From: Arthonia radiata
Taxonomy: Eukaryota > Ascomycota > Arthoniomycetes > Arthoniales > Arthoniaceae
Reading direction: 5' to 3'
Assembly: GCA_002989075.1 (NCBI GenBank)
Contig: PSQN01000014.1
Span: forward strand, 1-64,000
DNA: 64,000 nucleotides
The translations under genes were made by a program, and so were the position numbers. This document shows, piece after piece, positions 1 through 64,000 of the stretch (its first letter is position 1; every line of letters starts with the position of its first letter). Below the pieces are notes generated by a model. That model was not told where the DNA came from. It worked only from the letters and a program-made list of their open reading frames with translations, and did not search any database.

Positions 1-101
1 ACCCTAACCCTAACCCTAACCCTAACCCTAACCCTAACCCTAACCCTAACCCTAACCCTAACCCTAACCCTAACCCTAACCCTAACCCTAACCCTAACCC
101 T
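1..101. repeat. Telomere repeat array
   Basis: An uninterrupted run of the hexamer CCCTAA fills about the first 100 bases, roughly 16 copies. It ends abruptly at the T-rich sequence that starts the repeat block. Read on the other strand this is TTAGGG, the usual telomere unit of filamentous ascomycetes. The window therefore starts at a true chromosome end, with no subtelomeric spacer between the telomere and the first transposon fossil. Confidence 0.98.
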
Positions 102-2880
102 TTAATATACTTCCTATTAGAAGCAGAAAATTAAGCACTCTGCGACTATCTTAACAAGAACCTTAAGAAAGGATTTATTTAAAAATTAATATTACTAGCC
201 GGATACCCGATACTCTTCGTACTAAAGAAGAATAGTAAACTACGACTTTACGTAAATTATAGGTAATTGAACAGAATAACTATTAAAAACCGATATCCGC
301 TACTACGTATCAACAAAATTATAGATCGGTTACATAACGCGCAATAGTTTACTAAGTTTAACCTACGAGGAGCCTACAACTTAATCTATATAAAAGAAGA
401 TAAAGAATGAAAGACGGCCTTCTGTACTAGACACAGACTTTTTGAGTATTGCGTTATATCTTTTGAGCTAATAAACGTACTAGCATTATTTTAGAAACTA
501 ATTAACAACACACTTAGCGATTATCTAGACATATTTATAACTACTTATCTAAACAATATCCTAGTATATAGCCGTATACTAAAAGAATATAAGAAATATA
601 TTAAGAAGGTATTAAAAAGATTTATGTATGCCGATTTATAAATTAATATCGAGAAAACCTAGTTTTACCAACAATCTGTTGAATTTCTTAGATTTATAAT
701 TACCGAGTATAGTCTTTAAATAAAAGATTTAAAGATCTAATCTATCCTAATCTAGTCTATATTAAAGAATATAAAATAATTGCAACAGTTTCTTAGTTTT
801 ACTAACTACTATAGACGATAGATATCTAACTTTAACCGAATTATAGCACCGCTGTCTTAACAAATAAAATAATCGGTAGGATTCTTCTAGACGTAGAAGG
901 AACAATTAGTATTTAAAGAGCTTAAAGAAGCTTTTAAAATTGAGCCCGTACTAGCAATATTCGATCCCAATCTACCAATTATTATAGAAATAGACGCGTT
1001 AGACTATACGATTAGAGTATATATAAGTTAAAACAATAAGGAAAGAAAGCTTAGATCAGTAGCTTTCTACTTAAGAAAGATATTACCCATAAAATAGAAC
1101 TATAATATTTACAATAAAGAGCTTTTAGCTATTATAGCAGCATTCAAGATATAACAAGCTTACCTAAAAGGAGCAAACTATATAATTATAATATACATAG
1201 ACTATAAAAATCTAACTTACTTTACAATAACAAAGAAACTTAACCGCAGACAAGTTAAATAGTTAGAGACTATAGCTCTATACGACTTTATTATTACCTA
1301 TAAAAAGAGTTCTAAGAACGATAGAGCCGATGCTCTAAGTTAACGACTAGATTACCTTAATAATAAGGAACACGTCGAATACGCAATATTCTGAGAATAT
1401 AATAATAAGATTAGATACAATTAATTAGCTATAATAACAGAGTTTGTTATTGAACCGGACAGCTGAATCCTAGATATCCTAAACAATTCTAAAACCTACC
1501 AGAAAAACGAGAAACGATACCTAAGACTAACTAAAAACAATAAGGGCTATTATAAATTTTAAGGCAAAATCTACGTTTTGAGGAATCTAATCCGACACAT
1601 TATTAGTAACTTTTACGATAACCTAACAAAGAGACACAAGAGTATCGATAACACTGTTAAAAAGGTTATACAAACCTACTATATCCCGAGAATTTAATAT
1701 TACGTCGAAAATTATATCTAAGAATATAACGTATGCGCAAGAACTAAGTACCCGAGGTATTTACTATACGGTAAGCTACAACTACTAGAGATACCCGAAA
1801 GACTATAATATACAGTCTTACTAAACTTTATTACTAAGTTACTAACATTTAAGAATCTACTTACAGAAGTAGCATACAACGCTATTCTAGTTATATACAA
1901 CAAACTAATAAAATACGCATACTTCGTATCTTATAAGGAAGCTAGTAATTTAGAACAATTAGCGTATATATTCCTTTAGATTATCTTAGCAAACTATAGT
2001 TAACCGCAAAGAATTATCTTAGACAGAGATTAAAAATTTGTCTTACGATTTTAAATATCTTTAATACAACAGCTAGAGACAAAACAAAAAATATTAACGT
2101 TATTCTATTTACAAACAGACGGACAAACAGAACAAATAAATTAAACACTAGAATAGTATCTCTAGGTATACATTAACTACTAGTAGAACGACTAGGTATA
2201 GTTACTACTAGTAGCGTAAGTAGCGTACAACGATACAAAGAACAATATAATTAAGATAACTTCGTTCTACGCCTTATATAGCTATTACCCTCTTTAAAGA
2301 AGACAACTATAAAATACTACAGAGAACGAATTAGCTATACGAATAGCTACGAACATAAAATACCTATACTAGCAGTTAAAGTCTAACAGCGAGTTTATTA
2401 CCGAACGAACGAGAAAATAGTATAACAAGTTAAGAACAACTCTAAATATAAGCATAAAAGAGAAGAAAAGAGCTTACTTACTTATAAGAAACTTAAAAAC
2501 TATTAGATTAAGCAAAAAACTTAACTATATTAAGATAAGACCGTTTAAAATCTTACAGCAATTAAGATCTATAATATTTAAACTTAAACTCCCAAAGATA
2601 ATAAAAATATATTCTATATTCTACGTAGCGCTATTAGAATCAGCCTACTCTCGAGAAGTAGAACGACTCAACCTAGAAATCTTTTCTAACAATTAAGAAC
2701 CCGAGTATAAGGTCAAAACGATTCGAGCTTATAGACAATACCGAGGCAAATAACAGTATCTTATAAAGTAGAAAGAATATCTTAAATACAAAAATTAATA
2801 GGAACTAGAATGAAACCTAATTAACTATAAAGACACTATTTAACAATATTAAGACTAAAATATTAATCAGTCGTAATAGT
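102..2880 (+). mobile_element. Ty3/Gypsy LTR retrotransposon fossil, 5'-truncated, chromodomain type
   Basis: Translated pieces on the plus strand match a Gypsy pol in the usual order: reverse transcriptase (about 210-720), RNase H (about 940-1,340), integrase with its zinc-binding start (about 1,560-2,480) and a C-terminal chromodomain-like piece (about 2,700-2,860). The order and the chromodomain point to the chromovirus branch. The 5' LTR, gag and protease are absent; the copy starts near the reverse transcriptase, right beside the telomere. It is broken throughout by very many changes with a RIP-like bias and cannot be active. Age cannot be dated because no LTR pair is available. Confidence 0.85.
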
Positions 2881-3694
2881 ACTAATACCCTAATCTACTA
2901 TCTAGTGCGCCTCGTTAATATCTAGGTTATCTATAAACAAACTAGCCTACTATATTAGTAGTCTACTACCTAACTCTAGGTATAGATTATTACGAAAATC
3001 TATACTTAGGCTACTCAATATATCTATAATATTACTACCGAACATAGCCGCTAGCCATTCTTTTTTAAACAATATATTATTCTAATTTATTTTGTTCTGC
3101 GTCTAAATATACAACCTTTCGAGCTCCTTCTTTAAATCTATAACCGCCGCTTTAATAACTTTGTGCTATCTTTTCGCTGCACGAACGACTTTCTTCTCTT
3201 TCGCTAAACGCTTGCGTTGCCTCTAAAGGGCATTCGATACCTATAAGTACTAAGAACGGATACTTTAAGCTAAAATAAGTTAAACTTACATTAAAAATAG
3301 ACGTAGAATAGAAACTAACCATCCTTTAACGACGAGCGAACGTTATACGACTTTTTATTACGAGTATACATAAAATACGATACCTTTCTAGACTTTAGAA
3401 TACACTTCTTACCTAAATAAGCGTAGCGGAAATATAGAGGCATCTCTCGACTACAGACTTCGACAAGAACAGTATTAATCTCGAGCGCTTTGTTAGCGTT
3501 AGGGACTTTCTTAACTTTAGGTATAACGACTTATAGAACTAGATCTACTATAGAGGAACGATAAGGTTTTAATATCTCTAGGGCCGTTGAGGACAACTAG
3601 CCTTGAAGAGGGAATCTAGTCTCAGTCCGCTTAGACCCTTGGGCGCCCGTACGTATTTACTACGCTATTTCTCTTTAGAAAGTAGACGTCTAAA
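2881..3694. repeat. Unassigned AT-rich repeat segment
   Basis: About 800 bases of decayed repeat lie between the Gypsy fossil and the inverted-repeat unit. On the minus strand, near 3,060-3,240, there is a piece rich in Lys, Glu and Arg that looks like a coiled coil. Near 3,340-3,480 another minus-strand piece is basic with spaced Cys and Tyr, reminiscent of the small Cys-rich proteins found in many fungal repeats. I cannot assign it to a family. It may include the lost 3' LTR region of the Gypsy element. Confidence 0.4.
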
Positions 3695-3701
3695 GGGTCT
3701 A

Positions 3702-3715
3702 AGGCCCGATAGCAG
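3702..3715 (+). repeat. Left terminal inverted repeat
   Basis: The 14 bases AGGCCCGATAGCAG are the exact reverse complement of 9,915-9,928. The seven bases just outside also pair except for transitions. It is followed by a T-rich run and, at 3,792, the ATG of the helicase remnant. Confidence 0.75.
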
Positions 3716-3791
3716 CTTTTTTAGTCTTATTAACCAAACATTATTCTAATTGTTAAAATTTAATCAAAAAAGTGTGTCAACTAAGTTAACA

Positions 3792-5720
3792 ATGCCTCGC
3801 GTTTCTAAGTATACAAAAATTCCGATCAAAAAGGCTTAAGAACTGCCTTAGTTGCGTACAGCAACGTATATATACGTTAAGAACGCTAATACAGCGTCTG
3901 CTACTAATACTATTTAACTAACCCGCCCGTCTTCTGCCTTCGTATAGTTAATTAAACAGCTGTTTAGTATTTAATAGGTAAGAGTTAAGTAGCTTAAAGC
4001 TCTAGAGACATTAAAAGCCTAGCAAGACGTTATATTAATCGCAAAATATAGGTTTAGGAAGATACTTATCTTTTAAGTATTTAGCCTACTTTGCGTACTA
4101 AACTTAAGCATTATACTAATTATTAGCCTCTTAAAGGCAATTAAGAATAATTAGTGTAAGGCGATACAGTAGCTTTAAGGAGTACGGCCGTTTATATTGA
4201 ATAGTTTAACTAACAGCAAGAAGAGCCATTAACAGATTGCAGATAGAGAGTATATATACGTATAGCTTAGTTCTAAAATTGTATTAAGTAATGTCTTCTT
4301 TCAAGACGTAATTAAGCAGCCTTCTTTCTGTAAAGCTGTCTGCCTTCTTACTATTAATAAACTGTATGTTTGTAGCAAATAGAGAGAGTCCTTTTGTTCT
4401 AAGTTTCTTAAACTTAGTACGCTTCGACGTTCGTTGCTAGACTACGTTGTTCTCTTTATAACTACGGCTACACTCTTAATTTTAATGTTTTATAAGTTAA
4501 AGCTTAAGCTTGCGTTTAAGGACAGTATATATGCTATTCGAACGTCAATTAATTTAAGCAATGTTAATCTATCCTTTAAGAGGAAGTCTAATGCAAGCCT
4601 TTTAACTATTTAGCGGCGCGTTATTTAACTACTGTACAACATAGCTTAACAACGAGCTGACAAGCGACTATCAAAGATAATTATTTATGTACAGAAGGTG
4701 TTAGAAGTCATTGTTCTTGTTGCTCGAATCTAAGCGTAGTTAATATAGCTTAGATTGCTAGTTTAGTTAATAAGTAGTATTGTCCGGCTATATTATAGCT
4801 AACTATAGAACGATACGCGGAAGGCTATTTTAACCGCATTTAACAGCAATTAATGCTTAGTAATCTGTACAACGGTTGTATTTAACTTTAGCGTCAACCC
4901 TCGCGACGTTAACTATATTTTCTAAGTTGAACGAGATAGCCTAGTTAATATTCAGTAGAAGCTCGGTTGGGTAGGCTGTAACGGGCATATAGGCTACTTC
5001 TATGCGGTTGCTGAGACTAAGTTAGTTGGACCGCGGCTTAAAGACCTTAATAAACAGCAGCGGCAGAAGTTAATAAAACCCTACAAGTAGCAACGCGGCC
5101 AGTTAAGTCTAATCATTAAGGTCTTTTAAGATACTTTAAGCGATACTAATAGCGAGTAATTGAGCTAAGATAACGAGTAGGTTAATTTAACTAATTAACA
5201 ACAGCCCTTAAAGTTAGCAAAGAACGATTTTATATTTCGACAGCGGCTTTTTGAGGCTAATTCTTAGGAATACTGGGTCTAGAATGGCTTCTGCGCACGT
5301 ATAGGTATGCTAGGCTACTTTAACGAAAGGCTTTATTAAGAGCAGTGTAATTTAATATGTTCTTATTACAATTCTCGGCTACTTAAGCTTCTAAAAGTAT
5401 ACGATATATAGTACTGTAATGTATCCGCTAATATGCGAGCTTAATTTATTAAATAGCTTAAGGTTTGGCGGCAGACGGTTCTCGTCCGGCTACAGGGGTC
5501 TGTATTTAACCTCGTTAAAGGTCTATATAACGAGCTAATGCTTCCTAAAAAGCAGATAAATAGTCTAGCATTATTAATCTATGCTGTTGCTAAAGGTTAG
5601 TTTAACGGCTAGGCGTAGGTAATTAAGTACGGTACTAAAGTCTCTGCTATTACGAAATATATTCTTGCTTAGAGATTATATTAACTACTATTAACGTCTG
5701 CTATTTAACCTACTTAGGTA
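3792..5720 (+). pseudogene. RecQ-family DNA helicase remnant (telomere-linked-helicase-like)
   Basis: The frame opened by the ATG at 3,792 carries the superfamily-2 helicase motifs in order. A P-loop-like piece lies near 4,045-4,075; motif Ia (LLKAIKNN, RecQ family SPLKALxxDQ) near 4,130; the RecQ SPE-like piece near 4,270; the region of motif II with the following FxSKFLKLSxLR near 4,340-4,430; motif III (TTATL) near 4,470. A motif IV/V stretch (about 4,700-4,900) contains RKAILTAFN and CTTVVFNFSVN. Motif VI lies near 4,953-4,990 (KLGWVGCNGHIGYFYAVA). Motif VI is exactly in frame with the ATG (387 codons on). A Cys-containing region follows to about 5,720. Many codons have been turned into stops and key Gly and Arg codons changed by C-to-T or G-to-A, so it is dead. 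RecQ helicases linked to telomeres are known in fungi; here the copy lies 3.7 kb from the telomere. The 3' end is approximate. Confidence 0.75.
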
Positions 5721-6149
5721 TCTTAACCCCTATTAACCCTAGTACAGCCTGTTCTACGCGAGCTACAATCTTTATCGCTAAATATATAAGCAAACAACGA
5801 GGTCTAGACTAAGTAGAGAACGCTAGTACGCTCTGTATTTAAGGGATTAAGTAGCGAACGCTTGTTAAAACAATAAAGGCGCTGCTAGTTAATGCTAGCT
5901 ATAATTATCGTTAAAGCTTTAACTCTATACAGCTGCCTTATAAGTACTATAGCTTAATTAAGTAGACGCTAATAAGGCAGTATATAGCGTATCTACTTGG
6001 CCGTATAGCTACTTATACTTAAACGTTTTCTATCCTTGCTCGTCTTTCTTTTAATATTCTTCTTTACTATCTTAATCTTTCTTTAACTTTTAAACTCTTC
6101 TTTTAATCTCTATAAACCTTCTTTAACATTAACATTAATATTAATATAG

Positions 6150-9100
6150 CCGCACAAGTATAGCTGTTCGCCGATCGTACTGCTTAGGACGCTTTTTGTA
6201 AGTTTACTATACGTTAAAACTTAGAAACTTAACATTAAGCTAACACTATACAGTTAACGTAGACGTTCCGCAGACCATAGCTCGTATTTATAGAATCTAC
6301 GTCTATATTTAAGACGACAACGGCCCGTATTCTAGTATCCCTAGTCGCATTACTTAGGCTATTTAATAGCGCGTCCTTACCCTTTCTACTATTAACAACA
6401 ACGTTCGACTCTAGATTAACGTTAGTGTAGCTCCTTCTGTCCGTTTTAACTTAAACAACTATACATTTAAGTCTTTTATAATTTAAGCTACTAACGAATC
6501 TATTATCTATATATATATTCGCTGTCAACAGAACCTAGGCAAGTTTATAACAGAAAGAATCGCTCTTATCTACCGACGCTACTACGGTTCTTATACTGCC
6601 TCTAGCTATCCTACCTAGTATAGTCTTAATACTAGTACTAGCCCTGCTTCTAGTAGTCCTAGTTCTGCTATCTCTACTGCCCCGATTACTTCTATTGCTC
6701 CTATTGCTCCTAGTCCTTAAGGTATGTTAACAATTTAACCTTGCTTCAACTTAATACTAATATATATTAAAATAGCTTTCGCTTAACTATCTGCTAGCCC
6801 TATTATAGTTATTTCTCCTCTAATTCCGCCTATTTAGCGTTAGTAAGGTGCCTACCTACAGTCCTAGTACGAACTGTAGCCGAGTCCGGTTAATATCCGT
6901 ATCTTAGTTAACCTAACTATTGTTAGCAATATTAACTCTAGCGAAGAAGGTAAGTTAACGTAGTCTAACAACGATGCTTAGGTGTAGATTCAGTAGGCTC
7001 GGCGTAGGATCGACTTCTTTAAGTAGCAGCTTAACAATAGTAACTGTCTTTATTCTTAGGTTAGGCGGAACAATAACGATTTTAACAATCGTACTGCTTA
7101 ATATATAGTTAATAGATAGTTAATAAGTACTTAACGCCTGTATAGAGCTACTTTTACTCTAATAATATAATTAATGTATATATTGCTGTATACCTGCTTA
7201 TCTTTATCTTTAATACCTTGTTTGAAAGTACTGTTTAAATTCTATTAAAACTTATGCTATAAGCTATATTGCAGCGGATCTAAAGTAGACTCAACGTTCT
7301 AAAAGCTTTGCTTGGTATACTGAAAGAACTTACGGTCCTTTATAGTATCTTTGTCTACCTGTTGAGCAAGGTTCTTAAGTATAGCTTCGTTCTTAATATA
7401 AGCTAGCTTAAGACGTATTAAGAGTCTATTAAACTACGTAATATTATCGCTAAGACGCTAGAGACCTAGTTAAATGTAGTCTAAAGGCTTATTTAAGACT
7501 ATTGAATTAGCCTCTAAACTATCCCGTACTGCCAGCAAGGATCTAATAGCTACAAGAAAGATATCCTAGTCTCTACGCGTAAGAGAATGTATATTAGACC
7601 GGTATAGTAACAGCTGCTTTATAAGCCGCTCGTTGAGCGGATTAAGAAATAGCTTCTTAATAGTTCTATACTCTGTAACGTCTTTAAAGGTCTAGCGGCT
7701 ATTACGTCTGTTGAGCTAGATCTACTTAATAAGACCGTTAAAGTGCTTATTTATAAGATTAACCGGGAAGAAGCTATTAACACGCCCTTCGATATTAATA
7801 AGTATTACTAAAAGTAGGAGGTCTCGTACAAGCGAATTAACATACCTAGTAGTAAAGATATAAAGAAAGTAAAGCAATTTAATCGTATAGTTGTGCGCGC
7901 CGGCGCCGTAGAAGAGAACGTAGTAGCGGCGTATATATTTAATAATTATCTTAACGTCGCTATACTTAATAGCCTACTGTAGGTTAAAAAACGTTCCGGC
8001 GTCCTAAAAGAAGTCTATAAAGTACTAGAGCTTTTAGTTAGTACCTTTGCTACGGACTTAGTTATCGATATACTTTACCGTCAATTTAATTAAATACTTA
8101 AACCGCTTAACTCTAAGGCTTTAAATTAAGCTTAAGATTTACTATATTGTTATTAATTAATTAAGCTCTTAATTAACTAGCTAGTACGCAAGAAATCGTC
8201 TATTTTAGGTGTCCGTTAAGAAGTCCTTAAGCGCCCGGTAGTTATTCCTCTTACTAAAGACGCCTTTACGTTTAAGCTTCTCTCGAACCTACTGTAGGCG
8301 TCCGAGAGAGTTAAAGGTTAAATCTAGGCCGTAATATGCCTTTATTAGGTTGCGAGCAAGGTTTATTTATAAATAAAAGAGGCTAAGCATTGAAAATAGA
8401 TATCAGAACTGGTCCCGCTTATAAACGTTCTCGGTATATATTGTAACAATTAAACGGACTCGCTAAAGAGTCTTTTAGTTTCTAAAGACAATATAGACAG
8501 GCTCGGTATTAAAATGCTCGTTAAGAAAGTTGAGCATTTTATTGATCTTATATTGAATCTTAATGTTTCTCTTATTTATACTCTTGTTAATGTTTATTGG
8601 AAGAAGTAGAAGGAAATTAAACTTAAAAGGAGGCAGGACGTTAACTAGTTGACGGTAGATTGCAACGTCTTTAATATTACTTAAAAGGTCGTTAATAGCC
8701 TTAAAAAACCCTACGTACAGCGTCTTAAAGCCCTAAGCGGTAAGGCGGTAGGTCGTTTATACTAATACGTCGAAGGAGCTTATAACGGCTATTATACTTA
8801 GCGGCGTCTTCTTATAGATTATCTGCTAGGTCGGTAGATAGGTTAGAAGGTCCTTTAGCTGGTATAAAAGCGTAGTCGTCCTAGAGTATATACTCTTTTA
8901 AAGCCTTAATATTTAGTACGTTAATTTAGTTAATTGCTTTAAGTCATCGTAGCTATAGATAATAAGCCTACTCTGTGTAACAAGTTAACGCGGTACTTAA
9001 TTAGCTCGAGCTTTAAAACCCTAGTAGTTCTCTATATATATCTTATAGCTTAAGCATACTTCAAGGCGGTTAAATTATATTATTAAGTCTATAGATACTC

Positions 9101-9650
9101 TATAATTGTATATCGAAAGTCTAAGAATACTAGGAAGAAGATTGCACTTGCGTAGTTAAGATATATACAATAGTATTAAAAGAACAAGGTATATACGCTA
9201 GTAGAGGGATAGGACGTACTCTTTGCTTTAAGGTTGATTAACACGCTTCTACCGCGACAAACTAAGTAGCAGTTGAGTCAAGTTTAAAGCCTCTCGGTAG
9301 TACGTCTGCTTAATGTCTATACAGCTGGGAACTACGTTAAGCTTCTAAACTTAATTAATCTTGTACTTCCTAAACATTAGCTATCTTAAAAGCCTTGCTG
9401 CTTCTTTCTAAACCTTTGCTAGGAACAATATAGCCTCTGTTGACTTATATTGAAGCTTAAGACAATCAAGTAGGTCTTAATTGTTGCGTAAGGCCTCCGT
9501 AAACTTACTAAAGAATGCTCAATAACTAGGTTAATTTAAGTATATAAGAGATAAAAGAGCGGTATAAAAGGTTATACGCTGCTATTAAAGCTCGAAAAGA
9601 AGCTAATTAACCTTCTTCTCTTCGTTTCTTGTTAATTGTCGCTTATATTT
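6150..9650 (-). pseudogene. DUF6589-type protein remnant
   Basis: Read on the minus strand, 7,980 down to 7,620 gives a stretch that matches the conserved core of fungal DUF6589 proteins. It has a helix with YVLFYGAGAHNYT, a leucine-rich helix, then INIEGRVNSFFPVNLINKHF, where the family has LVNLxGxxGxxxxxDLxxEHxN. Upstream pieces (9,600-8,000) and downstream low-complexity Ser/Thr/Arg-rich pieces (to about 6,150) read in the same direction, with interruptions. Family members are large proteins of unknown function, abundant and repeated in fungal genomes. The gene converges on the RecQ remnant and both lie inside the inverted repeats. It is dead, with many RIP-like stops. Both ends are approximate. 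Confidence 0.6.
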
Positions 9651-9914
9651 AAGTTCTTCTTGTTTAATTTATTCTTCCCTATTATAAAGTTGTTGAATAC
9701 GTAATAATATATTATATACGCTCTTTAATGACCCTGTACGGCCTATTTTACTGTTAGAGAAGAAAAGAAAAAAAAGGGCTCTAGATCTTGAGATACTCTT
9801 TCTACTATAGTTTTTTTTAGATTAATACCTGTTAATTTGGCTATAAAATTCTATACCGGCGAAGACGAGTTTTGGGTATAAAAAAATACTAAGAAATACA
9901 AAACTCCGTCAAGA

Positions 9915-9928
9915 CTGCTATCGGGCCT
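9915..9928 (-). repeat. Right terminal inverted repeat
   Basis: CTGCTATCGGGCCT is the exact reverse complement of 3,702-3,715. The next bases outward (CAGGCCT) pair with the left flank apart from transitions. The left copy carries the T and A variants, as expected if RIP hit it harder. Confidence 0.75.
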
Positions 9929-9935
9929 CAGGCCT

Positions 9936-12384
9936 GTAGAGCGAGTATTTCCTTATCGGGTAATATATCAGCCGAGCGCATAGGCCTAAGTAAACTAAGG
10001 CTAGAGAGGACCTTATATTACGATCTTACTATATTAGGCTAGTATAGGGCTGAGCGCAGCTAGCCTCATTAGAGCATTATACAGCATACCCGATAACTCC
10101 GATATAGCGATATCGGCAACGTCGCTATATCGCAATAGGATCCCGACCACGCGACAAAGGAAGTATCGAAACCGTCGGACACAGAGAAACATACCTTTGT
10201 ACCTTAGACTATATAGCTAGACTAATAGCCGACCTTAGGATAGACTTTAGTCTATTAACTTAATATCTGAATATAAGTTCCTTAACCCTATTTAGGTAAT
10301 GTACTTTACCTTCTATCTACTTTAGTTAAGCCCCTCTTACCTTTAGTAATCTATTTCGCCTCTCCTATCTTAAAGTCTCTAGCACACGAGACAACCACTA
10401 CTAAGGTCGATAAGTATACAAGGTAAGTAAGCCTTAGTTCGGTTCTCCCAGCGACCGGCGTTATAGTAGTACTAATTTATATAAGTTCTTTATCGCGCTC
10501 TTTATTCTTACTACTAAAGATAGCTTATAGAGTATTTATTCTATAAAACTATAATTATTTAGAGTACTTATATCTAGTAAAAAGGAGTTTTTTAGTTAAC
10601 TCTTTTCTTTGTCTCTTAAAATCTAAATAGTACGTAGAATAATTTCTTCTTTTATATTTATATTTAATACTTCTTAATATAGCGTATTAAAATAAAGTTA
10701 TCTATTATATTTAAATCAATTATAATATTAATACTTCTATTATTAATTATTATCTAAGTTTATAGATATATTCTATAAATAGCTAAGCTTATATAGAGCT
10801 GTATCTCTAGAAAGTTTAACTGTTAAATAGGCCAAAACTACTATTCTTAAAGTAGTTAGTTTAGTCTTTTTTCTATTAATTATATAAGTTCTAGAGTAAT
10901 ATAAATACTAATATCTATTATTAATAAATTTATTATAGAAATTCTAGTATAAGATATTTGAGCGATACCTTAATTGTTATATCTAGTTAGTTGTTTATAA
11001 TCTCTGCTTTAATAATATAACTATTACTAGTTATAACTTATTATATTTATAGATTATATATTGTTAGTTGAAGATAGTAGTTCTAGCTATATAATTCTAG
11101 ACCTCTAATAAGATAGTTTACTAGTTGTTATAAGCGTAATTAAATATATTTTAGAATATCGTTAATATCTCTGTTAGTACTTAGCTTTCAATTATAAAAG
11201 GCTATCTAGTAAAGTCTCTATATTATTTCTTTCTAATAAATCAGAGTTTTTTCTTTCTAGTTAGTATTATTCTTAAGAGAAGATTCTATACTATTAGAAT
11301 CTATACTTTTGTCTTTAAGTTATTATTTTATCTATAATATATTATAAATACTATATTACTTAGCTTCTATAGTCTATTCTTTCTTAAATTTCTTTTAAGT
11401 CTTTAAATAAGGTAATCTAGACCGTTCTTAGATAAGATCTAGTTTTTATATTAAATCTTATTTTTAAGATACTAGTTTCTTTAGCTATTATCCTATCTCT
11501 AGTTTATTAGATTTATAGATCGTACAATTATTATTATAGTATACAGTCTAGAATAGTATTTTATATAGTATAACAATACTCTATATCTAATGCCTTAAGA
11601 TAGTACAGTCGATATTATTCTAGTTCTATAGATTCTATTATTATTGTTTTATTTGTTGTTTCTTACTAGCTAATAGTAAGATTTATAGCTAATAATTAAG
11701 TACTTTAGTAATAGCGTTAACCTTAAATATAAGTAAAGATATAACTATTAAAGACGCTAATTAAAAAGCTAGTTTAGTAATAAAGAGAGATAATAGTAGT
11801 AGATAAAATACTACTAATAGTATTAGTATAGCAGCTTTACTAGCTTTATAAACTTAAAATAATACTTTATATATATAGTACGCTCTTATAGTTATATTTT
11901 AGTTAGATACTTCTTTAGTTTATCTATAGATTTTGCTATAGAAGTAAAAGTAGATCTATATAGAGCAAAAATAAATAAGTTAGAACTAGAAAGAGAGAAG
12001 TAAAGAACGTATACGTTAAAAAAGAAGTTTTACTTACTAGTAAGACTATAGTAGAAAAAGACTTTCTATTAAAAAGTAAGTACTAAAGATTTTTGCTAGG
12101 TAGTAAAAAGTCTACTTATAAATAAAGCTTAGAATAAGTAGTTAGCTTAACTAGCTAATTAGTACTTAAATATTAATATAACTCTTAGTATACTAGTAGC
12201 GCTTTAAAGTATCTTTCTTCTATACTATAGCTATCTAACAAAGCTTAGTATTTAAGCTTTAGTAAGAGAAGTAATATATTAAATCTACTTAAGCCTATTC
12301 TTTATTTATTTACTAGATAAGTTTATATTATTATTTATTGCTTATATATAAATTATAGTATATATAGTAAGTTAAATTAGTTAA
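9936..12384. repeat. AT-rich decayed repeats, unassigned
   Basis: The segment 9,936-10,480 is less AT-rich and has no coding look; it could be a solo LTR but I could not define its ends. From 10,480 to 12,384 the sequence is extremely AT-rich. A plus-strand piece near 11,940-12,190 is Lys/Glu/Leu-rich and may be the coiled-coil part of a repeat protein. No gene, family motif or paired terminal repeat could be established. The segment is interrupted at 12,384 by the Copia element. Confidence 0.5.
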
Positions 12385-12842
12385 TGTTAGAAATTAACTA
12401 ACTAGCTAGTTAGCCGGAACCCCTAGGGGCCTAGAATATTAGATAGGTTCTACCGACTGTCTCGGTCTAGAACAAAAAGAAGCATTGTACGACCCGTTCT
12501 AGACAGTTAGCCTGTAGTCTAAGACAACACAGAATAGACTTAGAGACTAATAGTTTTAGATAGACAGAATTACTGTCTTATGCGGTAAGTTACGGGTTAT
12601 CTGGCCCCTATTAAAAGAATAGATATCTAGTAAGTCCTGTACGGGCCGCTAAACTTAGATATATAAGTTAAAATCTCTCTAGAGGATTTTAGCTAATAAG
12701 ACAGACAATATAACAATAGCTTCTCCTTACTACTAAGTATTGTACCTGTATTAAGTTTAAGTATTGTACTAGTCTTAAGCTAGTCTCGTCTTCCTACTCT
12801 TTGTAGTAGTATCCTTCTTCTTCTCTGTACCTTTTTTTAACA
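12385..12842 (+). repeat. Copia 5' LTR
   Basis: Starts TGTTAG and ends AACA. The length equals that of the 3' LTR. It is flanked outside by GTTAA and inside by the half-tRNA primer-binding site. Confidence 0.92.
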
Positions 12843-15800
12843 GGTTATGAGCCCGAGTTAGCACCAATTCCTTTTAAATTTCCTTTTTAGAAAATATTTC
12901 CTCTACGACACCTATCAGCACCTCCGAACGATCCTATTACCAATCGACTCTAAATTTTTAGCCTAATTTAACTATTAGAACAGAATTTCCTTTTTTTCGG
13001 AAATCTTCGACTATATATTCGGCTATAGACTCCTCTCACAAAATCCCTAAACTTAAGGGCTCGACTAATTGAAACATTTGGTCGATTCGAATAGAGGCCC
13101 TTTTAACTAAAAAGGGCTATAGTAATGTTATAATCTCCTTTTCCGGCTATCTAGCTAGAGATATTACTAAAGCTAGCCGTTAGGAACAGTTAATAAGGGT
13201 AGCAGCCCTTATTTAACTTACTCTAGAGGACGGTCCCCTTATTTAAACAAAGGGGATTTATAACTCTCTAGAGCTTTGAGATAGCCTAAAAAGGTTATAC
13301 GAATCGAAAGGTTTTAGTTCTAAGTTTCTAATTTGTAAGGAGCTCTTTAGCACTATACTAGGTAAGATAAAAAACCTTAAGCTTTATCTCGCTAAAATTA
13401 GACAATTAACGGACAATTTAGCAACCCGAGGACTAGCACTACCTAACAAGGTAGTAGCTGCCTACATCCTTTACAATCTGACCCCCGAATACGAGCATAC
13501 GGTAGCTATTATTAGCCAAAGCTACCGGCAAACGACTAGCGATATAAGTCTATAGGACTTATTTAGTTAACTTATAAACAAGTCTCGCTAAATTCGTAGT
13601 AGTATCCTAGCAGAAAAGGTATTTACTGCAATAGACAACAAATCGACGCAAAGAACCGGAGAAAAATTAAAATCTCTAAGTAAAAACCAAGAAAATGCCC
13701 CTTTTACAACAAAAAGGGGCATAAACCGGCAACTTGTTAGAAAAAATACCCAAACCTCCGGCTAAATTCCAACAAAAGCTCCAAAAATACCGATTTTTCA
13801 ATATTTTCTGTACACAGTTTCAACCTACAAGAAGAACAATGCTTTACAGCATTACTAGACAGAGTCAATTACTCTACTAATTCTTAGATCCTCGATATAG
13901 GCTCAACAAGCTATATTTACTCGAATATTAACCTTCTAACGGATATCCGGCCAACTAACTAAATTATTCGTTAGAGAGGAGGAAAGTTAATCCGAGCCTT
14001 ACAGATAGGCAAAGCAAAACTGTTCTTTAAGAACAAAACAATTGTTCTAGACAAAGTTTTGTTTGTTAAGGAATTTAGAATTAACCTCCTAAGCTTCGAC
14101 AAGCTTAAAAAGAGGGGAGATAAGGTAACTCTTAGCTAAAACAAGCCAAAAGTTAATTAAACCGGACAACTAACTACCGAGAGACGGTATATTAACGGTC
14201 TAATAGTAATAGAAGCTTAGACTATCAATATAGTCCGATCTCTTTACACTATTTCTTCGAAAACTGACCTTTAGTATTAATAGATAGGACATATAGGCAA
14301 AAACGCCTTAAAACAGCTTAAAAAGGTTGCCCTAGAAATAAATTATTCGGACAAATTAGGAGATAATTGTTAAATTTACTTTAAAGCAAAGGTAACGGCT
14401 AAAGTTAGCTAAAAAACTCTAAACGAATCGGCCAATTATTTAGAAAAAGTCTACTTAAATATTTGTAGGCTAATTGTACCGCAAACCCCTTTCAAAGGTC
14501 AATTATTTACTAGCTTTATAGACAATAAAACCCGGTATACGACTACCGAGGTACTATAGTCTAAAGATTAGGTTTTCGACGTACTATCTACCTATATTAC
14601 TTAAAAAGAAACGTAGTTCGAGTATCCTTTTAAAAGACTATACTTAAACAACGCAAAAGAATATCGGAAAGGCCGGGTAAAATAGCTTCTAGAACAAAAA
14701 GAAGCTATTCTAACGATATCTATATTATATACCTCTTAGTAAAACGAACGAGCCGAACGCTTTAACCGAATAATTATTAGTAAAGTTCGAGCAATGCTTT
14801 ATACTACCGGGTTACCTTAAATATATTAGAGTAAAGCGCTAAAAGTAGCTACCTATATCTATAACAGGACCCCTTATACCGGATTGCTAGGGTTTATTAC
14901 CCCGTACGAAGCAAAATATAGCAAAAAACTGGATGTCAGTACTATTAAAATCTGGAGCTTAGTTACTTACCTTAAAGAACCTTAACTAAAGAAACTAAAC
15001 GTAAGAGCAACTATCTATATTCTAATAGGCTACGGATCGAACTAATATAAGCTCTTAGATCTTAATAACCGAAAGGTTTACTAGAGAAGAGACGTCTACG
15101 TCTAGAAAGAAAAATTTGTTTGTAACCTACGGGAATCTACAGTTAATCGATTAACCAAGAGTATTTCTAAAGAGCCTAAAGAACAACTAAAAGTTAAGTT
15201 TAAAAATAAGCTAAATTCAACCGCTAGATTCTAAGATAATAGAGAGGTACCTCTTAATAAAGGAGGAAGTTCTCTATACGAGAAACAATATACCTCCCCT
15301 ATATCTTAACAACTAGCAGATAAATCTAGACAAGAACTATACTAATCTAGAGCTCTAGACGAGTTTAACCTTTCTACCGAGTTAGATTATAGAAGTACCA
15401 AAGACTCCGGCCGAGTAGACACCGATTGCGCCCAGAAAATAGATTTTATATACAAAAACGCCGATAAAGATTAGTTTAACGAGTTTTACAATAATCTAAA
15501 ATAATACGCCGAACAGGCCTTAGTCGCAGTTACTAAAGAGCCTACTAATTTGAAAGAAATGAGGGCATCCAAGGATTAGCCTTCTTGGCTAGACGTAATG
15601 TAGTCGGAGCTCAAAGAGCTAGCTAACTAAGAAACCTAAATATTAACTAAGCTGCCGCCGAGTAAAAAGACGCTAAAAGGGCGCTAAATACCGAAGATTA
15701 AGTATTCTCTAGAGGACGAGCCGATTTTTAAAGCCCGCTAGGTAGTTAAGGGCTGTTAGCAAAGACCCGGCCTTAATTTTATAGAGACCTTTATAAATAT

Positions 15801-17238
15801 AGTAAATCTAATTACCTACCGGCTTATACTAGCCTTAGTAGTAGAGAAAGACTAGAAAATAAAGCAATGAGACGTAAAATTAGCTTATTCTAACGCAAAG
15901 TTAGACAAAGTTGTCTATATCGAGCAACCAACTAGCCTATTTAACGGAACTAATAAAGTTTGTCGAATAAAGAAGACTCTTTACGGTCTAAAACAGGCCG
16001 GCCGATAGTAGAAAGCCTATCTTCGAGAATTACTAAGGGGAATAGATTTTGAACCTCTAGTATCCGATTAGTCGGTTTATATTCGAAGAACTAGAAAGTA
16101 GGCAATTTTAATTGTCTATATAGATAATATATTAGCTGTATCTAATTCTATCAAAACAATCTCCAGAATCTACTAGGAACTAAACAAGACTCTTATAGTT
16201 AAGAACTTAGAAGACGTTAGTAAGTTTCTAGGAATTAAAATTACTTAAGATTGTCCGGCGAAAACGATTCGCCTAAATTAGTCGACTTATTTAGCTAAAA
16301 TTTTAACCAAATACTCGAAGAAAAACGGCCGAATGCTTAGAAAAATACTGTAACCCGTCGACTTAAAATTGACACCGAATTCTAACCAAGCTAGTAGTAC
16401 CAATATTTCTAATTATTAGCAACAAATTGGGTTAATTTTGTATCTAACAATAAAGACAAGACCCGATGTTACCTTTATAACTAGCCTACTAGCCCGATAT
16501 ATATTGAATCCTAGCGAGGAGCACTAGAGAGTTTTAAGTAGCCTTTAGGCTTACTTAGATAAAACTCCTAACCTTGGCCTTTACTATAAATCTCCCTCAA
16601 TAAACGGTATAACCGGCTATTGTAACGTAGATTGGGGGAGAGACCTCGGTACTAGGAGATTAACTACCGGCTATATCTTTCTACTTAGAAACGGAGCCCT
16701 TAGCTAGAATTCGAAGCTACAAAAAACAGTCGCTTTAAGCTCTTATAAGGTCGAATATATAGCCCTTAAAGAAGCTATAAAGGAACAGTTATTTATCCAA
16801 TTAATTGCTACCGAACTGTCCGGGATTTTCGAAGAAAATTCGATTACTACCGTTTTAGCGGGTACTTTTAAAAAGTCTGCGGATAAAAAGACTCGACGGG
16901 CTCTAACGCACCAGGCAAGCACATATTTGCCCGGACAAGCCAATTAAATTAGACCGGAGACCCCGGTTTTACCGGTAAAACTGTTACTTACCGATAGCAA
17001 TTCGGCAAAAGAACTTATAAAAAACTCTACCTTCCGAGCTAAATCTAAGCATATTGATATACAGTATTATTATATTAGAGAAAACGTTTAGGTAGGTTAA
17101 ACAGAGCTTAAATACGTTTCTACAAAGAAACAATTAGCAGACGGTTTAATAAAACTAATCGACTTGGCTAAAATACTAACGTTTAGAACTTAAATTAGCT
17201 TATAATCCGGCTAAAACAACTAGTTGATTAAGGAGATA

Positions 17239-17696
17239 TATTGAAAATTAACCAACTAGCTGGTTAGCCGGAACCCCTAGGGGCCCAAAATATTGGACAG
17301 GTCCTACCGACTGTCTCGGTCTAGGACAAAAAGAAGCATTGTACGACCCGTTCTAGACAGCTGGCCCGTAATTTAAGACAACACAGAATATACTTAGAGA
17401 CTAATAGTTTTAGATAGATAGAATTACTGTCTTATGTAGTAAGTTACAGGTTATCTGGCCCCTATTAAAAGAACAGATATCTAGTAAGTCCTACACGGGC
17501 CGCTAGACTTAGATATATAAGCTAGAATCCCTCTAGAGGATTTTAGCTAACAAGACAGACAACATAATAACAGCTTCTCCTTGCTACTAAGTATTGTACC
17601 TGTATTAAGCCTAAGTATTGTACCAGTCTTAAGCTAGTCTCGTCTTTCTACTCTTTGTAGTAGTATCCTTCTTCTTCCCTGCACCTTTTTTTAACA
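17239..17696 (+). repeat. Copia 3' LTR
   Basis: Matches the 5' LTR along its whole 458 bases. It is preceded by a purine-rich tract and followed by GCTAA, the partner of the target-site duplication. Confidence 0.92.
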
Positions 17697-17741
17697 GCTA
17701 ATTAGTGCTTAAATAAGAGTATAACTCTTAATATACTAGTA

Positions 17742-18290
17742 CCATACTAAATAGTATTTACTCTATATTTAAGCTATATACGAGTACCGAGGAATAAGAT
17801 TTAAGTAATATATATAATTTAAGCTTAAATAATATCTACTAGAAAGGAAATATTTAGTATATTACTTAAAGATAGGAGAATTTAATAGGATCTACTAAGT
17901 CGGCGCCCTAGCGTACAATTAATTAGCGTATAAATAATACTATAACTTTGCTCTATCTCTCTCTATGTTGCATAGAACTCTAACTCTAGAGCTAGTAAAG
18001 ATATCTTTATATAGAATTTATATAGAATTTATATACCTTTTATAGATAATTGATAAGCAATTTATAGCTAAATATCTAGTATAGGTTAGTAACCCTTAAA
18101 ATTTTTAGAGCGGCTAAGGCTACTAAGACTACTTATCCTACCTCTATAGCAATAATCCCTCCTTTAAATTTGTCTTTATAGATACAATCCTATAAGTCCG
18201 CAGTGTCTACTATCTCTAAGTTACTTGTAGCCCGAGCCACAATACATTAAAGATAGGCGTTGACCTACGTATTCCCTTAGGCGGACGACT
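17742..18290. repeat. AT-rich repeat tail up to the compositional boundary
   Basis: Decayed AT-rich sequence with simple duplications of TATAGAATTTA near 18,015-18,040. No coding piece was recognised. Between about 18,230 and 18,300 the base composition changes abruptly to that of the gene-bearing part. Confidence 0.6.
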
Positions 18291-18716
18291 TGAATGGCGA
18301 GAGCTCTATATGCTTATCAGCCCTCGCACGGCAATGGAATGTGTCAAGAACGTAATAGACCCCAACATCACCCTGCTTTCGGCATGTTGGCAACGCCCAC
18401 GGAAATGGTAGGTAATCCTGTCAGGCGCTTCCAGCAATATTCAACTTGCTGACCCTGGGGAATCATAGATGCGCAATTCATGTCTGCTCTAGCGTCGTCG
18501 ATGCTCGGATGAATACCTGAATAGCCGGCGGCTGTTCAACATCTTGCGCCATTGAAATGACCGAGCCTGTGACGATAGTCGCTACCAAAATTTGTATGAA
18601 ATAATTCACACGCTAGTCAAGCCGTAGATACGATTGTATATACAATATGAGGCTCGCACTGAGCGCGAGACATCCTGCACAGCAAAGACTGACTGCTTGC
18701 ACCATGCCAGCCCACT
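18291..18716. other. Intergenic, no gene seen
   Basis: Ordinary composition, lying downstream of the fusion gene and before the repeat block. I see no open frame that looks coding and no RNA gene. Confidence 0.6.
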
Positions 18717-20726
18717 TCAAGGCATATGCGTCGTATTGAACAAGCGGTTCCCAGTGTCCGTACTACCCTTGCCTGTGAACTTGTTGTCGGAGAGGCGCAA
18801 AGCGATCAGACTGACGTTCGCAGTCTCCGCCAGTGCGTCACTCAGACTGCCGCCCTTGACAGACTGAGATTGAGCAACGACTGCGACCACCACGATGCGA
18901 AGTGCACGGCTCAGCATGCGGATATGCTGCACAAATTCGATGACTGTCTTGCCGCTGTTGACCACAGAGTCCACGAGTATGATCGTTCGTAACCCATCCA
19001 CATGATCCAGCGTCAGATCTTCAGGCTTTTTGGCGTGAACGAACGAAGCCAGCGGAAACGCTTCGCTGACGCCAAACGCCATAGGCTCTCCACCGCGCAT
19101 CAGGGCCACGATTGATGTTCGCACCTCGCCACGAAGGCGATGACCGGTAGTTTGATGGCCTTGCACGTGCGGAATTGAGCACTCTTCGAGACCCGTGATG
19201 TCGCTCAGAAACTCCGTTGCAAGATACCAGCCGACGTGACGGTGTGCTTCTCTCAGCATAGTACCGGAGGTTGTTGCGTCGCGCATTGGGGTCATGAGTA
19301 GCTTAGCGGCTGACCGCTCCGTTGCATGGAAGACTCGCAAGCCGATGTGCCGATCCAAAATGGTGCTGATGAAGTCGGACTCTGTAAGCTTAACAACCGG
19401 GAGCTTAGTGGTGTCGACGCGTGGTGAGACGCTGCTTGGCAGCAAAATCTGGTGAGCGTGCAACCCTTCAATGTCGATAGCGTGCTGCAGCGCTACCGCC
19501 ATAGATTTGCTCCTAGTGCGTTCACTACACACGACGACAAAGGCTTGATCCGCCGTGCTGAGCATTGCCAAGTCCAGGGTGCTGTCTCCGAACGCGCAAA
19601 CATTGGCTTTGTGGACGTCGCGCAGATGAGTAACCAAAGCGGTTTTCACAGCTGCTGTGACGACTATGCCGTCCGCAATACGCCCGCCTCCAATGACTGA
19701 GACTGCACTGGAGAGCCCCTCGCGCTCGAGCACGATCTGCCACACTCGCCGCAGGCCACAGGTGACGATGATGGATCCGACATGGTCGGTTTCGGCTGCC
19801 AGCATCAGCATCGCCACAAACTCAGGATGCATTGTCACTGTGGACGCTACTTCCTGACACAGAGCTTCAAATTCGTTGTCATTGGCCGCCTCCTCGTACA
19901 GCAGAACGCTTTGACGAAAGGCGGTGTGTGAATACCCCAAGCGACTGCTGAAGAGAGTCTTCAGAGGGTCCATTTCTGCTGCTGGGGCTTTGGATGTGGC
20001 AGCGGCAAGTTTCTGCCAGAACAAACCGCCTGAATCTTCGGGAGCTAGAGTCTTGTCAGCGTCAAACACCAGCATGGTCTCGAGATGTTTCTGGCCATTG
20101 TCAATCGCCTCATCAACCAGTTTCTTAGCGAGACGGAGATTGTAGGACGCTGAGTGGACTTCGAAATCGTGAAGTAGCGCAGTGATTCTCTCGTGTGAGT
20201 CTCCAGGCTGCACGGTTAGATACAACATGCCATGCTCCCGGCAAACGCGTTGCAGCTCATGCTTCTCGGTTTTTTGCCACGTGTCAAGGTACATAGTCGA
20301 CACAGGCGAGCGGCTGCGCTCTGTGTCCCTCGAGCGCTGTTCGACAATTGTTGCAACAGGGACTTCTAGATAGATTATGTGTGAGTAAATTTCGAGATCG
20401 CGTTTGGTATAGGCAGGCGTTGGTCCTCCGGGTTCGGACCAGAACATGAAGTGTCCCGCGACCACTCCAGCACGTTGGCCATGGACGCAATCAGCTCGGA
20501 TGGTGTCGATGGCACACTCACGCCAACGCTGTCGCCCTTCGTGGCCGAGCTTCTTGAAGGCCTCAAGGCCGCCTGGCACAATCTCACCGATTGTTTGAGA
20601 CCCGTCATAGAATGCAAACTTGTTGATGTCAAGCGTGTTGCGCAGTTGGTTGAGTAGGTAGGTCTTTCCCGACCCTGGAACCCCGTAGAGCCCGACTACA
20701 GTGGGCTTGCCATTCACGCTGGCCAT
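18717..20726 (-). CDS. NTPase / HAD-hydrolase / phosphoribosyltransferase fusion protein
   Basis: A single exon of 669 aa with three domains. Residues 1-190: a nucleotide-kinase-like P-loop domain with the Walker A motif GVPGSGKT at about 15-22. Residues 215-440: a HAD-family phosphatase-like domain with DADKT (the DxDxT signature) at about 222-226 and the acidic motif GDSTLDLAML near 380. Residues 460-669: a uracil-phosphoribosyltransferase-like domain with the PRPP loop ILVDSVVNSGKT at about 583-594 and the C-terminal TDTGNRLFNT that resembles the GDxGDRxFGT end of UPRTases. The fusion occurs in filamentous fungi, where its role is unknown; a link to nucleotide salvage or nucleotide repair is inference. 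The start chosen is the first in-frame ATG, 12 codons before the P-loop domain. All key motifs look intact. It is the first whole gene from the telomere. Confidence 0.88.
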   Translation of the reverse strand: MASVNGKPTVVGLYGVPGSGKTYLLNQLRNTLDINKFAFYDGSQTIGEIVPGGLEAFKKLGHEGRQRWRECAIDTIRADCVHGQRAGVVAGHFMFWSEPGGPTPAYTKRDLEIYSHIIYLEVPVATIVEQRSRDTERSRSPVSTMYLDTWQKTEKHELQRVCREHGMLYLTVQPGDSHERITALLHDFEVHSASYNLRLAKKLVDEAIDNGQKHLETMLVFDADKTLAPEDSGGLFWQKLAAATSKAPAAEMDPLKTLFSSRLGYSHTAFRQSVLLYEEAANDNEFEALCQEVASTVTMHPEFVAMLMLAAETDHVGSIIVTCGLRRVWQIVLEREGLSSAVSVIGGGRIADGIVVTAAVKTALVTHLRDVHKANVCAFGDSTLDLAMLSTADQAFVVVCSERTRSKSMAVALQHAIDIEGLHAHQILLPSSVSPRVDTTKLPVVKLTESDFISTILDRHIGLRVFHATERSAAKLLMTPMRDATTSGTMLREAHRHVGWYLATEFLSDITGLEECSIPHVQGHQTTGHRLRGEVRTSIVALMRGGEPMAFGVSEAFPLASFVHAKKPEDLTLDHVDGLRTIILVDSVVNSGKTVIEFVQHIRMLSRALRIVVVAVVAQSQSVKGGSLSDALAETANVSLIALRLSDNKFTGKGSTDTGNRLFNTTHMP

Positions 20727-21658
20727 CGCAAGAAGGCGTGAGTCTGTGTGATGTGAGTACTCGATGTGTCGGTGCTCGAGCAAGGCTGCACCTGCAGTCG
20801 TACCACGAATCTGTCAATTCAATGAGCCCGAAGGACAGAGAAGAAAGGATCGGACGGTCCGTCAACGGATTCATATATTCTGTGCTGTGCAGCGAAAGAC
20901 TCGAAATATGCAAACACTCGCCTCATATCTCGGGCTCATACTGAACTGGACTACGTTAAGCAAACGAATAGATAACAATCCGTCGTCATGGGACGGTTTG
21001 AATCACAGAAATATTGAGGCTAGGAGATGGGGCTACTACACAATTCCACATCAGCTTGCAACGAAAGTCATGCGCATGAAGTGTTTGTGCGCTGAAGTCT
21101 CAGCAGCGTTCGTCGCGGCATTTGAAGTCCACAAAATCCTTGAGCCTTACAAGCCTCGAGCAATTGGGCTGCTGCTCTTGCAAGGGTGTTCAGTTTGCAC
21201 TGTCAAAGCGCTCGATAAGGCAAGTCCCCTGCGGATTCGCCCTTCGCAGTCTGGGGGAGTCGAAGGTGACCTGAGGGTATGAAACTGATACGCCGAAGCC
21301 CATTTATTCGTGGTTAAACCAAGGCATACCGACAAAAGCAGAAGATAGTTTCAGCTGCGTGGTAAAGAAAATGAAACGCGTCCGAAGGGGAACTGGTCAA
21401 CAACGCAGGCATCAAAGATCCTAATCTACAAGTCGGTGCCTCAGCTGGATATGCGTGTTACTTTGTTTCTCGCTGCGTCCTGCGTCTCGGCGCGATACCC
21501 GTCGGGTGTCTCCGATCGCTGTTGCTTTCTCTGGGTGTCTGGCTTCCGGGTCACGACAATTCCCCTCGATCTTTATCACTTTCTTTACGACACCTTTGTT
21601 ACATCCACCTGCACTCAGCCTGTCCGCTCAGCTTCGGTGCCAGCGTTCGCACGCAAAC
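20727..21658. other. Intergenic, no gene seen
   Basis: About 930 bases of ordinary composition upstream of the fusion gene. The open frames overlap one another on both strands and show no domain or credible splice structure. The part next to 20,726 presumably holds the promoter of the fusion gene. Confidence 0.5.
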
Positions 21659-22880
21659 ATGGCAGAATATACAGCCAAAACTCAGCACGAGGCATCAGTA
21701 ACCTCCAACGAAGAACAGCAAGCAAGCTCGAGCATAAACTATTGAGCAAGTATCACGACTTGTGGCCAGCTGTTTAAGCCCATGCAAAGTCAACCCACAG
21801 CTCAGCGATCCAAAGACAACACTCGAATCTCCGACGAGGCAGCGGCTGCCGCGCTATTGGGGGATCTTGCACATTCGCAGAGACTGCCGAAGAACTTGTA
21901 CGAGCCATAAGCGAGTCGCAAGAACACATGGTCCCGGAGCATTGCACCGCTAAGATAGCGAATCTAGGACAGTTCAGTGGCCAATAGTCGGATGGGTTGT
22001 GAGGGTAAGTCTGATATCGCATCACACGAGATCTCAAACTGGTCGGATACTCAGCCTGTGTCTCTTAATACGAGCCGCTGATCAACAATGCCGCGGAACC
22101 TGTACGCGTGATCGTAGCATCCTTGGAGGTTCACCAGCAAACTCCCGTCAGGCTTGAGAGTCTCCTACCGGCCGCGCGGACAAACTTCGAAATGCAGTCA
22201 CACATACGACTCCGTCTACTGGGCTCTAGACAACTCGCCAAGACCGCTCCAAAGAATATGGCAAGAGATTGGACAGGCTATCAAGCAAGGACCTTCCGTT
22301 TTGTTCTCTGCTTCCGTCCTGTCACATTCACTTGTCCAGTCGTCTTCTTTCGCCTCTGCTCGGCACCTACATGCTTGGCAATAACTTGGTGCCCTCACAA
22401 ACGTTGATGCATGAGCCACAACCGCAGAAGAGATCGCGACATACTCCCGGAGCGTAATCGGCATTCTCCCCGGAGTCAGCAGCGGAAGCTTGTACCAAAC
22501 ACACAGAACTCTTTGATGCTGTGCACGAAGATGTCCTCAAGGCGCTCTGCATTCGCTCCCAGCGGCTAATGCCTGGCGATGAGCGTATGGTGTCCTTGGG
22601 ACTTGACGACAAAGACCGGCATCGGCGTGGGATAGAGGGATCGTTACGTGTCCCTTGTCGACGCCGGACGGAAGGCACTTGAGGAGGGTTGTAAAAATCC
22701 GCGATAGCTGCCATTGGAGTACTGTCAGAGAAAGATTTGGAGCGAGGCTGGCCGAATCAGGCTGTGAAGAAGTTGCTTCGCGGTGAGCATGAGGCGGATG
22801 CGAGGGTGAAGGACGACGCAATGGTGATTACATTGAGATGTGATCCTCACTGGCTGTATAGGGCGTCACTCCATTCGAGG
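21659..22880 (+). pseudogene. Eroded or multi-intron gene of unknown family
   Basis: Stretches with the amino-acid make-up of a real protein occur in several plus frames. The first is a short ATG start at 21,659 (MAEYTAKTQHEAS). Then come 21,850-21,985 (AETAEELVRAISESQEH), 22,170-22,380 and 22,487-22,670 (DAVHEDVLKALCIRSQRL), and 22,710-22,880 (KDLERGWPNQAVKKLL). I could not join them with convincing splice sites: stops or frame changes fall between pieces that otherwise read on. It is either a decayed gene or one with introns I failed to place. No family recognised. Confidence 0.3.
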
Positions 22881-23160
22881 CAGCGATGTGTCAGATGTTG
22901 CGCATAACGAACACCGCTGTACTTACCTCCCAGACTCACCTACACCATTGGGCGGGCCACGGATAGGAGTGCCCCCTACGCATAATGGCATGGTCCGCTC
23001 GAGTGGCAGGAGCGACCGTACCACGAACAGAGAAACAAGCGCATGCAAGCTTCTTTCTTCTATCCCTCATCTCCTTTATCTCCTCCAGTCAAAAGATCAT
23101 ATCTTCCGAACATGTTTCCAACATTTACGTATCGAAGAACCTGCAAACGACGGATCAACC

Positions 23161-24244
23161 ATGAACAGCGACCGCAAGCGCAAGCGTAATGATAACAAGC
23201 CATTCATCGGTTTCTTGACATGCGCTCGCTGCCTCCGTTTACCTGAAGTGCCCATACTCATAAGCTGCTCACACGTCTATTGCGAGTCCTGCCTCACTCA
23301 AGATCTTAAAGAAGCATCCAACAAGGGATCGAAGTACACGCGATGCAAACGCTGCGGCTTATCATATACGTTCAACCAACATAACACACAGGCTCAGTAC
23401 ATCTCGTCGTCTGATGGTGAAGATTCGTCTGGCAATAACACCTTGCGGAAGCAACCTTCCAAGCCGAAGTACATGCGATCTCGGTTCGGTCTCATGACGT
23501 CGGAAGATGCTGACGCTCCCGCTTCCCCCAGCACGAAGCATCAGTATTAACCAGAGAAGAGCAGGAAGAGCATTAAGCAGGAGCCAAAGGCTCTGGGAGG
23601 ATCGCAGAACTACGGGTATAGAGTCAAGCAGGAGCCCGACGAAGACGTCTTCGGCTGTTCTCTGGGTATCAAGGCTGAAGGAGACGCCGCCGAAGATGCA
23701 TTCGACATCGCAATGGCTGATAATGACTCTGGCATCACAGACGAGATGAGGGCGAAGGTTTTGGCCATGGAAATCTGTCGCAAGGCAATAATGAGCGCGC
23801 TGACTCAGCAGCGCGAGAAAATGGACGCTGCTCAGGCGGAGCATCAGGACCGTGTGGACAAAGCCACTGGGAAGTTGAACGACAACAAGAGCCCTGTGGA
23901 GCGGAAAAAGCGGATGCGGGAGTTCAAGAAGGCTTGCGACGCACGCGATGCTGCTATGAGAGTGCCCAAGCTCAAGGTCTTCGGGCTCAAGGAGCAAGCG
24001 CGGATTCTTGGGACAAGAATGCACACTCAAGCGGAGAGCATGCGCCGGGTCGTTGGGCCGCAGCGATGGCAGCAGCGGAATAATCTCAAGGCGGATCTTG
24101 AGCAAATGAAAAGGTAAAATGATGCAACCGGGTTTGGAGCATATTTCGTACTGACATGGATCTTGCAGTGAAGGCAAAGCCGGTGAAGATGGTTTGGATC
24201 AGAACGATGAGAGCGACGACTCAGAGGTTTCTACATCCTCGTGA
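23161..24244 (+). pseudogene. RING-finger protein with an internal in-frame stop
   Basis: From the ATG at 23,161 the product starts with a basic, nuclear-signal-like MNSDRKRKRN. A C3HC4 RING finger follows (Cys21, Cys24, Cys36, His38, Cys41, Cys44, Cys62, Cys65), so an E3 ubiquitin-ligase-like role is likely. A TAA stands at codon 130 (23,548-23,550), but the same frame stays open for 188 more codons: acidic KQEPDED repeats, then a Lys/Glu/Gln-rich coiled coil. A clear 55-base intron follows (24,114-24,168, GTAAAA...TTGCAG, branch TACTGAC), and a second exon encodes an acidic Ser-rich tail ending at 24,244. A frame-keeping intron that removes the stop was sought but every candidate donor is poor. 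The copy is therefore a recently stopped pseudogene, makes a short 129-aa RING protein, or uses read-through. Confidence 0.6.
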
Positions 24245-24935
24245 CCTGGACAGCGCTGAGAGTGACTGTTTCCGTGTGGTAATGGCGTCGAAGTCCCTGT
24301 TGATGAGCCTCGCGAACACGAGCAAAGGTGGCAGAGAGGGCTATTGGTGGATCACCCACCGGAGAAGCGGTCCACTTGCTCTGGCAAGGATGACTTTGGC
24401 GTCGTGACTTTAAAGAACAGATGTGTCTGGCATATGAGGCTTGGGACTGCCGTTCAAACCCCACCGCTGCCGCTCAGTCTGACTCTTTAGCCTCATCGCA
24501 GCCTACTCATAATTCCACCGGCACTGCCTGATGCTTTGAAATCGCGAAAATAGCTCATACCGTCGTCGGAACTGAGAGTGAAAAAGTAAGTGTGAATACG
24601 GTGCCTTTGGCACACAACCCACCGACGAGTTGAGATGCGCTTTCCGACGCTAATCAAACTCGAACATCAAAGTCAGTCAGGTTCTTCTTGCGGTTTGCCG
24701 CTTCGCTGTCAGAGGAAGGAGTGTAGGCCTGAGTGTATTTTTTCTTCAAATGGCGCGGTAACCTTCATGATGTGTTCACTCTGGGTGTATAAAGAAGGAT
24801 CTTCCTCTGACCGTTGCCGACATCTCTTCTTTCCGCCTGCCAAGGCAATCTGCATACCAAGAACGATCTTAGTCTTTGATATTCAATTACGTTTAGCAGC
24901 TTCAAGACAGTCGTCGCAAAGCGACCCTTGGCACG
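24245..24935. other. Intergenic, no gene seen
   Basis: Short overlapping frames only. The last 200 bases, pyrimidine-rich near 24,820, are probably the upstream region of the next gene. Confidence 0.5.
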
Positions 24936-25980
24936 ATGGACGCTGGCAGCCGCAGTAAGTCGGAAGAGGCTTCCTCCAATGGGGCTCTCCAGGGTCACGG
25001 CCGTAAGCGCAAGATTGGCGACGACAACACTAGCGGGCAGCATCTCCTGCGTCTTGATGCCACTTCCAAAAGGGTCAAAGTTGAACCCAAAGACCACTTC
25101 AAGGACGAGTCTGAGGCGAGGGACGGTGTCGCTGAGGTTAGAGGGCGCTCGAATGGTGGTCGTGGCTCTATCATACCAGCAGACACTCCGGCCAAGATTC
25201 AGCAGGGCGCCACCAAATATGAAGACGCTGATCAACGTGAGCGCGCTGATCAAAATGCCAAGCAAGACGCGGAGACAGAAACAGCCAGATGTGCAAGCCA
25301 AAACTCAGCGGCCGAGTCTTCGATCCGCACCAGTCTCGTTGACGACAAAGCCATCGGCCCCAGTGAGCCTAGTCTTCAAGTGAGTGCAAGTGAGAAAGCT
25401 TCGAAATCGGCGCCGGACGATGGTGCAAACAACAAAGTTCTGGAGACCGGAACGAACGCATGTCCCCGCGACGTCGCAGTCAAGTCAGGCATGAATAGAA
25501 AGGGCGCTGAGATTGATTCGACCATGGAGAAGATGGACGTCGTTTACAAAGTAAAGGCGTCAGCGTCCACCAATGTCAGTCCCCTTTTAAGTCTTAGATC
25601 CAAGGAAGCTTTACTGACTGTGACTATAAGCTCCAGCTGCTCGTGCAAACCTTGCAGCCAGTCCCAGTACTGGCATCGAAGGACGCCTGAGTTGCATTCG
25701 AGTAGAACGAGAAGCCTTGGATCGAGAGCTTTCTGGTGCTGAGGGAGCTACGATAGCTCAGCAAAATTTCCTTCAGTGCAAGATGCGGATTAAACGACGG
25801 CACAAGGGCATGCACACTCGTGCAGAGGAACTCGTTACGCGCTTGAAGACTCTGCGTGGTCAGGTCTTGAAGATACGCAAAGAGCTTGGGGGAGCGAAGA
25901 ACGATCCGCCTGGTTTCAAAAAATTGAAGGAGGACATTGAGCAGACCAAGCAGTATGCGGAAATGAGGATGGGCATCTGA
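24936..25980 (+). CDS. Lys/Glu-rich, probably nuclear protein of unknown family; frame junction unresolved
   Basis: An ATG at 24,936 opens a hydrophilic, low-complexity frame with the nuclear-signal-like pieces GRKRKIGDDN and TSKRVKVEPK. It is rich in Asp, Glu, Lys, Ala and Ser to about 25,550. From about 25,633 to 25,980 a different plus frame takes over and encodes a basic coiled coil (REALDREL ... RAEELVTRLKTLRGQVLKIRKEL ... DIEQTKQYAEM). A likely intron lies between: donor GTAAAG at 25,551, branch TACTGAC near 25,612 and acceptor ATAAG at 25,630. As read it leaves the frame off by one. Either the true acceptor differs or a frameshift has broken the gene. It shares its general build (basic signal, acidic part, coiled coil) with the RING gene just upstream, though no close sequence match is evident. 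Confidence 0.45.
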
Positions 25981-26510
25981 GAGAGTATTTGCAGACGGAG
26001 GCCGCAAGCATCGACTTTTACCTCAATTCTAATAGACATAATCGACGGGACGGAGACTCAACGCACTGACCGGTAGCCAAAAGCAAAAAAGGGTGGACTG
26101 AGATTTGTGCTGGAGTCGATCAGCCTTTTGTGCCCAAGCCCATGAGCAGGTATTGCGTAACCACGGAAGAGCGTTCCATGGACCCAGTCGCGGAAGAGAT
26201 CTTGTTCGAGCCATATTGAGGCCAGTGCCACTGCTCGGCGTACCCCGACTGCCACCTCGCAGACCATTCCAGGATAGAAGTTGCTCCTATCGCTGCGTTA
26301 GACTCCCTAGTAAGGGCGCTCAGAGTTTTGTAGAACCTTTCTGCTGCAGCCGCCTGGAGTGCCAGGTGCTCGTGACAACCGGGAAGAAGTATGATATCGC
26401 GCGCGTAACTGTGGCGACGATAACAATCCGAGAGCCATCGCGGACTGAGGTACCTAGCTGTTTGATGTTCATGCCCAAAGATGACGTTGCAAAGTTTGGC
26501 GGTAGAAAGA
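25981..26510. other. Intergenic, no gene seen
   Basis: Overlapping frames on both strands without domain, composition or splice support. Nothing recognised. Confidence 0.45.
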
Positions 26511-27500
26511 CTAAAGCGACCGTGGTAAGCCTACAGTCCCGACTAGCCCGCTGATGTGCGTGCCATGTGCTCTTTCGTCATCCCCATGCCGTCGAACAGA
26601 CTCTGCGGATGTAATGCCTTCGTGAGCTTCCTGAATTCCCATCAGAGTCCATATCGTTTGTGCAGCGCGCTGCCACTGCGTTGAAAGACGATCACTCATA
26701 TTCTCCATGTACAAGGAATCAGTCAACAGAGAACCAAAATGATACAATTCCATACCCTCTCTACCGCAGTGCCTGAAGAAGCGCTCGATATTGGTATAGC
26801 TCTCCACCGTAGTACTGGATGTTTCATGGAAGCGGTTCAGAACCGAAAGCATCATCTTCTCCCAGTTGCATACTTTCTGGCCAAGTTCGAAGAACGAGGC
26901 GGCATTATCCAGCATTTCACTGGTACGACGCAAAGATTCAATAGCTTGCAGTGCTCCCGCTCCAAGGATGCATGTTAGCATGAGTAGGCTCTTTCCGTCG
27001 AACGATGATTGAGACTAGAGATGCTGGAGTACGCTAGCGTCCATCGAATGTAGGAGCACGCCTGCTTGAGGGTCGTTCGGGAATAGCGATCGGCCCTCCG
27101 CCAGGCACCCAAACATGAACACTGGCCATTCAGTGCATGTTTAGTATGCGTGATAAGGGTACACATATCAACGGAACGAGATCCATTCTTCCAAGCGTTT
27201 GCTGCGAAGTGACCAACGAGCTTCTTAAATGGCAACCGCAAGTGCTTGACGTGCGGTGGCTTGAGTGAATAGTAGTCATCTGGATCTCGAAACTCGAGGT
27301 CGATCTTGAGCGCATTTTCGAGCTACTCGATCACGACAACGTTGAGATCGACGTACAGCGGTCTGTGCTCGACATAGAGAAATATGTTATTTGGCTCTCG
27401 AAGTACTGTCTCGAGCTCGTCCACGACCTGGCCGACGGGCACGTGGGAGGAAGCCTTGGCAGGTTCGGCATCCGAGGCTTTGAAGATGGTCACTGAAGAC
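26511..27500 (-). pseudogene. Interrupted protein-coding region, family unknown
   Basis: Reading leftward from about 27,500, one minus frame gives a convincing stretch (VGQVVDELETVLREPNNIFL, then EFRDPDDYYSLKPPHVKHLR) with one TAG inside. Another minus frame continues (EWPVFMFGCLAEGRSLFPND), also with one TAG, and runs into the open 26,511-26,981 frame, whose helical sequence includes SFFELGQKVCNWEKMMLSVL. The piece WPVFMFGCLAEG recalls the C-terminal part of some fungal Zn2Cys6 transcription-factor middle domains, but that is weak. With two in-frame stops and a frame change it is most likely a pseudogene; unplaced introns are the alternative. Confidence 0.35.
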
Positions 27501-28666
27501 TTGTAGTTGGCTTTACCCTTCTTCTACTCGCGGAAATTGCTCTTGAGAAGGTGGACAAGTCAGTGGTATCCATTTGCACACTTCTCTTCAACATTATCCA
27601 GCCATGTTACACTTGCGGTACCTGGAACAAAAGAATGGCAACACCCAAGGCAAGAGGACTCAAGGTTTTTCAATCTTTCTCCTTGTGCAGCATCAAACCG
27701 GCTTTGAAGTGGCATCAGGTACAGGAGGCGTATACAAGGCTGCGTGCTCGCGAAGCTGATTCAACGCTCGCGCATACGATCAGAGTGGCTGCTGTCGACC
27801 GATGTACGCCTCATACTGCATCGTATCGAGACGCTGCGATGGAGTTGCTCCGAGCACATGATATCGGAGTCAAAATCGAATTAAAATCGCTGAAATTGAC
27901 AGATGGGACGAAAGTACAAAGATTGGTGTAGACGCGTAGACGCGTGAATACGAGTAATGGTCACGTAGTGTTCGAGCGGACAAACCCTTTACCGGCATTT
28001 GCGCCCAACACACAAATTGCTACCACATCTATCAACGCTCTCGACTCCTCTTGAAAAGAACTTCTTGTTGCTTCGGTTTGTTCCAGGCGCCACGGACTAT
28101 CATTTCTCTCTATTCGCGTCCTGAAAGATTGCGGTGGCTGACGGAGACGTGGCCTGAGGCATTCAATGAACGGGCGATCGAGGGCTCGAGATCAAAAGAA
28201 GAAATACTGCGCGCTAGCGTTGCTCATACTCAGCGTGTGGTAAAACGTCGCATCGCACAGCTGTCGCTGTAGTGTATCATCCATCTCAACGACAAAGCGC
28301 AACAGATCCAACGTACCCAGTAAGGCCATAGCACACCAAACAGACCGCACACACCATCCCTCTTATCCAGCGCAAGAACACCCACAAGCCCGCTACACAT
28401 TCGGCGGTTCGATCGAGAAGAGCTCGAGTCCTATACAAGAGCATAGTCTTCGGGGATCAGTGCCATACATGTTACTCCTATCTATCCACGCCGGCTTCTT
28501 GCAACCACACAGCGCCCACCACTGCAATTCACGACGTCCGAGCCGCTCATCCCGCTCAACAACCATTCATATGCAAGCTCAATATTACAGATCATATATA
28601 AACACTGTGGCCGTCACCGTGGGCGACCATGAGCAAACCGGGCTCGCAAGCGTTGTCGTAACGCCA
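27501..28666. other. Mostly non-coding; one possible small plus-strand frame
   Basis: A plus-strand frame from the ATG at 27,636 to 27,931 (starting MATPKARGLKVFQSF) has a plausible basic composition but no recognised domain, and nothing else supports it. A second short plus frame at about 28,051-28,272 is equally unsupported. The rest, up to the end of the secreted-protein gene, shows nothing. Confidence 0.3.
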
Positions 28667-29483
28667 TCATCTATCGTCGTGTAGCCCGGGCATGTCTACA
28701 GCTGAGTCAGCCCACCACATTGCCAAAGCACAGCCTTGGACAGCGTCCGCATTCTCCTCCAGTCAGACGAAACTTTGAACAAGCTCGAGCAATAGACAAA
28801 AAGACTCACCTGCGTTCCCTGAAACTTGATCCCCAGAAGCTTCGCGCTCGTGCAACCCCTACAATCAATCGTCTCTGCCGTAGTGGTCGATTGCGCATGC
28901 ACTATGCATAGCCCGTTGCTGTCCGTATCAAAAAGCGTGGGAAGGCGATCGCCTTGCCATACGCAGGGCGGGCTTGTGATGCGTACGGGCGCTTCTTGAC
29001 GGCGTGATGGTAGTGCTTGTATTGGCACCGGTACCAACGGCACGGGCTGCGATGGGAGAGGCTGCGATTGTTTTGTGTTTGACGGTGCGCAGACGGTGTG
29101 CGTGAGCGTAGTAGTCTCGCCGGTGCGCGTGGTGACCGTAGGACAAGCGTTCTGAAGGTGGCGTCAGATGCGGGTATATGGCACGATGCAAATGCAGGTG
29201 AACGAGATTCATGGACGAAGGCAAGAGCAGTGCCACAACTTGTGGCGCGGCGGTGGCGCGAACTTACTGCAGGCAGGTTTGGCGGTAGTGTCGTAACAGA
29301 GCAGGCAAGGTCACAGCTGCTCAGCGTCTTAGCGGTTGCGGTAGAGGCGTAGGGGCGGCAGTCGCCATTCACGGTGAGAGGATTCTTGAAGGTGATAGTG
29401 CAGGACGCGACAATGGCGGAATTGACAGTCCTTGCAATGAAGACAACGATGATAAGGATAAGGGCGCGATTCGTGGTGGACAT
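28667..29483 (-). CDS. Small secreted Cys-containing protein (candidate effector or cell-surface protein)
   Basis: Three exons: 29,268-29,483, 28,810-29,151 and 28,667-28,756. Introns are 29,152-29,267 (GTAAGT...TTCAG) and 28,757-28,809 (GTGAGT...TGGAG). All junctions keep the frame and give 215 aa. The first 23 residues (MSTTNRALILIIVVFIARTV and the following NSA) form a typical signal peptide or signal anchor. The rest is Thr/Ser/Pro-rich with spaced cysteines (ASC, GDC, SSCDLAC, NACP, VCAP, PPCVW, GLC, DCRGC). There is no transmembrane helix after the N-terminus. The acceptor of the last intron sits unusually close to its branch site, so exon 3 is less certain. I do not recognise the family. 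Size, Cys content and subtelomeric place make it a candidate secreted effector, which is inference. Confidence 0.65.
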
Positions 29484-30070
29484 GCCGTCCGTAGCGTCTT
29501 CGTAGGTGTGTAACTGGAGGCTCTACGGTTGACGTCGCTCTCATGAAACCCTTTCTTGGACCTGACCTGCTCGGCGATTCGCAGCTTTATCAAGATTCCA
29601 TGGACGGCCGAATAAGAATGTGGCCAAGCATCCTTGTAGGATGAAGTCTCATATTTTGAGCACCGCGAGCAAGCCGTGAGGCTTGACCCAGCTTTAGGCA
29701 TATTCTTCGCGATGAGTCTACTTCGAAGAGCAACTGGTATTTGCGAGCACGATCACATTTCGTTTCAGGTGGGTGCAGCCTGATGTCTTGAGACGCCGTC
29801 CCGCATCCTTCACCTGGTCCAATGACACCTTCTTCTTGGCGGCCATCTTTTGCTTTTCTCATAAATAAACGTTGACAGGACCACCGACCAATTTCATTTT
29901 CCATGACGCAAGGCTACTACGGCTCATGCGTTGCTATAATCAATGTCAGCTCTGAAGCATGGGATATGTTCAGGCCGCCTAACGCCATGCCAGACGTGGA
30001 CTCAACCGGTCGCTTTCGTCGTGAAGTCCCCTTACAGCATGCAGTCGCCAGGTGTCTGCACGAACCACAG
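29484..30070. other. Intergenic, no gene seen
   Basis: Lies between the secreted-protein gene and the 3' end of the IPK1 gene, both on the minus strand. Only short overlapping frames. The portion next to 29,483 should hold the promoter of the secreted-protein gene. Confidence 0.5.
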
Positions 30071-31183
30071 TCAACGGCCATTCGCCTGTCTCTCAAGTCG
30101 ACAATCCGTAGTCCAGCCATCGTCTCCTTGGTAAAATGCGCCCTTGATCAGGGTGTCCTCATTCGTGAGCCACTGCTCAAACTTCCCACCCTCTGGTATC
30201 TTCAAGTCGAGATCGCCGAACTTCCCTTTGACGGAGTCATCATCGCCAATGCGTAGGAAGAGGGTGCAGTCGCGTATTGTGGTTGCAACGAGGAAATCAC
30301 GTGGGACATCGTTTGGGTCGACCTTCAGTACGCCTTCCTTGTCAAGCAGCCTTTGCTGTTCTTCTAACGTCTTGAGTGCTTTGAAGTTGCCGAGAAAGTC
30401 TGTGAGAAGCGTGGTGATGTGATCAAGCCTATGAGATGGGACAGAACCCTTCTTGCCCGCGAGCATTTTCCCGACGACGTGTCGCACGCTGAGAGGGTCG
30501 CCGCTGATGAGATCTAAAGGACACCAATCATGCACAGTCCCAGTCATGACCTTGCGAGGGTAATCTGCCTCTTTGCGCACTGACCTTGCACAAGTTCGGC
30601 AGCGACGAGCGTTTGGCGGAGCGTTGGGGCTCTGATCAAGCCACTTCGGTTTCAGCTCAAGTCCAATCTCATTGGCTGACCTTGGCGACATGTCCTCGAC
30701 CAGCAAGCCATGACTTTCATGGCAGTCAAGACGAGATTCTTGCCGTCCACTGGGGCGCTTTCGATTTGATAGATCCTCGTTGAGTCGTCGTAGAAGGCCC
30801 GCGGGTAACCCTATCAACGTCTGCTGGACCGCTGCACCTCCCAGCAAAGGCTCGAAGCTCGACGTGAAGTTTTTGAACTGTGCTTGGGTTGTAGTTAAAT
30901 GCGTCACGTCTTTCTTCAATCGTAACAGAGGTGGGTGCGGTCTATTGAGCCAGGACTGTAGTGTTGACTCTGGCACGTGAGGGTCGCTTCTAGTAACGGC
31001 TGGCGCAGGTCGTGTCTCTGCTAATGATTCTGAAGGGTGTTCTTTCTTGCGAGAGGATGGGGATTGATCGTCTTGAGCAAGTCGAACTCGATATATAACG
31101 TTTGCTGCACCCTGTACCGCGGTTAGATCTACCCTGCAGCTAGCATGATCAACTCGCCTCTGCAAAGTATTCACAGACTGCAT
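30071..31183 (-). CDS. IPK1: Inositol-pentakisphosphate 2-kinase
   Basis: A 370-aa frame with the family features. The N-terminal glycine-rich ATP site reads GAANVIYRV (residues 25-33). The signature EIGLELKPKW lies at about 172-181, followed by CRTCA (195-199), the zinc-binding or structural Cys pair of the family. The late motifs RDCTLFLRI and GDLDLKIPEGGK lie near 305 and 325; the latter carries the conserved Asp-Leu-Lys of the active site. The enzyme phosphorylates InsP5 at position 2 to make phytate (InsP6), needed for mRNA export and phosphate signalling. The start is the first ATG, 24 residues before the glycine loop, close to the family's usual start. A further 5' exon upstream is possible but not seen. 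Confidence 0.85.
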   Translation of the reverse strand: MQSVNTLQRRVDHASCRVDLTAVQGAANVIYRVRLAQDDQSPSSRKKEHPSESLAETRPAPAVTRSDPHVPESTLQSWLNRPHPPLLRLKKDVTHLTTTQAQFKNFTSSFEPLLGGAAVQQTLIGLPAGLLRRLNEDLSNRKRPSGRQESRLDCHESHGLLVEDMSPRSANEIGLELKPKWLDQSPNAPPNARRCRTCARSVRKEADYPRKVMTGTVHDWCPLDLISGDPLSVRHVVGKMLAGKKGSVPSHRLDHITTLLTDFLGNFKALKTLEEQQRLLDKEGVLKVDPNDVPRDFLVATTIRDCTLFLRIGDDDSVKGKFGDLDLKIPEGGKFEQWLTNEDTLIKGAFYQGDDGWTTDCRLERQANGR

Positions 31184-31514
31184 CTGACGGCAGCGTCGGT
31201 CCAGCTTTTGTGGTCGTCATTAATTTGGAAAGATAATGGAGGATGCACTTTACTTTATGGCTGTGGAAGATGCGCTGCTCCTCAAAGAATTGCCCCACTT
31301 TGTGATACTTGGACGGAGCTCCGTGTTCGTGGCCGGACGTGTCTAAATGAGATGTTCCAATCTGAAGCGTGTTGGCAAGTGCGATTGCAGTCAAAAGCGC
31401 CGAGCACATCTGTACGTAGATCATGACTTCCCAATTCGTTGCCCCTTTAAACTCCATTTGTGGGTGACTGGCCATTTGCGGCACCTCCCTCTTCCACGGT
31501 TCGTGGCGGACCAT
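31184..31514. other. Spacer between two minus-strand genes; one doubtful frame
   Basis: A minus-strand ATG frame (31,149-31,514, 121 aa) spans this gap and overlaps the start of IPK1 by 35 bases. It shows no domain and reads like the complement of upstream DNA, so I do not call it. The gap should contain the IPK1 promoter. Confidence 0.5.
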
Positions 31515-33228
31515 TTATCTGCCCTTCAGAGACTGTTCATACGTGTCCCAAAATCTTGCACAGAATCGATGGCCCCAATGCTCGACCCACCAGTCTCCGA
31601 AGGAGTCTTGCACGTCCACGTCGATTTTGACCACGCGCTCGTTTCGCTTCAGACCACAAAGCAAACAGTGCTTAGCAGCGATGGCGGCTCCTTCCTTCTC
31701 GGTAGCGAGGCGAATGGCATAGTCAGCCTTGATGTCTGGAATGACCCCCAACTTACCAGCAGCGTTGACAGCCGATCGCAGGCGACCTAGAATAGTGTGC
31801 CACGCACGTGTAGCATCAGCGACGTCTCGCTCTTCGCGAGCATTCTCGGCTTTGTCAAGACCCGCGAGCTTCATGCCGCCTGATCTGCCTCCTGCTGATG
31901 CCTGACTTATCCGCATGGACTGTGCTAGAAGTGTATCGCGTTTCCATCGGTTTCTACGACCGGCGATGACGTGGGCCACGACGATGCTGAGTGTCAGCAG
32001 TTCTCCGAGATATTTTCGAACTTGTGGGTGCGCATATGCCGCGTTCAGAGCCTCCTGGTCCCTTGCCGCTTGTGAAAGGGGATCAAAGAACTGAGTTCGG
32101 GCTTTCTCGGCTAGACTTGGGAAGAGTGAGAGCAAGATGGTTGGCGGAGGAATGTTAGCTTGAGGTGATGGTGGCACAGAAACACCGAGCAGTGGATCTA
32201 GGTGGAAGGGGAGGGGGTTGTCTGCGCTCAATGGCTTGACACTGTTTGTGGAAGCTGCCCGGTTATCCGTTGGAGAGAGCGGAGGAGCTGTGGATGCAGG
32301 CGCATGCTCAAAATCGTTCCAGCCTGTATCATCGATAGGCGCGGCGGGCTGAACTGTCCTTGAAATCGAGCGCGTCTTCGTAGTTGGGCTTGGTCTAGGG
32401 GAAATACTGCGCTGCCCAAAACCAAGATCCGGCTTAGGTTGGCTAAAGGAGGTGGTTTGGGTATCAGAAGCGTTTGCGGGTCTTGCGCTTAGAGCCGGCT
32501 CGTCTGCAGGCGCTTCAAAGTCAATGAGACTCGACTGTGGCTCGATAGTACCTGACGACCGAATTGGTGCTGGCGACGCAGTTTGTGTGGAGTTGTCATT
32601 GAATCTGGGTTCTTAGATTAGCACTGCTCGTAGCGAAAGGCAGTCATGGAATCACGAGATGCTTCTAAGCCAGCCATTTCGCCCATGCGTCTTGTGACAC
32701 TCGGGCACAAGAGGATGCTACAGAGAACTTCTTCATATGTTCAAAGCCCCGCCAATGTTCACATCGGTTTCAAGATAGTCTTCAGTGTTCATTGGGGACC
32801 TACACTATTTGCATCACTTACCCTCCTTCAAAGTCGCCAAAGTCATCCGCGTCGAACGCGCTCTCGTCTTCAGCATCAAACAAGACGTTTCTATCTCGAG
32901 GGCGCTTTGGTAGAGGTTTATTCCGTTCGACAGGCGTTAGGGATTTCACGGGACTTAGCTGCAAGCTTGGGGATCTCGGCGATGAGACCAGCGGCTGCGG
33001 CGCAGCTGTTTCAAAATCGCCAAAGTCATCGTCTTCATGCCCGGCTGGCGCGGTGGACTCTGGCGCAAAATCCTCTTCGGGTTTATGTGATGCAAGCGCG
33101 CTAATCGGAGGAGGGGCTTCACCCTGAGCTACTGGCGCGGACCTTGCATTCGGAATGGCTGCCGAGTTTTGCCTCGATACGGGAGAATTGTAGAAATCAT
33201 TCAAGTCGAGGAGAAGATTGGCTGACAT
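31515..33228 (-). CDS. DFGDF-motif clathrin/AP-1 accessory-type protein (Laa2/aftiphilin-like)
   Basis: Two exons, 32,822-33,228 and 31,515-32,604, with a 217-base intron (GTAAGT...CCCAG, branch CTAAT), give 498 aa in frame. The N-terminus, MSANLLLDLNDFYNSP, is followed by a long disordered Pro/Ser-rich part. That part holds two copies of DDFGDFE (about 67-73 and 128-134), one LIDFE and one GWNDFE; such acidic Phe motifs bind the ear of AP-1 and GGA adaptors. The C-terminal third is helical and ends in a conserved-looking Cys/His/Trp segment (HCLLCGL ... WGHRFCARFW). Yeast Laa2 and animal aftiphilin use such motifs at the trans-Golgi network and endosomes. The functional call rests on motifs, not on full-length homology. 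Start: the ATG at 33,228 rather than the GTG three codons earlier. Confidence 0.6.
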
Positions 33229-33512
33229 CAGCACCACGTCAGGTTAATGGCCTCTTCTGTGGGTGACTATCTGTGGCTTGATAATGCGGGTACGTTGAGG
33301 TAAGTACATTGGCGGATGACTGTCAATAAGGAGTCAGAAAAGGCAGGGTGGCGTCGAAAGAGGTGTGAGTGTATGGAAATGGAGCAGTCTCCGCCCAAGG
33401 CAAGGTGACAGCTGCAGCGAAAGCGTTGTGACAATTTTTGGATTGAATATCTACGCATACACATTCTCTCGTCTGTACCGGTTTCATTAACTCATCGAAC
33501 CATGACAACTCG

Positions 33513-35525
33513 TCAGCTCGTGCCGCTTTTCCCACTCTTGATGCTCTCCGCCTTACTGCTGGAGGGTTTACTCTTCCCCTTGCCAGAAAGTATCGACTTC
33601 ACCTCGTCTTCTCCCAGACGTGCCACCATTGCAGTGTTTTCTCTCTGCAAGTTCTCCACCTGTTTCGTCAGCAGCTCCGACTCCTTCTCCGCGACCTCAC
33701 ACTTGCTCTTCCACTCCGACACTTCTTGCTTGAGCTTCTTCGTGGCGTCCTTTTCCTCAGCTTTCTTGCGCCGCGACTCCTCTTTTCGCTCCTCTTTGAT
33801 TCGTCGCTGATCGAGCTTGGCGAGCTCACGCTGGTACCTCTCCTCCTGCTTCTTTCGTTCCTTGCCATGCTTGTCCAGCATCTTATTTCGCTCCTTCTCC
33901 TCTTTTTCTGTGGAATGAGTTGCCTTTTGCGCAAAGGCGTCCCGTTCTTTTCTTGCCTTTTCGTCAAGGACGGCGCGTTTTTGCTGCAGCTTTTCGAGCT
34001 CTTTCGACGTGTCCCGACTGTGTCTATTGCCGGTGGTGATTGATTTGGAGAGTGACACTGAGGAATCATCCCACACCTGAGACCCTTGTTCTCCAACCAG
34101 TGCGGACTTCCGTTGCTCGTGAAGTGCAGAGCGGAAGGTGCTGTCGCTACTGTCTGATATATCGCTCGAAGAATCGTCGCCATCGTGTTGCCCGTTGGAG
34201 TAAGCTCCGGTCTGCTGTTGGAATACTGGGAGATAGCCTGATACTGTGGACTCAACCGCTTCTGTAAATCTTGAGACCAGTCCGTCATGTTGCTGACCCG
34301 TGAGCCCTGGATCAGATGCGCTGGCTTTTGATGCAGCTGTAGCTGCTAATTGTTGCGAGTCGTCTGTTGTCGATTGTTCTTCCGGAAATTGCTCTCTCGG
34401 AGCCTCATCCGCTTGCGTGCTCTTTTGCTCCACCAAAGCATCCAGGTCCTGCTCTTGTTCTTCTCTGTCAAAATCTTCTTCGCTCTTGCCCGTGGCCCAG
34501 TTGAGGAACTTGTTGACGTCACCTACGATGCTGTTGGGCGTGCCTCTCTCCACCATGAATCTTGGTATGCCGCCACCAGGATCTGACCGTGTAACCATGA
34601 GCCACTCAATGGGGTTGGATTCCGGATCTGCATTACCCTCCACCGGAACCTCGCGTATCATCTCGACCGACTCATACTCCATCTTGACCAGGTTCGGACG
34701 ATTCGGTGCATCAGGATGTTTTGTTGGCCTCGATATGACTAGCCAGTGTCGCGGTATTCTTCCATTTGAAGAGACTTGGCCTTCTGTTGAACTACCGGCG
34801 GCAGACTTTTCGGACAGCGCGTTCGAAGAGGACAATAGGAGGGTCAAACTTTCTCGAGGTGTGACTGGTCCCGGGAATGCAGAAGAGGTCTGCCAGACTA
34901 CCCGCGGGAGTGGTTAGCATTCGAAACTGTTCTCTGTAGCTTCCATTTTCGTGACCGCGAGCACGAACACCCGCTTTTTTCGCAACTTACCTTCAATAGC
35001 CGACTCATGAGGGCCTTCGAGCTTCTCAACCCGGCGATCTGCCCCGACGCCCCTCACGGCGCCCGAGCCGGGTCCTTCCTGCACCTTCAAACTTTCCAAG
35101 AATTCACGCGAGGCTGCCTTCTTCCACTTCTGAAACCCGATGCCCTGATGTACGCTTCTCCTGCAGAACCAAGCACCGTGTCTGTCATGTGCTGCCATTT
35201 TGTATACCTGAACGGCCAAGGGATTATCTTTTGCGCTCATCTTATACGGCTTGCCCCATGCTTTGACAATGTCGGAGTCCCGCTCATACTCAGGGATGGG
35301 AACGCCGGTGGGATCGCAATAAGTGTCTTCCGCATTGTGAGCGCTGTTGGCTGGCTTGAGTGTGCTGGATTCTGCGGATGAAGCGGCCGGAATCGGTATT
35401 GAATTTACAAGGAGCTCTGCATGTGCAAAGGCATCCTTCAGAAACTTTGGTAGGGCATCATCTGAGGGAAGCTCCTCGTACGCAACCGGTGCTAGGCTGC
35501 ACAGAGCGCTCTTCAGGTTGGCCAT
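33513..35525 (-). CDS. DUF3074 (START-like) protein with C-terminal coiled coil
   Basis: Two exons, 34,991-35,525 and 33,513-34,897. The 93-base intron (GTAAGT...GGTAG) keeps the frame and gives 639 aa. The first half matches fungal DUF3074 proteins. It has WFCRRSVHQGIGFQKWKKA in exon 1, then PGPVTPRESLTLLLSSS across the junction, RHWLVISRPTKHPDAP, and the hallmark NPIEWLMVTRSDPGGGIPRF followed by MVERGTP. The fold is predicted to be START-like, so it probably binds a lipid or other hydrophobic ligand. Residues about 475-615 are a long, highly charged coiled coil (Lys/Glu/Arg-rich), and the tail is Ser/Lys-rich. Function in fungi is unknown. The ATG at 35,525 is the only sensible start. Confidence 0.85.
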
Positions 35526-36663
35526 GACGGGTGGTATCGTGTCTCATGAATTATTGTAGACTGGGTAAGAAAGATGCCAGGCCGAAATGCCGTCTTGTAG
35601 GTCTATGCATGTTGGAACCTGGCATGTGCGAGAGAGCTCCAACGTGTCCAAGATCAATGGAGAGTGATATCACTTTCCACGCAACCTAGAATTCGGCACC
35701 AACCGGGCTTGTTCCGCCCGGCCCGCTCTTATCCACTAGACTCACAACGACCCAGCTCATCGTGGGATGCGAGCAAGCAGTTTACTGACGAACGTAACAC
35801 ATGGGAAACAAAAGCGAAGGTGATATGTGAGATATGGTTAGATGCACTTTTTTTTGTACATTTGCTATTATATTCGCGGTGCTGGCCTCGCCATTGACAC
35901 CGGCATCCAACTACTCTACTCAGTAGAGAGCCTTCCAGAGCTAACCAGAGCCTGTGGGTGATGAGCCCAGCTGCGCCGGCAAAATCCAGTGGTACAAAGC
36001 GAGAACCCCCAGACTCAATCAAGAGCTGTTCGCATCCTCGTCTTGCAACGACGCGACCATCCCACGCGGAGCGCATCGAGCACTCCATCAGCGCGGCGGA
36101 ATGCTTCTCGCTTTTCCCACTGGAACCGCCGACACAGACCAACTATGTATTAGTGCTGCAGAGCCTGCTGCAGGCCACCGTCCCTCACGTTCCTGCTGGC
36201 CGCCCGGGCCAGGATGAGTTGACCAGCGGCGCAAGCCTCCGAAGTTCCCGACCTGGCGGTACTTCGTGGGCGCTGACAGACCGCGGTGGCAAGTGTGCTT
36301 TGCCGTGAGGCGATTGTCTGATCCGATGTATTGTATGATCCAGTCCATGCTGATGCTGTAGTGTTCCCGAATTAAGAAAATTTGCCAGTAGGCGTTGTCC
36401 CGATGATGACCCAATATGAGAACCAATTCCTGAACGCGCTCGCTGAATCGACATTGCAAAGAAAACCGACCTAGGTCTGGGGATGCGATATTGTGTGGAG
36501 ATATACGGAAGCCAGTCAAAATCCGGTGAAGGCGCTCGCTCGAGGCCATCCAGTGAAGGAGGTCTCAACCCGAAGTAGTGGGTGCGAAGCGGGTTGCGCT
36601 ACCGCCTAAATGACTTGTCCGAAGGTGTGTGCCTGGCAAAGGAAGTTGCTGCACCGAGTGTTG
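35526..36663. other. Intergenic, no gene seen
   Basis: About 1.1 kb between the start of the DUF3074 gene and the end of the next minus-strand gene. Frames overlap on both strands without a recognisable product. A T-rich run lies near 35,848. The 35,530-35,900 part is the likely promoter region of the DUF3074 gene. Confidence 0.5.
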
Positions 36664-37761
36664 TCAAATTTGTATCGGATACGAAGACGCCATATTATTG
36701 TTGCCAAATCCACCGAGCCCATCAAAGCCGAATGCACTTGCGCTTGGCCCACAATGTTGTGAGATGAGGGTGCTCGGTAGTGGTAGCGATGGGATTGGCG
36801 CCATGGTCGCGGCCGAGGTGTAAGCCTGGGCAGCTGTGCTGAATGACTGACTGTACGGTTGGCTGTATGTCGTCACCGGCGAAGGCATATGAGTCTCTTG
36901 CAAGCCTGATGTCGACCATGGGGAGTGAGAATCAGCGCCAGATGTCACCGTAGGGCTCGGGGTCGACCCGAGTACTCGCCACGGCTCCATTGGTGCTGAG
37001 GTCATCTCCGGCCCCACAGGCGAAGCAGAGGTCGCTGGCGGTGGTAACGAAGTGTGAGGCTGCCACCAACCGGTCTGTTGCTCCATTTGCTGCATTGCGC
37101 CGTACGGATGGACAACATCCACAATCCTTGGCGGCGGAGGCAACAACGGTTGAAACAGATTGTTGATAGCTGTTTTGACCTCATCGCTTCGACCTTCGAG
37201 CAGCTCGCCAGCTCCATCGTCTTCCAGACCCTCTAGAGCTCGAACGTGCGTCCGGTAGACGAATCGGTTGACTGCTTGCACAAAGTCGTCCTGTAGCTTC
37301 TTCAGCTGCGTTTCCTTCTCTGACCAGTCCCAAGTGCTTGCCGCCACATCGGCGGAGTAGATGTCCCGGTGATACTCTACTAAGGCGTCGATGGAGTCTT
37401 GTGTGAGCTTGTACGCGATCTCGTTCTGAGACACCATGTCGACGTGTACCACGTAGGCCTCGATGTGGAGTAGCTGATAATTGTAGATGGCCTCGACCAG
37501 TGGATTTGAGTCTTTCTTTAGTTCCGAGTCAGGCGCCTTCGGGACCATCAGTGAGCACAATGTCCAGATCGCAGATGGGCCAGAAAGTGTTTCTGTGAGA
37601 CATCTGTAATGCTGATTGACACTGTTCAACGGCCGCTTGACCCGGTTAATGCGCTTCAACGCATGTGTTAACCAGGTCTCGACGCGGGCGCCAAGAACAA
37701 TGGTCGGTCCAGAGCGGGGCGCAAAAGCCTGCGCCGAGGCAGGCAATAATGCGAGCGGCAT
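36664..37761 (-). CDS. Conserved-looking helical protein with Pro/Ser/Thr-rich tail, family unknown
   Basis: A single-exon frame of 365 aa from the ATG at 37,761. The upstream extension of the same frame lacks an ATG and is pyrimidine-rich like a 5' leader. Residues about 25-190 are helical and well mixed (ETWLTHALKRINRVKRPLN, QLLHIEAYVVHVDMVSQNEI, SEKETQLKKLQDDFVQAVNR). The second half is disordered: proline repeats, then Ser/Thr/Gln-rich, ending GFDGLGGFGNNNMASSYPIQ and one Ile. A short hydrophobic start (MPLALLPASAQAFA) could be a weak signal peptide, but the helical part looks cytosolic. I do not recognise a domain. The disordered Gln/Ser/Pro tail would fit a regulatory protein, which is only inference. 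Confidence 0.65.
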   Translation of the reverse strand: MPLALLPASAQAFAPRSGPTIVLGARVETWLTHALKRINRVKRPLNSVNQHYRCLTETLSGPSAIWTLCSLMVPKAPDSELKKDSNPLVEAIYNYQLLHIEAYVVHVDMVSQNEIAYKLTQDSIDALVEYHRDIYSADVAASTWDWSEKETQLKKLQDDFVQAVNRFVYRTHVRALEGLEDDGAGELLEGRSDEVKTAINNLFQPLLPPPPRIVDVVHPYGAMQQMEQQTGWWQPHTSLPPPATSASPVGPEMTSAPMEPWRVLGSTPSPTVTSGADSHSPWSTSGLQETHMPSPVTTYSQPYSQSFSTAAQAYTSAATMAPIPSLPLPSTLISQHCGPSASAFGFDGLGGFGNNNMASSYPIQI

Positions 37762-40131
37762 ACCAGGGAAAAGATTTTGCAATGCGATATCAGCGACGGT
37801 TGTAAGGAGAGAAAATAATGAGAAGGAGATGGCGGTAGTGGTCGTGGGTCCTCGTCCGGATGGAAGGAAACGATGTAGATGTCGGGTCGGTATTGGAGGC
37901 GTTAAGGTGGTCGGCAAGAAGGTGGGATGGAGAGAGAAGGTGAGGATGGCGGACGAGTGAGGTGGAGGAAAAGGAGGGAAGTCGTTAAAGTCGTGAGGAA
38001 TGAAGGAGGATCTTATGGGGGAGGATTGCGAGTGTGGCGCGCGTCGAGCCCGTGCAGACCTGCATATGCAGCTAATATGTTAGTCCAACCGCAACATCCT
38101 CAACCTTGTTTATTTTTTGTTACTTCGCCATCTTGAAGCAGCGCCGTCGGCGTCGATGTCGACAATTCAGGGCGCATACCTGGTGTATGGACAGTTCCTG
38201 CGACGACAAGTCTCGAAGTGCAGGGCAGGAGATGTGGGGAGGAGTGTAAGGAAGAAGACGGCATGACTCACCCTAGAAGGGCTGAAGAAAGGAATCAAGG
38301 CGCGCGTCAGCACGCGAGGGTCAGGTGTGCGCAACAAGACCGGTCAAGGACAAGGTTGGGGGGCAAACGCCGATGGGAATTTGATAGTGGTGAGATAAAG
38401 TGCCAACGCTCACAACAAGGAAGCGGGTGAATGCCACTCGGCGGCAACGAGGTGATCTGAGTTTCTATATAGTTACTTGACGTCCGTCTTCGTAGGTCAC
38501 CAGATAGGTCCACCAAGCGGCAGCGTCCATTTCGCATTCAATAGGACGTAATCACGCCCTGCCTTAGTCTGCATCTGGGCATCTGCATGAAACGGGGCAA
38601 GTACTGTCGAAGGACGTCGTCGCAGACGCGAGATCTCGCGCCTCTTCTGCCGGCAGCCTTTCAACACGGCCGTCGGAGGAGATGATGGCACATGTAGTCT
38701 CACCATGATGTTGCAAGAGGCCAAATTGGGTTACGGAGCAGACTGCTGGATCGAGCAATGATAGCTCGAGATGGCCTGCAGACACCCTTGTCTTCAGACA
38801 AGCGACGCGACAGCTTGGGGCTGCTCGCTGGAACGCCCGCCGCTTGAGCCAGGGAAGACAAGCAATACTGCGTGCGCTCGGCGCTGTGAGCCTGGGAGAG
38901 TCGAGATCTGGCAAAAAGCCATCGATAGGCCGTCGCGACTTGGGGCTAGCGACTGGGGTGATTGACAGCCGGCCAATGACGCGCCCGAGGTCAGCTTTTG
39001 CAAGTCACACTCCCCTGCCTCCCACGCTGTTTTCAGCAGTCTCGTGCTACCTGGGCTTGAGATTCACAGCGTCGCCGTGTGTCTCCGTACCCCTTACTGA
39101 CATCTGACGTCTTTGCAGAAGACCGACTTCCTCCTTCGAAGAGCGATACAGTCACCTTGACAGAAATCGACTGTATGGGGATCTGCAACGGCCGCTGTAT
39201 CTGGCTTGTGGCAGTGCACGCTAGAAGTTTGCTGAAGAATTCTGGAATTAGCGACACCTGCTCACCCAAAGTTACACAGATGCGCGGATATGCACGCATG
39301 AAAGGCAAGACCGCTCTGTTTGCGGCCTCGATGATATGCGACCTGCTACATAGTGCCATGATCTGCGCCAGAAAGCAATCAGATCGAACAGCAGCGCTGA
39401 CAGGTGCTCTTAAGATGACGACAGAAGTAGGCACCCAACTCATTACATATCCCTGGGCGATATCCCGGGTTCCCGAGGCACGGACAGCGGGTGGCTATCG
39501 ATAGACACCCATCTCCATTGTGACCGACGTCCGGAGTTTCGGGTCTGTCAATTCTTCTGTGCGTCGGTCCATCGATGAAAGACTGCAAGGTGCCGGGTGA
39601 CACACGAGGCGCTTGCGCGCGACAAGCTCCATGTTTCAAGATCGCCGCGAGAGCAGCGAAACCAAGGCCCGTGAGCGTGGAAAATCGCGCTCGTGCAGGA
39701 GGTCCGTTTCCGGCGTCAGCGGCATTCTTCAGCTGTGTCGGGTTGAAGACTAATGGCAAGTACTGGCCACCAGCATACCACAAAGCCGATGCCACGTCAT
39801 GCCCAGCGGTGTTTTGCACGGCCACTTCAAGGAGCATGGAAGCCGTGCGTCTAGGTTGCGAATGGGTCACGCTACATGGAAAATGGCTCTGCCGGCTATT
39901 AAGCGACTCCCTCGGGCCACATGACCATTTAACGAGTTATCTGTCGACGCTCTGGTTTCGGTCGAGGAATGAAGCAGGGCTTGAGCACCGGATGTCGCAG
40001 CAGTGTTTGAGAAAGAAGCTAAACGCGTGAGCGGGGCAGACGCGTCCTTTCCTGAACGCAGTCTCACCGCATCGACGAGATGGTCTCAGCGCTCTGACAC
40101 GCCGAACTGGAGACATCCTAGGTCGACAACG
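37762..40131. other. Long stretch without a supported gene
   Basis: About 2.4 kb. The first 300 bases carry pyrimidine tracts on the minus strand, probably the leader and promoter of the preceding gene. Frames at 38,564-38,914 (minus), 39,079-39,504 (plus) and 39,379-39,870 (minus) overlap each other and have no domain or splice support. A non-coding RNA or a lineage-specific gene cannot be excluded. No tRNA was seen. Confidence 0.45.
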
Positions 40132-42102
40132 TCAAGATGATATTGCATCCCCGCGTCTTGAAGCCTTAGCTTTCCTCGACCGCTTCCGCTTCTTAGAGGG
40201 TCCCGCATCTCGCTTGATCGGTGCCGGTCGATCTGATTCTGCTGCCATAGACTCCGGTCCCAGTTTCGCTCGTACATAATCTTGAAACGTAGAAGAAGGA
40301 CCATGGCGGTCACCAAAAGTCTCCTTGCGCCATTTCTGTAGCTTCTTCTTGTCGAGCTTGCGGCGGTCTTTATCCTTTCGTTCTTCATCGCGATACGCTG
40401 CAAGTTTCTTCAGACCATGGTGCTGATTCAACTCCCTGTCGTCAGCGAGCAGAATATCACGCGCACTCAGACCGAATGAAGTCGGTGAGGTCGCTCGATA
40501 GCGGAAAGACGCGTTTTTCTTGGATTCGTTGAGATGGGAATTGTCAGTCATCAGGTTTGCGTCAACCATCTCCTCAATTTTGCGATGCTCTTTGCGAGCT
40601 CTTCGCTTGCGCTCAGCGCGCTCGTCATCTCGTTTCCCTTTGTTGACGTGTCCAGACTCTGACACGTGGCCTTGTTCGTGACCGCCAGGGTCTGGCATAC
40701 CATCGGCGGCAGTGTCCCCTTGGGCATCGTCATGTTCTGAAAGCGAAAATTCTGCGTCATTGTCCTCGTTGAAGTCGGGAACGATGTCACCAATGTCAAT
40801 ATCGTCCGACCAACGGGGCTTCTTGAGCTTGTCGGCCTTCGACCTGGCTGAATGGCTCTCACCATCGCTTTGCAGATCTCCTTTCTGAGCGTAGTAATCT
40901 TGACCAAAACGTTTCTGGAATTCCTCATCCCACTTGTCACTGTCAAATGCTGCTTCAAGGAAGCTTGACCATTCATCGACTGGTATGTCAACGTCCTGCA
41001 TACCTGCAGCCTCTTTCGTCTGCTGTAATTTCTGATGCGTCTGCTCGATCCGGAGATTGCGCAGGCGAGCCTTCTCCTCTTCTCGCTCCTCCCTTTCTAG
41101 CTGTCTCCTAGATTTGTCTGTCTCGCGTGCTTTTTTCCTACCCTTCAATTGTTCTCGGCGCACTGAAAACTCTTCGGCGGCTTTGCGCGAGTGTGACATC
41201 AATTTCTCGTTTGCTCGTTCAGGATTCTCAAATCGCATGTTGTACGCTTCCTCAAATTCATCTGCAGCTGCATCTTCCTCGTCGTCGTCCGAATCAAAAG
41301 GATGCAGCCGCGTGTTGTCTCTGGGCACCCATGCTCGGGAAGCCATAAGGCCGGACAAGAATGCCTCTGGATCTTCGTCTGCTTCGGTAACAGAGGGCAG
41401 TTCTGTAGCTGCTTCTGGTTTCTTCTCCGAACGAGCTTTAGGCCACAGAAAGTCATCGTCAGAACTATCCTCATCCACTTCCCCGCCTCCATGCATTTGC
41501 TGCACTAAATCACGCTTCAGCGCATCTTGCTCGTCGGCGTACGTGTGAACTTGCCCCGCATCATCTTGCGGCTGGTCCGCGCTATCGAGTAGGTTTCTTC
41601 GATGATATTCTTGTAGATTGACAGGCTTGCTCTTCGAGAGGCCATTTTGCGTATATTGCGCCTGCTGCGATCCATCAAAAAATGTAAAGTCTTTCTGATA
41701 CAATCGCGGATCCTTGGAACGAATGGCTTCCAGGGTCGCAGATATTGCGTTGTCCACCAGTTCGGTCGCTAAAGCGCCTTCGTCCTCTTCTGAGCTCGAA
41801 TCGGACTCATCCTTTGACCTTGAGGCCCGGGTGCCCATCTCGTTGATCGTTGGCTTCCCATACTTTTCCTCGACTGCTACAGTCAGCCTTGAGCAACTTC
41901 ATCGGATTTTAAGCGGATACTCACGCCTATGTAATTCTTTGCGCTTATTGTTGTGCTCGAAGCGCTTGGCGTACTTTTCGTTGATTTTGAGGTCGTCGGT
42001 CTGTGGCATTGAAGGACCGAGAACGTTCAATGGCACGCCTCCATCGCTACCGCTCTCGCTGTCATCATTTTCGAGAAGCCTCGCACGCTTCGCTGGCCGC
42101 AT
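40132..42102 (-). CDS. KRI1: KRI1-like ribosome biogenesis protein
   Basis: Exon 1 is 41,925-42,102 and exon 2 is 40,132-41,873. The 51-base intron (GTGAGT...TAGCAG) restores the family sequence across the junction (ELHRLEEKYGKP), giving 639 aa. Kri1 features are plain: KDFTFFDG after a conserved DPRLYQ, YHRRNLL, an acidic Asp/Glu/Ser-rich part, a long Lys/Arg/Glu coiled coil, and the C-terminal block with SFRYRATSPTSFGLSARDIL followed by LADDRELN and KKLQKWRKETFG. The very basic end (KKRKRSRKAKASRR) is a nucleolar-type signal. Kri1 binds Krr1 and is needed for 40S pre-ribosome assembly in the nucleolus. It is divergent from the SIP3-type gene, with 219 bases between the starts. Confidence 0.92.
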
Positions 42103-42321
42103 GGTCTCGACGTTGTTCTTCGCTCAGAATCTAATGTTGAGAGTGATTTGATGCAGTGAGCTTACCGGAATTGAAGGCGCGGGATATCTTTGGCCCGTGA
42201 GGCCGAGGCGCGTCGTTCTCGCTTCCTAATGTTCAACCCGACTCCTCTGCTTCGAATCGCACCACAATATGGACAGCCATTTCAGATAAGGCCAGCGTGA
42301 GACGCGAGAGCTGACGTGGCA
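42103..42321. promoter_or_regulatory. Shared upstream region of KRI1 and the SIP3-type gene
   Basis: 219 bases separate two divergent ATGs, so both promoters must share it or overlap. It contains AGATAAGG near 42,282, which fits a GATA-factor site, and GCTGACGTGG just before the SIP3-type ATG, which fits a CRE/bZIP-type site. Both are inferences from short matches. Confidence 0.4.
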
Positions 42322-45300
42322 ATGACGGAGATATCTCAGATCCTTGAGATTCCTGAGATCCCACAGTTGGAGCCCATCATAAAGCCTGTGAGCTTGATGT
42401 ACGCTTCCTCTTGTCAATGATAAGCCGTGCAACACAACGCTGACTTCCGTTCTATAGACCAGTTGGAGCCAAAGAAGCTGCCCTCGACAGCCCGACGTTT
42501 CGAGCTAGCGTGGTCCACTTCTCAGACCAGATCGACGCGGTAGAGAGATGGCTGGAAGGTCTTGCGAGGATTGCAAGCAAGCTCGCGCAGGACGCAACCG
42601 CTCTCGAGAGCGTAATCAAGTCTTTTTCGACCCAGTGTAACAGCCCAAGCTATCTTTCCGAGGCTGTGCTCGATCATGATTACACACTGTCTGCGCTGCG
42701 AGCTTTGGCCCAAGGGGGCGCCCAGGACGTCTGGCAGAAGTCGGTGGTGTCAATGAGGGCAGCGCAACATGCAATCGCCGAACCAATTCGCCAATTTGTG
42801 AATAATGATATCCGGCCCTTCAAGGCATGTTGGACGAGCATCACCCTGGAGTCCCAAGATCCCAACAAGCTGACCTTCGTCCAGGAAGCACGACGCACGC
42901 TAGATCAGCTACAGAAGAGCAATGACTCCTTGCTATTGAAGCATGCTAGTCAGTCGAAGACCAGAGACCCTTCATCGCTGCGCGAGGACTCTTTTCAACT
43001 TCATGAAACCCGCAAAGCATACCTCAGAGCCTCTCTGGACATAGTTGTCATCAGCCCGCAGATTCGCTTAGCACTGGACACGCTACTTGTCAAGATTTGC
43101 AATGACCAGTGGACGCCTATCAAGGGCGTGAAGCAAACATCGGCAAGCTCTTTTAATCAATGTGATACGGAGCTGAAGCGCATCAGGAACTGGGCGGAAG
43201 AATTGACAGAGGGCGAGAAGCCGTTGCGACGAGAGCTACTTACTGCCAGACGCGAGATCGAAGAAAAGGCTGAAGCCTCCATTCGGCCCTCCCGCGACCT
43301 TGACGATTACGCTATTCACACTGTGCCATACCTTGGATCTGGACCACCGCCACAGTCAGATGGCACAGAGCCGCACTCGTCGAAACAGGGATGGTTGTTC
43401 CTCCGGACCATCACTGGTAAGCCTGCACGCACGCACTGGGTCAGGAGGTGGTTTTTCGTAAAAAACGGCATCTTCGGATGTCTTATTCATGGCGCTCGTA
43501 CTGGAGGCGTGGAAGAAAGCGAAAAGATCGGCGTGCTTCTTTGTGGCGTGCGGCCTGCATTTCAGGAAGAGCGACGATTCTGTTTCGAGGTTAAGACCAA
43601 GGACAGCACCATTCTTTTGCAAGCTGAGACCCAATCTGAGCTGACTGATTGGATCCAAGCCTTCGAGGCGGCGAAGAAGAAGGCTATTGAAGACCCCGAG
43701 GCGACAGACATGCTCGCGAGCAGCAACAACCCCTCAGCAGATGCAGCGTTTGCTGTCAGTCCTGCAATTGCTCCTGAGTTAGCAGCAAGGGGAGTCGACG
43801 GGCAGATTACGACCATCACCGAGGATACACACGCTAGTCTACTGGAGCCTGAAGGCACGCCAAACATGCAAGCACGGGCAAGTTTCGACGTAAATGCTTC
43901 AAGAAGATTCGAAGGAGACATTCAAGTTGAGCGCACGCGCGACCATGCAGCCAGGATCCTTGAGAAGTTAGACATCCACAAAAAATCCACGGCCGGTTCT
44001 CAATTGACCGGTGGACTTCAGTCACCAACTGCCGGCTCTGGCATGAGCAGTCTTCTCGGTGCCATCGATGCAGGATCTTCCCCCAATCCCAATGCCTCGA
44101 CACAGATTTTCTATTCGCCATCGATGGCTCCGCCCACTCTGGCCAATCCCCCGGTTCAAACGCATCTCAGCAAAGCGGCCTTGAAGGTGGGAGTCGACCG
44201 TGGCGTTGACTTGGGTGCGGTTGATAAAGGTGGCGGCGTTCCAAGCGGTCTCATGGCCAACCAATGGGGGAGCACGCAGTATGGTTACATCTCCCGTCTC
44301 GAGCGTGGTGAGGTCGGCAAGAAGGTTGCATCACCATCATCAAGCCCTGGGCGCAGGTCTTCAGACCCGACCGATGCTGTTGACTCAGCTCCCATAGGTC
44401 AAACCGGCCACCTCGTGCAAGCGGCCGCATCTACGGCTGCCTTGCAGCCACTGCAGCCTCAACAAAGCTTGAGCTCATCCCATCGAAAGACATTCAGTGC
44501 AGAGACATCTCAAAGGTCACGATCTAGCGCTGCGTTCACGGACTACCCAGACTTCTACCCAACGCCGCTCAAAGCGCATGATGCACAGTTCAGGATGCTC
44601 TTCCCTAACGTGCCCCGTCATGAGCGACTTGTCATGGTGTTCCGCGCCTCATGGAACCCAGACAGCGCCCACAGCTTACCAGGGCGTGTCTTCGTCACTC
44701 AACGCGACATGTTCTTTTATAGTCATCACATGGGCATGGTAGTCGTCCATGGGGCATGTCTCGACAATGTCGCGGAAGTCGCACATGAGTCTGACCAGGG
44801 GCATGATTATCTCTACATGCATATGAAGGAGGGCACACCTGCCGGTCAAGATGATGGTATCATGCTGAAAATATTCCTTGACAGCCCGGTCCTGTTGCAA
44901 AGAAGGCTGAATTATCTTATCCAAAGCAATGACTCGGAAGAACCTCCTGATCTGGAAGCTATCTTGCAACAGCTTGTAAAGATCGAATACAACCTTGAGA
45001 GCGAAGAGCAAGAACGAGAAGCCAGTGACTCCGGTGGTGGGAAGAAAATGTCACGTCGGATGACTGCGTCCAAAGGCACGCGTCTCAGGGTCGAACGTGG
45101 CCTGGGGGGTGACGCAGCTGGTGGCGTTGACGCTGGAGAGGTCGCGCGATTCAAGTTACCTGCAAAGCCCGTCAGCTATACGCCGCTCGACGTCACTGCT
45201 CAAGCGGCTGAGAAGACATTCGAAGTCAGTGCCAAGGCTCTACTACATGTTTTGTTTGGGGACAAAAGCGCAGTGTGTCCTATCATCTATCAGCAACGAG

Positions 45301-46610
45301 GCTCAGAAGCCATCACGCAGCACCCGTGGGTGAAGGTGGATGATCAAGGGCACTTCAAACGCCAGTTTGATTACCAGATCCAGTACACAGGCACGTTTGG
45401 TCGCCAACAGTCAGTGTCAGTCGTCGATTTGCAGAGCATTGACGTCGCCAGTGATCATCTCTGCTACATGATCACGGAGACGAAAGTGCCTTGGCATTTG
45501 CCTCGACCGCGAGACTTCACGCTTGTTACGAAGGTTGTCATCACCCACATGGCAAAATCGAAGAGCAAATTGGCCATCTACGTCAAGGTCAATTGGCTGA
45601 CAAATGCTTGGCTGAGCAAGACCATCATCGAACGTCGAGCTACTGACGACATGCAGCTTGATGCCTTGAATATGATGGACATCGTGACTGAGCAAGTCCA
45701 AAAGCTTGGGCCGGGGTGCTCAACCCGACGTGTCATGGAAATATTTGGCGGCATCGGCCAGCAGACAGAAGCAGCTCAACTCAAAGGTGCAGCAGGCATT
45801 GGGCGCCCACTGCGGGTTGCCGTACGAAAGAGGACTATTCCAAGCCTCTTTTTGGAGACCGCTCGATCATTTTCTGCAAGCGCCGCTTCGACCTTCCTCA
45901 TGCTAATCATTGGATCTGTCCGGTTCTTGGCTAAAACCGTGAGCGCCCATGCTATTCTGATGACATTGTTGTCTGTGAGTCTAGCCTTCAGCTTTTACAG
46001 TGCGTCGGAGCAAGCCGGTATATGGTGGCGAGAGCGGCACACAGCAAGGTTCATGGCAAACCTTGGTGTCGTACCAAACCTCGCTTTGAGCCGATCCATT
46101 CATCTTTCGGACGTCACCGACGCCGTGTCATTCTCCATTTCGCTCACCGGATCGTCAACGGGGCAGTGCTCTCAAGCGTTCCAGGCAATCTTAAATACGA
46201 CTTCGCTTGACGAGACCGCCACGTCCGTTCCGTCGATGCCGCCGTCGTCCTCTTCATCACAGTCTACTTCCCGCCGTCTTCGTCGCGCTCGACAAAGACT
46301 GGGTACGTACAGACACGATACAATGGTGGCACTGCGCTTGATCAATCGAATGGAAAAAGAGACTGTCCAAGCCGAGTATGAGAGTTGGCTTTTGACGGAG
46401 AACAAAATGTGCTCTCAAGTCCAAGAGTTACTTGTACGAGCAACTCGAAGAAACGAGGAGGACGCTTTGGAACATATTGCCAATGAGACAGGCACGCCTA
46501 AGACGAGCCTCTCGCAGGACAGAATCGATCAGCTGTCGGATTGGCTGACGAATTACTGTGGCAGCTGCCAGGCGGAGAGCGAATATCTACGTGTGACTGG
46601 TCTGGGCTGA
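42322..46610 (+). CDS. SIP3: SIP3/Lam-type BAR-PH-GRAM-VASt sterol-transfer protein
   Basis: A 77-base first exon (42,322-42,398), a 59-base intron (GTACGC...TATAG) and a 4,153-base second exon give 1,409 aa. The joined start reads PVSLIPVGAKEAALDSPTFR, as in fungal Sip3 proteins. Domains: a BAR-like helical region (about 40-300); a PH domain (about 334-440, with QGWLFLRT ... WVRRWFFVKNG); a disordered Ser/Pro-rich linker; a GRAM-type domain (about 730-820, MLFPNVPRHERLVMVF ... GRVFVTQRDMFFYS); and a VASt sterol-binding domain (about 930-1,110, ending in the VPWHLPRPRDFTL type motif). One or two transmembrane helices follow at about 1,171-1,206, then a cytosolic or lumenal tail. The yeast relatives Sip3/Lam3 sit at ER-plasma membrane contacts and move sterols. 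A GTG at 42,510 is not the start. Confidence 0.9.
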
Positions 46611-46655
46611 AAGACGCTGTGTTACAATCATACAGACTTAATCGTTGGCCGACAA

Positions 46656-47909
46656 TCATATTTTGGAAGCTCGCAATGGCTTCACAACAAAACCCAGCCG
46701 GGGAAAATGCAAACGGATTTGCGTCATTGGCTCAGGCGCAGAGCGGATAGTATCCGGACGAACAACTACTTCCTCGGGCGTAATGGCAATCAGATGCCCT
46801 ATTGTGGGATCATTCTTACCGGTGTCATCAGGTGCGATCGACACTTTTTCACCCTTTGTCAGTCCAAGTCGCTCATCGAGTTGCGTATGTGACCGAGCGG
46901 GTGTTCTTAAGAGCGGCAATTCTGAACTCTGTAATGACGACAAGAGCGTCTCTTTAATGACGCTCTCGGGCTCGTTGTCGATTTTAGTTTCCGTCAGGGG
47001 CAACCCTGAAACAAAGCCTCGAAATCGAAAGAACCACGACCATATCTGTGGGTATCTCTTCGCATTGAACACTTGGCTGATAATGTCAGCATTGGCATCA
47101 GAAGTTCCACCGCCGGTCAAATCCTCAATGCCTCGACCAGCAGAGATGTCGCGAGCCCAGTCAAGTTGATAATACAGAGAGATGTCTGCCAACGAAGGGG
47201 AATACGTCGGAAATAGCCATTCTCCCGTTGTCAGCTGTGGCTCTAAGAGTGACAGTTGCAAGTCGAGGCTGGACAAGTTCATAGGAATTTTGGACTCCAA
47301 CTTGTCCGCGTCAAGCCTATGTCCTATCAACCCCGCTCGATCTTTGCCGAACGACGTACGCCAGACGCTGCCCGGTATCAAACCAGTGGCAACACGGAAC
47401 AACGGTCGCTAAGAATCTTGCGTCAGCTCCGTCGAAGTCAGTCAGGGCGCTTATCATCGACTGCTTACGTCCGTCCAATACGACGCAAACCCTCGGATGA
47501 GCGGGCGATTGTCCCTCGCACCAGCGCCCCCGGGATACAGAGAGGTGTAGCCATCAAAGAAGACAGTCTCGACAGCTTCAACAATGAGAGAGGTGTCGCA
47601 ATACACCTCATTGCCGATTGCAAGGACAGGTATCCTCCGGTAGGTCAAATGGAAGAAGTCGCGGAGAAGAGGTCGCGGCATCATCGATGGTACGGTGATG
47701 AACGCTTGTTCAGTCAGTGGTTTACAAGTGCGCAGTCAAATATCACTGACTGTATGGGACCTGTTTGAGCCTCAACACCAGGCGCACTTTCTGCGTGAAC
47801 GGGGACGCTGGCAGGCAGAGTAAGCACGTGTGGGGTGAAAATGTCATGGTGTCCTGTACGTACAATCGTAGCCAAACAACACCACTAGCGGCTTTTTCGA
47901 CTCAGTCAT
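46656..47909 (-). CDS. Glutathione S-transferase-like protein with extended C-terminus
   Basis: Four exons: 47,864-47,909, 47,751-47,807, 47,469-47,704 and 46,656-47,408. Introns are 56, 46 and 60 bases, all GT-AG and frame-keeping, giving 363 aa. The N-terminus is a GST thioredoxin fold: VVLFGYDSSPFTQKVRLVLR, then MMPRPLLRDF, YRRIPVLAIGNEVYCDTSLI (the cis-proline and the Ser that binds the glutathione gamma-glutamyl group). A helical C-terminal domain follows (SLADISLYYQLDWARDI). The last 80 residues add a small beta-rich piece (GLTKGEKVSIAPDDTGKNDP) seen in a fungal branch of GST-like proteins. The substrate is unknown. It is divergent from the DUF1295 gene. Confidence 0.82.
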
Positions 47910-48204
47910 GGTGCAAGAGATAGAAACAGGCTCCAATCGATCGGACAAGAAGCTTCTTGAAAAAGATGACAGTCTACAGAGTCTCCACAGTATAATAAAT
48001 ATATGGTATCTTCCCCACGTTACGCTAAGCTCTGACAATGCCTAGCTTAGGAGTAAGCGCCCCGGAGATTGCGGCTCTGTGCCGGGATCTCGCGAATGAC
48101 GTGTGTGATAGCACAAGTAAAAATAGCTTTGTTCGTTCCAATCCTGGCAAGCAGGTCGTCGCGTACTTTCGTTGAATTCACTCATACCTCCTTTAGAATC
48201 TGCA
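47910..48204. promoter_or_regulatory. Shared upstream region of GST-like and DUF1295 genes
   Basis: 295 bases between divergent start codons. Contains TGACGT near 48,098, a CRE/AP-1-type core, and a GC-rich imperfect palindrome near 48,060-48,085. Regulation by either is inference. Confidence 0.35.
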
Positions 48205-49436
48205 ATGGCCCCTCATCTTGCATCAGCGCTCTCAGCGGTGAAGACCGTCCAGGATTGCGCCAACTACGATCTCGTCGTAAAGCCTCATCTGGCCCAGCTT
48301 GAGACTTTCATCCCGAATCTTGTACAAGCAGCCTCCAGTCTCCATGACTTAAAGCACTTCTACGCTACGACAAACCCTTTAGTGACCGCTTTCGTGTTCT
48401 CCCTGGCCCTTGCCCCTGTCTTTCTTCTCGTCTCTGAGATCAATAAGAACTACTCCCAGGTCGACCGCTGCTGGAGTTTACTACCAACTGTCTACGCGAT
48501 CCATTATGCAGTCTGGGCGAATTTGGCGGGATTCCCGACTCAGAGAGTTACGCTGGCTGCCGGGGTATTCTTGATATGGAGCGTACGTACAGCACAGAAA
48601 ACACGACGTGGAAATCCCTGACATGCCCAGACCCGACTGACATTCAACTACTGGCGTCGCGGCGGCTATCAGATTGGTTCAGAAGATTACAGGTGGAACA
48701 TCATTCAGGACAAGGTTCCCAAGTGGGCTTTCTTCATACTCAACGTGACCTTCATTTCTACCATACAGAGCGTATGTATGCCGTTTCCTATGACGCTGGG
48801 TGGAAAATGTTGACACCCAAGTCAGGTACTTTTGATGGCCGTTCAAAGCCCTACATACATCCTGATGAATGCCTCACGCGTGTCCGGCGACGTACTTAGG
48901 CTCTCGGATTATGTCTTCGCTGGTATGATCCTGGCCGCAGTTGCTACTTCCGCAGTGGCAGATCAGCAGCAATGGAGTAAGCGCACCCCTTTCATAGTGT
49001 TCTCGACAGAGCTGACAAGCCATCAGCTTACCAGACTGCGAAATACCACTACAAAGACACTGGAAAGGTCACTGGCGGCTGGACGAAGCAGGAGCTTGAC
49101 CGTGGCTTTCGTACCAAAGGGCTATGGGCATATTCGCGCCATCCAAACTTCGCCGCCGAACAAGCTGTTTGGATCGTTTTGTATCAATGGTGCTGCTGGG
49201 AGACCCATACATTTTACAACTGGGCAGGTGTCGGATTGATCGCATACCTAGCGGTCTTTCAGGGATCGACGCCCATCACAGAGTGGGTCACTGCTAAGAA
49301 ATACCCGCTGTACAGAGAGTACCAGAAGAGGGTCAGCATGTTCCTGCCGAAGCCGACGACGTTCTTCACAGGGCCTTTGCCGGAGGCTGAGACGGAGAAG
49401 CAGAGCGTGGTCAATGGCAAAACCAAGTCTGGCTAG
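48205..49436 (+). CDS. DUF1295 family membrane protein (steroid-reductase-like)
   Basis: Four exons: 48,205-48,582, 48,631-48,771, 48,826-48,976 and 49,027-49,436. Introns are 48, 54 and 50 bases (GTACGT, GTATGT and GTAAGC donors), giving 359 aa. Several hydrophobic helices (LVTAFVFSLALAPVFLLVSE; KWAFFILNVTFISTIQSVLL; VFAGMILAAVATSAVA) alternate with conserved polar motifs: QVDRCWS, RLTFNYWRRGGY, GLWAYSRHPNFAAEQAVW and a C-terminal YPLYREYQKRVSMFLP. The last two are typical of DUF1295 and of the C-terminal NADPH-binding part of 5-alpha-reductase and isoprenylcysteine methyltransferase relatives. A membrane reductase acting on a sterol or lipid is likely; the substrate is unknown. The start is the ATG at 48,205, matching the family's N-terminus. 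Confidence 0.88.
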
Positions 49437-49814
49437 TTGTGGGCATCGCGTCGCAGACGAGACTTTTCGTCACTTGCATAAATTGAGTCTGCACAATTCG
49501 GGTGTGTATTATACCATGTAACAACCTTTCATAAGCAAAGACAGATAAAATCAATTGGCATTTGACAAATATGACACGATCACGTGACGCTGCTTCCTGT
49601 TTCTTGGCGGCGGTCTGAGCTTCATTTTCAACTTCGTTGACGACCTCCGACATTTGCCATCTGCGCTTTGACAGCCTGCATTCTGAACGCATACCCGAGC
49701 AATAGCGCTGATTCCCGATCTTCGTTCTTCCAAACAAAGGCAGTCAAGCACCAGAAGCACCCGACGTCTCATCTGACTGCCTGTTGCCGGTCTGAAAGCA
49801 ACATTTCGCTCAGC

Positions 49815-50558
49815 ATGTGGATCGTGAACTGGTTCTGGGATACACTTGCTCAACTCGGTCTTCTCAACAAACACGCAAAGATCCTGTTTCTTGGTCTTGA
49901 CAATGCTGGCAAAACCACACTGCTCCACATGTTGAAGAATGACCGCGTCGCAATCCTGCAGCCCACACAACATCCCACGAGCGAGGAGCTATCAATTGGT
50001 AACTTCAACAGCGTCCACACCTTCCCTTCTAGACTTTCTGAGGCGACCTTCAGCATTTCGAACGGTCTGCCCTTCAGAATAACCTGTGCTGACTGTCTGT
50101 CTCTAGGCAATGTCCGATTCAACACATTTGACTTAGGAGGTCACTATCAAGCACGGCGTATCTGGCGCAACTACTACCCTGATGTCAACGGCATTGTCTA
50201 CATCGTCGATGCTGCCGAGCCTAGCCCTGAGCGCCTAATCGAATCAAAAGAAGCACTCGACGAGCTCCTTGGTCTGGAGGAGCTCAACAAGGTTCCGTTC
50301 TTGATCCTGGGCAACAAGATCGACGACCCCAAGGCAAAGAGTGAGCCGGAGATGAGAGATATTCTGGGGCTTTATCAGACGACAGGCAAGGGCAAGGGAC
50401 AAATCATGGAGGGCGTGAGACCGATCGAGGTACGCACACTCAAGAACTGAGCTCGAGGAATAGTAAACTTTGCTGACGCGACTTAGGTCTACATGTGCAG
50501 CGTGGTCATGCGTCAAGGCTACCGCGAAGGATTCCAGTGGCTCGCGCAATACGTCTAA
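49815..50558 (+). CDS. SAR1: Small GTPase Sar1, COPII coat initiator
   Basis: Three exons, 49,815-49,998, 50,107-50,429 and 50,487-50,558. Introns are 108 bases (GTAACT...CTCTAG) and 57 bases (GTACGC...TTAG). The product is 192 aa, the usual Sar1 length. The amphipathic N-terminal helix [17 protein letters not shown] inserts in the ER membrane. G1 is GLDNAGKTT, the switch I Thr is in QHPTSEEL, G3 is DLGGH with the catalytic His, G4 is NKID, and the C-terminus is [20 protein letters not shown]. Sar1-GTP recruits Sec23/24 at ER exit sites. No lipidation signal is expected in Sar1. Confidence 0.97.
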
Positions 50559-51230
50559 AACCAGCATCGGACTTAATAAGACCCACCGCCTCAACATGAA
50601 TGCCCAATTATCACCCTGTAGACAAGTAGCCTCCACAACAATTGGCCTCCACAGCGCCCTTCAGCCTCAAGCTGTTTCAGGCGCGTAACTATCAGCTCAC
50701 TATTGCCGAAGCATAGCAAGTGTGTTGATCCTGGCCAGTGTTATGACCCCCATGTAGGATCTGGAATGAAACGAGCATAATTCACGACCATGAGCGTCTC
50801 GGGAGACTTTTTGGAAGCTTCACGATCGTGAATTTCTGCTTTTCAAAAGAAACGTACTAAATTTTGCCCGCAGGCGTCGTTCAATGACGTGTATCAACTC
50901 CAGTGCACCGCGAGTTAACTGTGCTATTCAAAACATCAGCCTTCGAAACAGACAAAGACTTAGAAATGGGATGAGAAAATCACGCGCGGCACCAATGCTC
51001 TCTACGTCGGCTATGTTGACTGAAACTGTAGTCTTTGTACGCTCGTGAAGGCACTCCATTCCTTCAATTCCACCTGCGGTAGGGTGAAAAATTGAATGTC
51101 ATTTGAGGTCGCTTGGCAAGACCTTGATTAGTTTCAGCACATTGCAAACCTTTCTTCGATTGTATCTCTCTTCCCTTACCCTACTATGCTCACCGTCTAG
51201 CCTTAACCACAGTCTCCAGCTTTGGATCCG
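50559..51230. other. Intergenic, no gene seen
   Basis: Contains the 3' flank of SAR1 and the probable promoter of the RBR-like gene. A CT-rich stretch lies near 51,150-51,200. No coding frame was recognised. Confidence 0.5.
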
Positions 51231-52459
51231 ATGGCAACGAAGCCGAACCTCGAACAAATACACGTGCCGCCTCAATCAAGACGCTGCAAAGGTTGCAACA
51301 GGGTGAAGAGCCAGCGGGCTTTCCCAGCAGAGCGGAAGACCTTCACAGCAAGGTGCAAACACAAGGTTGAGTATTGCAGACTGTGTCGCAGAGGGGTCAT
51401 CTTTAAGCAATTAGAAGCAGAGAATGCAGACCCAAGATGCGAGCACAAAGGATGCCGTGAAGTCGGAAAGCTTGGTGAAGTGTACAAGCTTTGCCAAACC
51501 TACGAGGTCGATCGTGGAAAATTCTCAAGGTAAATGCCCAGCGCGGCACAACCAGCGACGTAGTGTGATGATTGACGGTATACAGATACCTGCTCGCCCT
51601 GGAGAGAAAGTCAGTCATGCAGTCTAAGCACGTCCGACAGTGTCTGAATTGCCATGAATGCTGGTATGAAGACAAACGCAGCAAATGGCAGCTTCTTCAC
51701 TATTGCCCAAGTGCACGATGTCGGTCGACGCCATGTCGCGCCTGCGATAATAGATGCGATGTTGGCAAACCGTGCGTCGGCGAATACGAAGACGGCTTTC
51801 CCGGACACGTTCCCGCTCCTGCTAGCTCCAAGCAGGATGATATGAACGCTTTATCCGAAGCAGTCGTCGCGGCTACCACCAAACCATGCCCATGTTGCAA
51901 GGCTCCCATCTCAAAGCTGCCGAGCTGTGCGCGTACAGAATGTGAGTGTTTGACAGCTCACCCTTCCGCCCTTGCAAGACGACTGATTTACGTGCATCGA
52001 GGCTCTATCTACAAAGAAATCTTTTGTTACGAATGCATGGTTCCGTGGCGTGTCGTTAAACAGAACGATCACGCACAAGCTTGTCCGCTCAAAAAATTCA
52101 CTCACGATCGAGCCGACGGCACCTACCACACGTATTCAATCTTCTGGTCCGACATCACCGAGGCCGTCAAAGACGAATATCTCAACGCCAAGGCAGTCAA
52201 AAAGGGGTTCAAATTCGTCGCGAGTACCGAGATTGGCAAGCTCCCGCAGCCGTCGTATTTGACCTTCACGCCGGAGCTGAAATTGAGGTTTGCGGCCTTT
52301 CAAGGTCGGAATGGGTGGCACGTGGTCAATTTCACGTCGAGAATCAACACGGCGCAGTATCTGGCTGTCTGGAAACGCAAAGCGCACATGTTGGCTGCTG
52401 GACTGGGCGTTTGGCGCCGGGCTTGTATCGACGAAGTCCAGCAGCGAATGCTTCAGTGA
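51231..52459 (+). CDS. RBR/IBR-type zinc-binding protein (E3 ligase-like)
   Basis: Exons 51,231-51,529, 51,586-51,941 and 52,002-52,459 (introns 56 and 60 bases, GTAAAT...ATACAG and GTGAGT...ATCGAG) give 370 aa. The N-terminus has a first zinc module CKGCNRVKSQRAF...C...YCRLCRRG. The middle has QCLNCHECWYEDKRSKW and CRSTPCRACDNRCDVGKPC. It is followed by a RING2-like module with CPCCKAPISKLPSC and, across the second junction, ECSIYKEIFCYECMVPW. The Cys spacing and the FCYEC end follow the RING-between-RING plan, though the first RING is divergent. The last 120 residues (Trp/Phe/Lys-rich) have no recognised domain. It is a divergent paralogue of the protein encoded at 62,955-63,967. Ubiquitin-ligase activity is likely but not shown; the catalytic Cys of true RBRs would be one of those in the last module. 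Confidence 0.75.
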
Positions 52460-53313
52460 CGGGGGGTCTCAAACAGCTCTGGATGACCACACGTGCATGG
52501 GACCAACACCGGAATGACCACACAGGACGAATGTACGATTGCCACTGAGACCGTGAATTGCCTGTCACCGAATACTCACAAGCATACGAAACAGTTGCAT
52601 ACAAATTCCACCCATATCATCGGCTTCTAAAGCCTATTCACCTCGTTTGCTCCCACTAAGTCAATTCGCAAGCTTTCAGATTGCCTCACTTCTTTCGACG
52701 TTTTCTGCAACAAACTCTCGATACGGCTGTCGCCACCTTTACGGCCTTCTATGTCATGCCGGCAGCTTATCGGTGCTGTAGGGATATCGTTGAACATTGC
52801 CGCCAAAAGCTCGAGCGCGCCGAGCACCCCAGCAGACGCTTCATTGTTTGGCCAGGTGACGCTCTTCAACGGGAAAGAGGAAGAGCAAGCGGTTGTGATT
52901 GGAGAGCGCGATGGGCATGCGGATTGATGATCAAGGGCCCGTTGTGGTTGTTGTTGTTGCTCCTTTGAGTCTTGACAAGCGTAAACCTTGGGATGGCGTT
53001 GATTGATCAGTGTTGACGCTGGTTCCCAATGACAATAGCAATATACACATGACAGTTCCTGTTCTCCTCCTTAAGAACCCACCACCCTTCCTATCCCACC
53101 ATCCGCTCCTCATCAGCCTAAGCATCATCGAACTCATCTGCATAGCAGTAAGCCTGTACTAAAGCTCACTTGACTTCCATCTTTCATTTCCCACGCAGTC
53201 AGCCCCACGTCCCTCACGTCGCTCCTCGATTTCCCTGCACGAGCAGCGTTGCAGCAATGCCCCCCTGATGGAATCGCTTCATACGCATCTACCCCGGCCC
53301 GGGCGCGGTCGCC
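52460..53313. other. No supported gene; possible short leader exon
   Basis: An ATG at 53,051 opens a 32-codon hydrophobic frame (MTVPVLLLKN ... IIELICIA) that ends at a good donor GTAAGC. A branch-like TACTAAAG and an acceptor CACGCAG follow. It looks like an exon but does not join in frame to the small frame at 53,314. Nothing else was recognised. Confidence 0.35.
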
Positions 53314-53532
53314 ATGCTCGGTGTCTGGGGGTTACACAAGATACAAGAAACCCGGCGCAACCGTGAGATCGCGGAGCGAGAGGCGGCCCAACAGCAGGTC
53401 GAGGCTGAGCGACGGCGGTCTATCCGGGCGATGGCGCCCAGTGCAGAAGACCGGGGTTTCAACGTGGCCGATGCAAATCGCGGGAGGGTGCTCGAGGGAG
53501 AGGACCTGATGGGGGAGTGGGAGGGGAAGTAA
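53314..53532 (+). CDS. Small hypothetical protein
   Basis: A 72-codon frame starting MLGVWGLHKIQETRRN, with an Arg/Glu/Gln-rich amphipathic helix (REIAEREAAQQQVEAERRRS) and an acidic end (EGEDLMGEWEGK). Composition is more protein-like than its surroundings. A leader exon near 53,051-53,147 could belong to it, but the frame does not fit. Family not recognised; could be spurious. Confidence 0.4.
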   Translation: MLGVWGLHKIQETRRNREIAEREAAQQQVEAERRRSIRAMAPSAEDRGFNVADANRGRVLEGEDLMGEWEGK

Positions 53533-53745
53533 GTGTGTTTGGGGGTGAATCCGTCGCCGGACTTTAGCCGAACTTTCGCCGTACGTCTCAGGTAGAAAGC
53601 CAAAACAAGGTGCCAAGCACACATGCTTCCCATTATAATTCTAGATTGATTAGTCTGTTTTTGCACCCGCAATTCACAATTTGGTCGGCAGACTGTGTTG
53701 TTGCACGGCCATCACAACTTCGCATCATCTGACTGAGTACTCCCC

Positions 53746-54300
53746 ATGGCTCCACCAAAGCGTTTCCGCTGGCCCTTGCCACCAGAGCTCACGGATAACA
53801 TCCTCTCCGACCTCATTCAACCCGACCTCGCCTGCCGCCCAGCAGACGAATTGTGGAAAGAGGTCGCAGGCGAGGAGAAAATTGCACTCCACCACGAGAT
53901 TCTAGGAGAGCTCGTAGTAGCGATACCTGACTTGGCCTCCGCCGCCGTACGAGCAGCACACAAGGCATCCAGAGACGTACAAAAGGCAGCGATTAGGTCC
54001 AAGTTGCGTGGACAGCCTTACGCACCCAATCATCTCAATCTCCAGTGGTGGCACTCCGCGCTCGAAATGGTTCTGCAGAAGGTACACGCTAGGATCACCG
54101 TGTTGAGACCCGAGCCGCCGACATCTACCCCAATTTGGAAAGACATCCCCAATGATGTAGGAAGTCCATCTACTCATACCGCCGATCCAATTGGCAACAT
54201 GAATCCTACGCTTTGTGGGGCCATCATTCCAAGCAGTGGGTTGAGCTGCAGGAACAAGCCCAGAAAAGACAGCCAGCATTGCCACTGGCACATCCACTAG
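53746..54300 (+). CDS. Hypothetical protein with C-terminal Cys/His motif
   Basis: A single exon of 184 aa from the ATG at 53,746. The first part is helical and charged (RWPLPPELTDNILSDLIQ, EEKIALHHEILGELVVAIPD), then linker, then a compact C-terminal motif. That motif is LCGAIIPSSGLSCRNKPRKD followed by SQHCHWHIH, with three Cys and three His spaced like a small zinc-binding unit. I do not recognise a family. A 58-base offset duplication (about 54,256-54,300 and 54,314-54,358) copies the DNA of the last residues just past the stop, so the C-terminus may be changing. Confidence 0.6.
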   Translation: MAPPKRFRWPLPPELTDNILSDLIQPDLACRPADELWKEVAGEEKIALHHEILGELVVAIPDLASAAVRAAHKASRDVQKAAIRSKLRGQPYAPNHLNLQWWHSALEMVLQKVHARITVLRPEPPTSTPIWKDIPNDVGSPSTHTADPIGNMNPTLCGAIIPSSGLSCRNKPRKDSQHCHWHIH

Positions 54301-54358
54301 CTTACTTTGCGACAAGGCCAGAACAGACAGCCAGCATTGCCACTGGCACGTCTGCTAG
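54256..54358. repeat. Imperfect tandem duplication, 58-base offset
   Basis: About 45 bases containing GACAGCCAGCATTGCCACTG recur 58 bases further on with five or six differences. Copy 1 encodes the CHWHIH end of the hypothetical protein; copy 2 lies just beyond its stop. Confidence 0.8.
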
Positions 54359-54752
54359 TGTAAGTCTCCTTTAAATACCTAGCTGTGGTCAAGACAGTCT
54401 CAAAGACCTATCCGTGCATCTAGGGTCAGAAAGAAGTCGTGGTGGTTTGCAAATCTGGAAGCGAGGAGTTTGAGGGTCATGTGATTCTTGTTGGATCTGT
54501 TCGTTCTAACAACGCAAATTTCATTAGCGATCGTATGTTCGTGCGCGCGGTTCAAACGTAGCCAAACTCGCTCCAATGAATGCAGAAGCCTCCCAAAATG
54601 CCGACGCTGTGCTATGCCAAGTCTCTCGTGCTTCGTTCGTCTCTTCACAATGAGCCATCAGCCCTTCAAATGAGCCCAAGCCCCATTTCCACCGCCTCTC
54701 ATTGCTCTCACCGCTCCTTTTCGACTCCCCACGCGCCTGTTCCGCCCTCTCT
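54359..54752. other. Intergenic between convergent genes
   Basis: Separates the 3' ends of the hypothetical protein gene and the PAS kinase gene. No coding frame recognised. Confidence 0.5.
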
Positions 54753-57700
54753 TCACTCGCCACCCACGAGCCACTGATCCCCTACCACTTCCTCAACGCC
54801 CAGTCGCTTGGGCACGTCCCTCTCCAACATCCCTCTCACCAACGCCAGCGCACCTTCAGACACTACTGGCGTCACCGGGACGCGCAGATCGCGGTCCATA
54901 ATCTCGTCGATGCTGTAGAAGGGGTTCTCTTTGTACAGGATTGTGTACAACAGGATGCCCATGGCCCAGACGTCTTGCTGGAGGCCGGAGTAGGAGGAGC
55001 CGGAGAGGACCTCGGGGGCGGCGTAGTCTTTTGGGCGTTAGTCAGCGTGTGAGCGGAGCGAGCGGGGTGAGATGTGCACAGTCGTGGATGCAGGTAATAG
55101 AACGTGTGAACGAACGTCGAAAGGAAACTTACCAATCGTACCAACAAACACATCAAACGGACCGTTGCGCACGTAGCTGCTCGACCCGAAATCGACGAGC
55201 CGTATCCTCTCATCTCGGTCAAGAATGACGTTCTCGTCCTTGATGTCTCTATGCACGACCCCCGCCTCTACATGCAAAAAGCGCACCGCCTCCGCCACCT
55301 GCCTGAAGATGTTCCTTGCACTCTTTTCTGTAAGGTCAGTGCGCAACTCGATATAGTCAAACAGATCCATGCCGGGCAAACCATGTGGCACCATCTCAAT
55401 GTAGTAGTTGGTGTCATCTTCGAAGAAAGCGCTCATCTGCACAATGTTCGGATGGTACTCCCGCTTGCCGTTGCCCCCGCCTGAGTACGTACGTGCGAGG
55501 TAGTCAAGCACGTGGATCTCGAGTGGCACTGTGCCGAGCCGACGGTCTCGGGTCCAGGTGTCGACAAGGATGCGAGCCTTGGTGACGTATTTAATGACGA
55601 CTTTGTTGGTAGAGGCCTTGTGACGGGCGAGCTTGACTTGGCCATAAGCTCCAGCGCCCATGTCTTCAAGGATGGCGTAGTCAGTAATAGAGCGACGGGC
55701 ACGGACATCGTTGGAGGTAGTTGGGGTGAGTGGCTTGTTCGTGGATGAAGGTGTGGGTGGCGTAGGGTGTGGTTGAACCTTGGTCGGTGGTGGGGAGACG
55801 TGAGGAGTGGACGGAGCGTCAGAGTCGTCAGAAGCTGAAGACCCAGAGGATGATGACGAGCGAGACATGGGGGCATTGGACGGCGACGGCTGGTGCGGCG
55901 GCGTGCCTGGGCGGGAAATGAGTGGACTGATGGGACCGACGCCGTGGTTGACTGCATGAAGAACTCGTGAGTATGTGACCCAAAGTGCGTAGACAACTTC
56001 TGAAGAGGGCATGCTCATAGGTGAGACGGGCAGGCCTTCTTCGATCATGCGGTTGGACAAGTCGTAGCCCAGACACTCAGACTTGACAACGCGCATCTGA
56101 ACATCGACCATGATCTCTGCACCATCGCGATGCAGGGCTGGCAACCCACTAGGTCGCAAGAAGACGGCGGCAGCATCTTCTTTGCCTTCGCGCAACGCCA
56201 ACATAGCACGAGCACGACGGAAGGAGTGTTCAGGGATGACCATACCCTCGACGAGCTGGACCTTCTCATCTTCCATCAGGCGCTCGAGCATCTTGTCGAA
56301 GTCGGGCACGACATCATTCATTGGCAGCCCGTTGGGCACACGCCCGAACAAAGTGTCAGCGACGACAGTGTTGCAGCTGTTGATCTTGAGTGTGCTCGAG
56401 TTGAGCACCATCATGCCCGCAATGTGAGGGTAGCTCGAGACCGTGAACGTCGTCGTATCGTTAAATGACTCAGCAGTAGATATTCGATCGACAGTAACGG
56501 GAGTGCTAATGTCATTGGCCGTTCGTGCAGTAAAGCGTCTCAAGTCAGCAATCGCATCGAAGTCTAAAGCGCCGGTATTTGTGCCCTTGAGTCTTGGGAT
56601 GCCTGGGAGGAGTCGCGTGATGTCCATGCCACGCCTGACCCTTTCCATTCCCCAGACGGCCTCACACGCGCCACTGGCTTTGGTCACACAACCTATTCCA
56701 TCCACACTGACAAAGGCAACGTCTTCCGCCACTTCTTCGAGTACCCAAATTAAATTGTTGCGTTTTTCTTGTACCCAGAGAGTGGCGGAGCTTGCTGAGC
56801 CGTTGCGTTTCGTGACCGGTAGTACCTCACCACATAAAAGCACCCCTCGTGAGCTTGGCGGCTGCATGGTGAGAGAGCCTGTTCCAGATGCCGTCTTTGT
56901 ATCCACGGCCGGTCGCTGTGGTGGTTCATTCTCCGCCGATGATTGCGAATGCGCTTGACTCCGACGTTGTCCGTTTTCTCGGGAAGATGGTTTGCTGAGC
57001 AAACGCGCCGTGATTCCGCCGCCCATCTCCGTGAATCTTGGGCTCGGCAGCCTGCGCAAGGGTCGTCCACCCGTTGGACTGGGCGTTGTACTGCCTCGTC
57101 GATGTTGAAGTTTGCCTTGCAGCCACTGACGCTTGTCTTCCCGAAATAGCTCGAGTATGCTCATCCTGTGAATTTCGTGTTTCGACATGCCAAAGATGAG
57201 ACATCCCAGGTCATTAGCCGCAGAGATCGTCCAGGGTTCTTTCGCTTCGGTCGTGAAAATAGCTTGGGTGCTCGGCGCGGTGCGCGCGGCTTGATGATGT
57301 GATGCACGTCCGGGCGACATAGGCGGGTTTGAGGCACCGTTTGTGTTTGTCTGGATCGGGGCAAGATGTCTTCTGTCGGAGGCATGATACGGTTGTACGA
57401 TTGCTTCAGTCAGCTTATTCTGCAGCGACAGGCCCCGTGTATCCGTGAACGTCCGCTTGAGAGACGCTCGCCTGTGTCTCGGAATAGATGCGTTCTGACC
57501 TGACCATGGTCCTGCAGTGCTGGATCGATTTGACACGGTATGCACTCCGACATCGACGGTCTCCTGCGTCGGCGTTGTCACCTCGTCTTCACCCGCAAAG
57601 CTGCCATCGACTCCGGGAGGCCGTACCTCTGTTGGGCTTTCTGTCCGGTGATCGGCGAAGCTCTGATCAAACGGGTTGTCTTGTATCTGCGCAGGACCCG

Positions 57701-58459
57701 TCAATGGCGGAGGTGGGCCGCCTGCAGCCTCACCTTCCCTTTGTTGCGCCGCCATCTTCGTTCGGCTCAGCAGCTCCAACATCTTCTGCATCTCTTCGTC
57801 GCCGCTAGCTTTTGCGCCTGCATTCGCCATTGCTATGTTGCCTTCTGTCCATCCTGGCATATCTCGCAGGAAGTCTATTGATCTCTTCAGCACCTTCTGC
57901 CTCTGAACGAAGTCATCCTCTGACTGATTGGCGAAAGAGAAAGAATGTAACGACTCGGCCACAAATCTTGTCAGATCTTCACCTGCAAGAGGCGTTGAAG
58001 CTGCCCACATGGGATCATTGCTCGATTGCCTGGAGAGATTGGGAGATGTGGGTGTAGAAGGTACAGTATATGTCATCGAGGCGGATCGAGGAAAAGTGTC
58101 GGCTCGTTCAAGCGAAGGAGGTTGCTGACGGATTCGACGGAGGCCCTTAGAGACAACTGCAGGCTCGTGTTCGGAGATGACGGGGGACATACTACTTTAC
58201 TATCAGTACCCGCAGCACTCTAGGAGCAATAGAAAGCCTACCCAAAGTCCTGCAAAGAAGTTGCGGGCCCCTGTATCGAGGCCCGCTTCTTGGATGCGTC
58301 TTCGTCGGACTTTGTCTCATGGAGGGAAAGAAGGTTGCCTGCACTTCTGTTCTTCGAGATACTGAGTGTTGTGCGCGCACCACCGAACGATTGACTGCGG
58401 GTGAGCGATGACGGAGCGTCCTGGGGTGAGGATTCTAGGTCCAGGGTCAGCACCGTCAT
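54753..58459 (-). CDS. PSK1: PAS-domain serine/threonine protein kinase
   Basis: Exons 58,242-58,459, 55,133-58,191 and 54,753-55,027 (introns 50 and 105 bases, GTAGGC...AGTAG and GTAAGT...AAAAG) give 1,183 aa. A Ser-rich N-terminus precedes PAS-like regions at about 380-450 (EPWTISAANDLGCLIFGMSK) and 550-620 (WVLEEVAEDVAFVSVDGIGC). The kinase domain runs from about 909: GAGAYGQVKLARH glycine loop, VVIKYV lysine, VVHRDIKDENVIL catalytic loop near 1,049, VDFGSS near 1,071, YAAPEVLSG across the last junction, and DVWAMGILLYTILYKENPF. The layout matches fungal PAS kinases (yeast Psk1/Psk2), which sense nutrient state and control sugar flux and translation. All catalytic residues look intact. The upstream ATG at 58,459 is preferred to 58,190 because the short exon splices in frame. 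Confidence 0.92.
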
Positions 58460-59572
58460 CGCTGATCTGCAGTGTTCATATGCGCGCCATTCAGGTCTGC
58501 ATAAGATAGCACGTCCACGCCTCGGATTTCAGCTTCTGTAGTGTTGGGACACGTCGAGGCAGAATACGGTCGCTTACCTCCATCTCGTGACACGCTCATA
58601 GAGAACCGTGAGGAGGACAGCAACGATCCTGGCGTATAGCTCTAAGGCTTACGGGTCGACGTCCAAGCGAACGGTCAAGTAGCGATCTTCATAGTGGCCA
58701 GCGAGGATTCATAAACGCCTAATGCGGATCAAAGGTAATATGACTCGTCGCGGAGAGCGATGGTCTTGAAGAGTGGCGGAGCACGGCGGAATCACGACAA
58801 TAGTGACACCAGCCCAGGATATGAGACCGAGGTGAGTATGAATAGACTATCGGAGTTCCTATCTCGTTAATGAGAGGTGTTGCGCGTAGCAGTGGTCGAG
58901 AAGGTGAGACGGAAGGTGAAGCGGACTGTGGTGGTGTCGTGAATCGCGCGGGGCTACTCAGAGGCGGAAGCGCACAGACCTCGCCTCAGATCTCTTGGCG
59001 TTGTCCCCGTTCTTAGGGCGACACTCACTGCTATTTGTATTGCATTTCTGTGCGTCTGCTATGACTGAGGACAACACTCTTCGGCGCGGCTTAGAATGTA
59101 TCAGTAGATTGAGAGAGCGCCGTTTCGTTGCGACGATCGCGCTACCCGACACGGTCATCTTTTGCACCACGTCCACATGCGGCCAGTCTCACGATCTGTG
59201 CGAGAAACAGAATCCGATATTACAGCTGGCATAACGACGGTCTTCTCTCAAAGCGCATATTGTCAAAAATCGCATCACACTTCAGCTAAGAAGCACGATG
59301 CGTGATCGATATTCCATTAGATAGTAGGGTTTTATCCTCCACCACTAGAAGAGCTACTCAATTGAATGGTGCCCTACAAGAACGTTTTGCAAATAGCTAC
59401 CCGCTCCTCATACCCATTCGTCGCCTGGTCCGTTTTCAGTCATTCCGGCGAATCGTTGGGGAGAAGCGGCCAGCTGTTGTGGCGTGAAGTGTAAGAAGTG
59501 GTGATGGTGTTCGTAGAAATGCCGAGCAAAGACGCGGCTCAGGTCGTCGTCATGCTCAAGGCGATGATATCT
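58460..59572. other. Intergenic, no gene seen
   Basis: About 1.1 kb upstream of the PAS kinase and beyond the 3' end of the STB3-like gene. It likely holds the kinase promoter and leader. No convincing frame. Confidence 0.5.
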
Positions 59573-59729
59573 TTTCCTCGTGGTCCTTTCCTCGTGGTCC
59601 TTTCCTCGTGGTCCTTTCCTCGTGGTCCTTTCCTCGTGGTCCTTTCCTCGTGGTCCTTTCCTCGTGGTCCTTTCCTCGTGGTCCTTTCCTCGTGGTCCTT
59701 TCCTCGTGGTCCTTTCCTCGTGGTCCTTT
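59573..59729. repeat. 14-base minisatellite, about 11 perfect copies
   Basis: The unit TTTCCTCGTGGTCC repeats 11.2 times without a mismatch, then stops sharply. The unit contains no stop codon in any of the six frames, and 14 is not a multiple of three, so all six frames stay open through it. One minus frame gives a 14-residue period KGPRGKDHEERTTR. It lies about 100 bases beyond the stop of the STB3-like gene, so probably in or near its 3' untranslated region. Perfect copies suggest recent growth and length variation between strains. Confidence 0.97.
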
Positions 59730-59828
59730 TCCCTGCTCCCAAGACGCAAATCGTCCTCTTTCCAATACTGATATCCCTATCCAATGATGCAAGTGGTGAT
59801 GGTCGTGGTTGGCAAAGAACACGGGATG

Positions 59829-61007
59829 TTACGTGGAGCCCATGCGCATCAAGGCCTCAATGGCCTCGCGCTCTTGAAAGTTGGCGTTAATGCCGGCGAA
59901 GTCCAAGTTCAAGGGTTGGCGTGGTTGGTGAAGAGTGTGATTGAGGTGTTGAGCAGGCATAGAGCGTGCGAAGCCACCCGGCATGGGTGATCTCGTGCGT
60001 GAGCTGCGATGTGCTCTGTTGTATTTGTAGATTCCTCCTTTCGAGCTATAGGAGCTTGCTCGCAAAGAGGATGGCCCCATGCTAGCCCAGTCCTCTTCGT
60101 CGGTGTCGCTGTAGGTGTTGACCATGGGTTGCCTCGGCTGCGAAGGCGCATAGCGCATGGCATGATCGCCATCACCGTCCACGGACATGGCATCAACGTC
60201 TTGAGGAAAGACAGTGTCCATTTGTTCGCCTGGCTCCGAGTGCGACGAGAGACTGGAATCGTTCGCCCAACCGCCATCTGATACCCTTCTGGGTTTGCGA
60301 TGGGCGGCGGACGGATTTCCCGGTATCTTCATGGCCGGGCTTGAATGGCCATGGGTGGCGGCTCGATGCTCGCTGATGGTGCGCAGTGGCTGCGTTCGAA
60401 TCTTGGCATTCCAGCGGCCCCAGCCAGTCTTCTCGAACTCAACGTTGCCCTCGGCGCCACCGACATGGCCTTCCAGAGCGGCGCCGACAATGCGACGCGC
60501 CTTGGCAGGTGGAATATCGGCAAAGCCGGGCAAGTGTCGACACAGATGATTGATCACGTCCTTGACGGGCACTTGGCCTTTACCGAGAATGATGCCCGGC
60601 AAGTAATCTCTTGCGATGAGAGCAGGTGTTATCGTCCCATGTCCATTGTCCGAGGTGTTTGGGGCCGGACCAGACGAGGTCTTGGCGTCGACCGCATCGC
60701 CGAGTTCGACGTCTGAATCGACCTGGGATGGCGGAGAGCCCACGAATTCCCGGAGCGCTCGAGCGGCAAGACTATGGGCCGGCAAGTTGGGCGAAATGGA
60801 GTTGGGAGGAGTCGGAAGGCCAGTCGCGGCATGCCCCCCGGCGACAAAGGCCCCCCCGTTGTCTTTGTGTTCGGGAATGCCGGCTGGCTTGGGGATGTGG
60901 ATGGAGTTGGCACCGTCGGCAAGGGCCTTGGAGATGCTGGAGATGTTGGTCGCCATGACTGGTTTCGCGAGGGTGTTTGGTACTCTGTGTGCGACGCGCG
61001 TCAGCAT
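59829..61007 (-). CDS. STB3: STB3-like Sin3-binding / RRPE-binding factor
   Basis: A single-exon frame of 392 aa from the ATG at 61,007; a second ATG at 60,956 is as likely. Residues about 128-205 match the Stb3 domain: ALIARDYLPGIILGKGQVPV, INHLCRHLPGFADIPPAKAR, then VEFEKTGWGRWNAKIR, the GWGRW signature. The rest is disordered, Ser/Pro/His-rich, with an acidic patch (DTDEEDWASMG). Yeast Stb3 binds the ribosomal RNA processing element in promoters of ribosome-biogenesis genes and recruits Sin3/Rpd3 when growth signals fall. The same role here is inference from the domain. The frame continues upstream without an ATG, so a 5' exon is possible. Confidence 0.8.
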   Translation of the reverse strand: MLTRVAHRVPNTLAKPVMATNISSISKALADGANSIHIPKPAGIPEHKDNGGAFVAGGHAATGLPTPPNSISPNLPAHSLAARALREFVGSPPSQVDSDVELGDAVDAKTSSGPAPNTSDNGHGTITPALIARDYLPGIILGKGQVPVKDVINHLCRHLPGFADIPPAKARRIVGAALEGHVGGAEGNVEFEKTGWGRWNAKIRTQPLRTISEHRAATHGHSSPAMKIPGNPSAAHRKPRRVSDGGWANDSSLSSHSEPGEQMDTVFPQDVDAMSVDGDGDHAMRYAPSQPRQPMVNTYSDTDEEDWASMGPSSLRASSYSSKGGIYKYNRAHRSSRTRSPMPGGFARSMPAQHLNHTLHQPRQPLNLDFAGINANFQEREAIEALMRMGST

Positions 61008-62546
61008 GGGTGAGTCATTGCCTGGGTGACAAAGTCGCGAGTGCTTTGGACGCGTCGGATGAAAGTGCAAGAAGGGATGACCGAAAGTTCAGAGAGAAGT
61101 CCTGGAATACGTACACGAATAGTACGCGAGGCTGGCGGATGTGGTGGTTGTTGATAGCTTCTTTGACGTTTTGGCGAGGTGGCCTGAACGTCTCAGCTGT
61201 CACGATGTGGGAAATTGGGAAATGGTGGTGGTGTTAAGTAGGTTCTCAATGGATGAGCGAGAGTGCAATGGGAGAAGCAGAGAACAATCAGTTGTAAGTG
61301 AATTTGTAGCTTGGATGGAATTTGGATGCAAGATAGGGAGAAGGAGTGTGTGTGGGTGGAGTCTTGGGGGCTTTGGGCGCGGCGGAAGCAGCGACCACTG
61401 ACCAAGGCACAAAGGAAAAAGGGAGGGTCAGCGTCGGGTGTGTCTGGCCTGACCGACTCGTTCCTTGATTGGAGGCAGCCCCAACATTCCGCCCCCGATC
61501 ACGGCCCATTTTTCTGGGAAGAGCAAGAAAGCTGATCCCGGTCAACGCTCCCACGATTCCCAATTTAGCCGAGAGCTTCTCTGTCCCTGCGTCCCATGAC
61601 CAACTTTGCTCATCATCACCAGACCACAGACCCCGCAACTCCCTCTGCCCATCAGGTCTCGTCCAACAGCCCAGGCCACGTTGTCTATCATCCTGCATCA
61701 CTGTGATGTAGGCACGACATTTCACCGGCCGTGCTGCACAGCTTGCTTCGTCCAAGACCCACCACCGATGTCGCAACAGCAGCAGGAGCACCTGGATTGA
61801 ATATTCACCTAGATGGATGCTGTATCATTTGTGTATCACGTCTTATCTAACCCAGTGGCGGCCACCCTAGCCGGTGTCCACGTGCCTGCTCAAGACCCTT
61901 ATCTTTCGGTGGCTTGAACTCTCTAGCCTACACAGCAGCTGCAGGTACAACATTGCCCAAGACAGTAGGGCCAAGCGAGCAGCTCGATAAGATGATGACT
62001 ATCTGGCGGGGTCGTCGCCCAGAGCCCCTCTCCCCTCTTGACTGTGGCTGTCTTCATGCAAGTAAACGCTGTCTGGTTGGGCTTGACGGGCCGACCCTCT
62101 GGGCTACCTCTTAGCTGCAGCAAGCCTGCATGATAGGTGCGAACTCTTCACTGCATGGTTGACACACGAGGCGAACGTCGTAATCAGCAGCTACAAAGTC
62201 GTGCTATGCAGACCGAGCCGCAGAGCGAAGTCAGCTCACAAGTATGGCAGTGATGCCCAGGCAATGCAGATGTAGCAGCGACAAATCATCATGCTTCCTC
62301 GATGGGCATTGAGGTCGATGCGCTCTCGAATCTCGATTAACGCGGTAGATACTCATACCTGCACCAGTCGCTGCTCAAGTCAATTGCAGCGAGAGGGCTC
62401 GATCAGGACGGTGCAGGCGCCTTTCTGTAATCGAAGCCTTCGATGAAATGCCATCGTCGAGGTTCTGACTTGACCGCAGGCCAACATGATAGTCAATGTT
62501 TATTGCCCAGAAGCTGTGCTCATTTTCGAGGACTTGCGCCTTTCTA
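61008..62546. other. Long intergenic stretch, no supported gene
   Basis: The part 61,100-61,800 is rich in pyrimidine tracts on the minus strand and is probably the promoter and long leader of the STB3-like gene. From 61,800 to 62,546 only short overlapping frames occur. No RNA gene was recognised. Confidence 0.5.
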
Positions 62547-63967
62547 TTAGAGTGTTGTAACAATGGAGGAGGCTTGTGAGATGCGCTGTCTCTTCAATGC
62601 CGGTCCTTGTCCGTCGTCGTCGTCCTCGACAGAGATTGTCGATCCAGCTGGAGCAGCAGAGATGATAGTGGCAGTGGTAGCGTCTCCAGTGTCACGCACG
62701 TTGTGACGAGCTTTGAGGACAACCGTGTCCGGTCTATCGACAGAATCGAGGTTGTCCGCACTTTGTTTGCCCATACCAGCGTTCGCGCTGTCCGCATTAG
62801 AATCCGCATCTGCCGCTTCCGGATCTTTCCCATCAACGCTAGCTTCCTCCGCTCCATCGCCAACTGGCTCGTCTGGATCTTCCTCAGGCTTCTCAAAGTC
62901 GCTTACTTTCTTGTCGTGCAGATAAATTCTGCTGGGCACTTTGGAGGCGAGCGTTCATGAGCGGATGCCGTATTTCTCGTATTTCTTGTTCATGATGATA
63001 GAGCGATCTTCATCATCCAACGCAGTCGGATGGAAACGCGGATCATAGTCCACACCACGCCAACAGCAGTCTCCGCCATGGGCTGTCCGCCCATCGACGT
63101 TGGTCTTCCACCTGAAGACGCCGCACTCATAGCAGAACTGCCACTTGCATTTGGGGCCTGGTGGAAATAATATCAGTAAATGTGATTATTCGCTCGGTGA
63201 CGAACATTCGACTCACAGAACACAAAGTCGCAGCCATCCAGCTTCGTGACCCATTCATTACAAAGCGGGCCCGGACACTGTTTCGCAGATCGCTTGAGCT
63301 TGGCAATGGATGCGTCGTCCAAAGCTCGCTGCTCACTGTTGCTATCGACACGCTGATGGCACGGCAATCCCTCGTCGCTCTCAATGCATTCGTCCTCGAC
63401 GGAGCAAACGCGGTCGCATTTCTTGCATTTGTCCTGCGGGCATTTGGGACAGAAGGTGAGAGGGGCCTTCATTTTGTTACATGTATCGAACCACGCATGG
63501 CCGCAGCTTGTGCATTCTCGAAAATCGCCCATCTCTTGGAGTGCTTTCCGAAGCAGCATGTGGTCATAACTATCGGTAGTCAGTAACCCGTCGTGGCAAT
63601 CAAAGGGTCGAAGAAGGACGTACGACCAGAAAGGACCACATTCTTTCTTCGGAAAGAGATCGCGGACCGCATGATATTCCATGAGCACACTGCAGCCATA
63701 GCATTCTATGGCTGTGTTTCCATCCTCGATTTTGAGTCTGACGCGATTTTGAACGCATTTGCGACAGGCGTCGAAGCCATGGGCGCACGAAGCGCTCATA
63801 TGCACGGTCGGAAATGCCATGACCTTCTTAACTCTTGAGCAAATTGCGCACTGCCTACGCTCAACGGGCGCCATCTGCGGCAGGCCGGATTTGGGATCAA
63901 CCTTAATCTCACCATGACTCTTGCGCTTGCTGTCAGCGGTTACCGGGCCGTGAAGCGACTCCGGCAT
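62547..63967 (-). CDS. RBR/IBR-type zinc-binding protein, with an open extension past its stop; may be cut by the window edge
   Basis: Exons 63,624-63,967 (start uncertain), 63,217-63,569 and 62,955-63,157. Introns are 54 bases (GTACGT...GATAG) and 59 bases (GTGAGT...CACCAG). They give 299 aa ending at a TGA (62,955-62,957). Zinc modules in order: QCAICSRVKKVMAF...SC...CRKCVQN; ECTSCGHAWFDTC; CPKCPQDKCKKCDRVC; then CPGPLCNEWVTKLDGCDFVF joined to CPKCKWQFCYECGVF, an IBR/RING2-like end. The same frame stays open after the TGA for 136 codons (to 62,547), acidic with a nuclear-signal-like ALKRQRIS; see findings. Relative of the protein at 51,231-52,459. The first in-frame ATG in the window is at 63,967, but the frame is open to the right edge, so the true start may lie outside. 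Confidence 0.72.
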
Positions 63968-64000
63968 TGCCTCGCTGGCGAATTGCCTTGTCTTCAATAG

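What the first reader, a model, noticed from the sequence alone, without database searches (positions are those of the whole stretch)
3695..9935. Inverted-repeat unit pairing a RecQ-type helicase with a DUF6589-type protein
A perfect 14-base inverted repeat, extended by 7 bases that differ only by transitions, brackets exactly two convergent gene remnants. One has the full order of RecQ helicase motifs, the other the core of DUF6589. Telomere-linked RecQ genes and the repeated DUF6589 family are each known in fungi, but I know of no described mobile element that joins them between terminal inverted repeats. If real, this would give DUF6589 proteins a candidate role as the mobility protein of a helicase-bearing DNA element, and would explain how RecQ genes spread to chromosome ends.
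Basis: partly seen in the sequence, partly recalled or inferred. Interest (0 to 1): 0.85.

Follow-up and report, generated by a model that had tools for sequence, protein, structure and literature searches.

The report
Helicase-carrying DNA transposon in fungus
[quoted passage not shown] many copies exist in this fungal genome, and it looks like a new family of an already described kind of transposon in which the unknown protein is probably the enzyme that moves it.

Summary
The 20-base motif has 57 hits in this genome but is not the true end. The element runs 3617-10003 (6387 bp), with outer inverted ends TAGYCTCAGYCCRCTCAGRCCC and a 9-bp target duplication. Five undisturbed copies (6387-6395 bp) differ almost only by transitions (542-690 against 8-15 transversions per pair), i.e. 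RIP. Of 23 end pairs examined, 16 have a perfect 9-bp duplication and 7 match at 6-8 of 9; the window's is the weakest. The 14 long pairs all contain both a RecQ-type helicase and DUF6589; 9 are short (473-976 bp). The window's joined flanks match 40 of 40 scored places across the joint: an empty site in a high-copy retroelement. Best reading: a transposon of the AcademH kind (described as helicase-encoding, 9-10 bp duplications) with DUF6589 as probable transposase. That last step is inferred: no Academ transposase could be compared and fold prediction failed. A link to chromosome ends is not supported (1 of 14 long copies). New here: the family, the DUF6589 link (not found in the papers searched), paired inverted sites in the ends, and two insertions at one 9-bp target.

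The parts
3608..3616 (.). left copy of the 9-bp target-site duplication (GAGGGAATC)
   Evidence: 6 of 9 identical to 10004-10012, the 3 differences all transitions; the 6 empty sites examined read GAGGRGAYC here
3617..3638 (+). outer terminal inverted repeat, helicase side
   Evidence: 1 mismatch to TAGYCTCAGYCCRCTCAGRCCC; 77 genome hits against 3 reversed-control hits
   Evidence: its GGGTCTAAG is the inverted partner of CTTAGACCC in the outer end
3795..5159 (+). RecQ-type helicase remnant (30 in-frame TAG/TAA stops)
   Evidence: 82% identical to the sister copy at C16:855909-857279, which matches PF00271 and RecQ-family chains
6960..8876 (-). DUF6589 protein remnant, probable transposase (37 in-frame stops)
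   Evidence: 80% identical to sister copy; PF20231 core about 7593-8651, E 1.4e-25; 5 of 5 aligned copies match PF20231
9982..10003 (-). outer terminal inverted repeat, DUF6589 side
   Evidence: read from the end alignment; 5 differences from the pattern, all C to T, so it is not among the hits
10004..10012 (.). right copy of the 9-bp target-site duplication (GAGAGGACC)
101..3616 (+). host sequence of the insertion: RIP-degraded Ty3-like retroelement abutting the telomere repeat
   Evidence: RVT_1, RT_RNaseH, Integrase_H2C2; 1920-3616 matches the 3 of 3 uninterrupted copies compared, whose fetched flanks end there
10013..10469 (+). rest of the host retroelement (3' LTR-like part) beyond the insertion
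   Evidence: continuous with the left flank in uninterrupted copies

Best explanation
3617-10003 is a RIP-inactivated copy of a cut-and-paste DNA transposon of the AcademH kind. Shown: matching inverted ends, 9-bp target duplication, an empty site, many copies, both genes in the 14 long end pairs examined, and short copies that share the terminal parts. Inferred: the DUF6589 protein is a DDE-type transposase that binds the paired inverted sites in each end, cuts at the TAG...CTA termini and joins them to staggered target cuts 9 bp apart. The RecQ-type helicase opens DNA at the ends or target, or helps repair after transfer. Short copies were moved in trans by the same protein. The fungus then mutated the long copies by RIP; every helicase or DUF6589 match listed carries stop codons.
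For: Ends: 77 hits against 3 in control. Nine-bp duplications: 16 of 23 pairs perfect, 7 at 6-8 of 9; of 240 mismatched flank combinations 1 reaches 8 and none 9. Empty site: joined 200+200-bp flanks matched across the joint at 40 of 40 scored places, gap-free in the 6 of 6 examined. Co-occurrence: 14 of 14 long pairs hold both genes. Five undisturbed copies: 542-690 transitions and 8-15 transversions per pair, 702 of 1247 transition columns in TpA context. Helicase is RecQ-like. Published AcademH traits: helicase and 9-10 bp duplications, fungal distribution. Paired inverted sites in 26 of 31 end sequences, 0 of 31 in control.
Against: No Academ transposase was available to compare with DUF6589. 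The fold prediction was useless (pLDDT 36, pTM 0.20). Three protein searches and a viral-contig scan found no relatives. The DDE triad is not shown. The helicase evidence is thin: Helicase_C over cut-off in 1 of 4 copies scanned, DEAD in none. 9-bp duplications also occur in MULE elements (recalled). The original AcademH paper was not readable. Four of 21 helicase loci have no DUF6589 match nearby, and one locus with both genes (C6:559k-562k) has no listed end within 28 kb. The window's own duplication is weak (6 of 9; 8 of 240 mismatched combinations do as well). One duplication (C11:989973) includes a transversion.
Confidence: 0.8

Rival explanations
1. A helicase-bearing DNA transposon of a lineage other than AcademH, such as a MULE-like element or a new superfamily whose transposase is DUF6589.
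For: Only PF20231 is matched in the DUF6589 frame, and no known transposase domain. DUF6589 is not mentioned in the paper library. Its identity with Academ transposase was not tested.
Against: The combination of helicase, 9-bp duplication and fungal host is what is reported for AcademH. No MULE profile appeared.
Confidence: 0.15
2. KolobokH, the fungal Kolobok lineage with a RecQ helicase.
For: It encodes a RecQ helicase and is reported only from fungi (PMC9587614, passages).
Against: Kolobok makes TTAA 4-bp duplications; here they are 9 bp and not TTAA at the 23 pairs examined. [quoted passage not shown] here the two genes are convergent.
Confidence: 0.01
3. Giant cargo-carrying elements: the intervals of 13-78 kb between matching ends moved as single large units.
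For: Nine of the 14 long pairs are 13.5-78.5 kb apart, 7 of the 9 with perfect 9-bp duplications.
Against: The C15 interval is the 6.4-kb element split by a 7342-bp insert with 468-bp direct repeats at its ends, i.e. an LTR retroelement. The host retroelement of the window lies inside the C11:1421546 and C9:288409 intervals. Five compact copies of nearly equal length exist. The other six intervals were not dissected.
Confidence: 0.03
4. Telomere-linked RecQ gene family flanked by chance repeats.
For: The window copy is 3.6 kb from the contig end, which is a telomere repeat array; subtelomeric RecQ genes are reported in several fungi (PMC4522978, PMC3017866, passages).
Against: 13 of 14 long copies are at least 288 kb from a contig end, and both genes are within the ends in all 14.
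Confidence: 0.01

Closest known systems
AcademH (Kojima 2020; the paper itself was not readable here, known through passages of citing papers)
   Same: DNA transposon with a helicase gene; 9-bp duplication falls within the reported 9-10 bp (PMC10045372); found in fungi including Ascomycota (PMC10799480); putative non-autonomous Academ elements reported in a fungus (PMC8290104)
   Different: Transposase homology untested; the Pfam name DUF6589 is not linked to it in anything I could read; the gene order and end sequence of AcademH could not be compared
KolobokH
   Same: RecQ helicase carried by a fungal DNA transposon (PMC9587614)
   Different: Kolobok makes a 4-bp TTAA duplication against 9 bp here; helicase downstream of the transposase there, convergent genes here
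Telomere-linked RecQ helicase repeats (for example X26 of Phaeosphaeria nodorum)
   Same: RIP-degraded RecQ-type sequence in repeats of a fungus (PMC3017866, passages)
   Different: X26 is described as sub-telomeric; this family is dispersed, has inverted ends and target duplications and carries DUF6589
MULE / Mutator-like elements
   Same: 9-bp duplications (recalled)
   Different: No MULE domain found in the scanned frames; helicase partner

Membership tests
AcademH | helicase encoded inside the element | tested here: met
   PF00271 above cut-off in 1 of 4 copies scanned; RecQ-family chains; helicase sequence inside 14 of 14 long pairs. DEAD domain not detected
AcademH | 9 or 10 bp target-site duplication | tested here: met
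   16 of 23 pairs perfect at 9 bp, 7 more at 6-8 of 9
AcademH | terminal inverted repeats | tested here: met
AcademH | Academ-type DDD/E transposase | tested here: inconclusive
   DUF6589 is the only candidate; fold prediction failed; no homologs found
KolobokH | TTAA 4-bp target duplication | tested here: not met
   9-bp duplications, none TTAA
KolobokH | RecQ helicase | tested here: met
MULE | MULE transposase domain (PF10551) | tested here: not met
   not among matches of the scanned frames at E 0.1 or 0.01; RIP decay weakens this negative
Telomere-linked RecQ genes | confined to chromosome ends | tested here: not met
   1 of 14 long copies within 50 kb of a contig end

The most novel reading that the evidence does not exclude
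DUF6589 proteins as a class are transposases of a helicase-bearing transposon lineage not covered by the named superfamilies. They act on paired inverted sites in each end and show a strong preference for particular 9-bp targets, such as the site next to the 3' LTR of a Ty3-like element.
Probability: 0.15. Interest if true: 0.65.

Novelty: new member of a known kind. Interest (0 to 1): 0.42.

Why it matters
It gives a Pfam family of unknown function a likely job (transposase), with ends, target duplication, non-autonomous copies and an empty site to test it on. It also defines, in a RIP-affected fungal genome, a helicase transposon whose history can be read from nested insertions. If DUF6589 is confirmed as an Academ-type transposase, fungal genes annotated DUF6589 could be re-annotated as transposon-derived. 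It also cautions against treating every RIP-degraded RecQ sequence near a telomere as a telomere-linked gene.

Tried and rejected
AlphaFold2 on the five read-through DUF6589 copies gave pLDDT 36 and was discarded. Protein searches with a single DUF6589 copy, with the five-copy alignment and with the helicase returned nothing at E 0.001, 0.01 and 0.001; the database may hold few fungal proteins, which I did not test. A scan of viral contigs found no relative. Whole-genome family searches for DEAD (38 matches) and Helicase_C (83 matches) were used as a cross-check: none of the DEAD matches and only one of the Helicase_C matches (C16:856092) falls in an element copy. Paper searches: 10 of 10 used. 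DUF6589 was in 0 papers; the single PF20231 hit is an optics paper. The AcademH paper, a transposon review and a fungal transposon survey were asked for and are not held. Pairing C15:1307866 with 1308770 gave no duplication (2 of 9) and was replaced by the outer end 1308841 (9 of 9); a wrongly oriented C16 pair used as a check gave 2 of 9. Giant-element and telomere-gene readings were rejected as argued in the rivals. A possible third reading frame between the two genes (about 6240-6730, plus strand) was looked at by eye only and left open.

Of the 77 end hits, 45 are used in the 23 pairs (the 46th end is the window's right end, 5 mismatches, read from the alignment) and 32 were not resolved. 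Those include a related end TAGTCTCAGTTGACTCAGACCC and hits with up to 3 mismatches; some may be chance. Pairs were chosen as facing ends. C2:1136320 and C12:976526 were looked at by eye and are not in the 23.

Full report
WHAT IS THERE. The window is the first 64 kb of contig C5 of a 33.5-Mb, 16-contig assembly and starts with telomere repeats. The first 18 kb are AT-rich (about 26-35% GC per 2 kb) against 51-57% further in. The inverted repeat is present as reported. Alone it would be weak: 123 of 300 shuffles contain some 14-bp perfect inverted pair. But the 20-mer has 57 hits in the genome against 8 for the reversed control. Comparing the flanks of 14 pairs showed that conservation runs further out, in most of them to TAG...CTA on both sides. 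The outer end TAGYCTCAGYCCRCTCAGRCCC has 77 hits against 3 in control. The window element is therefore 3617-10003, 6387 bp.

COPIES. Five undisturbed copies are 6387-6395 bp long and 89-91% identical, with 542-690 transitions but only 8-15 transversions per pair. Over the five-copy alignment there are 1247 pure transition columns and 25 other differing columns; in 330 of 636 C/T columns the changed base is followed by A, and in 372 of 611 A/G columns it is preceded by T. The TpA/ApT ratio is 1.84-1.90 in the copies against 0.57 in 18-64 kb of the window. This is the mark of repeat-induced point mutation (RIP; identification recalled, see also PMC3017866, passages). The 36 helicase and 35 DUF6589 matches listed all contain in-frame stops. 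The tool gives such counts as lower bounds.

TARGET DUPLICATIONS. I examined 23 facing end pairs: 14 long and 9 short. Of the long ones, 10 of 14 have a perfect 9-bp duplication and the others match at 6, 7, 8 and 8 of 9. Of the short ones, 6 of 9 are perfect and the others match at 7, 8 and 8. The window pair is the weakest (6 of 9, three transitions); by count alone it does not single out 9 bp (6 of 11 at length 11), and the empty site carries that case. One pair (C11:989973) has a transversion. For the other pairs, lengths 7, 8, 10 and 11 match less well than 9; the C1:878544 and C4:668254 pairs were compared at 9 bp only. In 240 mismatched combinations of the flanks of 16 pairs, 1 reached 8, 2 reached 7 and 5 reached 6. 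Joining the window's flanks gives a sequence matched across the joint at 40 of 40 scored places (341 candidates, the best 40 scored); in the 6 of 6 examined, the match crosses the joint without a gap. That is the empty site.

GENES. The DUF6589 frame matches PF20231 (E 1.4e-25 in the window; 5 of 5 copies, best 7e-35). The helicase is more decayed. Helicase_C is E 0.0098 in the window and 2.1e-5 in the C16:851063 copy; of the other two copies scanned, one gives 0.0088 and one nothing. DEAD is not detected in the copies. Against solved structures, RecQ1, BLM, WRN, RecQ5 and bacterial RecQ are the top matches (best 4.1e-7; the first non-RecQ is at 0.039). The 14 long pairs all contain both genes. 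By locus (my grouping), 17 of 17 DUF6589 loci have the helicase nearby and 17 of 21 helicase loci have DUF6589. Three of those 17 are outside the 14 pairs: C2:1117k-1136k (taken as one split locus), C6:559k-562k and C9:1632k-1637k; C6:559k-562k has no listed end within 28 kb. The four helicase loci without DUF6589 (C15:1607k, C16:1459k, C6:429k, C9:1712k) each have a listed end 0.2-8 kb away. So in this genome the two genes almost always go together and nearly always with these ends.

LARGE INTERVALS. Nine of the 14 long pairs are 13.5-78.5 kb apart. In C15 the 6.4-kb element is split by 7342 bp with 468-bp direct repeats (92.5%) at its ends, an LTR retroelement. The host retroelement of the window lies inside two other intervals (C11:1423380 and C9:317059). 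Later nested insertion is the simplest reading; the other six intervals were not dissected beyond a 194-bp insert seen in the C2 copy.

INSERTION SITES. In one search I compared 26 flanks held locally (not all ends) with one uninterrupted copy of the host repeat. 20 of 26 have GC 0.50-0.56. Four match the host repeat, namely both sides of the window copy and of C16:851063-857457; the two C2 flanks have GC 0.38-0.40. These two elements use the same 9-bp site of that repeat (GAGGGGACC in 4 of 6 empty sites), next to its 3' LTR-like part, in opposite orientation. They share no derived transversion, so they look like independent hits. Inversion in place between the ends after a duplication is an alternative.

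END STRUCTURE. In each end, outer CTCAGRCCC has an inverted partner, GGGYCTGAG, about 40-56 bp further in; 26 of 31 distinct end sequences in the fetched loci match at 8-9 of 9, against 0 of 31 in the reversed control. The helicase-side end has A-T where the DUF6589-side end has G-C. Much of the rest of the agreement reflects common descent, and joint C-to-T/G-to-A changes in some ends can come from RIP. I infer paired binding sites or a stem.

COMPARISON. AcademH is reported to make 9 or 10 bp duplications and to encode a helicase (PMC10045372, passage) and to occur in Basidiomycota, Ascomycota and Mucoromycota (PMC10799480, passages). The primary paper was not readable. Kolobok makes TTAA duplications (PMC9587614, passages), so KolobokH is excluded. 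DUF6589 appears in 0 papers of the library; PF20231 appears only in an unrelated optics paper. That is the basis for saying the DUF6589 link is not in print in what I could search; Kojima's AcademH transposases may well be the same proteins under another name.

VERDICT. A real, RIP-killed, helicase-bearing DNA transposon family, most likely AcademH, with DUF6589 as its probable transposase. The transposase assignment is inference from position, co-occurrence and exclusion, not from fold or catalytic residues.

Noticed in passing
window 3608-3616 / 10004-10012 and G000:C16:851063-857457 (L042): Two elements inserted in opposite orientation at the same 9-bp site of the same retroelement family, beside its 3' LTR-like part, sharing no derived transversions: possible target hotspot.
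   Followed up: partly
window 3617-3715 and 9915-10003, and other ends: Most ends hold a 9-bp inverted pair (CTCAGRCCC ... GGGYCTGAG), 26 of 31 sequences at 8-9 of 9, with one compensatory difference between the two ends.
   Followed up: partly
G000:C12:976526 (L048): A short copy whose one end starts at the inner motif (TAGTCTGAGGCCC) and still shows a 9-bp duplication TAATTGTAC, as if the inner site served as a terminus (by eye).
   Followed up: no
G000, e.g. C2:263998, C4:1559106, C9:1005080, C12:2129455: A related end, TAGTCTCAGTTGACTCAGACCC, recurs and may mark a second family with similar termini.
   Followed up: no
window 12464-12842 and 17318-17696: Both stretches match the same 379-bp part of another locus (L082) at about 90% identity, 4.9 kb apart: possibly the LTRs of another degraded retroelement.
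   Followed up: no
G000:C4:668254-746736: Two ends 78.5 kb apart share a perfect 9-bp duplication, with both genes inside: apparently one element split by some 70 kb of later insertions; the interior was not read.
   Followed up: partly
window 6240-6730, + strand: A stretch with few stops and a Ser/Thr/Pro-rich tail between the two genes; third gene or helicase C-terminus unclear.
   Followed up: no
window 1-2700: The telomere repeat runs straight into a truncated Ty3-like polyprotein gene.
   Followed up: partly
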